A stretch of 41,117 bases of DNA, taken from positions 1 through 41,117 of the IMG/VR virus record IMGVR_UViG_3300008113_000795. One strand, written 5' to 3'. The notes beneath the pieces are model-generated. The model did not search any database. It had not been told where the DNA came from and saw nothing but the letters and a program-made list of their open reading frames with translations. Every line of letters starts with the position of its first letter. Position 1 is the first letter of the stretch. This stretch comes from a virus. Position numbers and translations under genes: made by a program. Of the stretch, positions 1 through 41,117 are shown piece by piece.

Positions 1-186
1 GGAGAGCCTCAAATGTTTGAGACTTATTATATGTTCAAAAAAGTTTCTGCTTTAATCAGTCCGACTGGCAAAGAAGAACACCTTCCCATCGAAGTTATCG
101 TCTGCAAGAAGTGTGGAAAAGTACCTGAGTTTATGTGGAAGAAAATCCCTGACTTGCCAGAGAACATGAAAGCCAGTGGAAAATAG
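1..186 (+). CDS. 3' end of an unknown gene, small Cys-pair protein (partial)
   Basis: This reading frame is open from the left edge and stops with TAG at 184-186, so only the C-terminal 61 residues are visible. The fragment contains a CxxC pair in the context VCKKCGKVPEF, which could be half of a zinc knuckle; the other half would lie outside the window. An internal ATG at 13 is possible but the frame is open upstream of it. The stop overlaps the GTG start of the SET-domain gene by 11 bases, so the two are probably translationally coupled and co-transcribed rightward. No family is recognised. Confidence 0.5.
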   Translation, partial: GEPQMFETYYMFKKVSALISPTGKEEHLPIEVIVCKKCGKVPEFMWKKIPDLPENMKASGK

Positions 187-604
187 ACCCTTCATACTTC
201 CTGGTATTTATGTTGACTGGGTAGAAGAAGTGTACGGTTGGGGTGTTTTCACCGAAGAAAAGATCACAAAAGACACATTCATTGAAGCGAGTCCTGTCAT
301 AGTCTATCCGGTAGACATCATAAAGATTGCTTCTTGGAATGCACAAGAAGATCGCGGTAGTAATGCGTCTTTAGGACTGACACTTTACAGCCTGCGGTGG
401 GGCGAGCAGTTTGCGGCTGTACCTATGGGTTACGGAGGTATCTACAACCACAGTGATCGCAACAATTGCGAATTTGTGAATGACATAGAAAACGGCATAC
501 TCTACATAATCGCACTAAGAGACATAGAACCTGGAGAACAGCTTCTCGTTTCTTATGGCAGCGATTGGTTCGACAATAAACCGTTTCCTAAAGTAGATCT
601 TTAA
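176..604 (+). CDS. SET-domain protein (putative lysine N-methyltransferase)
   Basis: A compact 142-residue single-domain protein. The three SET signatures appear in order: GWGVF at residues 21-25 (the S-adenosylmethionine-binding G-x-G-x-F element), NHS at 91-93 in YNHSDRNNCEF (cofactor and active-site motif), and GEQLLVSYG at 120-128 (the E-L-x-x-x-Y-G element carrying the catalytic tyrosine). Known SET proteins transfer methyl groups from SAM to protein lysines, and short stand-alone versions occur in viruses. The substrate here is unknown and could be a host or a virion protein. The GTG at 176 is used because an in-frame TGA lies at 167-169. It converges on phoH, and the two stop codons overlap by four bases with no terminator between them. 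Confidence 0.85.
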   Translation: MENRPFILPGIYVDWVEEVYGWGVFTEEKITKDTFIEASPVIVYPVDIIKIASWNAQEDRGSNASLGLTLYSLRWGEQFAAVPMGYGGIYNHSDRNNCEFVNDIENGILYIIALRDIEPGEQLLVSYGSDWFDNKPFPKVDL

Positions 605-1320
605 GAGTTTCTCTCGAAAACTTCTTCGATCTTTATGATCAACGGGTTTCTTACGATGTCCTCGCGTTGGAATTCCATGATTCCGATTTCTTCAATGTCT
701 TTGAAGAAGTGGACAACTTTTTCAAGTGAAGATATCTCGTTCTTGCGTATGTCGATCTGTTTAGTGTCTCCCACTATAATCATCTTAGAATTTTCTCCGA
801 GACGGGTCATAGTCGAACGCATATTCTTTAGGCTAATGTTCTGTGCTTCATCGACGATTATGATTGTGTTGTCGATGCTTCGTCCACGAATGTAGGCAAG
901 AGGCATGATCTCTATAAGTTCTTGCGCTTCAAGACTTCTTGTCAAGTCTTTACCAATGATCTTGTGGAAATTGTCCATAAAAGAAATCATATAAGGTTCC
1001 ATCTTTTCTTTCATGGTTCCTTTTAAGAATCCTATTTCTTCTCCTTCCAATACTGTCACTGACTTAACGATTATGATCTTACGATATACGTCTGGGCGTT
1101 TGGACAATAACTTAAGAGCTTCTGCACAAGCAACATAAGTCTTGCCTGTTCCCGCCGGTCCAGCGCATATCGTTATGTCTTTTGAATTTATGAGCCTGAC
1201 AAACTGTCTTTGCCTTTCGTTTTTACACTTGAGATCAAAATTGATTTTTGTTAGATATGTTTGCGCCGGTGGCAACCACGAATCTACGTTCTCGTCTTGG
1301 TTTGTCTTTTTTCTTGGCAT
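601..1320 (-). CDS. phoH: PhoH-like P-loop ATPase
   Basis: A 239-residue PhoH-family ATPase. Walker A is GPAGTGKT at residues 54-61, Walker B is IIIVDEAQN at 153-161, and the sensor-like GDTKQID is at 184-190, followed by the family-typical EFQREDIVRNPLI near the end. PhoH is an ATPase/helicase-like protein related to the N-terminal half of RNA helicases and is common in large marine phages; its role in infection is not settled. The ATG at 1320 (MPRKKTNQ) was chosen over upstream codons because it follows the stop of the preceding Cys-rich gene by 14 bases, behind an A-rich leader. No extra RNA-binding domain is seen. It is the last gene of the leftward transcript. Confidence 0.93.
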   Translation of the reverse strand: MPRKKTNQDENVDSWLPPAQTYLTKINFDLKCKNERQRQFVRLINSKDITICAGPAGTGKTYVACAEALKLLSKRPDVYRKIIIVKSVTVLEGEEIGFLKGTMKEKMEPYMISFMDNFHKIIGKDLTRSLEAQELIEIMPLAYIRGRSIDNTIIIVDEAQNISLKNMRSTMTRLGENSKMIIVGDTKQIDIRKNEISSLEKVVHFFKDIEEIGIMEFQREDIVRNPLIIKIEEVFERNS

Positions 1321-1334
1321 ATGATTTGTATTTT

Positions 1335-1589
1335 TTACCAGCGTCCGCCTGGACACTCGCAGTGTTGACATAGAACTTTTGCTTCAATGTTGCATCCGCA
1401 ACCTTGGAACTTTGTCCCGTCGTTTTTTCTATGAAATTTATCAGAGTCACATTTGGATTCTGTCCTGACTGGACAGTCTGTACAGACGGATAAGCGTGAT
1501 TTGGCGAGTTTCTTAGTTTCTTCGTCAAGAAGATTTAACGAATCCAATAACTTGTTGAACCAGCCTTCCGCGATATCCCTCAATACCAT
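1335..1589 (-). CDS. Cysteine-rich zinc-ribbon-like mini-protein
   Basis: An 84-residue protein with eight cysteines at 36, 39, 47, 64, 66, 74, 77 and 79, and a terminal CPGGRW. The pattern CxxCP...C...GCGC...C..C.CPGGRW resembles small conserved proteins in T4-like and Bacteroidota phages that end in CP-x-(G)-K/R-W, but no function is established. The cysteines could bind two zinc ions. The N-terminal ~30 residues are probably helical and lack cysteine. It sits three bases after the HAD gene and 14 bases before phoH, so it is in the same transcript. Its preservation between two enzymes argues that it is a real gene. Confidence 0.75.
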   Translation of the reverse strand: MVLRDIAEGWFNKLLDSLNLLDEETKKLAKSRLSVCTDCPVRTESKCDSDKFHRKNDGTKFQGCGCNIEAKVLCQHCECPGGRW

Positions 1590-1592
1590 GTA

Positions 1593-2177
1593 TTACACTT
1601 TAACAGTTTTGACTTTAACGTCTTTTTCTTTTTCGATTTCTTTGGCCAATCTAAGATTGTCATCATTGTCATCAAAAAAGATTAGGTCTTTGTAGCCGTC
1701 TTCAACCAATCTGTGAAGGGCTTCTTTTTTCCTTTCGGCGATGTTGCCTTTGAGTTTTTGTGAAGGATCATTGACAGCTATCACTAAGTCAGGGTGTATG
1801 TCGATTCCGTTGTGTAAGAAAAAGTCACGGATCATTTTTGAGTTTGATCTTGCTGTGACGATAGCCACATGAACGCCCGAATTGTAGAATTTTTGCAGAT
1901 CCTCAAGAACATGTGTTATGAAAGAAGCTCTTTTGAGAATCTCGAAATCTTCGAATTCTGAAAAAGAAAGCGCGTGCTTAGAAGTGGGCTTGAAAAAGTT
2001 AAATTCGGCAGGCGTCAGAGTCTTAATTACTTTTCCTGTTTTGGTGTCAAGAACTTGTATCTTAGCGTCTGAAATGATCAATGTATCGTCCAGATCAAAC
2101 ACAGCAAGTCTTTCGGAAACTACGCCTTTGATGCGAGCCTCGTTTACTTTACGGTTAGTGGATACTCTGTCGTCCAT
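1593..2177 (-). CDS. HAD-superfamily phosphatase (LNS2/Pnkp-phosphatase-like)
   Basis: A 194-residue protein with the HAD motifs in order: DLDDT at 28-32 (nucleophile and acid/base aspartates), VTARS at 107-111 (motif II), basic residues around 149-151 (motif III), and FFDDNDDN at 167-174 (metal-binding motif IV). The insert between motif I and II and the overall size fit the phage HAD group related to the 3'-phosphatase part of T4 polynucleotide kinase, but the substrate cannot be read from the sequence. The ATG at 2177 overlaps the end of the tail-protein gene by 34 bases; no closer start is available before the first motif. A separate P-loop kinase lies at 38260-38673, so a split Pnkp-like activity is possible but speculative. 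Confidence 0.85.
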   Translation of the reverse strand: MDDRVSTNRKVNEARIKGVVSERLAVFDLDDTLIISDAKIQVLDTKTGKVIKTLTPAEFNFFKPTSKHALSFSEFEDFEILKRASFITHVLEDLQKFYNSGVHVAIVTARSNSKMIRDFFLHNGIDIHPDLVIAVNDPSQKLKGNIAERKKEALHRLVEDGYKDLIFFDDNDDNLRLAKEIEKEKDVKVKTVKV

Positions 2178-3511
2178 TCTGTGTATGTCTTATTATCTTC
2201 GGATAGAATTCCACATACTGACCAATAATAGTCACCGTATGCAAGAGTTCCTGTGCTTGCGGTTGCACCTTTCCCTATGAAGTATATATCTTCTGGAAGG
2301 TATTCTTTGTATCTTGCGTAAGCATTCCTGCGGTAGTTGCTTCCACCGTTCAAAAGTTTTATACCCGTATGAAAGTATAGTTTTGTGAAAAGCACTTTAT
2401 CGCCAAATGCCGCATTGAAGAAAAAGTCTTCTCCGCTTGGCTTGCAGAAAGTAAGAGTATATCTGCCGTCCGATGCTGCGCTAATCGTATTCACAAACAG
2501 ATCATTTCCTAAAATGTTTACGTATGTGTTTAGCTGTGGAGCGTTCTGCCAATCTTCAGCTTCAACGTTAATCGTGTTGTAAGAATCGTGTGCATAGACC
2601 ATAAAGTCATCGATTCTTAAAGAACCGCTTTCTGTCAATTCAGCGGCCGCACTTGCTCCAGTCCCGGTTCCTACTATGTTGACAGTGGGTGTTATAGAAT
2701 AAAAGTCACCTGGGTTTTCGATCTTGACCGTGGTTATTTCTTTATCATACGTACCAGTTGAACCCAAGAAAACTTTCAAAGATATTTCGCCATTACCTAT
2801 TGATCTGATTCCAGGTACAAAAAAGTAAGTGATACCTCCGCCGTCTGATTGGTCTTTTTCCCTGATCCTTAAGTTGTACTTAAGAGCTTTGTCGGTCGGA
2901 TCGGTCCACCTAAAGTAAATACCGTCTTCTCTCACAGTTGAGAGCAGGTTGGCTGGAGGTTTATTGTCAACTTCGTTATTCTTATCAGTATAAAGTCTTC
3001 TTTTCCAAACGAAGTTGTCGTTTACTTCTATCAAAAGAGGATCGCCTTCACTAATGTTGCACAGTAGATTGTATTCGTATGTGTAAACATCAGCAACTGG
3101 CCCTGATACCACAACATCAAGTACATCAATAACAGCACCCTTTACATAGCTGTGAACATCATTAAAAGACGTGACGATAAAGAAATCTCCTTTCTTAATT
3201 AAGTTAGAACCATACAAACCAGGTGTAGTCGCAGACGGTGCTTCTTTTGCTGTGTATTCAACGACTATCTCGTAAACGTAGCCAACGTTCGTCGAGGATC
3301 TTCTTGATGTAACCGAAAGTATAGACGAAGAGTACTCGGTATCGTAATAGTAGCTGTCAATGCTTTCGGAAGTGTATATGAATCCTTGATTCAAGGAATT
3401 GGTTGGTGTGTTCCCATCTTCAACGGGAGGCACTTTCAAGAACTGTGATATGTTCGCAGTCGTAGGAAACTTTGAACGTTCTTGCCTTTGATTACGATCC
3501 AGTGGACTCAT
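2144..3511 (-). CDS. Tail/baseplate-associated structural protein
   Basis: A 455-residue, beta-rich protein with no enzymatic motif. A fibronectin-III-like stretch lies in the middle (around IYFRWTDPTDKALKYNLRI). It is followed by one copy of the 'N-P-G-x-x-Y-x-x-x-P-x-V-x-I-x-G-x-G-T-G-A-x-A' type repeat (ENPGDFYSITPTVNIVG), a motif shared with the giant protein upstream and familiar from T4-like phage tail proteins. Its start overlaps the giant gene by 20 bases, so translation is probably coupled. Position at the end of the virion block suggests a fibre or a fibre-attachment protein; the exact role is inferred from context only. Confidence 0.65.
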   Translation of the reverse strand: MSPLDRNQRQERSKFPTTANISQFLKVPPVEDGNTPTNSLNQGFIYTSESIDSYYYDTEYSSSILSVTSRRSSTNVGYVYEIVVEYTAKEAPSATTPGLYGSNLIKKGDFFIVTSFNDVHSYVKGAVIDVLDVVVSGPVADVYTYEYNLLCNISEGDPLLIEVNDNFVWKRRLYTDKNNEVDNKPPANLLSTVREDGIYFRWTDPTDKALKYNLRIREKDQSDGGGITYFFVPGIRSIGNGEISLKVFLGSTGTYDKEITTVKIENPGDFYSITPTVNIVGTGTGASAAAELTESGSLRIDDFMVYAHDSYNTINVEAEDWQNAPQLNTYVNILGNDLFVNTISAASDGRYTLTFCKPSGEDFFFNAAFGDKVLFTKLYFHTGIKLLNGGSNYRRNAYARYKEYLPEDIYFIGKGATASTGTLAYGDYYWSVCGILSEDNKTYTEWTTEYPLTVK

Positions 3512-6500
3512 TTACTTCTATGAAAGTATCTTTTTGTCTAACGGTTGTGTTTCCGTTTGTATCTTCAATAGTAAGTTCAACGCCAAAGACACCTGGATAT
3601 GTAAACGTCCACATAATCTTTGAATCGGTTGTTTCAACCAATATGTCATCACCTTCCTTGATCCTCCATAGGTACTTGCTCTTTCCTGCAATCTTTGATG
3701 TGTCAGATGTTAGTATTACCGAAGAACCTATTGGAAATCTTCCGTTAGTGTCTCCTGCCCAAGTTTCTTCCCACGTTAGAGCTCCGCCTATTGATCTTTC
3801 ATAAGGTAGTCTTTCTGATTCACCTGGCGCCTCTAGTCTATTGTCAAAAGTATAAATAGGACCAGTACCACCTACTGGGTTTACAAACGAAGAACTTCCT
3901 ATGTAAGAATACTGCAGGGGTAACTCTTGTGCAGGATACCAACCACGGTAGCCGAATGGGCTAAGTCCTTCTTCAAGGTAAACTTGTATGTTGCGATAGT
4001 TTATGACAAAGTCATTCAAGCCGTTTAAGAAACTGCCTACTTTGTTCGGTCCAAACCCTAACCACGAATAGTAGTTGCCTGTTGGGAAAGAATGTGAAAG
4101 CGCCGATGAGTTGCCATCTGGTGTTTCAAATGTAAGACCACCTTCGCCTGTTAAGTAGCCCAAACAATCAACGCTTGGTGTCTTTGCCTGAGCAACGATC
4201 TTGAACATTGTTCCTGTACCTCCTGCCAGTATCTGTGTTGATATCGAACTAGTTTCCCACTCTGCGTAAAATGTTATGTCATCTCCATTTGCTGTACAAG
4301 AAGATGATAATGATATTTCTCTAACCTTTCCTTGCTGCACAAGTATGTTTGTTACCGTCGCCCCTGCTGATGGATATGAAGGCAAAGTGGAAGATGTAAT
4401 TACATCACCGGGTATGATTTGATTTTCTAAAAGACCCGTTATGTTTGTAATCGTATAGCCCCCAGCGGAACAGTCTCCTATGAAAGTTGCTTTCTTTACT
4501 ATGTCTTGGTCCAAAGTAACTGTTGTTCCTGATATTCCTGTGACAGAAGATACAGGAGCAAAAGGATTTCCGTACACAACGTCACCGATCGCAACAGGAG
4601 CGTTCGTTGTGAAAGAGTTTGACGATTCGTATGTGTTAATTACTGCGGGTATTAAAGATATGTCTGATTCGGAAATAGGATAGTAGTTGAATCTAGCAAG
4701 ACCGCCCTCTGTGCTGTTGTTCAATTCAAAAAGAGCTTGTGTGAATATCTGAGCGTTACTCATACCACCGACAATTCCGTCAAAGTTGTATACATCATCT
4801 TCATTGAATTGCAGGCCGCTGTTTTGAACAACTTCATCAATGATGAAGTTACACCAGTAAGGAGTTGCGTAATCAACAGTATTCCAAGAAAGACCACATG
4901 ATTCTTCCCAAAGAGTACTTTGGTAGTTTTGCCAAGTTATGATTTCTGTTCCGAGTTTTCTTTCGGCAGAATCTTCGTCGAAGTTTCTTTGACAAACCAC
5001 GAAAGATGAAGATGATCTTAAAAGATCGCTGTCTGTGTCTGATACCGTTAGAATAGTTCCCACACCTCCTTGCCATGTACCCACTTGCGAGACCTCCATG
5101 GAGAAGTCACCAGACGCTATCCCATTGTCAAAGAACCAGTTTGTGTGATCAGCTATCGCAGTGGAATCAAATTCGGTCGATTGTGCATTATTGAATGCTC
5201 CAAGCGAAGGGTACATATTGAAGTCAAAGTAGACTGTCATATTTCCTCCAGATTCTTCTCCGTAGTAAATTCTTGTTGGGAATTCTAAGTACTCGTACTC
5301 AAGATATATCTCTTCATTGCCTGAAGCAGCAAGACTTACAAGATAAGTATCAAGTTCATCGATAGGACCTCCATCTATTCCTACTACATCAATCACATAA
5401 ACACCAGATGAGTTCCAAATATCATAAACAGCACCTACTGTGCTTGTGTCTAAGTATACGTGTGTAGTCCTAAATTCTTGCGTGTACTTAAGAGATCCGT
5501 CTACATAAGCGATTAGTTTGATCTTAGTAAAACCGGGTCTGATTTCTGTTAGAGGGTTACAAGTAGCTGTTGCTTGGTCTATGTATATCTTTCCTATATG
5601 ATCACGAACTTCAGGATCGTTTGTGTTTGCCGCGACAATAGTCCATGTTGAAGCTGATGTAGTAGGATCCCAGATAAGATTACCGTTGTTGATCTCTTGG
5701 TCTCTAAGTTTGTATATACGACCTATTTCACCTTTTTTGGTAAAAGATGAATCCGAACCTTCTCCGTTAAGAGTGATGCTTGATGGCTGTCCAGAATATG
5801 TGTTCTTTCCATTGATAGGAACTCGTGAACGAATCGGTGTGGAATTTTTTTGGAACAGCTTTAAGAACTTTCCAACTTGGATTCCGTTTGGATTTGAATC
5901 TTCATTGTAGATTTTGTTTCCGGGCAATACGACCGTTCCGCCAATTTCTCGTAAAACCTCCCATGTATTCGGTGAAGCTTTGAACGCAAGAGGAGGATCA
6001 TTTACCAATTCTATGTAAGTGTATCCTGGGTTTGAATAGTCTGCGTCAAGTACATCAAGCTGGTATATAGTATCATCTCTGCGGATAAAGATCCATTCGT
6101 TTGCTGAGTTGTAAGGCGGCTCTATTTGTGGATAGATTCTTTGCCCTTGAACAACGATCGTAGGATTGACTGCGGTTGGTGGCTCAAGATAGTCTACGAC
6201 AGGACCTTCCAGATTGTCGTCAGGCGAGATTTCCAAGATTGAAAAATCTTCACAGTATGGAAAGTTGTAATTGTTGACATCGGATAGATCACTAACGTCT
6301 AAGTTTTCCCATCTAAAGTTCATGTCTTCCCAGTCTGTGTTATTGAAGACTAAGTTGACCCAACGGCCTGTGGCATTATCCCACTTATACTCGATGTAGC
6401 GAGTGTTTTCAATTTCCTGCGCTGTCTTGTTTTCTTGCGTGTTTGGCAGTTGCTTCAAAGAATCCCATGAATCTATACAATCATTAACAAACTTTGATAT

Positions 6501-9500
6501 GTAAGAAAAGTCAGATTCCAGCATGTATACTTCTACGCAATTCTTCTTAATCAGATTTGCGAAATTATTGTCGGTATTGTAGACAATCATTTCAACGGTG
6601 TACTTGCCTATGTAAGGTAGCACGACCGTGTGATCGATAAGAACATCTATAGGTTGGATCCCACTATCATAGCTAAACTGCGCAGTTGATTTGACAGGCT
6701 CTGTCAATAGGACTTTCCATTGCATTTGATAGAATTCTCCACGCCCAAGATCGCTCCATGTAAAAATGGAACGGGTATGCCCACTATTTACATTCACGCC
6801 AGGGACATTAGAATATCCCGAGCCGCCATTTGTAACTGCCACTCCTTGGTGAACTAATATAACATCTCCTATAGCAACCGAAGTAGAAGCAGGAGAAGAA
6901 TCATAATTCTCTACTGTGATGGTTGAGCCAGGTCCTGCGGTTATGACCGAAGTCAGAACTATGTCTGCGATGTTTGAGCCTGTTACCAAACGGTTGGTAG
7001 AAACATTTAGAGTTCCTGCCGCAGCGATGTCAGGCGTAACTGTGAATTCGTTATTTGTCCCACCGCCGGTCGAGTTCACGGCTGTCACAGTGTATTCCAA
7101 AAGGTTCAGTCTTCCTTTTCTTAAAGATGCTGTAGCTGTTGCTCCGCTTCCTTCTTGACTGACTATTTTTAATGTCGGTGTAAACTTATACTCGGTTCCA
7201 GGGTTAACGATCTCTAAAGCAACTACTTCACCGTTTCCTCCTGGGAGTGAATCTATGTGTGCAATAACGTTTGCGTCGGTACTTCCTCCTACATCATTCC
7301 ATGAATAAGGAACTTCATCCCATGTTATAGGAAATTCGGTTGACAATGAAACTACCGCGCCGACTGGTATGTTAGGTGAATCATTCCATCTTTCTGTTCT
7401 TAGCCCGTTGTTGATGTTGCCTACAGGAGTTCCTGCATATATCTTAAGATCAAGATCAGCTGTTGTAGAACCTACGTTTGGACTAAAGACAGCTTGTGGA
7501 TAAGAAGAATACCCAATTCCTTTGTTTAGAAATACTACATCGTCTAATTCATATCCTAGATCGCTAACGGAGGCTGTGAAACCGGTTCGATTGACAACTT
7601 CATATTGAGATCCGACCGGGGAAACCACAAGCATCTGTGAGAAAGCTTGAGGGAGAGATGCGTATCCTGCACCTTGCGAGTATCCGCTTTGTATCTGAAC
7701 ATCTGTTACCGACCCAGATCCTGTCACACCTGTCACAAGGAGTCTGATAGGAGTTGAATAGGAACCGCCGCCGAGAGTTATGATGTCTCCGGCGGTAAAA
7801 CCAAAACCTGCGGGATTGGAAAGAGTATATGATCCAGTGTAGCCTTTTACTTTGGCATAGCCAGTGGCCTGTTGGTTCGAAGTCCCAGGAAAAGAAACCT
7901 GCGGAATACTGGTATAAGGACCTCCCGGATTAGTAATCGTTATGTCAAGAATGTCGTACTTATTCATGAAAGACTGTAATGTCTTTTCCAAAGTAGGACT
8001 TAAGTATGCTTGTGAAGAGTACGAACGAAGATCTTCGATGGGAGCGCGTTCTTCGCATGTAAAGCCAATCGGCCTTGTTAGTTCAAGGACACGTCTTTCA
8101 TCTACGTCTTTCCAAGAATTGATGGTATATCTTTCGTAGTAAACTCCTTCACCTGTGATGTCAGTAATCTGACAGTTTAGAGGTAAGAATTTTTCTCTGA
8201 GGTATTTCTTAAGAGCGAAGAATTTGATAAGAGCCTCTTCATTGGTAAATGTAAAAGCATCAGTGGTCAGAGGAGTTCCGTTTTCGTCGAATTCTCCAGA
8301 GTCTTTGACGATGTCATAGAACAATCCAAATAAGCTGGTCTTACGATAGTGCTTGCTTGGAACAATGTTGATAGACTGACCGCTTTCTTTCTTGTTCTTT
8401 AGTTGAAATGTTATGGGAACTTGGCGATACTTGCCAAATTCTGTGTCCATACTATTTACGTTTAAGAAGTATTCTTTAAGGCGAATATCGTAGTAACCAA
8501 ACCAGTTGATCATATTCACAAGTCCTTTGTAAGAACCCATATATGGCCAGATCTGGTCTCCTTGCAGAAGCATTTCTTTTCGCTTTTCGTTGAGAAGTAT
8601 GTAGTCGACGTTTGATTCATCAACTTCAGAATCTCTAAGAATCAGTTCTTGCTCCGCGTCTACATCACGACCTATGTTGGATAGGAGGACACCTAGTCTT
8701 TCGTCTTCTGCTTCAGTCTCAGCTCTATAGATTCCAAAGAACAACAGTCCAGGTCTCGAAGAAAAAGTATTGTCAATGATTCTTAAGACGGTCAAGAAGA
8801 CACCTTCTACATCAGCTTGGTGACCGATGTTAAGTGTGAACGGAGTTTTCTGAATGTCTTCGTACACAGTCCTTTGATAAAGGACGTTGTTTGCCGTCCC
8901 ACCAACTACTGCAGTTGGGATCGTGTCAGAAGAAGCAGCTTGTGTAAATTCAAACTCGATTGTTTTTGACTTCGTGATCGTCGGATAGTCAACATTGTAG
9001 TCAACATTGAACAAGAAGAATGATTCGTCACCTTCTACGTATGCTTTGAACTGTGGGACTACGCTGTATGTTACGCCGGCACCTGAAGTTGAAGAAACTG
9101 TCAATGAAGTGTCAAAGTACAGGTTGAACGTATCAACCTGAGTAAGAGTGTAAGAACCTCCGTCTAATGCACCTCCGTCTATAAATATCTTAGAACCTAC
9201 TCGAAGATCGTGTGGAAAGTACGTAGTAAAAGATATTTCTCCAACCGAGTCTGCGGGTATAGGATTCGTAAGTACAAGTGTCTGTCTTGCGGTGTTTATG
9301 CTATAAATGAAAGTATCTGCTGGCACTCCAGAGCCCGTCACATTCATACCTACAGCAAGAGAAGATATGACGGCTGCAGGCACTCTGCTGACCGTGTTTG
9401 AATCATACTCCCTGACAAGACCCGTGAATGTAAAACTCTCTATTTCTACCTTGCCGCTTGTGCCGTTTGCTGAATAAGAATTGATATTGAAAGGACCATA

Positions 9501-10001
9501 GTTCTCTGTTCTTGGATAAGTGTAACCGCTTTGTCCGTACGAAAGTGTTCCAGTGCTGCCTGTTGAATCGTAAACATTCTCCAGAATGTATATCTGATCC
9601 ACAGCGATCAACCCAGTTGAGACTCTTTCCAGACTATAGTCCAATATGTAGTCCAATGATGGACTTGGAAAATCGTTATTGTTGATCGAAGCAGGAAGCG
9701 CGATTGCTTCAATCTCGCCGTTCACACCAAATGTAATGTCTGTGCTTGGAATAGTGAACAAGAGATTTTCGTTGTCAATGCTTCGGATCTCTAAGTATGA
9801 TGAAGTATCATAGCCGGTTCCTCCGTCTATGATCTCGATGTATACGACTTGACCTTCGAAATTCGTATACGCATTTATGACGGCTCCAATTCCAGGAAAC
9901 TGTGTCTCGTCAACAATTAAGACAGTCGTAGCCTGTCTTTTCTGAGGATTTAAGTTGTCCCCATTCTTGTTGAAGAAGTTAAACCTGTTGGTAAGTAGCA
10001 T
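3492..10001 (-). CDS. Giant tail/baseplate protein (2169 aa) with GGxGY repeats and PKD-like domains
   Basis: The largest gene of the window, 2169 residues. Glycine/tyrosine repeats of the form N-G-G-x-G-Y-x-x-x-P-x-V recur at about residues 58-70, 688-702, 775-785, 828-838, 931-950 and 1057-1070; similar repeats are common in tail proteins of marine T4-like phages. Residues ~465-515 (IWPYMGSYKGLVNMINWFGY and following) resemble the region of P2 gpI-type baseplate proteins that contacts the wedge. PKD-like Ig folds are seen near 1120-1160 and at the C terminus (~2105-2165). No transmembrane or catalytic motif is visible. It may carry out the work of several T4 wedge or short-fibre genes (gp7-gp12), none of which is otherwise recognisable here. 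The start overlaps the preceding stop by one base (TAATG). Confidence 0.75.
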   Translation of the reverse strand: MLLTNRFNFFNKNGDNLNPQKRQATTVLIVDETQFPGIGAVINAYTNFEGQVVYIEIIDGGTGYDTSSYLEIRSIDNENLLFTIPSTDITFGVNGEIEAIALPASINNNDFPSPSLDYILDYSLERVSTGLIAVDQIYILENVYDSTGSTGTLSYGQSGYTYPRTENYGPFNINSYSANGTSGKVEIESFTFTGLVREYDSNTVSRVPAAVISSLAVGMNVTGSGVPADTFIYSINTARQTLVLTNPIPADSVGEISFTTYFPHDLRVGSKIFIDGGALDGGSYTLTQVDTFNLYFDTSLTVSSTSGAGVTYSVVPQFKAYVEGDESFFLFNVDYNVDYPTITKSKTIEFEFTQAASSDTIPTAVVGGTANNVLYQRTVYEDIQKTPFTLNIGHQADVEGVFLTVLRIIDNTFSSRPGLLFFGIYRAETEAEDERLGVLLSNIGRDVDAEQELILRDSEVDESNVDYILLNEKRKEMLLQGDQIWPYMGSYKGLVNMINWFGYYDIRLKEYFLNVNSMDTEFGKYRQVPITFQLKNKKESGQSINIVPSKHYRKTSLFGLFYDIVKDSGEFDENGTPLTTDAFTFTNEEALIKFFALKKYLREKFLPLNCQITDITGEGVYYERYTINSWKDVDERRVLELTRPIGFTCEERAPIEDLRSYSSQAYLSPTLEKTLQSFMNKYDILDITITNPGGPYTSIPQVSFPGTSNQQATGYAKVKGYTGSYTLSNPAGFGFTAGDIITLGGGSYSTPIRLLVTGVTGSGSVTDVQIQSGYSQGAGYASLPQAFSQMLVVSPVGSQYEVVNRTGFTASVSDLGYELDDVVFLNKGIGYSSYPQAVFSPNVGSTTADLDLKIYAGTPVGNINNGLRTERWNDSPNIPVGAVVSLSTEFPITWDEVPYSWNDVGGSTDANVIAHIDSLPGGNGEVVALEIVNPGTEYKFTPTLKIVSQEGSGATATASLRKGRLNLLEYTVTAVNSTGGGTNNEFTVTPDIAAAGTLNVSTNRLVTGSNIADIVLTSVITAGPGSTITVENYDSSPASTSVAIGDVILVHQGVAVTNGGSGYSNVPGVNVNSGHTRSIFTWSDLGRGEFYQMQWKVLLTEPVKSTAQFSYDSGIQPIDVLIDHTVVLPYIGKYTVEMIVYNTDNNFANLIKKNCVEVYMLESDFSYISKFVNDCIDSWDSLKQLPNTQENKTAQEIENTRYIEYKWDNATGRWVNLVFNNTDWEDMNFRWENLDVSDLSDVNNYNFPYCEDFSILEISPDDNLEGPVVDYLEPPTAVNPTIVVQGQRIYPQIEPPYNSANEWIFIRRDDTIYQLDVLDADYSNPGYTYIELVNDPPLAFKASPNTWEVLREIGGTVVLPGNKIYNEDSNPNGIQVGKFLKLFQKNSTPIRSRVPINGKNTYSGQPSSITLNGEGSDSSFTKKGEIGRIYKLRDQEINNGNLIWDPTTSASTWTIVAANTNDPEVRDHIGKIYIDQATATCNPLTEIRPGFTKIKLIAYVDGSLKYTQEFRTTHVYLDTSTVGAVYDIWNSSGVYVIDVVGIDGGPIDELDTYLVSLAASGNEEIYLEYEYLEFPTRIYYGEESGGNMTVYFDFNMYPSLGAFNNAQSTEFDSTAIADHTNWFFDNGIASGDFSMEVSQVGTWQGGVGTILTVSDTDSDLLRSSSSFVVCQRNFDEDSAERKLGTEIITWQNYQSTLWEESCGLSWNTVDYATPYWCNFIIDEVVQNSGLQFNEDDVYNFDGIVGGMSNAQIFTQALFELNNSTEGGLARFNYYPISESDISLIPAVINTYESSNSFTTNAPVAIGDVVYGNPFAPVSSVTGISGTTVTLDQDIVKKATFIGDCSAGGYTITNITGLLENQIIPGDVITSSTLPSYPSAGATVTNILVQQGKVREISLSSSCTANGDDITFYAEWETSSISTQILAGGTGTMFKIVAQAKTPSVDCLGYLTGEGGLTFETPDGNSSALSHSFPTGNYYSWLGFGPNKVGSFLNGLNDFVINYRNIQVYLEEGLSPFGYRGWYPAQELPLQYSYIGSSSFVNPVGGTGPIYTFDNRLEAPGESERLPYERSIGGALTWEETWAGDTNGRFPIGSSVILTSDTSKIAGKSKYLWRIKEGDDILVETTDSKIMWTFTYPGVFGVELTIEDTNGNTTVRQKDTFIEVNESTGS

Positions 10002-10318
10002 TAAGAGATGTACTTATATTTTTTGTCGACCGCATAGTTTATGCTCTTTCTGATTTGCTGAATCGTGTCGACAATAAAAGTAAGTAACTTTGTGTACTGA
10101 ACGACAACCGCTTCTACATCTTTGTTCGCAAGAAGGTACTTAGACAAAGATTTTTTCATCAAGTTTGGACGCCAGTCATATCCTATGTTTTTTAGGTCAT
10201 CTTGCTGGTGCACAAGAGCTTCATAGAAACTTTTCCTCGTAAGATACGCTCCCATCTTGATGTCTGGGTTTGGATCCTCGTATGTTTTCTCAATTATGTT
10301 TACCTCTAAGTTAGCCAT
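10001..10318 (-). CDS. Small putative baseplate protein
   Basis: A 105-residue, mostly helical, charged protein of unknown family. It lies between the gp6-like wedge protein (8-base overlap) and the giant tail protein (1-base TAATG overlap). The tight coupling on both sides suggests it is made in step with the wedge proteins and may be a wedge component or a chaperone. The C-terminal half (VVQYTKLLTFIVDTIQQIRK) could form an amphipathic helix. Confidence 0.6.
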   Translation of the reverse strand: MANLEVNIIEKTYEDPNPDIKMGAYLTRKSFYEALVHQQDDLKNIGYDWRPNLMKKSLSKYLLANKDVEAVVVQYTKLLTFIVDTIQQIRKSINYAVDKKYKYIS

Positions 10319-12011
10319 TCTTAATGTTATCTATGTTGATGCGGTGGATCTCTAAGTTCAATGACTTAGGAGTATCTTTACCAAATGATATGTTGATTGT
10401 ACTTGGTTTGGATTGACTCGTGCTGTCTTCTAAGAAAACGCCGTTACGATCGGGCCATCCTCCGCGAACAAGCGCAAGTTCTCCTCTTCCTATTGTGATG
10501 TCACCAAATTCGTCGAGACCTATGTCGATCGTTGAATTTGCATTTGCTGGGTTTGCGTGATATGCTTCATTCTCTTCTGACATAAACCAAACGTTTACAC
10601 TGTCCACGCCTTCGACTGATTCTACGATTGCTACCAAGTCTGATGTAGGAATCTTGTCTCTACGACGATTCTTTAAGAAGTAGTCTGATGTTTTGGATAT
10701 TATGTTTTGACGAATGATATCTTTGCTATAACCTTCGAATGCCCTGACGTTTAGGTTAAGAACATATTTCTTGATGATGGGATCGATAATCTTGACGATC
10801 GTATTCAATGTTTTTTGACCGCTTTCTTCAATTACATCGTATATCTTTTGCTTTTCATCAGGGGAAAGTAAGAACAGCGATTGAGGTATTGTGTAGTAGT
10901 TGGAGTTGCTTGGTTTTCGTTTGTTCACATCAGGAATCAAAAATAGATAAACCACATTATCGTCGGATACATCATTGTCTTCAAATGTGTTGAAGGCATC
11001 GACGACCGCGAAGAAGTTGTATTTTTCTAAGAAGTAAACATATGAATCGGCGTTTGCCAACACATAAGCCCTTGATGTTTTAGGAGCCAAAACTCGTGTT
11101 AAGAAAAGCGGTTCGGCGTCAGAACCAAATATGATTGGTTTTCCCATACCAATCTTTATGATAGCGTTGAGATCTACCGTGTTTCCTGCCAAGTCAAAAC
11201 CATCGTCTTCCCATTCAAAGTTTGGAATTTCGTCCATCAATATGTTTCCTGCGTCTCCGTCTGAGACTAAATACTCGACTCGTATGACAGACCCGACTTC
11301 TGGAATTCTTCCGAAGTAAAGGTTGCCAAAGAATATGTCAATTCCGGTGTCCATCCCAGTTTTAACAATTACACCCGGTGCATCGTAAGGAATATCGTAT
11401 AGAGAATCATAGTTTTTCCACTGTTCATTGTTTACGTATATTCTATAGATGAAGTTATCGATCTGATTCCCTTTTTTCGGCTTTATGTTGTAAGATTGTA
11501 GAGGTCTACCTGTTCCTGTGACAGTCTGAACTTCAAAGCTGCCCTGTGTTACTTTAACTTCTACGGTTTGCTTGCCCGATAAGTTAATACGAACTTCCTC
11601 GGTGTTTGTGGTAATGAGGTAATTCAGGCCAGTGTTTTGGTCAACCAACTTTGAGTAATTGGGAATGATCACTGTGTTGCCGTACATATCAACGGTGGTA
11701 CCGTTGTACCCCAACATCAAAGTTCCTGATGCAGCAATGGATCTTGTTGGATTGTGACCAGCAAGTCTTGCGAGGCCAATGATAGACTGGCTGCGTCCAG
11801 CTGTCATAATGTTCAACTCTGTGATACTATCCTCTATGTAGTAAAACATCAGACGAGCAAGATCTAGGATTACATACAGAAGCTGTCCGTATGCACTTGC
11901 TGGAGAAAACACTTCGCCGACCTGTAAGAATTTCGTGGTCATGAAACTCCTTACATCACTGTAAAGTTGGTCAAATTGAATTCTATTGTACTTAAAAATC
12001 TGAAGAGCCAT
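10311..12011 (-). CDS. Baseplate wedge protein, T4 gp6/gpJ-like
   Basis: A 566-residue protein of the baseplate-J/gp6 superfamily. The N-terminal region (ASAYGQLLYVILDLARLMFYY, followed by AGRSQSIIGLARLAGHNPTR) is characteristic of T4 gp6 relatives, where a helical segment precedes the beta domain and contacts the hub. The central section (residues ~95-330) is beta-rich and the region ~390-490 contains the J-like helical/beta domain (IIDPIIKKYVLNLNVRAFEGY). gp6 forms the continuous ring that holds the wedges together and, with gp25 and gp53, forms the inner baseplate. The gp25-like gene lies directly upstream (15-base gap), the same partnership seen in other contractile systems. Length is close to T4 gp6 (660 aa). 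Confidence 0.8.
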   Translation of the reverse strand: MALQIFKYNRIQFDQLYSDVRSFMTTKFLQVGEVFSPASAYGQLLYVILDLARLMFYYIEDSITELNIMTAGRSQSIIGLARLAGHNPTRSIAASGTLMLGYNGTTVDMYGNTVIIPNYSKLVDQNTGLNYLITTNTEEVRINLSGKQTVEVKVTQGSFEVQTVTGTGRPLQSYNIKPKKGNQIDNFIYRIYVNNEQWKNYDSLYDIPYDAPGVIVKTGMDTGIDIFFGNLYFGRIPEVGSVIRVEYLVSDGDAGNILMDEIPNFEWEDDGFDLAGNTVDLNAIIKIGMGKPIIFGSDAEPLFLTRVLAPKTSRAYVLANADSYVYFLEKYNFFAVVDAFNTFEDNDVSDDNVVYLFLIPDVNKRKPSNSNYYTIPQSLFLLSPDEKQKIYDVIEESGQKTLNTIVKIIDPIIKKYVLNLNVRAFEGYSKDIIRQNIISKTSDYFLKNRRRDKIPTSDLVAIVESVEGVDSVNVWFMSEENEAYHANPANANSTIDIGLDEFGDITIGRGELALVRGGWPDRNGVFLEDSTSQSKPSTINISFGKDTPKSLNLEIHRINIDNIKNG

Positions 12012-12026
12012 CCTTGCTTACGTCTT

Positions 12027-12389
12027 TTATGTTGCTTCGACGCCAAGATACTTTTTGCCGTCTATGTATATATCTATGTAGCAGATATCTCTTACCGTTC
12101 CCTGTGCAAAAGAAACCTCGATTGTGATCGGCATGTTGGCTGTATCGGGCGCATAAAAAGAAAGTTGACCGTAAAAGTTTTCCTTGATCTTTTGACTGCT
12201 TACGTTTAGGTCAAAAAGTAGTTGCTCTAAATTCAAGCCGAAACCTGGATCGCCAAGAACTTCCCCCTGCGTTGTAAAGATGATCATGCGAATCTTTGTA
12301 AGAATCGCTTCGTAAGGAGAATTTGTCTCTAGAACGCTCGGAAGAAATCCGGGATCTGATGCATTTCTACAGTAGATTTCTTTAAGCAT
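12027..12389 (-). CDS. Baseplate wedge protein, T4 gp25-like
   Basis: A 120-residue protein matching the GPW/gp25 family. The hallmark is in residues ~28-62: a helix (AILTKIRMIIFT) followed by TQGEVLGDPGFGLNLEQLLF, equivalent to the family's 'T-x-x-G-E-x-x-x-x-P-x-F-G' core. gp25 sits in the inner baseplate, bridges gp6 and the first sheath ring, and triggers sheath assembly. Its size is near that of T4 gp25 (132 aa). Neighbours are the gp6-like gene downstream and an unknown virion gene upstream (6-base gap). Despite an old name, this family is not considered to have lysozyme activity. Confidence 0.88.
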   Translation of the reverse strand: MLKEIYCRNASDPGFLPSVLETNSPYEAILTKIRMIIFTTQGEVLGDPGFGLNLEQLLFDLNVSSQKIKENFYGQLSFYAPDTANMPITIEVSFAQGTVRDICYIDIYIDGKKYLGVEAT

Positions 12390-12395
12390 GACATA

Positions 12396-13127
12396 TTAGT
12401 GGAAGATGTAGAACCAGTCTGGTGAGTTCTCATCGTCAATTTTTTGCAATATCGCTTCAAGCTCTGACTGTCCTTCTTCTTTGATTGTTCCAGCATCTAC
12501 TGCAATCCCACCTGGAAGATTGAACGTAAACGTTCCTAGTAATCTTCCCAATGAAAGTTTTGCTTGTGCTGTTATGTATCTTTGAAAGAACCAATCATCA
12601 TATAGCTTGTAGTCCTCAATCTTAGTGTAAGTAAGAATATAGACGTTTCTTTTAGGATCTCTACCAAGAATCTTAAGTCTCTTGGTGTTTCTGTTAAAGT
12701 CAAACGCGTATCTCTCGAGAATAAAACATTTTGTCAAGTCCCAGTAAGAATACTGTGCGGTCCTTAGGACCAGGTCATCTGACTGAAAAGGTGATAAGAA
12801 AAGTTCAGAAGCAATAAGACGGTTGTCAGAAAAGTCCGTGTCGACTGTTCCTAAGATACCACCTCCCGTAAAGTCTCTTACGTCTTGGATTGAAATTACG
12901 CAATCAGGAAGTAGTACACTACGAGTAGCTTTCCATTCTTTCTGTGCAAATAGATTTCTAGGCAGAACATAGTAAGATGTTTCTACCGCAGGGCCGTAGT
13001 TCACATAGAACCAGTTCTCGGCTTGGCCGATGATCCTCTCCATTTCCTTCTGTGGAATGGAGTACGGAAGAGAACCCGAGACGGTAATCTCATCGTTCAC
13101 CATTTGGATTAGTTCATCGCGAGTCAT
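12396..13127 (-). CDS. Putative virion protein (neck or tail-completion type)
   Basis: A 243-residue protein without enzymatic motifs. The N terminus (SIPQKEMERIIGQAENWFYVNYG) looks like a short helical head, followed by a beta-rich middle. The end (QAKLSLGRLLGTFTFNLPGG, then a helix rich in E/Q) resembles the C terminus of conserved structural proteins in large Bacteroidota phages. I infer a neck, tail-completion or baseplate role from location and style only. It follows a 41-residue basic gene by four bases and precedes gp25 by six bases. Confidence 0.55.
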   Translation of the reverse strand: MTRDELIQMVNDEITVSGSLPYSIPQKEMERIIGQAENWFYVNYGPAVETSYYVLPRNLFAQKEWKATRSVLLPDCVISIQDVRDFTGGGILGTVDTDFSDNRLIASELFLSPFQSDDLVLRTAQYSYWDLTKCFILERYAFDFNRNTKRLKILGRDPKRNVYILTYTKIEDYKLYDDWFFQRYITAQAKLSLGRLLGTFTFNLPGGIAVDAGTIKEEGQSELEAILQKIDDENSPDWFYIFH

Positions 13128-13131
13128 CTTT

Positions 13132-13257
13132 TTACTTTTCTTTTAGTTCTTCTTTAAGTTTATTGAGGATTGCTCGGTTGTTTTCGATCAATTTGATCCT
13201 CTTAACTTGGTTGCCGCGATTTCTCTTGGACTTGCCTTGTTTACGTGCTCTTGCCAC
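13132..13257 (-). CDS. Small basic protein (41 aa, GTG start)
   Basis: A very short gene with a GTG start that shares its first base with the TAG stop of the amidoligase-like gene (TAGTG). The predicted product is 41 residues and highly basic: ARARKQGKSKRNRGNQVKR leads into a helix ending LKEELKEK. It ends four bases before the next ATG. The start/stop coupling, the lack of any other reading frame filling this gap and the biased composition make it a plausible real gene. It could bind nucleic acid or an acidic partner such as the charged tail of the upstream protein; that is inference. Confidence 0.5.
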   Translation of the reverse strand: MARARKQGKSKRNRGNQVKRIKLIENNRAILNKLKEELKEK

Positions 13258-14675
13258 TATTTCTTTTCGTCTTTTTTCTTTTCGTCTTTGTCTTTATCTC
13301 TTCCACCTTTCTCAGGATCTTTAAAGCTTCCCGGAGATTCAGAAGGTTCGATAAGTTCGACGACCATAGTTTCTTTGGAAACTTTTGCGAGTTTTCCAAT
13401 TTCACCGTTACGAATAACTCCACCGATCACTGAACAGTTGATAGGGAATCTTTTGTTCTCGATGAAACAATCGTCACAGACGTTTGATATGTGAAGCGGT
13501 GATTCGGCAACTTTGCAAGATATGAATTTGTTTTCTTTGACCGGCTTGCATTCAGCAACTCTAGAATTCTTAATCGTACAACCGTAAAAAGTACATCTTT
13601 CAAATACACCTTCGAGCTCGCATTCTACAAACTCAACATCTCTTGCGACGCAGTTTTTGATCTTAGTGTCTCTGACTTGCAAGACTGAAACATCGGTGTC
13701 GAAGTTAAAGATGCCCTTTGTGATTCCGCTGGTCATCATGATTTTGAATATCTGATCTTTGATGACGTGCCAATATGCTTCCAATATCTGTTCGTCGTTT
13801 CTCATGTCAACACCTACTTCTACATCTGGGAAGTTTTTCTTGAACGTAGAGTACTTTACGAATCCTTCATAAAGTTTCTGTTGCTTTTCCATGAGCTTCT
13901 TAAAGTAGGTACGATCACCTGCGCTAAAGTTGCCGTCGAAGTTTAGTACTTCGTAAAGGTTTAGGATAAAGTAATCGATAAGATCTAGGATTTTCTTCGT
14001 CTTTCTCTCGTAGTTCTCTCCGCCCATGTAACGATATTCCAAATAGCCTTTTTCGGCTTTCAAGAAGTTTACGCCGTAATACTTTTCATCGGGCACTTCC
14101 AAAACATTGCGACTAATGTCAGTAGTTGGAGTATAGAATATGACTGCGTTCGGGTGAAGTTCTTTAATGCTTCTTGCGTACACAGAATCTTTTCTCTTGG
14201 GGAATACATCGTAAACTCGTTCTTCGTCGAATCCTAAGATGAATTTGACTATGTTCATCATAGGGATCTCGACTCTGGTAGGAATCTTATTGGGATCTAA
14301 ACTTATGTTTGCGTGAATAGAGCATCTGTCGGTAGTGTAACCATTTGATTGAATCCATTCAAAAACCTTGATGATAGTGTTTCTTGCATCGGAATAAGGC
14401 ATAGGACCGGTGACCAACTCACACATTTTCTTACCGCCTGAGTAGTCTGGCTCCAATTTGAATACCGATGCCGAAGGCTGTACCGGCGAGTGATAGAGAG
14501 GTTTGGGCTCTTGAATGTTGCTCAGAGCCATTGGCACCACGATCCTATTCTTTAGGACTTTGGCGATCGCTCTTGCAGTCTCGACCACTTCCATTGAAGA
14601 ATAGAACTCAAATTCTATTCCAATCTTAGCAGAGTCGAGAATCTCTGTCTTTGTGTAAACCTTCTTGGTTTTCAT
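13257..14675 (-). CDS. Amidoligase-like protein with Cys-rich pentapeptide-like C-terminal region
   Basis: A 472-residue protein. The N-terminal ~300 residues look like the amidoligase_2 (glutamine-synthetase-fold) family: GIEFEF at 19-24 (metal-binding glutamates), an acidic turn plus ELVTGPMPY at 86-94 (the family 'E-x-V-T/S-x-P' motif), and RCSIHANISLD at 117-127 (the 'G/S-x-H-x-x-x' active-site motif). Such enzymes form amide or isopeptide bonds using ATP. Residues ~345-400 (KNCVARDVEFVECEL, ERCTFYGCTIKNSRVAEC) resemble a short pentapeptide-type beta helix, and the C terminus is a Lys/Asp tail (DKDKDEKKKDEKK). The gene lies among baseplate genes and overlaps the S1-like gene by 50 bases. 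The substrate is unknown; it may modify a virion or cell-surface protein. Confidence 0.6.
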   Translation of the reverse strand: MKTKKVYTKTEILDSAKIGIEFEFYSSMEVVETARAIAKVLKNRIVVPMALSNIQEPKPLYHSPVQPSASVFKLEPDYSGGKKMCELVTGPMPYSDARNTIIKVFEWIQSNGYTTDRCSIHANISLDPNKIPTRVEIPMMNIVKFILGFDEERVYDVFPKRKDSVYARSIKELHPNAVIFYTPTTDISRNVLEVPDEKYYGVNFLKAEKGYLEYRYMGGENYERKTKKILDLIDYFILNLYEVLNFDGNFSAGDRTYFKKLMEKQQKLYEGFVKYSTFKKNFPDVEVGVDMRNDEQILEAYWHVIKDQIFKIMMTSGITKGIFNFDTDVSVLQVRDTKIKNCVARDVEFVECELEGVFERCTFYGCTIKNSRVAECKPVKENKFISCKVAESPLHISNVCDDCFIENKRFPINCSVIGGVIRNGEIGKLAKVSKETMVVELIEPSESPGSFKDPEKGGRDKDKDEKKKDEKK

Positions 14676-15735
14676 TACCGGGAGTTATTTTATGCTTCGT
14701 TGGCTGCACCGAGATAACTTCACCGCCTTTGACGGCACCTAAGCTGGAATCTCTAAAGTCGGCGATTTCCTTCTGACGAATCGAAGGATCTTCGTCGGTA
14801 AGAATGATTTTCTTGTCAGGCGTGATTTCTTTGATCCAGAAAGTAATCGGCGTGCCTGGTTTGATTTCATTGTTTTTGAACTGTTCTTTGAGTTCAGGGG
14901 TCATCTTGCTGGCGTGAATAAGACCAGTAAAGATATCATCAAACTCTATGAATATGCCGTACTTAGCAGCTCCAGTAACAGTCCCTGTGTATTGCTTATC
15001 GCGGTCAAGCTCTTCGATCTTCTGAGGAAGTATCTTAGAGATGTACTTCTTGTAAGAGAATACGAAAGTCGAACTTTCTCTTAAGTAATCTTCGACCATC
15101 ACCGGAATTTCTTTTCCTATCATTTCATCAAAGTCTCTTACGATGTTTGTAGCAGCAAGAGATCCAGGTAAGAATCCGTCGATTCCTTGCACACTGATGA
15201 TGAATCCTCCGTGGTTCTTACCGGTGATTGTTCCGTAGTAAGCAGAAGTATTTTCAGTGATCTGTGCCATGAATTCGTTTCGTATCTTTTCGGTCTGGCC
15301 TGCATATAGTGAAGCACGATTGTATGGCGATGTACCTTCGATCTTGACGTGGTAACCTTGGTTTATGAAAGATTTTCTCCAGTTCTCGTCTTTTACGTTG
15401 TCGATGAACTCGTCTTGTGTAAGTCCGAGCATAGCGTAGAATTTCTTCTCGCCGTCGAGCTTGATCACAGCGTCTGCAAGACCTTCCAAAGTAATCGTCA
15501 TTTCTTTTTCCGATACTTTGTGGATGTCGATCATCTTCATGATCATGCCTTCCTGAAGTTCTTTGTTGAAGACTTGAATTCCTGCCATCAACTTACATAA
15601 GTCTTCGGCGTACGCTTCGTGACAAAAAACTTTACCTCCGTATGTGTCAGATAGTTTCTTGTTGATGATGCGTCTTCCGGAGAGACCTAATGTGTCCCAA
15701 TCGATTTCTGGTGCTTGTTTTTTTTCTGGTGTCAT
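14626..15735 (-). CDS. Protein with two S1 RNA-binding domains
   Basis: A 369-residue protein with two S1/OB domains at about residues 166-231 (YYGTITGKNHGGFIISVQG) and 247-313 (YTGTVTGAAKYGIFIEFDD). The second carries the typical G-x-V-x-x-x-x-x-Y-G-I-F/V-I-x-F and GLIHASKM pattern of ribosomal protein S1. The N-terminal 150 residues are a separate, unidentified region. S1 tethers mRNAs to the 30S subunit and matters most where Shine-Dalgarno pairing is weak, as in Bacteroidota. The phage protein may favour phage mRNA or serve another RNA role. A GATATATA promoter-like motif lies 22 bases upstream. The last ~16 residues overlap the amidoligase gene in another frame. Confidence 0.85.
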   Translation of the reverse strand: MTPEKKQAPEIDWDTLGLSGRRIINKKLSDTYGGKVFCHEAYAEDLCKLMAGIQVFNKELQEGMIMKMIDIHKVSEKEMTITLEGLADAVIKLDGEKKFYAMLGLTQDEFIDNVKDENWRKSFINQGYHVKIEGTSPYNRASLYAGQTEKIRNEFMAQITENTSAYYGTITGKNHGGFIISVQGIDGFLPGSLAATNIVRDFDEMIGKEIPVMVEDYLRESSTFVFSYKKYISKILPQKIEELDRDKQYTGTVTGAAKYGIFIEFDDIFTGLIHASKMTPELKEQFKNNEIKPGTPITFWIKEITPDKKIILTDEDPSIRQKEIADFRDSSLGAVKGGEVISVQPTKHKITPGNENQEGLHKDRDSRLC

Positions 15736-15756
15736 ATTTTTTGTTTTACTATAAAC

Positions 15757-15764
15757 TATATATC
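15757..15764 (-). promoter_or_regulatory. Putative T4-late-type promoter (GATATATA) of the S1-like gene
   Basis: The minus strand reads GATATATA 22 bases before the ATG at 15735, followed by an A/T-rich leader. The same octamer precedes the genes starting at 22706 and 22787, and it resembles the T4 late consensus TATAAATA. It sits in one of the few intergenic gaps of the baseplate block. Confidence 0.4.
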
Positions 15765-15777
15765 TAAATTGATTATT

Positions 15778-16095
15778 CTATGTTAATCCTCCAGTACTTA
15801 TTAGGTCACCGGGAATTCCGAAGATTGGCAAAGGTAATAAGTTTGGCGCAGATGCCGTTGAAGCTCCTTGCGTTACCAAACCCGATGGTATGGTGACTTG
15901 CACAGTGGCTGACTTTATGTACGTGTCGATTGCTGGAGTGGCTAATGACGCGAAAGTTTTTGCCGCTGCTTGTCTTGCTTTATCAGCAACATTAGTTCCT
16001 GTTGGTGAATTTGCAATAGTTTCAGCAAAAACAAACATTGCTTTGTCAAATGCTTGTTCAAGAGCTGCGTTCAATGTCTGTGGTACTAGTGGCAT
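15778..16095 (-). CDS. Small putative baseplate/tail protein
   Basis: A 105-residue Ala/Thr-rich protein (MPLVPQTLNAALEQAFDKAM at the start, IFGIPGDLISTGGLT at the end). The first half is helical, the second contains a beta segment and a Pro/Gly-rich end. It lies two bases after the spike gene, so it is probably co-translated with it and may be a spike or hub accessory. No known family is recognised. Confidence 0.55.
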   Translation of the reverse strand: MPLVPQTLNAALEQAFDKAMFVFAETIANSPTGTNVADKARQAAAKTFASLATPAIDTYIKSATVQVTIPSGLVTQGASTASAPNLLPLPIFGIPGDLISTGGLT

Positions 16096-16097
16096 GT

Positions 16098-16880
16098 TTA
16101 TTTGGTTTTTGTGATTGTGCTTAGTGTTGTTGTTCGCATTGGTTCTATAGGAGGACTCGTGGGCGCACCTAAGTTTCCAATGTGAGTGTGCCCATCAAAG
16201 TATTTTTTGAATGCGTCACCTTTGATGACTGCTTCGGTTGCTCCTTCGCCAAGTTCAATGGTCTGCGCATCAATGACCGCTTTTTCGGTTGTGACATTGA
16301 CTTGACTTGTCGACACTATGTTGATAGTGTTGCCGACGAGCTCGATGATGCTCTCCGTGTCTTTGTGTTGGATCGTAATGCTGGAATCAGGGTTTATGAT
16401 TACCTGTGAGTCCTTGTGAAATATGTTGAAACCTTTGCCGGGCGTATAGAATACCTTGACTTGCTCATCGTTATCGTAGAGCATGATGTGTGATCCTTCG
16501 TAGCTGTCTTGTATTTCTTCGACTGCTTGGACGTTTAAGTTCTGGATGAAAGACCACTCAGGAGCGTAGAGATCTCCGGTCGGGAATACGACTTTGACGA
16601 TAGTCCCTACTTTTGGAATTGATATGTCACCGAACCCTTTGGTCTCGCCTCCAGCGAAAAACTTCCCGTTTGCTGGGTTGGCCCACGGAATTTGTTCCAA
16701 CGGAATTTCTACCTTTGTGATCTGTCCTGTCGGTTTTCCGTTCTCGATAACAGGGTCTTCGGAATTGAACAGTCCAAATATCTTGATTTTACAACGGCCT
16801 TCTTTGTCCGGATCGTTGGCATCGAGTACCTCGCCGATAAAGAATTTTCCTATAAGTTCTTCTTTGCTAAACGATTTCAT
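16098..16880 (-). CDS. Baseplate spike protein, gp5/gpV-like (OB fold plus beta-helix)
   Basis: A 260-residue spike. Residues ~10-115 form the OB-fold of gp5/gpV/VgrG proteins (GKFFIGEVLDANDPDKEGRC, then WANPANG and IPKVGTIVKVVFPTGD). Residues ~130-215 have the alternating beta pattern of the triple-stranded beta-helix (IQHKDTESIIELVGNTINIV). The end carries a spike-tip segment with GHTHIGNLGAPTSPP at 230-244. The protein forms the membrane-puncturing needle below the hub. Unlike T4 gp5 there is no lysozyme domain between OB fold and helix, so peptidoglycan cleavage must come from another protein. The start overlaps the preceding stop by one base. Confidence 0.85.
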   Translation of the reverse strand: MKSFSKEELIGKFFIGEVLDANDPDKEGRCKIKIFGLFNSEDPVIENGKPTGQITKVEIPLEQIPWANPANGKFFAGGETKGFGDISIPKVGTIVKVVFPTGDLYAPEWSFIQNLNVQAVEEIQDSYEGSHIMLYDNDEQVKVFYTPGKGFNIFHKDSQVIINPDSSITIQHKDTESIIELVGNTINIVSTSQVNVTTEKAVIDAQTIELGEGATEAVIKGDAFKKYFDGHTHIGNLGAPTSPPIEPMRTTTLSTITKTK

Positions 16881-18376
16881 TATTGTTTGTATACGTTACC
16901 TAAACGAGCTTTGACGATTGACGGTCCTGAGAGTATTCCTTTAGGCAAGTTGCCGACGATTAAATTTGGATTGTTTATTTGATCATCTTCAACGGTTCTG
17001 CCTATCGATCCTCTTACCAGGTTTTGGTTGGTGTTTATTTCATCTTCGACTGCTTTTCCCATGTCGTCAACGACAAGGCCGCTTGGCCCCAACGTAGGAA
17101 GAGCGTTACCTAAAAACTCGGATATCAATTTGACTTCTTCACCGGTCAGCCCTATGTTGCCGAGTTGCTCCGGTGTCACACCGCCCTGAGCGGAGAATTG
17201 CTGTAGAAGATTTCCCGCTGTGCCGATAGGATTGTTCGCCAGGCCTTGGATTGAGTTTGCTATCGTAGATGCAGAAAAGCTGTAAACATTTTCTAGCCCC
17301 AATGAAGAAGCAACACGGTCGGCCAGACCTCTCAAAGCAAGTTCGACTGTTGATGTAAATGACTTACCGCCTAATGTATCGCTGATAGTTCTTGATTGTT
17401 GGCTTAAGTCTTTGATGTCATATAAGTAATCGGACGCGTAGTATGAGTCTTTTAGGACAGCGCCCAAAAGACCGTACGAGTTTACTTCCGAAATGTAAGG
17501 AGTATTGATCACTATGTTGTTCATCGCCTTGTCTGACGCTGTTTTGCCTACGCTCTCCAGGTAGTTTGGCGAAGAAGCGAATACGTCAAATGTGCAGAGG
17601 TCGAATCTGAAAGACAAGAATGTAGTTGTAGACCAAGGAGCTCTTAAGCCTACCTTCCCAGCGACTGCAGAGAGGGCTGCGCTTTTGGCAGCTGTTCCAA
17701 GACTAGCTCCTCCTTCTGCTATTCCGTTTGCCAAATTTCCAGCCGCTTGAAAGATACCACCTACATCGCTCAGGATGATGCCCGGGTCAGAAGTTCCAGC
17801 GTTTAAGTCGATCCAAGACTGCAAAGAAGTCTGCATCGGTCTTACTTCTGCGACGACCAACTCCATCGCAAACATTCTTTGGTTTTCGGGCAGAGCGTAT
17901 CTCATCCACCCTGAGTCAAAAACTGCCTTGCGATATAAGTCCATTAAGTAAGTAATCTTAAGGTCGATCGCCTCTTCGGTTTCTATCGTTATCTTTTTCT
18001 CTTTTCCACGGAAAGAATTACCTGGTGTAATCTTCCAGATATCTCCCAAGCCTGTCACTTTGGTAAAGTACCAAGGAGCTTCTTTAAGAAGGGTTAAGAA
18101 ACCTTTTTTGAATTCACGGATCATTTCTGCCCTAGATTCTTGGTTCGTTCTCACAAAGTAACTGACAGCAGAGTCGGTATCTTCGTCTGGCAAGAAAAGA
18201 CCTTGCGGATAGTAGTCCAAATCTTTGTCTCCGCTATAGTCCTGTGTGTTGATTATCCTCCACTGGAATCCTAAGTAAGTCGGGTCTTGCCACTCAAGAA
18301 TAGGACCACCCGTAGGTTGTATCCTGGCCTGCCCGTATGACAAGAAGTTTTTGGTTATGGAATCCGCGTATTTCAT
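16880..18376 (-). CDS. Baseplate/tail-tube-associated protein (possible gp48/gp54-type)
   Basis: A 498-residue structural protein. Residues ~150-190 (WMRYALPENQRMFAMELVVAE) resemble the 'R-x-x-L-P-x-N-x-R-x-F-x-M' signature of the tail-tube superfamily, which includes T4 gp19, gp48 and gp54. A second segment (FLSFRFDLCTFDVFASSP) and an Ala/Gly-rich middle follow. Placed between the hub and spike genes, it could be the tube-initiation or hub-capping component. This is inference from one motif and position. It is separated from the hub gene by 15 bases. Confidence 0.5.
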   Translation of the reverse strand: MKYADSITKNFLSYGQARIQPTGGPILEWQDPTYLGFQWRIINTQDYSGDKDLDYYPQGLFLPDEDTDSAVSYFVRTNQESRAEMIREFKKGFLTLLKEAPWYFTKVTGLGDIWKITPGNSFRGKEKKITIETEEAIDLKITYLMDLYRKAVFDSGWMRYALPENQRMFAMELVVAEVRPMQTSLQSWIDLNAGTSDPGIILSDVGGIFQAAGNLANGIAEGGASLGTAAKSAALSAVAGKVGLRAPWSTTTFLSFRFDLCTFDVFASSPNYLESVGKTASDKAMNNIVINTPYISEVNSYGLLGAVLKDSYYASDYLYDIKDLSQQSRTISDTLGGKSFTSTVELALRGLADRVASSLGLENVYSFSASTIANSIQGLANNPIGTAGNLLQQFSAQGGVTPEQLGNIGLTGEEVKLISEFLGNALPTLGPSGLVVDDMGKAVEDEINTNQNLVRGSIGRTVEDDQINNPNLIVGNLPKGILSGPSIVKARLGNVYKQ

Positions 18377-18391
18377 GATCTATGTATATAT

Positions 18392-19909
18392 TTAAGGCGC
18401 CGGCCATTCACGCCTTCTAAGAAAGAGCGTTTGATAAAAATCTGGACGATTGGAACCTCCGTTAGAATATGATCCACCCGGGCCTATGCGGTCAAAACTA
18501 AATATCATTCCGTCTGTCATATAAAAACCGGTGTAAAACTGGTCTACGGTGGGGTAATTCTTGTTCGGTTCTGCATCAGCAACGTCACCGGTCGCGTCAA
18601 GTCTTCTTTTGGTATCATCAGTTATGTTCTGCATCAGAAGCGGCAGCTTTTCACCGTTTGCGACGTTTGGATTCCACCTTGGCAGGTCTACTTTTATGAA
18701 GAGCTTTGTGAGTTCTTCGCGGTTTCTTTTGTTGTGTACTTCGGAAAAAAGATATTTGTCGTGTACGTTCTTTGATTGGACACCCAACCACATCTTCTTG
18801 TTCTGCGTCTTCCAATAGTCTAACTGTGATGGAGCGCCCGCTGCGGTACTTCCTTTTGGAAACGTACGTCCTTTAAGAATGATCTTGTCTTTTTCTGCGT
18901 CTGTGGTTGTAAGAGGATCTATGTATAGGTCCCAGTACTTTAGGCTCTTTTGGTCAAAGAACTGGACGTGTGTTTTATACCCCCACTTCTTAGCGACTTC
19001 GGAGCTGTTGTTGACGATCTGATGTTGTTTCACAAAAAAGTTTGTGTTCTGCAGATCCGTCAAGTTTGACAGCATTTTTGGAAGAGTTACCTGTCCTGAC
19101 TTGGCGTCCTTCAAGTCATTGGGATAGTATTCTTTCACAAGAGTTGAATCCAAGATAGCCGCTGGGAGTTGGCTGTCTCCTTCGAATTGATTGTTTACGT
19201 TTATGAAGTTCAAATGGTAGTAAACATCTATGTAGACTTTGTAAAAATCTTTAGGAGATTTCCAAGCATGATCAGCTATGTGATTTATGAAATTGTACAT
19301 GCTATCACCAGGGCACACCCAATTCATAGAATCAACAGTAGATGTCTCATTCGTCGCGAAACCTAAGTTGAGCTCTTTTGCTATTAGTTGTATTACATCG
19401 AAAGAATTGCCTGTGTAAGACTTGACGACCTCGTCGCGAATGTGCGGGATAAAAAGTTCTCCTTGAATCACGACCGAAGCTCCTGCTCCTTCTTCGCCTC
19501 CTTTTCCGATGTCCACTGATGTGATTACATAATCATTCCTCACTGGTTTGAACACATCGTTCTTAGCACGAATAAAGACATTGACTATGTCACCGTCTTT
19601 CGGCATTGCTTGCGACTTAAACGCAGTTGAGTTAACGAGATCAAAAGCCAAAAACAGCTTAGGTAAGAAACCTGTGCAGTCGATCCTAAATGTATCGAGT
19701 TCTTCTAAGCTGATAGTGTAGTTGTTGATTGCGACCATTGGGTAGTCGGTACCTACGCTATTCTGCTCTTGATGACCCGTGACTTCTTTTGGCTTGTTTT
19801 GAGGAATCTTATCAGACGTTGAAGAAAAAACATCAGCGAGGGATAGCTCGTCTAAGACGATCTTTGGCTTAAGAAGCGAACGTATGATGGTTTTTTCATC
19901 AGATGCCAT
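18392..19909 (-). CDS. Baseplate hub protein, gp27/gpD-like
   Basis: A 505-residue protein. The first ~210 residues have the pattern of the hub family: GDIVNVFIRAKND near 100, RNDYVITSVDIG near 122, then a SYTGNSFDVIQLIAKELNLG region and the GFATNETSTVD segment. This matches the 'late control D'/gp27 style in which a beta-barrel is followed by the 'S-Y-x-G-T-S-x-x-x-x-I/V-x-x-I-A-x-x-L-G' helix. The hub protein trimerises, adapts six-fold tube symmetry to the three-fold spike and lies next to the spike gene here. The C-terminal half is long and not recognised. Confidence 0.65.
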   Translation of the reverse strand: MASDEKTIIRSLLKPKIVLDELSLADVFSSTSDKIPQNKPKEVTGHQEQNSVGTDYPMVAINNYTISLEELDTFRIDCTGFLPKLFLAFDLVNSTAFKSQAMPKDGDIVNVFIRAKNDVFKPVRNDYVITSVDIGKGGEEGAGASVVIQGELFIPHIRDEVVKSYTGNSFDVIQLIAKELNLGFATNETSTVDSMNWVCPGDSMYNFINHIADHAWKSPKDFYKVYIDVYYHLNFINVNNQFEGDSQLPAAILDSTLVKEYYPNDLKDAKSGQVTLPKMLSNLTDLQNTNFFVKQHQIVNNSSEVAKKWGYKTHVQFFDQKSLKYWDLYIDPLTTTDAEKDKIILKGRTFPKGSTAAGAPSQLDYWKTQNKKMWLGVQSKNVHDKYLFSEVHNKRNREELTKLFIKVDLPRWNPNVANGEKLPLLMQNITDDTKRRLDATGDVADAEPNKNYPTVDQFYTGFYMTDGMIFSFDRIGPGGSYSNGGSNRPDFYQTLFLRRREWPAP

Positions 19910-19919
19910 GTATTCTGTT

Positions 19920-20552
19920 TTATGTGTTGTTTCTTAATCTTTGCTTAATCATCTTAGCGACAAATTCACTCTTAGACACCGGATCTTGAGAATCAAATCC
20001 CGAAGCACTAACAGCACCACCAAGAACCAACTTACCATTGACGAGCGTGATCTCTTGGTCACCGAAGTCTGCGAGGTTTGGAGGAAGAGCAGGAGCATTC
20101 TTACCTTTTGACGGATCCGGTTTCGTGGCCTGCGTTCTCTTTTCGAAATCAGCGAGACGTGGATCTACAGTCGACTTTTTCTCTGGCGTAATGTATTGCT
20201 TTCTTATGTCTTCTCGTGCTTCTGCGTTTTTTGTCTGTGGCCTTAAGTTGCTTGAAGCAGAAGGAATGTCCCAGATCGTGAAAACGTCGCCTTCTTGAAT
20301 TGCAAAAGGGTTTGAGACGTTGTTGAATTTCAAAAGTTGCTCAAGCGGAGTAAGATACCCGTACACTTGTCTTGCTATCAAGTCGGGACGCATCTCTTCT
20401 TCTCTTCCGACTCTGAACAAATCGATACCTATCAAACCTTCTGCACTATCCTTCTCGTTGTAATCTTTTAGGAGAAGGTCTTTGATACGAGGACTTTTAT
20501 CGTCTCTTTTCCAGTCGGGTTTATTGTCGATCGTTGTTGGGAAAACTAGCAT
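19920..20552 (-). CDS. LysM-like baseplate wedge protein, T4 gp53-type
   Basis: A 210-residue protein whose residues ~55-96 (RPDLIARQVYGYLTPLEQLL, then NPFAIQEGDVFTIWDIP) match the LysM-like fold of T4 gp53 and related tail proteins, in which 'R-P-D-L-x-A-x-x-x-Y-G' precedes 'N-P-F-x-I-x-x-G-x-x-x-x-I-P'. In T4, gp53 clamps wedges together on the inner baseplate. The C-terminal half is Pro/Lys-rich and probably extended. The gene is 10 bases from the hub gene. Confidence 0.7.
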   Translation of the reverse strand: MLVFPTTIDNKPDWKRDDKSPRIKDLLLKDYNEKDSAEGLIGIDLFRVGREEEMRPDLIARQVYGYLTPLEQLLKFNNVSNPFAIQEGDVFTIWDIPSASSNLRPQTKNAEAREDIRKQYITPEKKSTVDPRLADFEKRTQATKPDPSKGKNAPALPPNLADFGDQEITLVNGKLVLGGAVSASGFDSQDPVSKSEFVAKMIKQRLRNNT

Positions 20553-20569
20553 ACTTAAAAGATTATTAT

Positions 20570-22306
20570 TTAACCGTTTGTTTTAGCCGGTGCTGGTGGT
20601 GTTTCGGTTTTGGTTATTGCGTTACCAAGACCGTACAATGAAACGTGCGCAGAACGAGTTATTGCGTCTTTTGAAAGTTTTAATAACGAATATGTCTGTT
20701 CGTAAGCCTTTTCACCGCCTACAATTCCTGGTCTTTGCGATCTATCACCAGGAGCGCCTTTTACAAGTGCGCGGCGAGATCCTTGGCCGTTTCTTCCAGC
20801 TTCTGCAAAAGAAACCGAGCTTCCGGTTGTTTTATCGCCACCGACAACACCGGGAATAGGTAAATTTTGGGCGCTATTTGCGGTTGAATTCGACTCGTTG
20901 TTGGCGCTCAATGATTGCTCGTATCCTTTGGGAAGAGCGTAGATCCTGCCTTGGCCGTAGTTGAACATGGATTCGATCGCATTCTTGTCTCGAGGCATAC
21001 CATGTTCCAACGTGATGGTGATTTTGAGTTCCGTTGGAAAGTCATCAGGTCCAAGTTCGTCGTTAAATTCGATTTTGGCGTTTGAACATATTAAGTTGCC
21101 TATCATCATAAGCGGGTTGAGAGGACTTCCTACTTGTAAGTGCCATTCACCAGTAGGTGCGCCTGTCAATAGAGCGTGAAGACCTGATATCTGGCCTCTT
21201 GCCTCGGTAGTGTTCAGCTTCATAAATTCCTTGGCTGCACCTCCTGCGATTTCTTTAAGTCCTCCGATTGGATCTGCTGTGATTTTGCTGAACAAGTCGG
21301 ATATGTTTCCGAGGATACCTGTGAACTGCTCTTTCAATGCGTTAAAGAATCCGTTGGGATCTCCTTTCAGCCACGCAGCTCTTCCTGCATCGCCTCCTAA
21401 GAATGGGTCGTGATCTCCTCTACCGACGTGTGGAGCAAAGCGGTTCATACCGCCCCAGAACGGAGCAGAAGCAGATGTCATAAGAAGAGCGTTTGCCAAT
21501 ATGTCGAGACCTGCTGCTTTGGTGTTGATGCCACCGATGCTGCGAATGGAGTACTCAAAAACCAGGTTGATCTCGTGTTTGAACTCCAATCCTCTTTCTC
21601 TACCTTTTACGCTGGTGATTACGTTGACAGGTCCTAAAATCTTGTTTACGTAAGGACCGTTGTTGTAAGGATCCACGGGTGTCATCGGAGCTCTTTCGGT
21701 TTTACTACCTACCGCTCCTGCTTGCATGAATCCTAACACTTTAGCCAGACCCGGAGCTGGATTGTTGACGGTCGCTGGCTCTGTTGACTGTGTAACTTCC
21801 CATACATCGGCTTTGATGTCTTTCCACTTAAGGCCGGTTTCGATTGGTCCTACGATTGCTGATATTTTATTTCCTGAGTCTTCTCCAAGAAATGTCACCA
21901 TTGTAGCGACTGGGTACAATTTATCAAGTTTAACTTCATTACGTCTTTCTTGTGGAGAAGTAACCGCGTCGCTGACCGGATACGGATATCTTCGCAGAGT
22001 GACCATGTAGTTGTTGGGAATCTTCTGCCACCATTTGCAAAAAACAAAATCTTGGTACTTGTAAGGAAACTTATATTTGTTTTGGTCCAAAGTAGACCAG
22101 TTGATTATGTTTGTTGTGGTAGGAGTTTTTGCAGGCCCAAGAGGGTTTGTGTCTGCGCCTGGATTGAAGTTATCGTAAAATCTTGGTTGGTTGGCGCGGT
22201 CGACCAAAAGTTTGTTCGCGCCTTTACCGCCCGCAGCTTGTAAGTTTATGTAGGCCTTTTTCCACGTCGGTGGACAACGAATAGAGGACGTTTCCAGTTT
22301 TGTCAT
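20570..22306 (-). CDS. Virion protein, baseplate/tail, large unknown
   Basis: A 578-residue protein from the ATG at 22306 (MTKLETSSIRCPPTWKKAYI). A TTG fifteen bases earlier would also be in frame. It is beta-rich in the first half, with an Ala/Gly-rich helical part in the centre (ISDLFSKITADPIGGLKEIA) and a conserved-looking stretch (NLICSNAKIEFNDELGPDDF) near residue 420. The C-terminal third is rich in Gly/Ser/Asn. No motif assigns it to a T4 protein. The first 83 bases overlap the upstream 160-aa gene in another frame, an unusual overlap for this genome (see findings). Confidence 0.6.
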   Translation of the reverse strand: MTKLETSSIRCPPTWKKAYINLQAAGGKGANKLLVDRANQPRFYDNFNPGADTNPLGPAKTPTTTNIINWSTLDQNKYKFPYKYQDFVFCKWWQKIPNNYMVTLRRYPYPVSDAVTSPQERRNEVKLDKLYPVATMVTFLGEDSGNKISAIVGPIETGLKWKDIKADVWEVTQSTEPATVNNPAPGLAKVLGFMQAGAVGSKTERAPMTPVDPYNNGPYVNKILGPVNVITSVKGRERGLEFKHEINLVFEYSIRSIGGINTKAAGLDILANALLMTSASAPFWGGMNRFAPHVGRGDHDPFLGGDAGRAAWLKGDPNGFFNALKEQFTGILGNISDLFSKITADPIGGLKEIAGGAAKEFMKLNTTEARGQISGLHALLTGAPTGEWHLQVGSPLNPLMMIGNLICSNAKIEFNDELGPDDFPTELKITITLEHGMPRDKNAIESMFNYGQGRIYALPKGYEQSLSANNESNSTANSAQNLPIPGVVGGDKTTGSSVSFAEAGRNGQGSRRALVKGAPGDRSQRPGIVGGEKAYEQTYSLLKLSKDAITRSAHVSLYGLGNAITKTETPPAPAKTNG

Positions 22307-22706
22307 CGATAAGATAAACAAGTCTTAGATCCAACGGAACATTGTCACTTATTCTATTTTCTTCCGTTGGTTGAGACTGTGCTGTTCCTTTATTCGCTTC
22401 TTCGGCTGCTGGCTCTTGTTCTAAGATGTTCGTTACAAACGAAAGAGGAAAATACGTTGACAGGAGTTGATTGATCAGTGTTAAGTTTTGTGAAAGATTT
22501 GAACTTACGAAAGGTTCCGGAGTTGTCTGTTGACCGGTTGAAGCCTCCGCGTACTTAACACTACCCGTCTTGACGACTTTAATTATGATGCCGTCATTTG
22601 TCTGAACTCGCAAAGGCTGTCCTTTCTGCGAATTATTTTTTGCTGGCGCATAGAAATCCTGGTTGCCAAATCTGTTCAGACTTAAGGATTGCGGGTTTTT
22701 TGCCAT
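22224..22706 (-). CDS. Putative virion protein, first gene of the leftward structural run
   Basis: A 160-residue protein with a Gln/Asn-rich N terminus (SLNRFGNQDFYAPAKNNSQK), a beta segment (GIIIKVVKTGSVKYAEA) and a predicted helix around residue 80. The end (LRLVYLIDDKTGNVLYSLST) looks well folded before the frame runs into the next gene. It has its own GATATATA-type promoter 20 bases upstream, making it the likely first gene of the baseplate transcript. The function is unknown. Confidence 0.6.
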   Translation of the reverse strand: MAKNPQSLSLNRFGNQDFYAPAKNNSQKGQPLRVQTNDGIIIKVVKTGSVKYAEASTGQQTTPEPFVSSNLSQNLTLINQLLSTYFPLSFVTNILEQEPAAEEANKGTAQSQPTEENRISDNVPLDLRLVYLIDDKTGNVLYSLSTDVEKGLHKLTSCGR

Positions 22707-22726
22707 TTAATCGAAGACCTTTTTTC

Positions 22727-22734
22727 TATATATC
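22727..22734 (-). promoter_or_regulatory. Putative T4-late-type promoter (GATATATA), leftward arm
   Basis: In the 80-base divergent region 22707-22786 the minus strand carries GATATATA, 20 bases before the ATG at 22706 and followed by AGAAAAAAGG. It mirrors the rightward copy at 22763-22770, so the two divergent transcripts appear to start from the same class of promoter. Confidence 0.5.
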
Positions 22735-22762
22735 TCAAGTCTCTATTCCAATACGTTGTCAA

Positions 22763-22770
22763 GATATATA
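22763..22770 (+). promoter_or_regulatory. Putative T4-late-type promoter (GATATATA), rightward arm
   Basis: GATATATA lies 16 bases before the ATG at 22787 and is followed by an A-rich leader (AAGAAAAACAAAAAGA) with no Shine-Dalgarno. It would drive the small protein, ATP-grasp and CapA-like genes as one transcript. This suggests the cassette is expressed late, with the virion genes. Confidence 0.5.
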
Positions 22771-22786
22771 AAGAAAAACAAAAAGA

Positions 22787-23182
22787 ATGGCCAAAGTTAA
22801 GACTTTTGAAGAATACTTTCCTAAGTGGATGGGCGACTCGACTGAAGACCGTAAGAAGTCACAGATGAAGAAACAAGCCAAGATGGACGATGACGATCCC
22901 AGAGCCTACAAGGAATTGCCCGGCGACACTAAAGGAAAGAAGAAACTCAAGACATCTGTTCACACTAAGAGCTATCATGAAAAGTTCGGCAAGAAGAACG
23001 AAGAAGCCGAAGGTGCCATGTATATGTCTGCTTTGGAAAACATCTTAAGAAACACTGAAGAGGTCAAAAGTATGATCACGCCCGAGATGGACTTACCTGC
23101 CTGGGTACAAGACAAGATCACAATCGCTGAACACAACATGGATGCGATAGCAGGATATCTTAAATCACCGAACCGCGATTAG
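22787..23182 (+). CDS. Charged small protein with capsid-targeting-like N terminus
   Basis: A 131-residue Lys/Asp/Glu-rich protein. Its N terminus, AKVKTFEEYFPKWMGD, resembles the leader shared by the putative internal head proteins at 27794-33925 (T-(Y/F)-(E/D)-(E/D)-(F/Y)). The C-terminal half (SALENILRNTEEVKSMI, then PAWVQDKITIAEHNMDAIAG) is helical and similar to small conserved phage proteins of unknown function. It may be a prohead core or internal protein. It is first in the rightward cassette, one base before the ATP-grasp gene. Confidence 0.6.
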   Translation: MAKVKTFEEYFPKWMGDSTEDRKKSQMKKQAKMDDDDPRAYKELPGDTKGKKKLKTSVHTKSYHEKFGKKNEEAEGAMYMSALENILRNTEEVKSMITPEMDLPAWVQDKITIAEHNMDAIAGYLKSPNRD

Positions 23183-23183
23183 A

Positions 23184-24272
23184 ATGAATCCCACAAGACA
23201 ACATTTGCTGAACAGCTTTAATGAATATGTTCTTTTAAGTTACCCACAGGCTCCAGAAGAGTTCAATAAAGTTGTTATGTTCACGACGATGAGTCAAGAA
23301 CAAGAACAGAATCCTGTAATCGTCGAAAAGATCAAACGAGTTTTCGTCTACCAAGACGACGCTGATGACTACGCTTGCTCCAATATGGAAAAGCAAGCGC
23401 CTTTGCTTCTTTGGGGAAAGAAGACTTTGATCGAAGAAAGTCAAGTCCTGGCAATGACGACTTTTGCTCCTTTTCCTAAAGGAATTTACAATGACCCAAG
23501 AGGAATCATAACGAGTAAGAAAGATCTTACAGAGATTTACCAAAAGGAAGATTACGATTTCTTACCAAAGACGTATTTTACCAAAGCAGATGCTAAGAAG
23601 AAGCTCAAGTTTCCTTTGATAGCGAAGTCTTTGAATTCGTTTCAGTCTCGCGGTGTTGAAAAGATCAATAATGCTAAAGAACTCGATGCGCTTTCCGATG
23701 AGTATGATTTGTTCCAAGAGCAGATTAAGATATCACACGAGTATCGTTTCTTGTTCTTTAGAGGATATAAGACAGAGATCACGCTTCTTGCGGCGTTTCA
23801 CAGAGACCCAGTGAACGACAAAGCCAAAGGACTGCGCGAGGCTATGACCTTTGACTCGATGAAAGAGAAAGATGCTTCTGAGTTTTCTTGGACACAGGTG
23901 TCCATCTATGAATTCAATCAAAAACAATTGTTCGACATCGCAGAGGCTGTTTTCAAACACAACCCTGGTCTAAACGTCGTAGGAATCGATGTTGCTTACC
24001 AAAATGGAGATTTCGCTAGACCTTACTACATCGAGCAGAACATCACGCCAAGTATGATTGCGAATGTTCCTTTCCTGGTGTACAAGTTCATATACGAGGA
24101 CGCTTACTATCCTATGAGTCCTTATTCAATCAAAAGGCTCGAACAGCTTTCTTTGGGCTATATGATTAAGAGGTTTAAAGAAGACGATCTTTTTAATGTT
24201 GATGCTGAAATTTCAGGAACCGGCATGCGAGGTCTTTCATACTCCGAAATGTTAAATTCAAAACCAGCATGA
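23184..24272 (+). CDS. ATP-grasp ligase-like protein
   Basis: A 362-residue protein with the ATP-grasp layout: FPLIAKS at 143-149 with the nucleotide-binding lysine near 148, the strand-loop DLFQEQI at 175-181, and the C-terminal metal/phosphate motif VVGIDVAYQNGDFARPYYIE at 265-284 followed by QNITPS, which provides the D, E and N ligands. ATP-grasp enzymes join a carboxylate to an amine or thiol through an acyl-phosphate; RimK-type members add amino acids to proteins or peptides. The N-terminal ~125 residues are a less conserved pre-ATP-grasp-like domain. It overlaps the CapA-like gene by four bases (ATGA), so the two proteins are made together and may act on the same product. Confidence 0.8.
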   Translation: MNPTRQHLLNSFNEYVLLSYPQAPEEFNKVVMFTTMSQEQEQNPVIVEKIKRVFVYQDDADDYACSNMEKQAPLLLWGKKTLIEESQVLAMTTFAPFPKGIYNDPRGIITSKKDLTEIYQKEDYDFLPKTYFTKADAKKKLKFPLIAKSLNSFQSRGVEKINNAKELDALSDEYDLFQEQIKISHEYRFLFFRGYKTEITLLAAFHRDPVNDKAKGLREAMTFDSMKEKDASEFSWTQVSIYEFNQKQLFDIAEAVFKHNPGLNVVGIDVAYQNGDFARPYYIEQNITPSMIANVPFLVYKFIYEDAYYPMSPYSIKRLEQLSLGYMIKRFKEDDLFNVDAEISGTGMRGLSYSEMLNSKPA

Positions 24273-25321
24273 TACTATCATACGACGACTTTACCAAGAA
24301 ACCTTTCCGAATGGGAGTTTTCGGCGACATGGGTTGTGAGAGCGTCCAAGTAGGAACCGTTGTGAACAGCGATCCTCTTATGTATATTCGTAAGTGGATG
24401 AACACTCTTGATTTTACCGTAGGACAGCTGGAGACCACGTTTAGCGGATACGAATCTGACTATCCTAAGTTCTCTTCTTCAGATTTGTTTGCGAACTATC
24501 TGAAAGGCAAATTTGACCTAATCTTAACTGCAAATAACCATTCGCTGGATGGAGGCGTAAATGGTGTCCTTAGAACGAACAAAATTTTAGACGAAATTGG
24601 TATACCGCATATTGGAACAGGTACACCAGAAAGACCGCGTATAACATACGACGTCAAGTTAAACGGTTACGACATAACATTCTTAAATTACGTTACATCA
24701 ATCAATGGAGAAAAAGGTGAAAAAGAAGGTGCGATTTTCGCGGACGTTGATCCCAAAGAAATCCCAACAGGAATCGTCAATTTTTACGATGAAGCCCAAA
24801 TTAAAGAAAAGATTGATATTGCGAAAAAGAGGTCTGAGTTTATCATTCCTACAATCCATCAAAGACATTCAACAAAAATAAGAGAGTACGGAGAATATGC
24901 TTCAGAAAAACAGATCGAGGATTTGGAACCAATACTCGACATGGGCGCCAACATTGTCATCGGCGCTCACCCACATGATTTTCAGGGCGGCAGACTTTAC
25001 TCTGAAGATCGTATCATTGTTTTTTCCTTAGGCAATTTCTTTAGCGCCATGACCAACGAAAAGTATCCGGTGAATGCTGGATGTGTGATGGTCATATCGG
25101 TAGACTTCTACCAAAACACAAGATACACATTTTTGCCCGTCTGTACATATCAGACACAAGGTATGTACTATGTACTACCAATGGCGCCAATCGAAATGGG
25201 CGCCTATAAATTCATTACTGATGAAGATCGTGTTAAGATTGTGTTGAAACTCCAAGAGATCCGTGGAGTCCTAAGTCGTTGTGATCTTGAGGAAGAAGTG
25301 ATTCAACCTCAGTATTTGTAA
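24269..25321 (+). CDS. CapA/PgsA-like metallophosphoesterase-fold protein
   Basis: A 350-residue protein of the CapA (poly-gamma-glutamate capsule) family, whose fold is that of calcineurin-like phosphoesterases. Seen in order: GVFGDMG at 16-22, QLETTFSG at 53-60 (usual NLExP, here altered), TANNHSLDGG at 87-96, a diverged central motif (IHQRHS, then EYGEYASEKQ), IGAHPHDFQ at 231-239 and FSLGNFF at 252-258. There is no signal peptide or membrane anchor, unlike cellular CapA, so it acts in the cytoplasm or in the virion. The N terminus MILSYDDFTKK looks like the internal-protein leader LLSYTDFINE. CapB and CapC are not present. The 3' end overlaps the convergent gene by 89 bases. Confidence 0.85.
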   Translation: MILSYDDFTKKPFRMGVFGDMGCESVQVGTVVNSDPLMYIRKWMNTLDFTVGQLETTFSGYESDYPKFSSSDLFANYLKGKFDLILTANNHSLDGGVNGVLRTNKILDEIGIPHIGTGTPERPRITYDVKLNGYDITFLNYVTSINGEKGEKEGAIFADVDPKEIPTGIVNFYDEAQIKEKIDIAKKRSEFIIPTIHQRHSTKIREYGEYASEKQIEDLEPILDMGANIVIGAHPHDFQGGRLYSEDRIIVFSLGNFFSAMTNEKYPVNAGCVMVISVDFYQNTRYTFLPVCTYQTQGMYYVLPMAPIEMGAYKFITDEDRVKIVLKLQEIRGVLSRCDLEEEVIQPQYL

Positions 25322-25742
25322 TCATTCTTCCAAACATGATAGGCTCACATTTTATGATGTGGACCTTTTTGGCTGTTGGATAGTATATGATTTCTTGGAA
25401 AAGTTCGTATAGTTCTTCGTTCTTTCCATGATCGGTCAAGAACACTACTTTTTCTACAGCAGTTTCTAATTGCGCGAAATTTATGAGGCTACGAACGACC
25501 TCGTGATCCATCTCAGGATTGATGTATATGATAGACTGCATACGGTTTCCCGAAGCAGCTGTCTGAATCTGCTTTTTGATTTTTTCGTTGATGATAAAGT
25601 AAGAATACTCAGTCAGCGATTCTGGTTCATAACCCAACGATCTTATCACATCGTGTGAATCTATGATTAGCTGTTTTCTTAGGTTTAAGAATGCTTTTCT
25701 GAGCTTTTCTTTGTCGCCGTACGTAACGTACAAATTCATCAT
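25233..25742 (-). CDS. Unknown protein, 169 aa, convergent with the CapA-like gene
   Basis: A 169-residue alpha/beta protein with no recognised motif (SIIYINPEMDHEVVRSLINF; EKVVFLTDHGKNEELYELFQ). It is last in the leftward group 25233-27680 and follows the charged coiled-coil gene with a four-base overlap. Its last 29 codons overlap the end of the CapA-like gene on the opposite strand, so both C termini are constrained. No terminator is visible between the two. Confidence 0.6.
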   Translation of the reverse strand: MMNLYVTYGDKEKLRKAFLNLRKQLIIDSHDVIRSLGYEPESLTEYSYFIINEKIKKQIQTAASGNRMQSIIYINPEMDHEVVRSLINFAQLETAVEKVVFLTDHGKNEELYELFQEIIYYPTAKKVHIIKCEPIMFGRMITNTEVESLLPQDHNDLGLHGSLGVSTQS

Positions 25743-26050
25743 GTAGTTCGTCTTTTTCTTTTCCTCATTGCACGCTCCTCGTCTCTTTTTGTGATTTCTA
25801 AGATTTTTGCTTCAGCTTCTTCAACGGTATAACCCATATCTGTGTAAAGCTGTAAAGTTTTTGCGTACCTTTGGATTTCTTCTTCTCTTGCGATTGCTTC
25901 TTGTTGTTCGCGCCATTCTCTTTGCAACGCAAGACTTTCTTCTTGTCTTTGTTTGAGAAGTTGCTCGCGTATTTCACGAGGGCCTTCTTTGATCAGCTTG
26001 GTGATACCCAGCTCTTTTTCGATTCTTCTTCTTTCTCTACGATTGTACAT
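25739..26050 (-). CDS. Highly charged helical protein
   Basis: A 103-residue protein dominated by Arg, Glu and Gln. It begins MYNRRERRRIEKELGI and continues as a near-uninterrupted coiled-coil-like helix (REIREQLLKQRQEESLALQR), ending with the basic RKRKRRTT. There is no enzyme motif. It overlaps the Nudix gene by 14 bases and the 169-aa gene by four. Composition fits a scaffold, core or nucleic-acid-associated protein. Confidence 0.6.
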   Translation of the reverse strand: MYNRRERRRIEKELGITKLIKEGPREIREQLLKQRQEESLALQREWREQQEAIAREEEIQRYAKTLQLYTDMGYTVEEAEAKILEITKRDEERAMRKRKRRTT

Positions 26051-26588
26051 CGGGCTGAACTGAGTGTTGGTAGAAAAAGTTGAAAAGTCTTAAGAATGCT
26101 GCAAGAGGCAAAAGTTCATCAGTCGTCATAGCGTCTGTGACGGGCGCCATGTGGAATGAGCTGAGTTCTTCTTTCTTGCTTCCGTCTCCGGTAGGTTCTC
26201 CAAGTGTAAGGCCGGTTACATCGATCGCAAACGTAGGAACCATGCGATCACTGTCTTTGTAAGGATAAAAGTTGCCCAGGTAGATGATACGACCTTTTTG
26301 ATCCTCGGGACATTCGATACCACCTTCTTCTTTGAGTTCTCTGATGGCTGTTTGTATCAAGTCTTGGTCTTCGGATTCTATCGTGCCGGTGATCAGCGTG
26401 TTTGCGTAATCGCCTTCTCTGAAAGGATTGAATTCTTTTAAGAATCCTATCTTGTCGACGATGCTGTTCTCGTCGGTCGTGAAGGGCATGATGGCGATCG
26501 ACATGGTCTTGGCTTTAAACCCAATTTGACCCATGATCTCTACCACATCAAATTTGCTATCACTGTACAGTACTTTGTAGTCTTTCAT
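26037..26588 (-). CDS. Nudix hydrolase
   Basis: A 183-residue Nudix protein from the ATG at 26588. The catalytic core RELKEEGGI at 83-91 fits the R-E-U-x-E-E-x-G-U part of the Nudix box; the preceding part (GTIESEDQDLIQTAI) is one residue longer than the consensus and has Q/D where the first E is expected, so the box is slightly degenerate. Nudix enzymes hydrolyse nucleoside diphosphates linked to another group, and T4 encodes one (NudE). An upstream start at 26669 is possible but would overlap the preceding gene by 110 bases, so the shorter form is preferred. Confidence 0.8.
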   Translation of the reverse strand: MKDYKVLYSDSKFDVVEIMGQIGFKAKTMSIAIMPFTTDENSIVDKIGFLKEFNPFREGDYANTLITGTIESEDQDLIQTAIRELKEEGGIECPEDQKGRIIYLGNFYPYKDSDRMVPTFAIDVTGLTLGEPTGDGSKKEELSSFHMAPVTDAMTTDELLPLAAFLRLFNFFYQHSVQPDVQS

Positions 26589-27111
26589 TTCTTTTCTTGG
26601 TGGTTTTAGGTTTTCTATTGAAAGCTTTTTCGGCAATCTGTCCCGCGATCTTTTCTTTGATGTCTTCAAATTTAATCGAAGAAGCTAAGAACTTCAAGAT
26701 CTGTTCTTCTCCGTCATTGTAAGAATCAGCCAGAACTTTCATAAGTTCGATAGAAGGTAAGTCGATCTCTAAGTCTATCGTAAACACTTCTTTGGTCTTT
26801 TTGCTATCAAGAAGAAGTTTTTCAAGGGGAGAAAGATCAGCTTCTTGAACTTGATGAACTTGCGGCGCTGGAGCAGGTGTAGGTTTCTTTTTTTCTACTC
26901 TCTGCATAGGTGCGGGTGCGATGTCAGACAACAACATTGCTTCTGATTCGCTGGGTATCTCGATGAGGTACTCATTCATAATGGAAGTATTGATCATGCT
27001 TCCGTCGTTAAAGACGAGATATTCAATGTTGTCTTCAATGAATTTTTCTCCGATTGTCTTGACGACGTTTCCCATTTTGTCGCCTTTGGTCCACTGATAA
27101 GTTTTTACCAT
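26560..27111 (-). CDS. Conserved-looking phage protein, 183 aa
   Basis: The ATG at 27111 (MVKTYQWTKGDKMGNVVKTI) is chosen because an A-rich leader and a TATATAC motif lie directly upstream; longer forms run through that leader. The N-terminal ~60 residues form a small beta domain, then a Pro/Ala-rich linker (KKKPTPAPAPQVHQVQEA), then a helical C-terminal domain (SPLEKLLLDSKKTKEVFTID). The two-domain-with-linker shape suggests an adaptor. Function is unknown. Confidence 0.6.
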   Translation of the reverse strand: MVKTYQWTKGDKMGNVVKTIGEKFIEDNIEYLVFNDGSMINTSIMNEYLIEIPSESEAMLLSDIAPAPMQRVEKKKPTPAPAPQVHQVQEADLSPLEKLLLDSKKTKEVFTIDLEIDLPSIELMKVLADSYNDGEEQILKFLASSIKFEDIKEKIAGQIAEKAFNRKPKTTKKRNERLQSTVQ

Positions 27112-27124
27112 GTTTGTTGTTTTA

Positions 27125-27131
27125 GTATATA
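27125..27131 (-). promoter_or_regulatory. Putative TATA-type promoter upstream of the 183-aa gene
   Basis: The minus strand reads AATATATACTAAAACAACAAAC before the ATG at 27111. The TATATAC element and A/C-rich leader match other leaders of this genome (for example before 36420). It would start the Nudix, coiled-coil and 169-aa gene group. Confidence 0.4.
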
Positions 27132-27136
27132 TTGGG

Positions 27137-27463
27137 TTAGAGAATGATGTGATTTCGGTACTCTCGGTGGTATTCTCGCATCCACTCTTCAGAGAATCCT
27201 TGTGCTGCCCACGTAAGATAGTCTTCTCTAAAGATTTTAAGAAATTCTTCAATGTGATTTTCATAGTCGCCTTTGCTTATTTCGTTAAGTTGATTCACAG
27301 GAATCCTGAAAGTGTGTGAAGTGCCTTTGACTCTCCAGAACATATTGATCAAGGTGCCTACGTAACCGTAGCCATACTCAACTGTCAAAGGTGTCCACTT
27401 TTCGGGTTTGACCGAAAGTTCACCGTGACCCCATAGTTCTTTAAAGTTCTTGCGAAAAGGCAT
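27137..27463 (-). CDS. Unknown protein, 108 aa
   Basis: From the ATG at 27463 (MPFRKNFKELWGHGELSVKP) the product is 108 residues, aromatic-rich and probably a compact beta/alpha fold (VEYGYGYVGTLINMFWRVKG), ending in a charged helix with EEWMREYHREYRN. It begins one base after the stop of the 71-aa gene, so the two are coupled. No family is recognised. Confidence 0.6.
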   Translation of the reverse strand: MPFRKNFKELWGHGELSVKPEKWTPLTVEYGYGYVGTLINMFWRVKGTSHTFRIPVNQLNEISKGDYENHIEEFLKIFREDYLTWAAQGFSEEWMREYHREYRNHIIL

Positions 27464-27464
27464 C

Positions 27465-27680
27465 TTACTCGGCGGCTGCTGCTTCTTTAGGGTTTGGTGT
27501 TGTCTCCAGAGCTTTGACGAGCATGTCAAGCACTTCTCCGCGTTCCATACCGTGAAGGAACTTCATATTGTCCATGTCTTGCTTCATGATGCGAATCGAG
27601 CCATGTACTTCTTCACCGTTTCCGAGCTGGATCACTATCGAATCCCACTCATAAACAAATTCTTGATTTTCTTGTGACAT
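27465..27680 (-). CDS. Unknown acidic protein, 71 aa
   Basis: A 71-residue acidic protein (MSQENQEFVYEWDSIVIQLG) with a beta N terminus and helical end (LDMLVKALETTPNPKEAAAA). It is first in its transcript, directly behind the best T4-late-like promoter of the window at 27696-27703 and downstream of the terminator at 27738-27767. Function is unknown. Confidence 0.6.
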   Translation of the reverse strand: MSQENQEFVYEWDSIVIQLGNGEEVHGSIRIMKQDMDNMKFLHGMERGEVLDMLVKALETTPNPKEAAAAE

Positions 27681-27695
27681 ATAGTTTCTTTATTT

Positions 27696-27703
27696 TATTT
27701 ATA
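27696..27703 (-). promoter_or_regulatory. Putative late promoter, exact TATAAATA
   Basis: The minus strand has TATAAATA, identical to the T4 late-promoter consensus, 15 bases before the ATG at 27680 and followed by the A-rich AAATAAAGAAACTAT. It lies between a terminator and a gene start, the position expected for a real promoter. Confidence 0.6.
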
Positions 27704-27737
27704 TTCACAAGTTGGAACTTGGTTTTTGGACATAGAA

Positions 27738-27767
27738 AAACCCGGAGGATAGCGAATCTCCGGGTTT
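27738..27767 (-). terminator. Intrinsic terminator after the internal-protein operon
   Basis: A perfect 10-bp stem AAACCCGGAG/CTCCGGGTTT (27738-27747 with 27758-27767) closes a 10-base loop. On the minus strand the stem runs into TTTTTC, as in a Rho-independent terminator. It lies 26 bases beyond the stop of the 388-aa gene and would end the leftward transcript that begins near 33940. The plus-strand T-run is shorter, so leftward use is favoured. Confidence 0.85.
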
Positions 27768-27793
27768 CAAGTTTGCCGTGACAAACTCCGGTC

Positions 27794-28960
27794 CTAAGCC
27801 GGTGAGTTGCTCTTTTCGAGTTCTGCGAGTTTTTTGATGCCTCGGTCAACTCCTAAATTTCCTTGTGCCCAGATTCCAAATCGAGCGTTCTTAAAGCCAA
27901 AAGATCCACCTTGGCCATTTCTGAAAGAAACATATATCGCAGGCCAGTAAGGATCAGAATCCGACATCTTTAGTTTACCGCCGGTCAACACAGGGTTGTA
28001 CGTAGCGTGGCCGGACGGAGTTATTTCGTAAGCATTCTCAAACTGTTCTACTTTTGAAGGCGTGAATGTGATGTCGCCCTGCATGATAAGCTGAATGTTG
28101 TCAGCAGACCAATTTTTGTTGTTCGAAGAAGCGTCCGTACCAAACATTGCTCTGATACCTAGATCAATTTGGTCGGCTGGAATTTTTACTGCGAACTCTT
28201 GGCCGTTCTTAAGTTCTCCTCCAGTGAGTGTACGAATTCTTTCAATGAATTCTTTAGCAAAAGGATGATCTCTTAAATTGTCAAGACCGCCGTATTGTTG
28301 GAAATCTTTAGCAGTTTTACCGTCTTTGTGCGATATGTAGATCGGTGGGTTACCTTCGATCATAAACATAAAGTCAGCTTTAGGAGTGCCATCGACTTTG
28401 TCGACTCCTTCAAGAACCACTTCTTGGACGTTTGGAGTTGAGCTAAAGATCTCTCCGTGAATTGCTATTCTCACGGTTTCGTTGGGTCCTTTTAGTTTTT
28501 CCAGGTTTGCCTTGATGGCGTTGAGCGCCATCGTTTCTTTCTTTAAGCTGTCCTTTGGTGCCCAGAAAATTGCTTCTGGGTTTGCGTCCATCAAGTAGAC
28601 AACCAACGCTGCTCCTTTTTCGTAGCGGTTCGATGGCATCTTGCCTTCTACTAAACCGCTCATGATGTCGGCGACGGTTTTCTTAGCGTCTTTGGAAAAC
28701 TCTTCGAGACGAGCTCCTTGAGCAGAACGTATCTTTATGACTGTGTCGTAGACGGTGATTATGTTGCTGTTGTTGACCAGACCGGTGAATGACGCTCCAA
28801 GTTCTGATGCAAGATCTGTTCTTACATAGTTCATAAGATCAGCTTTTTTACCACCCAGTCTTTTCTCAAAGGCTACGAATGATGCCTTAAGAGCTTCGGG
28901 ATTGATACCTTCAACAAGAAGGTGCTCGTTTATGAAATCTGTGTAAGAAAGTAGTTGCAT
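27794..28960 (-). CDS. Putative internal head protein, possible PD-(D/E)XK nuclease
   Basis: A 388-residue protein. The N terminus LLSYTDFINEH (residues 3-13) matches the putative capsid-targeting leader, with predicted cleavage after E12. The central region has a nuclease-like pattern: D196 in KADFMFMIEG, then strand YISHKDG at 208-214 with K212, followed by AKDFQQYGG. This is reminiscent of a PD-(D/E)XK core (D...xSxK), though the acidic residue before the lysine is replaced by Ser/His, so the call is tentative. A packaged nuclease could attack host DNA or counter a defence system on entry. It is the last gene before the terminator. Confidence 0.55.
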   Translation of the reverse strand: MQLLSYTDFINEHLLVEGINPEALKASFVAFEKRLGGKKADLMNYVRTDLASELGASFTGLVNNSNIITVYDTVIKIRSAQGARLEEFSKDAKKTVADIMSGLVEGKMPSNRYEKGAALVVYLMDANPEAIFWAPKDSLKKETMALNAIKANLEKLKGPNETVRIAIHGEIFSSTPNVQEVVLEGVDKVDGTPKADFMFMIEGNPPIYISHKDGKTAKDFQQYGGLDNLRDHPFAKEFIERIRTLTGGELKNGQEFAVKIPADQIDLGIRAMFGTDASSNNKNWSADNIQLIMQGDITFTPSKVEQFENAYEITPSGHATYNPVLTGGKLKMSDSDPYWPAIYVSFRNGQGGSFGFKNARFGIWAQGNLGVDRGIKKLAELEKSNSPA

Positions 28961-29227
28961 TTACCTGTTTAGAATTTGATCGTATTCGTCGGCAACTTTG
29001 GTAGCTTTCACAGCTGCCTTGCTTCCGTCGATGTACTCGAGGATTCCGCTCTTGCTGATCCCGCGAACCTCGTGGTCCAGGGTCATGCCTCGGAAATGTT
29101 CTCTGATCATGGCTTGCGCCTGTTCGATCGTGTCTGCGTTCACTAAGTATGCTTCCATCTTAGCTCTTACTTTACCGGTGTCAAGATCTTCGCTTGTCAC
29201 TCTTACTCGTACTGTCCAATTACTCAT
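28961..29227 (-). CDS. DUF4494-like small protein
   Basis: An 88-residue protein whose middle (KVRAKMEAYLVNADTIEQAQ) resembles DUF4494, a small family found mainly in Bacteroidota and their phages. The family pattern is 'K-x-x-E-x-Y-L-V-x-A-x-x-x-x-x-A-E-x-x-I'. Its role is unknown. It is the only gene in this operon without the capsid-targeting-like leader. It abuts the next gene directly and has a TATAAAACAAC-type leader upstream (near 29260). Confidence 0.55.
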   Translation of the reverse strand: MSNWTVRVRVTSEDLDTGKVRAKMEAYLVNADTIEQAQAMIREHFRGMTLDHEVRGISKSGILEYIDGSKAAVKATKVADEYDQILNR

Positions 29228-29292
29228 GTATTGTTGTTTAAAGTTAATGATATTGTTGTTTTATACTTTAAGTGTTCTTTAGTTCCTCTTCT

Positions 29293-29565
29293 TTACGCGT
29301 ATTTGCTTAGTACGTCGAGAATCTTAATTGCTGCTGGTGAAGCCTTTATTCCACCACCGACGATTTTATCAAACTCTTCTACAGCCTTTTCAGGAATATC
29401 TGATATGTCTTTTCCGGTGGCAGCTTTGATCAGCTTTATTAGTCCGCTGACTTTAGAACCTCTATTCCAGTCTTTTTCGAACTCTTCAACAGTTGCGTCG
29501 TCGACACCTTGTAAAGTGTACTTGCCTTCGTTTAAGAAGTCGTCGTATGTGTGTATGTGTTTCAT
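29293..29565 (-). CDS. Putative internal head protein, 90 aa
   Basis: From the ATG at 29565 the product begins MKHIHTYDDFLNEGKY, a close match to the T4-type capsid-targeting leader, with predicted cleavage after E13 (LNE|G). The mature part (~77 residues) is helical and mildly acidic at first (VDDATVEEFEKDWNRG), then Lys/Ile-rich (GLIKLIKAATGKDISDIPEK). A longer frame exists upstream but lacks the leader. The ATGA overlap (4 bases) with the preceding 122-aa gene confirms this start. The specific function is unknown. Confidence 0.65.
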   Translation of the reverse strand: MKHIHTYDDFLNEGKYTLQGVDDATVEEFEKDWNRGSKVSGLIKLIKAATGKDISDIPEKAVEEFDKIVGGGIKASPAAIKILDVLSKYA

Positions 29566-29930
29566 TTCTTTACTTTGTTTGGTTTCATGTATAGCGCTCC
29601 GACGATTCCTCCATTGCTCAAGATCGTTGCCTTGATGATTTGTCTTTCTGGACAAGTCCAAGCGTTACCTTGGTAGTTGCTTGATCTATATATTTCCGTC
29701 CAACCGGCTTTCTTCCAATCATCACCTTTGACGTTGTAAGCTTTCTTGATGTCGTCGAGCTGTCTTTGGTAGTCCTTGTCCTTGAACATAATGAAGACTT
29801 CGTAGTCTTTTCCCAAAGTAGGTTCCACGACTTTCTTCCTCATCTCGGAGTCGGAATAAGGATGTTCTCCACCCAACATTCCGTACATGCTTTCGTTGAT
29901 GAACGATTCGAATGACTTTATGTGATTCAT
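29562..29930 (-). CDS. Putative internal head protein, 122 aa
   Basis: A 122-residue protein beginning MNHIKSFESFINESMY; cleavage is predicted after E13 (INE|S). The rest is a small alpha/beta domain (TLGKDYEVFIMFKDKDYQRQ) and a C-terminal section with NAWTCPERQIIKATILSNGG. No known family is recognised. It overlaps the PAP2-like gene by four bases and the 90-aa gene by four, so the three are translated in sequence. Confidence 0.65.
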   Translation of the reverse strand: MNHIKSFESFINESMYGMLGGEHPYSDSEMRKKVVEPTLGKDYEVFIMFKDKDYQRQLDDIKKAYNVKGDDWKKAGWTEIYRSSNYQGNAWTCPERQIIKATILSNGGIVGALYMKPNKVKK

Positions 29931-30637
29931 TTTGTTGAAGATATTTGATTATTCGTAACCAATAAGTTGTTCTCCCAGATGACATTAGAAATCATTCTGG
30001 ACACCTCTGTATCCGATGGGAAGTGTATGCCCATCTTTTCGCGGCTGTCGGCTACTTTCTGTCCAAAGGCACGAATCTCTCCGGCGATCTGCGGATACTT
30101 TCTTGCGTAGTATTCTGACATCACGAATCCTGTTAGGGCGTGACCGCTTGGGTAAGCAGCGCTGCAAGCGTCCGTGTGGATCAAAGGGTACAGAGGAATG
30201 CCCATCGCGTAAGCGAGTTGGTAAGGTCTTGGGCGATTGATGAGGTGCTTGAGATAGAACACCAGAGGTTCGGTCTGTGTATCGACCATAAAGTATTCTT
30301 CCATCGTTTCCTCAATGCCTTTGGCCATCAAGAAGTCGATGAATGCCTGTGGAAGTTCTCCTTCGACGAATCTCGCAAAAGTCATGTCATCGGGAGTAAC
30401 CTCTGACATCTTGTTCATCAAGACTTCCAAGTCTTTCTTGGTAGTCTCGCTACTGTTCAGAGGTGCTTCGTTGATGATCTTGTCCGCAAGGCCGGTCTCG
30501 ACGAACCATCTCTTGGGATTGGAATCTTTTTCTGCGACTTCATACAGTTCCAGTGTTGGGTTTCCGTATCGGATCCCATCGATGCCTAAGTTCGCAGGCA
30601 TCACATTTTCATTTAGAAACTCTGCGTACTTTTTCAT
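29927..30637 (-). CDS. PAP2-family acid phosphatase with capsid-targeting-like leader
   Basis: A 236-residue protein from the ATG at 30637 (TAATG coupling with the preceding gene). The leader is MKKYAEFLNEN, with predicted cleavage after E10. The PAP2 catalytic signature is complete: K130-x6-R137-P138 (KHLINRPRP), PSGH at 163-166, and S198-R199-x5-H205-x3-D209 (SREKMGIHFPSD). PAP2 enzymes remove phosphate from lipids, nucleotides or small molecules through a phospho-histidine intermediate. There are no transmembrane helices, so this is a soluble class-A-like acid phosphatase. If packaged, it would enter the host with the DNA; the substrate is unknown. Confidence 0.85.
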   Translation of the reverse strand: MKKYAEFLNENVMPANLGIDGIRYGNPTLELYEVAEKDSNPKRWFVETGLADKIINEAPLNSSETTKKDLEVLMNKMSEVTPDDMTFARFVEGELPQAFIDFLMAKGIEETMEEYFMVDTQTEPLVFYLKHLINRPRPYQLAYAMGIPLYPLIHTDACSAAYPSGHALTGFVMSEYYARKYPQIAGEIRAFGQKVADSREKMGIHFPSDTEVSRMISNVIWENNLLVTNNQISSTK

Positions 30638-30927
30638 TATGCTTGTCCAGGTTGTACAGGTCCAGCCATGATACCTTCGCACTCTTTCGCCAACTCGCCC
30701 ATCATCGCTTCGTTCAGCTTAGCATATTCCCCAAGATATTTCTCGGCTACTTCTGCTTTGTCTTCGCTCTCGTGATATGACTTCATTTCGTTCTTGGCCA
30801 TCTCGTAGCATTCTTTAAGAGCTTCCCAGCACTTTTCAGACACCACTTGCTTGGTAGCTGGTTCGTGAGAGTCTTCGGCTACTTCTGTGCCTTTAACGAA
30901 ATCTTCATAGGTTTTTACTGCTTTCAT
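30637..30927 (-). CDS. Putative internal head protein, 96 aa
   Basis: A 96-residue helical protein beginning MKAVKTYEDFVKGTEVAEDS, a variant of the internal-protein leader, with possible cleavage after E15. The mature part is Glu/Lys-rich (AEVAEKYLGEYAKLNEAMMG; note a second LNE). It shares one base with the PAP2-like gene (TAATG) and follows the 930-aa gene by 14 bases, in which an ATATAAA motif is seen. The function is unknown. Confidence 0.6.
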   Translation of the reverse strand: MKAVKTYEDFVKGTEVAEDSHEPATKQVVSEKCWEALKECYEMAKNEMKSYHESEDKAEVAEKYLGEYAKLNEAMMGELAKECEGIMAGPVQPGQA

Positions 30928-30941
30928 GTTTTTGTTGTTTT

Positions 30942-33734
30942 TTATATGTTATTGACAACTAAGAATCTTAAGTTGTCTCCTAGTCTGTTTTGGTATTCGC
31001 CTGTCTTAAATTCTTTGGTGATCGACGGAAGTTTCTGTAGGAACAGCTCGTATGCGTCGGGATTGTCGTAATCGTTAAAGAAAATTACACTGCTGAAAGG
31101 TACTTTCAGATCTTTTGCCGCTTTTTCTACTTCTTTAGGTAGAGACTCTTTGTATGTCCATCTGTCCCATGTGTCCAGCGTGTTTGCTTTCAGGTCGCTG
31201 AATCTTGTGGCGACTGAATTGTACAAGCTGCGAAGTTTAGGATTCAAATCCGTTTGGTCTTCGTTAAGTTTCTTGTTGCGAAACTTTGCAGAGGACATGA
31301 GTTCATAGAACTCTCTGTCCATGTTTACGCCAAGATTGTTAGTGATCCATTCATCGATCACACGTTCATTTTCAGATTCTCTTAAAGATGAGTGTTCTCT
31401 TAGGTAGCTTTTCCTAAGTTCGTCGACGTATGTATGTCTTACGTCTTCTTTCTCGTTGATGAAAGATTTGTAGTCGAACAGTTCTTCACGACTTTCTCTG
31501 GCACCTCCTGCCTCTATCTTATCCTGTTCTTTCAACCTTTTGATCTTAGCAGCGATATCTTGTATCTTTTTGTGAGGGCTGTCTTCTCCTTTGAAGAATT
31601 CGTCAAAGTCGTGTTGTAGTTCGTGCTCCATGTCGTGAAGCTTTTTCTCCAGCTCTCTTGGTTTTTCTATTGCTGCAAAGTTTTCATCACCCGCTTTCTT
31701 CTTAAGACTTTCCTTTTGTGAGTCGAGCTGTTTTTGCAAGTCATCGACCTTGCCTTGGTAGTAATCTTTTTCTTCAGGGTCGGATTCTTTCTTCATCTTA
31801 GACTTCATTGATTTAAGATCGTCCAAAATATCTTGCAGGCCTTCTTCTTCGTCTTTGGCTCCTGATTTTTTAAGGGCTTCTTTTGCAGCTTCCTTTGCCT
31901 GTTTGATTTCTTTTTCAAACTCGCTTATCTTAATCTTCCTTGCGCGCATGTCTTTGTGAAATGCGATGGTCTGGTCATGAAGATCCGCTTTTTCTTTCAG
32001 AAGTTTTTTGAGTTCTTCGTCATCAGTTTCTTCGGCAAGTGTTCGATCTTTTTCGGCTTCTTCCTTCTCTAGTTCGATTGCCTTCGAGTGATTGACGTTT
32101 TTACCCATTGCTTTGTCGTGAAGGATGTGTTTGATGTGCATGACTCCGAAGTAGACTCCAAGAGCCACGGGCACCCAGTGTAAGATGGGCATTGATGTCT
32201 TTGCCAAAGATAGGGCAAGTGATTCTAATGCGCTTGCTGCCATTCCCGCCAAGCTCATGTGAAAGAATCCTGCAATTTTACTGTGTTCTCCGAGGACACC
32301 TGATGCGACTATCGATTCTGTCGCCAGACCTAAGATTATTGCTCCAATCGCAGCGATGGTTATCATCAAGAAAACACCAGGTCCTCCCAGCTTCTTAACA
32401 CATGCTGACAAGAACTTAAGTCCTTTCTTAAGTCCGTTTTCTGCTACCCACTCAACGATAAAGACAGGACCTTGTAATATGATCCTTCCTATTTTTCCTA
32501 GAATCTTCCAAACAGAAGATTCACCGTCTTCTGCAGTTTTTTCTGCTTTAGTTGCCTTTTCTTCCGCGCGGTTTACAGGATTGCCTTCGGGCTGTTCTGG
32601 TTGTTTTGCTTTTTCGATTGCTGCTTGATCCTTAGCGGCGAGTTCTTCTTCTCTCTTTTCTTCTTCAGGAGTTTCGTCCTTCTTTTCTTTATCGTCTTTC
32701 ATTCCGAACGCCTTGCCGATTTTGTCGAGAAGACCTTCCGTCATGTCCATCTCAGACAGAGAATTGCTGATGAAACTTTCATTAACGGATTCATTAAGAG
32801 CTTCTGCTCTTTTTCCTATCTCAACAGCTGTACAGAAAGCAAAGAATTCCAAAAGATCTTCTTCATCTAAAGTCTGAAGATATTCAAGAACATCGTAAGC
32901 GTGTTTATATGATTCGTTGGGTTTGTTGGACTGCTGTTGACCAGATTTGCCTTTTCCTTTTTCTTCGGCCATCTTTTTCTGTATGTCATCGAGCTCTTCC
33001 TTTTTGCCTTCTTGGTCAGCACCTAATGCGGTTTGGGCTACTCCACCAGCATTCTTAACACCGTCGTTTATTCCTCCGCCCACGCCTTTACCAGTGAACC
33101 ATTCAACCGTCGCTCCTAAGTCTGCCTGATCTTTGTCAATTTGTTCTTCGCTGTGTTGACGAAGTTTTCCAGCTCTTTCTTCAGCTTTGCTTTTGACACC
33201 ACTCACAACTTTCTTTCCCATGCCGACCGCGTACTTAAGTACTTTCTTTGCACCTTCGGCTGTTGTTTTGATCATTGCTTTGATGAAAGATCCTATGTTG
33301 GACACAAGTTTCCAGGCTGCTTTTAGTCCTTTTGCACCGTAACCGTACGCTTTTTTGGCACCGCTGACTATCGAACTCCAGAATCCTTCATTAATGTCAT
33401 CTGTTGTTATGAAAGCATAGATGCCTTCCCATATCAATTCGTCAAGTGCGATTTTCCCTTCTTCTGTTACCGAAGTCCATTCCTTGTCTTCGTTCAAAGA
33501 TTCGTTCATGACCGGAAGCAGATCGACCATCTTGAACGAGTTTTCCGAAGCACTGTACTTAAAATCGTAGTTTTGGTTGCTTGCTCTATCGAGATAATCT
33601 CTGATGTGATCCGGCATCTCGACTGAATCTAATATGGCGTTTGCTTCATTAAGAGTCATCTTCTTGGATTCGTTGACAGCTTGTGTCATTTCAAGCAAGA
33701 AGTTCTCGTATGATTTGAAATTTGTCTTTTGCAT
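30942..33734 (-). CDS. Large putative internal head (poly)protein with repeated protease sites and hydrophobic core
   Basis: A 930-residue protein. It starts with the leader NFKSYENFLLE (5-15) and then carries many (L/I/V/M)-N-E tripeptides: VNE 20-22, LNE 28-30, MNE 76-78, LNE 80-82, INE 114-116, LNE 313-315, VNE 317-319, INE 759-761 and LNE 823-825. One lies in a second full leader copy, FDYKSFINEK (753-762). Such sites fit the T4 gp21 prohead-protease rule. Residues ~454-536 contain about three hydrophobic helices (VFLMITIAAIGAIILGLA; LHWVPVALGVYFGVMHI), and ~553-745 is a long charged coiled coil. It may be a processed core protein and/or a membrane-active ejection protein. Confidence 0.65.
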   Translation of the reverse strand: MQKTNFKSYENFLLEMTQAVNESKKMTLNEANAILDSVEMPDHIRDYLDRASNQNYDFKYSASENSFKMVDLLPVMNESLNEDKEWTSVTEEGKIALDELIWEGIYAFITTDDINEGFWSSIVSGAKKAYGYGAKGLKAAWKLVSNIGSFIKAMIKTTAEGAKKVLKYAVGMGKKVVSGVKSKAEERAGKLRQHSEEQIDKDQADLGATVEWFTGKGVGGGINDGVKNAGGVAQTALGADQEGKKEELDDIQKKMAEEKGKGKSGQQQSNKPNESYKHAYDVLEYLQTLDEEDLLEFFAFCTAVEIGKRAEALNESVNESFISNSLSEMDMTEGLLDKIGKAFGMKDDKEKKDETPEEEKREEELAAKDQAAIEKAKQPEQPEGNPVNRAEEKATKAEKTAEDGESSVWKILGKIGRIILQGPVFIVEWVAENGLKKGLKFLSACVKKLGGPGVFLMITIAAIGAIILGLATESIVASGVLGEHSKIAGFFHMSLAGMAASALESLALSLAKTSMPILHWVPVALGVYFGVMHIKHILHDKAMGKNVNHSKAIELEKEEAEKDRTLAEETDDEELKKLLKEKADLHDQTIAFHKDMRARKIKISEFEKEIKQAKEAAKEALKKSGAKDEEEGLQDILDDLKSMKSKMKKESDPEEKDYYQGKVDDLQKQLDSQKESLKKKAGDENFAAIEKPRELEKKLHDMEHELQHDFDEFFKGEDSPHKKIQDIAAKIKRLKEQDKIEAGGARESREELFDYKSFINEKEDVRHTYVDELRKSYLREHSSLRESENERVIDEWITNNLGVNMDREFYELMSSAKFRNKKLNEDQTDLNPKLRSLYNSVATRFSDLKANTLDTWDRWTYKESLPKEVEKAAKDLKVPFSSVIFFNDYDNPDAYELFLQKLPSITKEFKTGEYQNRLGDNLRFLVVNNI

Positions 33735-33748
33735 AGCTTTGCTTAAAA

Positions 33749-33925
33749 TTAGAAATCGTTGTCGATTCCGTCTTCGTCATCGACTTCTGTTTCTGGATTG
33801 TTCATATCGCCATCGACGTAAATTTCATCGCCGTCTTTCTTCTCTTGGTCAATCGCCAGTTTTCTAATGTTCTTGGTCTCAAGATCACCTATGAATTCTT
33901 CAAAGGTATGTAGGTGCTTCTTCAT
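33749..33925 (-). CDS. Small acidic putative prohead-core/internal protein (58 aa)
   Basis: A 58-residue protein beginning MKKHLHTFEEFIGDLETKNI, another variant of the internal-protein leader, followed by an extremely acidic tail (ETEVDDEDGIDNDF). Size and acidity recall the T4 prohead-core peptide precursor gp67, but homology cannot be claimed by eye. It is first in the internal-protein operon, 14 bases after a GATAAATA promoter-like site, and ends 14 bases before the 930-aa gene. Confidence 0.65.
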   Translation of the reverse strand: MKKHLHTFEEFIGDLETKNIRKLAIDQEKKDGDEIYVDGDMNNPETEVDDEDGIDNDF

Positions 33926-33939
33926 GAACTATTTTGTTT

Positions 33940-33947
33940 TATTTATC
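33940..33947 (-). promoter_or_regulatory. Putative late promoter of the internal-protein operon (GATAAATA)
   Basis: The minus strand reads GAGATAAATAAAACAAAATAG before the ATG at 33925. GATAAATA differs from the T4 late consensus TATAAATA by one base. It lies just after the terminator of the DUF932-like gene, so it probably starts the operon ending at 27738. Confidence 0.55.
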
Positions 33948-33957
33948 TCAAAAAGAA

Positions 33958-33989
33958 AAGACCTTCCCTACATAAGTAGAGAAGGTCTT
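33958..33989 (-). terminator. Intrinsic terminator after the DUF932-like gene
   Basis: A 9-bp stem AAGACCTTC/GAAGGTCTT (33958-33966 with 33981-33989) is extended by an inner CTAC/GTAG pairing after one mismatch. On the minus strand it is followed by TTTTCTTTTTG. It begins 18 bases beyond the stop of the DUF932-like gene and separates it from the internal-protein operon. Confidence 0.88.
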
Positions 33990-34007
33990 GAGGATAGGTT
34001 GGAAAGA

Positions 34008-35141
34008 TTAGGCCATTTCTACCAAGCGAGGGTAGATAACTTTCGTTGGCATAGCAACATCTTCCAGGTCGAGCTCTTTTTTGAACAAGAGGTTGGAAGC
34101 CGTGATCTGCAAGTCGGTGCGATCGCTACGGTCCATCATGATTTTCTCAGGATGCGAAGCGATGTACGTAAGCAAGTTAAAGAAGTCGTAAGCATTGATA
34201 CCGGTGTTGGCGGTAGTCTTCCACTTGCGGCTCTTTTGTGTGATATCCACGCCGTATGATTTGAAGAACGGTGCATCATCAAAGTAGTTCATGATGATTT
34301 TTTCGTAACGATCATTTTCGTTGCGAGATTCGAACCAGTTGCGGAAGTGGTAGAATTCTGCCATCGAGATGTTGTTGTTCTGCAAGTGCTGAACCGCTTG
34401 CTGCAGCTGAGCTGGCAAATTTTCTTGCCCAAACTTTAGAGCTTTCTCGATGACCGACTGGATGCGACGGTTGTTGTACTTGGCTTGCGAGATGTTGGAA
34501 CCAAATCCGTACTCGGTAGCAGTGTTACCGTTCTTGCAGACCAAGCGCTCAAAGAAAGGAGCGTAGTTGAACTGCAGACCTCCGAAGGTAAAGCGATCAC
34601 CCATCTTCCAGATGTCGATGCCGGTTCCGAATACGTCGGTATCAGAATTGTTGTCCAACAGAGTCAAGTTGAAAAGTTCGCGTCTGCTGTCGAAGTCGAA
34701 TCCTTTCAAAGAATAGTCCTTTTCGGAAGTGGCCAAAGTATTTGAGATCCACTCGATGTACTGAGATGCGTCTCCAGAATCTTCGCCTTTCTTGCGATCG
34801 TTGTGACCGTAAACATCGGTGATTTCGATTTCTCCGTTGTCGTTGGGGATCATCTTGGCGTAAAGAGTTTGTTCTGCTTCGGCCTTCTTAAGACGTTCAG
34901 AAACATTGCGCCAGTCTTCGGGACTCATCTTGTGAGCGAGGTCGGTGAAGTTTGGACGAACTCTTAATGCGCTAAGAACGTTGCGAAGAGCGCGTCCTGT
35001 CACGGGCATACCTCTTAAAGAGATTCCGTTGTCGATCGTCAATTCGCCCATCTTAAACTCACGAACTGAGCGGTTGGCGATTTTTTCAAGGATTGGAGCG
35101 GACTGCTCCTGAATTTGTTGGATAACTTGTTGATTATTCAT
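34008..35141 (-). CDS. DUF932-like phage protein (monocistronic)
   Basis: A 377-residue protein. The segment FGGLQFNYAPFFERLVCKNG at ~200-219 resembles the 'L-R-L-V-C-x-N-G' core of DUF932 proteins, which are frequent on phages and plasmids but functionally uncharacterised. Residues ~60-100 (VRPNFTDLAHKMSPEDWRNV) may be a helical N-terminal domain, and the end is a mixed domain (DLQITASNLLFKKELDLEDV). The gene has its own leader (an AATATAAC element near 35160-35168) and a strong terminator, so it is likely expressed independently and perhaps abundantly. Codon choice looks more uniform and GC-richer than its neighbours. A capsid protein was considered and rejected. Confidence 0.45.
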   Translation of the reverse strand: MNNQQVIQQIQEQSAPILEKIANRSVREFKMGELTIDNGISLRGMPVTGRALRNVLSALRVRPNFTDLAHKMSPEDWRNVSERLKKAEAEQTLYAKMIPNDNGEIEITDVYGHNDRKKGEDSGDASQYIEWISNTLATSEKDYSLKGFDFDSRRELFNLTLLDNNSDTDVFGTGIDIWKMGDRFTFGGLQFNYAPFFERLVCKNGNTATEYGFGSNISQAKYNNRRIQSVIEKALKFGQENLPAQLQQAVQHLQNNNISMAEFYHFRNWFESRNENDRYEKIIMNYFDDAPFFKSYGVDITQKSRKWKTTANTGINAYDFFNLLTYIASHPEKIMMDRSDRTDLQITASNLLFKKELDLEDVAMPTKVIYPRLVEMA

Positions 35142-35188
35142 GTTTTTGAATTTAGTGATAGTTATATTCTTATGATAGCAATTAGTTC

Positions 35189-35560
35189 TTACACGGTGAA
35201 ACCTCCAGAGAAACCACAGAAGTCTATAAATGCTTTAAGATCGTTCTCGTCGCAGGTGTACCTTTCTTTGTACGTCGAGTTCCAGTGTGAGATCCAGTCA
35301 GCAAAGTCTCCGTTCTCTAAGTTTTCTTTGAGACACTTGGCGAGCTTGATCGCCATCTCTTCGGTGTAATCGTTCTCAAACCCATAGAATCCTTCTGCGA
35401 CTTTTTCTCCGTCTACGATTCTTTCACAAGCAATGCAGACGTATAGCCAAAGGACCATCCAACGATTGCGATCCAGCGCAAACTGATCTTTTTCTTTCAC
35501 AAGAGGGTCTTTGGCTTGTGCAAAGACTTCTTGAGTCATGTCTTCATTGACGATTACCAT
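35189..35560 (-). CDS. Unknown protein, 123 aa
   Basis: A 123-residue mostly helical, acidic protein (RNRWMVLWLYVCIACERIVD; EEMAIKLAKCLKENLENGDF) with four cysteines but no metal-site spacing. It follows the lytic transglycosylase gene by three bases, so both are made from one transcript. No family is recognised; a lysis-timing or early role is possible from position only. Confidence 0.55.
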   Translation of the reverse strand: MVIVNEDMTQEVFAQAKDPLVKEKDQFALDRNRWMVLWLYVCIACERIVDGEKVAEGFYGFENDYTEEMAIKLAKCLKENLENGDFADWISHWNSTYKERYTCDENDLKAFIDFCGFSGGFTV

Positions 35561-35563
35561 AGA

Positions 35564-36082
35564 TCAATAGTTTGGCACATAACTTGCGACTTGCTGTGCG
35601 TATCCGTTGACACACGGTTGGCCTGTGTTGTACGCTCCGAACGCAAGTTTCCAATCTTTGTGCATGCTGTAGAGTTTTCTTAACATTCTCATCGATGCCT
35701 TCACATTCATCTCGATGTCGGTCTTGAGCTCGACGACTGTGAACTTTCCGTCAACGTAAGGATGAGCGTAGCGAGGCATGATCTGCATCGGTCCTACTGC
35801 ACCTGCGGAAGATACCTTTGCTTGGTCGTAGGTCCAGTGAAAAGGACCTTGATAGCCGGTCTCTGCGTTTGCGATTCCGAATGCGTAGTTTCTAGGAATG
35901 TCGTACTCTTCTGCGTACTTTTCAATGTTGTAGAACATTTGTAAGCAAGGAGGAGCTGTCTTGTCGATCTTTCCAGGGTCAATCACATAGTTCTTGCTTT
36001 CTTCTAAGTTTTTGTAGCCGTAGCTCCAAGCAGCAACTAAAATGATTGCAATTACCGTGATGAATGAATTGAATAGTTTCAT
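35564..36082 (-). CDS. Lytic transglycosylase (SLT-type endolysin) with N-terminal signal/anchor
   Basis: A 172-residue protein. Residues ~5-20 form a hydrophobic signal or anchor segment (FITVIAIILVAAWS). The SLT fold follows with catalytic E74 in ANAETGYQG, GAVGPMQIMP at 94-103 and AFGAYNTG at 147-154, the family's 'E-S-x-x-x-P', 'G-x-x-Q-x-x-P' and 'A-Y-N-x-G' motifs. Such enzymes cleave the MurNAc-GlcNAc bond of peptidoglycan. The signal segment suggests export without a holin (SAR-like or Sec-dependent). The gene is eight bases after a one-helix membrane protein, a likely lysis partner. No other lysozyme is found in the window. Confidence 0.9.
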   Translation of the reverse strand: MKLFNSFITVIAIILVAAWSYGYKNLEESKNYVIDPGKIDKTAPPCLQMFYNIEKYAEEYDIPRNYAFGIANAETGYQGPFHWTYDQAKVSSAGAVGPMQIMPRYAHPYVDGKFTVVELKTDIEMNVKASMRMLRKLYSMHKDWKLAFGAYNTGQPCVNGYAQQVASYVPNY

Positions 36083-36090
36083 AAGCTTTT

Positions 36091-36420
36091 TTATTTTGTC
36101 CCACTTTGCTTCTGCAAGTAGATGCGAGAAGCGTACTGATTGAATATCGACTGACCTACTTGGTCGTCGAACAGCATGTACTTGCCTGTTCCTCGGTCGA
36201 TGATCATCAGTTCTCCGCGGTCGTTGATCGCAACGGATGTTGCTTCAATTTTTTGTGACTGCGGCATGCGGGTGGTTGCGATACCTTTTTTGTACGCGCG
36301 ATAGATTTCACCAGATGTGAAACCAATGAAAAGAGAGATCACGATGATGGTAACTCTCCCAGCGGTCTTAAGTACATTAAGTGCTTTTTGACCTAGATTT
36401 GTAAAGTCTAACTTTTTCAT
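36091..36420 (-). CDS. Single-pass membrane protein, possible lysis accessory
   Basis: From the ATG at 36420 (MKKLDFTNLGQKALNVLKTA) the product is 109 residues with one transmembrane helix (VTIIVISLFIGFTSGEIY, ~residues 23-40) and a soluble C-terminal domain (VAINDRGELMIIDRGTGKYM). Being directly upstream of the transglycosylase suggests a holin- or spanin-like helper, but the sequence resembles no known holin. A TATATAC element lies near 36441-36447. The longer upstream frame lacks the expected leader and is not used. Confidence 0.6.
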   Translation of the reverse strand: MKKLDFTNLGQKALNVLKTAGRVTIIVISLFIGFTSGEIYRAYKKGIATTRMPQSQKIEATSVAINDRGELMIIDRGTGKYMLFDDQVGQSIFNQYASRIYLQKQSGTK

Positions 36421-36448
36421 GGTTATTAAGTGGTTGGTTAGTATATAT

Positions 36449-36763
36449 TTAGAAGTCGAATTCTGCTTGTAGTGGGTTTCGGTTTTCATCCTCGAGAGGA
36501 TCTACACCGAATTTTTCGACGAATTCTTTGTGAGACATAAACAAGTTGTCGGTCTGCTCGAAGTCACCGTACTCGATGATTACATGGTACGTAGGATACC
36601 CGTAGTTCCAACCTGTCTCAAAATAGTAGACTGCGATAGGTTCTTCGTTGGTGGGCGCGAGCATCTTAAGCTCGATACTGGGTGTTGCCTTCTTTAGCGG
36701 TAACATGAACGGGGTGCTATCGACTTGACCGTCTTGGCGTCTTGTCTCGATTGTTCCTTTCAT
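36449..36763 (-). CDS. Unknown protein, 104 aa
   Basis: A 104-residue beta-rich protein (VYYFETGWNYGYPTYHVIIE; HKEFVEKFGVDPLEDENRNP). It shares one base with the preceding membrane-protein gene (TAATG), so it is translated right after it. No family is recognised. Confidence 0.55.
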   Translation of the reverse strand: MKGTIETRRQDGQVDSTPFMLPLKKATPSIELKMLAPTNEEPIAVYYFETGWNYGYPTYHVIIEYGDFEQTDNLFMSHKEFVEKFGVDPLEDENRNPLQAEFDF

Positions 36764-36984
36764 TACTTTTCAGATTTAGAAGTTGACTTGCTTGACGGCA
36801 AGATGATGTATGCCAAGAACTGTAGGCCGATTGCTTGCCAAAAGGTGATGGTCTTAAGGCCAAAGATCTCAGGCATCAGCCAGTTCCAAAGCCACATAGC
36901 AGGGAAACCCAGGATTAGCATGACCAGACCTACGAGCCCGATGGCTCCAAGAATTGCGGTAAGTGCGATTGTTATGTTTTTCAT
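36763..36984 (-). CDS. Small two-helix membrane protein
   Basis: A 73-residue protein with two hydrophobic segments: residues ~4-30 (IALTAILGAIGLVGLVMLIL) and ~42-62 (LKTITFWQAIGLQFLAYIIL), joined by FPAMWLWNWLMPEIFG. The W-N-W-L-M-P-x-x-F-G-x-x-x-I-T-F-W-Q-A-x-G pattern resembles small inner-membrane proteins common in bacteria. It could be a holin or a membrane modifier. It is transcribed from a host-type promoter at 37003-37034. Confidence 0.65.
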   Translation of the reverse strand: MKNITIALTAILGAIGLVGLVMLILGFPAMWLWNWLMPEIFGLKTITFWQAIGLQFLAYIILPSSKSTSKSEK

Positions 36985-36988
36985 GTGT

Positions 36989-37387
36989 TTAATTTAATAT
37001 GGTAAAATTAACCAAAGATTTCGATATATGCAAACTTTTTTTGGCCAACTTGATGAATTCTAAGTCTTTTTCGTTGATGCCAGGTCTAGACTCGCCAAAG
37101 AAGAAACCATCAGTATGAGGAAGACGATTCTCTAAGACGTCTTTTTCCAAGCGATCGAGGTCTTCTGATGTAAGTTCGACTGGAGCGCAGTTGAAAGAAT
37201 CTTTCTTTCCTTGTTTTTCATAGTAAAGGTTTCCCATCCACCCGTGAAGGTTGGGATGTTTTCTCCAGTACATAAGTTCGCTGTTGCGATCTTCATTGTT
37301 TTCGTCTGATGGGTAGACTTCATCTTGAAAGTCTACCGGCTTACTGATTTGTACCTTGGTACGGTACGCAAACATATCGAGTCCCAT
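36989..37387 (-). CDS. Conserved phage protein of the 'MGLDM' type
   Basis: A 132-residue protein starting MGLDMFAYRTKV, with YWRKHPNLHGWMGNLY near residues 40-55 and LPHTDGFFFGESRPG near 90-104. This pattern recurs in small proteins of many large phages, but no function is established. The last ~20 codons (LHISKSLVNFTILN) overlap the host-type promoter of the downstream membrane-protein gene, so the C terminus probably diverges for that reason. Confidence 0.65.
   Translation of the reverse strand: MGLDMFAYRTKVQISKPVDFQDEVYPSDENNEDRNSELMYWRKHPNLHGWMGNLYYEKQGKKDSFNCAPVELTSEDLDRLEKDVLENRLPHTDGFFFGESRPGINEKDLEFIKLAKKSLHISKSLVNFTILN
37003..37034 (-). promoter_or_regulatory. Bacteroidota-type sigma promoter, copy B
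   Basis: On the minus strand TTTG (37031-37034) is followed after 20 bases by TAATTTTA (37003-37010), one base off the Bacteroidota consensus TAnnTTTG. It lies 18 bases before the ATG at 36984. The region shares a ~48-bp block, including the poly-A stretch upstream, with the promoter at 39451-39482. It is embedded in the end of the 132-aa gene. Confidence 0.6.
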
Positions 37388-37390
37388 AGT

Positions 37391-37684
37391 TTATGAATTG
37401 GTTATTGTTTCAGTTTCTTCTTTGATGAGCAAGTCGGCGAGCGCCTCTATGCCTTTCACCGGATCTTTGCAATTTTGTAAAAGTACGATACTGTTGTTGT
37501 TCAACTTCTTACCTTTTTTGTTGGCTTCATAAACTCCTACATGTTCGCCCATCGGAGTCATCCAAAAGTTGAGCACCACGTAGTATTTGTCCACGAAAGA
37601 AAATGACCACCCACGAACTCTTGTGGAGGATGGTATCTCGGACATCGAATCGATGGCCTGGTCTATGTGTTCTTGTTTTGTCAT
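37391..37684 (-). CDS. Unknown protein, 97 aa
   Basis: A 97-residue protein with a beta-rich core (RGWSFSFVDKYYVVLNFWMT) and helical ends. The family is unknown. It follows a TATATAA element (37692-37698) that sits only 8-14 bases before its ATG, which would give a very short leader. It precedes the 132-aa gene by three bases. Confidence 0.55.
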   Translation of the reverse strand: MTKQEHIDQAIDSMSEIPSSTRVRGWSFSFVDKYYVVLNFWMTPMGEHVGVYEANKKGKKLNNNSIVLLQNCKDPVKGIEALADLLIKEETETITNS

Positions 37685-37719
37685 ATCTATGTTTATATAC
37701 TCGTGATGTCTGAAAATTC

Positions 37720-38085
37720 TTACTCAAACATACCTCTTAAGATTGCTTGTCGTTCTTCGTCAGACATTCTCTTGGGAAGATCATAGTCCCATACCGCCAT
37801 GTCCTCGAGCCACTGGTGAAGGTCTTCGATCGTGTCGCAAAGAAGTTCGCCGTCGTGATTACGCATTTCTAAGTCTTTGCGAGTGCCCCAGTTTTTTTCG
37901 TAGCACCACCAGTCGAATGTTTCTTTACCTTCTTTTCCGTAAAGGCTGCCGATCAAGTGACCTACTGCAGTTGTGACAGGATCACAGAAATTGATTAGGT
38001 CTATGTTTAACTTGTACGCGGCATTGACTTTTTCATCGTGTTCTTTGAGTAGACGTACTACTTCTTTAAAGACTTCTAAGTTCAT
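37720..38085 (-). CDS. Unknown phage protein, 121 aa
   Basis: A 121-residue protein (HLIGSLYGKEGKETFDWWCY, then NHDGELLCDTIEDLHQWLED). The combination of G-K-E-G-x-E-T-F-x-W-W-C-Y-E and L-H-x-W/x-L-E is familiar from hypothetical proteins of T4-like phages, with no assigned function. It lies two bases after a 56-aa gene. Confidence 0.6.
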   Translation of the reverse strand: MNLEVFKEVVRLLKEHDEKVNAAYKLNIDLINFCDPVTTAVGHLIGSLYGKEGKETFDWWCYEKNWGTRKDLEMRNHDGELLCDTIEDLHQWLEDMAVWDYDLPKRMSDEERQAILRGMFE

Positions 38086-38087
38086 TC

Positions 38088-38258
38088 TTATTTGTTTTCT
38101 AATTGTTTTTGCTTTGCGAAGTATGCTGAGTCGTGCTTACCTTTCCAGGCAACCCATTGTACTTCGCCTTTTCTGATTTGTTTCCTGGTCTTGGCGGCAC
38201 CTCCTAAAGAGAGACCGGCTATCAGACCAAGAGCGAGTTTCATGTATAAGCTGAACAT
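38088..38258 (-). CDS. Small membrane-associated protein (56 aa)
   Basis: A 56-residue gene in the 175-base gap between the kinase gene and the 121-aa gene. It reads MFSLYMKLALGLIAGLSLGG, a short hydrophobic N terminus, then a basic segment (AKTRKQIRKGEVQWVAWKGK) and a helical end. The start lies one base after the TAA of the kinase gene, and it ends two bases before the next ATG, so it fills the operon exactly. Function is unknown. Confidence 0.5.
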   Translation of the reverse strand: MFSLYMKLALGLIAGLSLGGAAKTRKQIRKGEVQWVAWKGKHDSAYFAKQKQLENK

Positions 38259-38259
38259 A

Positions 38260-38673
38260 TTAAAGTTTGATTTCGAAGCGGTCCTTCATCACTTGTATTT
38301 TGTCCTCGGGAACCCCGTGTACGTTCTTTCCACCGTGACGGTTCTCAACGATCAAAGAAGTAACCCGATAGTTCCATTGCTTAGCCAAATCGTAGTATGC
38401 TTCCATCTCCCACTCTTGGGTAAAAGTATTGGACACGATGATCTTACAGTTATCTCCAGTTGTATGGTTTAACAGCATTGCTCGTTCAACGCTATTTTTA
38501 CACCATGCATGTGCATCTTTAATTTTGGTTGCGTCGAATTCGTATCGACCGTTGTTCATAAAGAACATATCAGCTTCAAAGTGAGCGCAACCTGCACCCC
38601 CAGCGCCTAACAATTTGGCAGTAGAGCTTTTGCCAGCTCCAGGGACTCCCCTAAGTAAAATTAACTCTTTCAT
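38260..38673 (-). CDS. P-loop kinase-like ATPase, NEDD4BP2-type
   Basis: A 137-residue protein from the ATG at 38673, which forms an ATGA overlap with the HD gene. Walker A is GVPGAGKSS at 9-17. It then has EADMFFMNNGRYEFD (33-47), AHAWCKNSVERAM (54-66), and IIVSNTFTQEWEMEAYYDLA (78-97). This order (A-D-x-F/Y-F...G-x-Y-x-F-D...H-x-W-C...N-T-x-T-x-x-W-E) matches the N4BP2-like P-loop family, related to the polynucleotide-kinase domain. A kinase acting on nucleotides or RNA ends is likely. Coupling to an HD phosphohydrolase hints at a paired kinase/phosphatase function. Confidence 0.8.
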   Translation of the reverse strand: MKELILLRGVPGAGKSSTAKLLGAGGAGCAHFEADMFFMNNGRYEFDATKIKDAHAWCKNSVERAMLLNHTTGDNCKIIVSNTFTQEWEMEAYYDLAKQWNYRVTSLIVENRHGGKNVHGVPEDKIQVMKDRFEIKL

Positions 38674-39212
38674 TTCTCGTTGAATTTCCATGATTTTTCT
38701 AAGTTGTCCATGTCGAACTCGGCCAACATGTTGTCCGCGGCTCCGAAGATCTCCAAGTAGTGCATGATGCCTTGGTCAGTCCATTCTTGAATGTACTTTT
38801 CGCGCTTAGAGTCACGCATGTTTCCAAGTTGGTGGAAACGCATGTGGTTCTTAGCGATGCCCGCGACTTTTTCAAAGTCTGCGCCGTTGCTTTTCAGCCA
38901 AGCACGAACCATGATACCATCGTAGCCGTTATCATAGATAAGATCGCGAGCGGCATCGTCGTGACCTGGGCTGGTAGGCCAGCCGGTCTTTTCGTTCATC
39001 TTCACGGTATCGAACTTGCAGATGTCGTGCATGATACCGGCCATCGTCAAGTTCATATCACCGGTAGGGATCAACCTCTCGGTAACGATCTTGATGTGTT
39101 CGAACGCAGAAGACTCCGGATGGTAGTCCGGGCGCTCGCGCAAAAACTTGAGCTGTTCCAACCTACGAGAGATCGGCCTTGGTGCAGTTGCTATGATTTC
39201 TTGAAATGTCAT
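38670..39212 (-). CDS. HD-domain phosphohydrolase
   Basis: A 180-residue HD protein. Metal ligands are visible as H39 (SAFEHIKIV), the HD pair at 62-63 (GIMHDICKF), H84-D85 (GHDDAA) and further histidines in NHMRFHQLG. The sequence around residue 28 (RPDYHPESSAFEHI) is like the HD domain of bacterial tRNA nucleotidyltransferases (P-H-P-E-x-x-x-x-H), which has 2',3'-cyclic phosphodiesterase and phosphatase activity. It overlaps the P-loop kinase by four bases; together they could repair RNA ends. Confidence 0.85.
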   Translation of the reverse strand: MTFQEIIATAPRPISRRLEQLKFLRERPDYHPESSAFEHIKIVTERLIPTGDMNLTMAGIMHDICKFDTVKMNEKTGWPTSPGHDDAARDLIYDNGYDGIMVRAWLKSNGADFEKVAGIAKNHMRFHQLGNMRDSKREKYIQEWTDQGIMHYLEIFGAADNMLAEFDMDNLEKSWKFNEK

Positions 39213-39214
39213 TG

Positions 39215-39433
39215 TTATTTCTTAAGTTCGTATTGACCAGTTTTAGGATTAAGACGAGTCATGTAGGTTTTCTTCCTACCGTTCTTGATGTCGAAGTAGT
39301 AGTGCATAAGACGGTTGAACGTCCAGAACTTTTCCACAGACTTGCTTTTCTCAGTATTATTGAACCCTTTTGGGTTCTCTCCGAACTCTGCCTCGAGAGC
39401 CGCGATGATTTGATGACGATTTGTAAATTCCAT
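39215..39433 (-). CDS. Unknown basic protein, 72 aa
   Basis: A 72-residue basic protein (NRHQIIAALEAEFGENPKGF; YYFDIKNGRKKTYMTRLNPK) probably with a helix-beta arrangement. It is first in an early-type transcript, right behind the best host-type promoter of the window at 39451-39482, with a leader of only ~11 bases. It ends two bases before the HD gene. Confidence 0.6.
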   Translation of the reverse strand: MEFTNRHQIIAALEAEFGENPKGFNNTEKSKSVEKFWTFNRLMHYYFDIKNGRKKTYMTRLNPKTGQYELKK

Positions 39434-39450
39434 TTGTTTTAATTATAGAG

Positions 39451-39482
39451 CAAAATTAACCAAAAGAATTGACTAATGCAAA
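39451..39482 (-). promoter_or_regulatory. Bacteroidota-type sigma promoter, copy A
   Basis: On the minus strand TTTG (39479-39482) is followed after 20 bases by TAATTTTG (39451-39458), a full match to the -33 TTTG / -7 TAnnTTTG promoter of Bacteroidota. The expected start site is ~11 bases before the ATG at 39433. The whole block, including upstream GGCAAAAAAG, recurs at 37003-37034 with the same spacing. It suggests early transcription by the host RNA polymerase. Confidence 0.75.
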
Positions 39483-39509
39483 CTTTTTTGCCAAAAGTTA
39501 TTAACAATT

Positions 39510-39728
39510 TTATGGAACAATTTCTGCGTCTTGTACTGTCTCACAGAACAAGAAATGCGACTGTGTCTTAAAAACATGGTCAGCTTTCAACCACTCTTTC
39601 CAAGCATTGTACTTCTCGCCCATGATGCTGCCGTCTTTTCTTGTGAACTGATGCAACGGCATCTGGCGAACCAGACGATAGAAGTTTCCGTTGTACTTAA
39701 GTAGTTTGCCTATGACAATTTCTTCCAT
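39510..39728 (-). CDS. Unknown protein, 72 aa
   Basis: A 72-residue protein (MEEIVIGKLLKYNGNFYRLV; KEWLKADHVFKTQSHFLFCE). The predicted fold is a small beta barrel, with no known family. It overlaps the glycosylase gene by 19 bases and ends upstream of promoter copy A. Confidence 0.55.
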   Translation of the reverse strand: MEEIVIGKLLKYNGNFYRLVRQMPLHQFTRKDGSIMGEKYNAWKEWLKADHVFKTQSHFLFCETVQDAEIVP

Positions 39729-40138
39729 CTTTGCTTTCTTCTCCAGTTTAAGTATTTTGTCAGAGCGCCGTCTTTGACTTCAGTCCCGTGTAAGAGATCG
39801 TCGTGAAAGAATATGCGGTCGCTCTGGTATGCGTAAGTTCCTACGCCAGGCAGCTTGTGATGAGGGACTTTACCGAAAGCTTCGGACATCTGACGAAGAC
39901 GTTCGGCGCGACGGTTCTTAAGACCTAGCGGAGTTATGATTTCTTTGAGTCTTTCGGGATCCATCGCTAAGAGGCTCTCTGGGTCGGACGCTTCTTTGAA
40001 CAGTGTAGGCCAGACTTTATCGACCTGAGTCCTCGTCGTGACGTTCAACAACAAGCAGGCCACCGTGCACTGCCAGCGGTTCGGCCACAAGAGTTCTTGC
40101 AGCAGAGGCTGTGGTGATATCCTGTTCTTGCTTACCAT
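39710..40138 (-). CDS. MBD4-like HhH-GPD DNA glycosylase
   Basis: A 142-residue protein aligning by eye with the catalytic domain of MBD4: the N-terminal helix (RWQCTVACLLLNVTTRTQVD, 21-40), ITPLGLKNRRAERL (68-81), the helix-hairpin-helix LPGVG (96-100) with YAYQSDRIF, and the end KDGALTKYLNW. D123 in this segment corresponds to the catalytic aspartate of MBD4 (D-x-x-L-x-K-Y). There is no lysine of the endonuclease III type, so a monofunctional glycosylase is expected, probably removing thymine or uracil from mismatches. It lacks the iron-sulfur cluster cysteines. It could protect phage DNA from deamination. The start shares one base with the previous stop. Confidence 0.8.
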   Translation of the reverse strand: MVSKNRISPQPLLQELLWPNRWQCTVACLLLNVTTRTQVDKVWPTLFKEASDPESLLAMDPERLKEIITPLGLKNRRAERLRQMSEAFGKVPHHKLPGVGTYAYQSDRIFFHDDLLHGTEVKDGALTKYLNWRRKQRWKKLS

Positions 40139-40371
40139 TAGCTGATGACGTCTTCTATGTAATCGTGTATCTCATCGATTTCTTCACCGGAAAGGTTTTC
40201 CAAGTGTTCTTCATTGATCTCGACATTCCTGTCATAGAAGCCCCAAGAGTCCGCTTCGTATGAATAGGTCCCAGAGATTTCTTGACCTTTGTAAGTCACT
40301 GACCAGTTCTTCTTAATGACGGTTGAGGTTACAACGTCTGAGAAGTCTTCGAATAATTGTTCGTCTGACAT
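40138..40371 (-). CDS. Unknown acidic protein, 77 aa
   Basis: A 77-residue acidic protein (MSDEQLFEDFSDVVTSTVIK; EEHLENLSGEEIDEIHDYIE) with a central beta stretch (WSVTYKGQEISGTYSYEADS). It overlaps the glycosylase gene by one base (TAATG). No family is recognised. Confidence 0.55.
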   Translation of the reverse strand: MSDEQLFEDFSDVVTSTVIKKNWSVTYKGQEISGTYSYEADSWGFYDRNVEINEEHLENLSGEEIDEIHDYIEDVIS

Positions 40372-40394
40372 ATGATTAAGTGTTTAATTAAATG

Positions 40395-40784
40395 TTAAGC
40401 TCTGTTAAGTAAAGTTCCGTGCATGACTGGTGTTGCATTCATTAAGCGGTCGACTTCATAAGCGATGTCTTCATCGGTTGCAGTGTCACCAATTCCACCA
40501 TGATCTTCGGTTTTGACAAAGTAGTTGATCTTTTGGATTGCGTCAGCAATTAGAGCATCAACACGGCTATCGCCGGTCTTGCGTTTTTCGCCGATTGAGC
40601 CCCAGTGAAGATTTCCGTAGAATGCGTATCCTACAGATTCATTGTCGACTTCTGTGTGTTGGCTCTTAATTCCATCGACCATTTCTTTAAGAGTTTCATC
40701 AAGAAACTTCGTTGCTTTTTCAAACTCAGGAGTCGGTTTGCGGTTCTCCATGTCGTAGTTTAGTAGAGAGTATTTGTTTTCCAT
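40395..40784 (-). CDS. Unknown protein, 129 aa
   Basis: From the ATG at 40784 (MENKYSLLNYDMENRKPTPE) the product is 129 residues, acidic and helical, with GYAFYGNLHWGSIGEKRKTG in the centre. A TTG three codons earlier would overlap the preceding stop. The gene is two bases after the 3' end of the edge gene. No function is recognised. Confidence 0.55.
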   Translation of the reverse strand: MENKYSLLNYDMENRKPTPEFEKATKFLDETLKEMVDGIKSQHTEVDNESVGYAFYGNLHWGSIGEKRKTGDSRVDALIADAIQKINYFVKTEDHGGIGDTATDEDIAYEVDRLMNATPVMHGTLLNRA

Positions 40785-40786
40785 GA

Positions 40787-41117
40787 TTACCAAGTTAAAG
40801 GATTAGCGTTTAAGAATTCTTCAGAGTAAAGGTGACGATTGTCGTTGTATCCTACGACGTCTTCCCACCAACGAATTCCCATTTTCAAACGAGGAACTGC
40901 AAAGTTAGCGATGTCGTCGGCATGTACGTAAAAGAACAAGTCGTTGCGACCGCCGGTTTCGGGAATAGCGTTTCCGCTTTCGTCAAGGTCGGGATTCGTA
41001 ACCACTTCGCATTTGTACTTAACTCGAGTTTTCATTTCATCAATAAAGAACTGTTCGAGATCTTGCGGTGTAGAGTCTCCCAGGACTGTCCCAGGCCAAA
41101 CACAAAGTTGATTGAAT
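40787..41117 (-). CDS. Conserved phage protein, 5' end outside the window (partial)
   Basis: The frame is open to the right edge on the minus strand, so the first methionine at 41035 is probably not the real start. The visible part reads FNQLCVWPGTVLGDSTPQDL (from base 41116), then EQFFIDEMKTRVKYKCEVV, GGRNDLFFYVHADDI and LKMGIRWWEDVVGYN. The pattern Q-L-C-V-W-x-G-T, then R-V-K-Y, then G-G-R-x-D-L-F-F-Y, then G-I-R-W-W-E-D-V is shared by hypothetical proteins of large phages. At least 109 residues are present; function is unknown. Confidence 0.7.
   Translation of the reverse strand, partial: FNQLCVWPGTVLGDSTPQDLEQFFIDEMKTRVKYKCEVVTNPDLDESGNAIPETGGRNDLFFYVHADDIANFAVPRLKMGIRWWEDVVGYNDNRHLYSEEFLNANPLTW

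Follow-up and report, generated by a model that had tools for sequence, protein, structure and literature searches.

The closest described counterpart of the locus analyzed here is the set of internal head proteins of phage T4, which start with a capsid targeting sequence (CTS). For IPIII of T4, residues Y4 and F7 are the main determinants of targeting and I8 and E10 those of processing; with D at position 10 processing is blocked and targeting is unaffected (PMC9026906). IPI enters the host by injection and counteracts its defence (PMC9026906, PMC9391042); it has been proposed that the CTS enables T4-like phages to load various proteins (PMC9026906) and that the internal proteins counter first-response defences (PMC9391042). 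The jumbo phages phiKZ and SPN3US also package and eject many proteins and have a protease for prohead maturation; the propeptides of these proteins, in most cases of more than 100 residues, are cleaved at [AS]xE-type sites and contain no short common tag (PMC5694885). DarA of P1 and related head-associated anti-restriction proteins are likewise head-carried counter-defence proteins (PMC12810830). They differ in using another assembly route. For DarA-type proteins we know of no short CTS of the type reported below. A literature search, conducted without most subscription papers, found no description of such leader sets beyond the T4-type internal proteins and SPN3US/phiKZ.

The window (the whole stretch of DNA analyzed) is a 41,117-base IMG/VR fragment in which no head genes are present. 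Its tail genes are syntenic with those of LR756500.1, the 462-kb genome of an uncultured phage, and their further kin are found in Lak megaphages, in uncultured phages of 635-735 kb and in phages of Flavobacterium, Tenacibaculum, Chryseobacterium and Sphingomonas (PAU). Judging by the hosts of its tail-gene relatives, the window phage is inferred to infect Bacteroidota. The minus strand of the window contains an eight-gene operon (27794-33925), seven genes of which begin with variants of one short peptide. We consider it highly probable that this operon encodes virion cargo of a T4-like Bacteroidota jumbo phage, with targeting of the T4 type and with cleavage, packaging and ejection inferred.

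The shared leaders reported by the first-pass annotation on seven of eight consecutive genes were all found in place. Aligned by their core they read SYTDFINE (27794-28960), TYDDFLNE (29293-29565), SFESFINE (29562-29930), KYAEFLNE (29927-30637), TYEDFVKG (30637-30927), SYENFLLE (30942-33734) and TFEEFIGD (33749-33925), giving the consensus [YF]xxF[ILV]x[E/D]; only 28961-29227 lacks a leader. A strict regular expression for the seven-residue core, placed at residues 2-10 of the window ORFs, matched four times vs 0.12 expected from internal positions, and a fifth match appears once 29927-30637 is read from its correct start. A profile built from 210 IMG/VR leader proteins of other phages put precisely these seven at the top of the 52 window genes (scores from 22.1 to 7.7, 5.2 for the next gene and below 0 for the others); the training proteins had themselves been chosen with a window profile, so this ranking is partly circular. 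Two divergent genes on the plus strand, 22787-23182 and 24269-25321, have leader-like starts without the cleavage E (MAKVKTFEEYFPKWMGD and MILSYDDFTKKPF); they may be tagged and unprocessed, or may be due to chance.

The operon is bounded by two strong minus-strand hairpins, neither of which was equalled in any of 200 shuffles, and its proposed placement between two terminators is confirmed. The upstream boundary is the terminator of the preceding gene 34008-35141 (33950-33992, -22.1 kcal/mol, z -7.3) and the downstream end lies at 27733-27775 (-17.1 kcal/mol, z -4.9). The late-type promoter reported earlier is not supported. The motif TATAAATA occurs three times in the window vs 1.09 expected, a number reached by 12 of 100 shuffles, and its sole exact minus-strand copy (27696-27703) is located downstream of the operon. 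Upstream of the first gene there is no exact copy, only a 7/8 match, GATAAATA, found by eye.

The likeness to T4 internal proteins, pointed out in the first-pass annotation, held in a blind profile test. When a profile made solely from the window leaders was run on the 279 ORFs of T4, the highest scores belonged to gp61.1 (14.0) and to IPIII and IPII (12.6 each, second and third), and rank 4 scored 8.0; a separate profile trained on LR756500 returned the same top three of 279. The T4 leaders in question are MKTFKEFIKED (gp61.1) and MKTYQEFIAE (IPIII and IPII), whereas IPI (MKTFKEFTST), with T at position 8, was not recovered. The residues conserved in the window leaders are the four T4 positions for targeting and processing. 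If a CTS is defined by Y/F4, F7, I/L/V8 and E10 in an N-terminal tag some 10 residues long, five leaders comply fully, one has D10 and one has VKGTE. The phiKZ/SPN3US class is not matched, as the window leaders are only 10-15 residues long and end in F[ILV]xE. The F[LI]xE ending is also common to FLTE|A, the maturation site of the T4 major capsid protein gp23.

The T4 gene 61.1 (AF158101, 18966-19130) encodes a protein of 54 aa (MKTFKEFIKEDMVAG) that outscores IPII and IPIII, and on its sequence gp61.1 is predicted to be a further CTS protein of T4.

Both systems thus have in common the leader length and position, the four functional residues, the F[IL]xE cut motif, mostly small and unrelated bodies and, for the window in its relatives, a protease of family PF03420. 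They differ in scale, with three or four genes in T4 vs about 25-55 per relative genome, and in the wide range of bodies, many of them enzymes, that bear the leader in the relatives. None of the window bodies is homologous to T4 IPI, IPII or IPIII, and none had a match to any T4 protein in a blastp/phmmer set that included T4.

The gene products of the operon, all encoded on the minus strand, show no similarity to each other beyond the leader, in agreement with the unrelated bodies noted before. The most upstream gene (33749-33925) encodes an acidic protein of 58 aa with leader MKKHLHTFEEFIGD, whose last residue, at the point of cleavage, is D and not E. Its FIGD ending is a natural counterpart of the T4 IPIII D10 mutant, and since D at position 10 of IPIII blocks processing and not targeting, the protein is predicted to be targeted but poorly processed. 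The next gene (30942-33734) encodes a protein of 930 aa with leader MQKTNFKSYENFLLE and without a confident family. It is followed by a 96-aa protein (30637-30927) with a variant leader, MKAVKTYEDFVKGTE, in which VKGTE replaces F[IL]xE; its body aligns by blastp (41% over 59 aa) with the C-terminal region of the acidic 406-aa leader proteins of L229/L201.

The product of 29927-30637 (236 aa, leader MKKYAEFLNE) is a PAP2-superfamily phosphatase (Pfam PF01569, 1.7e-7). The superfamily pattern (KxxxxxxRP, PSGH, SRxxxxxHxxxD) is met, and in the alignment all three catalytic motifs are kept (K..RPRP, PSGH, SR..GIH.PSD). A basic protein of 122 aa (29562-29930, leader MNHIKSFESFINE, mature pI 9.2) is similar in both leader and body to L188:644-1333 (1.9e-8), the leader of which is MKHIKTFESFINE. 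Next come a 90-aa protein (29293-29565, leader MKHIHTYDDFLNE) and the leaderless DUF4494 protein of 88 aa (28961-29227, PF14902, 3e-7), which lies in the operon and is not predicted to be cargo. The last gene (27794-28960, leader MQLLSYTDFINE) encodes a 388-aa protein of the phrog_13937 family (1.1e-23) with the invariant residues K194, D196 and S210-H211-K212 (KxD...SHK). The best fold match of the C-terminal domain in its structural model (residues 139-388, mostly pLDDT >70) is the restriction enzyme HinP1I, a weak one (E 0.015), so that the protein is only possibly a restriction-endonuclease-like nuclease of the PD-(D/E)XK group, which is defined by an endonuclease fold with D...(E/Q/S)xK, and the activity is inferred. 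Scans of close relatives with the 388-aa and 930-aa proteins yielded no matches, and nothing usable came from a PDB sequence search with the 388-aa protein.

The leader is not confined to the window. Running a leader profile on the rest of the genome and on related phages had been suggested as a check; besides the window ranking given above, enrichment was seen in LR756500 and LR756501 (735 kb), where a strict motif at residues 2-10 was found 23 vs 2.1 and 55 vs 4.3 times, respectively, relative to the rate at internal positions (about 26 and about 55 leader genes per genome). The motif was near background in Lak-C1 (3 vs 2.2), PTm1 (2 vs 0.8) and pT24 (0 vs 0.7); MaF61 has no comparable leader set and MA9V-1 a few leaders at most. 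At the DNA level the pattern MKxIKx[YF][DE]xF[IL]NE was met in at least 120 IMG/VR stretches vs none for a codon-reversed control. Some loci are dense: L196 has 14 leader genes within 14.8 kb and L230 has 10 within 6.8 kb. The 210 IMG/VR leader proteins (at least 90 aa) have the consensus MKHIKLFExFINE and form 134 body families, 105 of them singletons; when 64 leader proteins, taken from three genomes, are aligned, only M1, F9 and E12 are near-invariant. The cultured Microcystis phage Mel-JY01 encodes a homolog of one leader protein, yet this leader was not seen in its first 50 kb, and no virion proteomics were found for leader-bearing members of the clade.

Two other origins of the shared starts can be judged on these data. 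Nothing but the common N terminus speaks for chance resemblance or for a single duplicated ancestor; the dissimilar bodies behind the leader, together with the motif enrichment and the reversed-pattern control, leave practically no room for either. The leader genes were also considered as one gene family, which was rejected for lack of similarity behind the leader (134 body families among 210 proteins). The location at start codons could also point to a DNA or mRNA feature, e.g. one acting in translation initiation or as a recombination hot spot, and short repeated identities would favour module exchange. We give this possibility next to no weight: in three data sets the leader F, I, L, N and E are encoded much as elsewhere in the genome, the single exception, confined to IMG/VR, being that TAC is overused for the leader Y, and the window leaders differ from each other at many synonymous sites. 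Conservation of the leader as DNA was rejected on the same grounds. As leader codons follow genome usage, selection acts on the peptide.

The behaviour of the leader as a unit separable from the body was seen in scans made from the body side. Searching with the PAP2 body alone, the leader removed, gave 14 homologs, nine of which have a clear leader (e.g. MKNYKEFITE, MKPIKLFEAFINE, MKHVKTYENFLNE and MKSFQEWLSE), four a diverged N terminus and one an ambiguous start; in some of the leader-bearing homologs additional sequence is present between leader and PAP2. Among the 34 homologs of the 388-aa body many have a leaderless start of cyanophage type, MASLS..., and L342 and L343/L344 have other leaders. 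In L349 to L353 and L355 MKTFKGFITE is placed directly before MASLSPKE (e.g. L349:1953-2915 vs the leaderless L331:2731-3696). Since MKTFKGFITE abuts the native Met, a cut behind its E would give back the start of the leaderless protein. We regard this natural graft as the strongest internal evidence that the leader is a cleavable add-on, cleavage itself being inferred from sequence. Retention of the body without the leader had been named as a refuting case. Such cases exist among homologs of the 388-aa body; there the leader has been gained or lost cleanly, as a module, and this speaks for a modular tag and not against it.

As the window has no head genes, the prohead protease was sought in relatives instead. 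Peptidase_S77 (PF03420, the T4 gp21 family) is encoded by LR756500 (44.8 bits), by all but one of 11 further relatives at E <= 0.01 (with six exceeding the curated cut-off) and by 25 of 50 IMG/VR contigs selected solely by the leader pattern, including 17 of the 18 that reach at least 130 kb, both contig figures being without a random-contig background. The search for a gp21-like protease proposed earlier was thus positive in the syntenic genome and in nearly all large leader contigs, and the window's own genome remains beyond reach in a 41-kb fragment. Second, weaker Peptidase_S77 matches were noticed in LR756500 (154951-155127), LR756501 (11386-11787) and LR756508 (156507-158102); perhaps they are protease paralogs, as reported for SPN3US, or, in LR756508, an insertion-split gene. 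The protease is also present, and the leader set absent, in Lak-C1 (MK250029), PTm1 (NC_049340) and pT24 (NC_049383), which may have another tag or none.

Sphingomonas phage PAU (NC_019521), a jumbo phage related through a baseplate gene, also has a shared leader on genes mostly adjoining its capsid protease, although the leader is of MKTLSKLYEAKLNE type and not Y/FxxF[ILV]xE. This leader starts 19 PAU genes (0 of 1253 internal Met controls), most of them at 100-114 kb (100248-113735) around the capsid maturation protease gp151, near the portal and major capsid genes. In the record gp142 and gp154 are annotated as internal capsid proteins and gp152 as scaffolding. The major capsid protein of PAU is reported, from N-terminal sequencing, to be shortened from 585 to 520 residues on maturation (PMC5646251), and this cut falls at most one residue away from an LME|N site. 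From these comparisons the PAU leader may be a second tag, either independent or strongly diverged. PDB sequence searches with the PAU internal and capsid proteins gave nothing usable, and the major capsid protein alignment was too weak for cleavage sites to be compared between phages.

Address tags often take the form of a shared N-terminal peptide, and the leader might direct proteins elsewhere, to the membrane, a phage nucleus or secretion. Such a destination is very improbable given that the leader lacks a hydrophobic core, agrees with the T4 CTS in all functional residues and co-occurs with the prohead protease, and that the PAU tagged genes cluster with head genes.

The tagged proteins of relatives are diverse. 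In LR756500 they include leucine-rich-repeat (LRR) proteins, a DUF2201 metallopeptidase and a PNK 3'-phosphatase (PNK3P), in LR756501 PPK2 and a nucleotidyltransferase-like protein, and elsewhere a methyltransferase, GNAT acetyltransferases, HD and phosphoribosyltransferase proteins and others. Six LRR members are present in the 64-protein leader set, three of which were checked singly; several leader-bearing LRR proteins are encoded within LR756500 alone, at 12-16 kb and 180-200 kb. Leader-bearing contigs also encode matches to Tad3 (9e-22) and Acb1 (1.7e-7). The Tad3-like (anti-Thoeris) protein starts with MKKVKLFEEFLAE. A leader or leader-like start was found at all six Acb1-like loci read, in canonical form at four (e.g. 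MKKIKLFEEFLNE), and the Acb1-like leader proteins have two HxT motifs. Judged by similarity, putative relatives of immune inhibitors, Acb1-like (anti-CBASS) and Tad3-like, bear the leader in several phages (L304-L310). The Acb1 assignments rest on E-values near 1e-8 within the 2H phosphoesterase superfamily, so other 2H enzymes are possible, and the contigs had been preselected for a leader somewhere, which biases the linkage to some extent.

The most serious alternative is that the leader tags the prohead core and that most tagged proteins are scaffold or core parts, degraded or needed for assembly only, instead of ejected effectors. In T4, gp21 breaks the core proteins gp22 and gp67 down into numerous fragments (PMC9026906). 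The 930-aa window protein has nine [LIVMF]NE sites vs 1.2 in shuffles (maximum 6 in 2000), a density 7-fold that of other window proteins, a second, internal leader copy (FDYKSFINE) ending at residue 761 and, by hydrophobicity, a single long hydrophobic stretch at about residues 448-482; it is a candidate for a multiply cleaved core or ejection protein. Several leader-protein bodies are small and acidic and could be assembly-core parts rather than cargo, and one PAU tagged protein is the one annotated as scaffolding. We nevertheless find a scaffold role unlikely for most, since there is no sense in a scaffold built of enzymes with intact motifs or strong matches (PAP2, PPK2, PNK3P, methyltransferase) or of homologs of anti-defence proteins, and 134 body families are involved.

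Under the preferred cargo explanation the leader proteins would be made together with structural genes, and the leader aromatics equivalent to T4 Y4 and F7 would bind the assembling prohead core. The gp21-type protease would then cut the F[ILV]xE end after E, and the mature protein would be retained in the head with the DNA and be ejected into the host. A transplantable leader would let each phage load its own set, comprising phosphatase, nuclease-like and membrane proteins in the window, their function being inferred, and anti-defence proteins, kinases and LRR proteins in the relatives; the injected products could act ahead of any phage gene expression. Against this explanation count the lack of head genes in the window, the two of seven leaders without the canonical E, the many 388-aa homologs and few PAP2 relatives without a clear leader, and the tail-gene kin Lak-C1, PTm1, pT24 and MaF61 without a comparable leader set.

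The first-pass annotation had seen here a cargo set of an undescribed kind. The principle is not new, having its precedent in T4; the scale is larger than was claimed, with dozens of cargo genes per genome in many phages. In the literature searched we found neither the tag in Bacteroidota jumbo phages nor its scale, nor cargo of the anti-CBASS-like and anti-Thoeris-like kinds, nor the natural graft of the leader.

It is probable that huge phages with the leader inject their hosts with a set of tools made beforehand. A broader proposal, to which we lean only slightly, is that the leader is a general head-loading code of mostly uncultured T4-like phages, many of them infecting Bacteroidota, by which dozens of enzymes and immune inhibitors are preloaded and host immunity is blocked before the first transcript. 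If this is true, leader-bearing ORFs of unassigned function are candidate anti-defence or take-over proteins. The function of most huge-phage genes is unknown, and a 10-residue tag that marks what is loaded into the head turns part of them into a testable list of about 25-55 proteins per genome. The tag links known immune inhibitors to delivery along with the DNA, and it would make the internal-protein principle of T4, there limited to three or four proteins, a major strategy of large phages.
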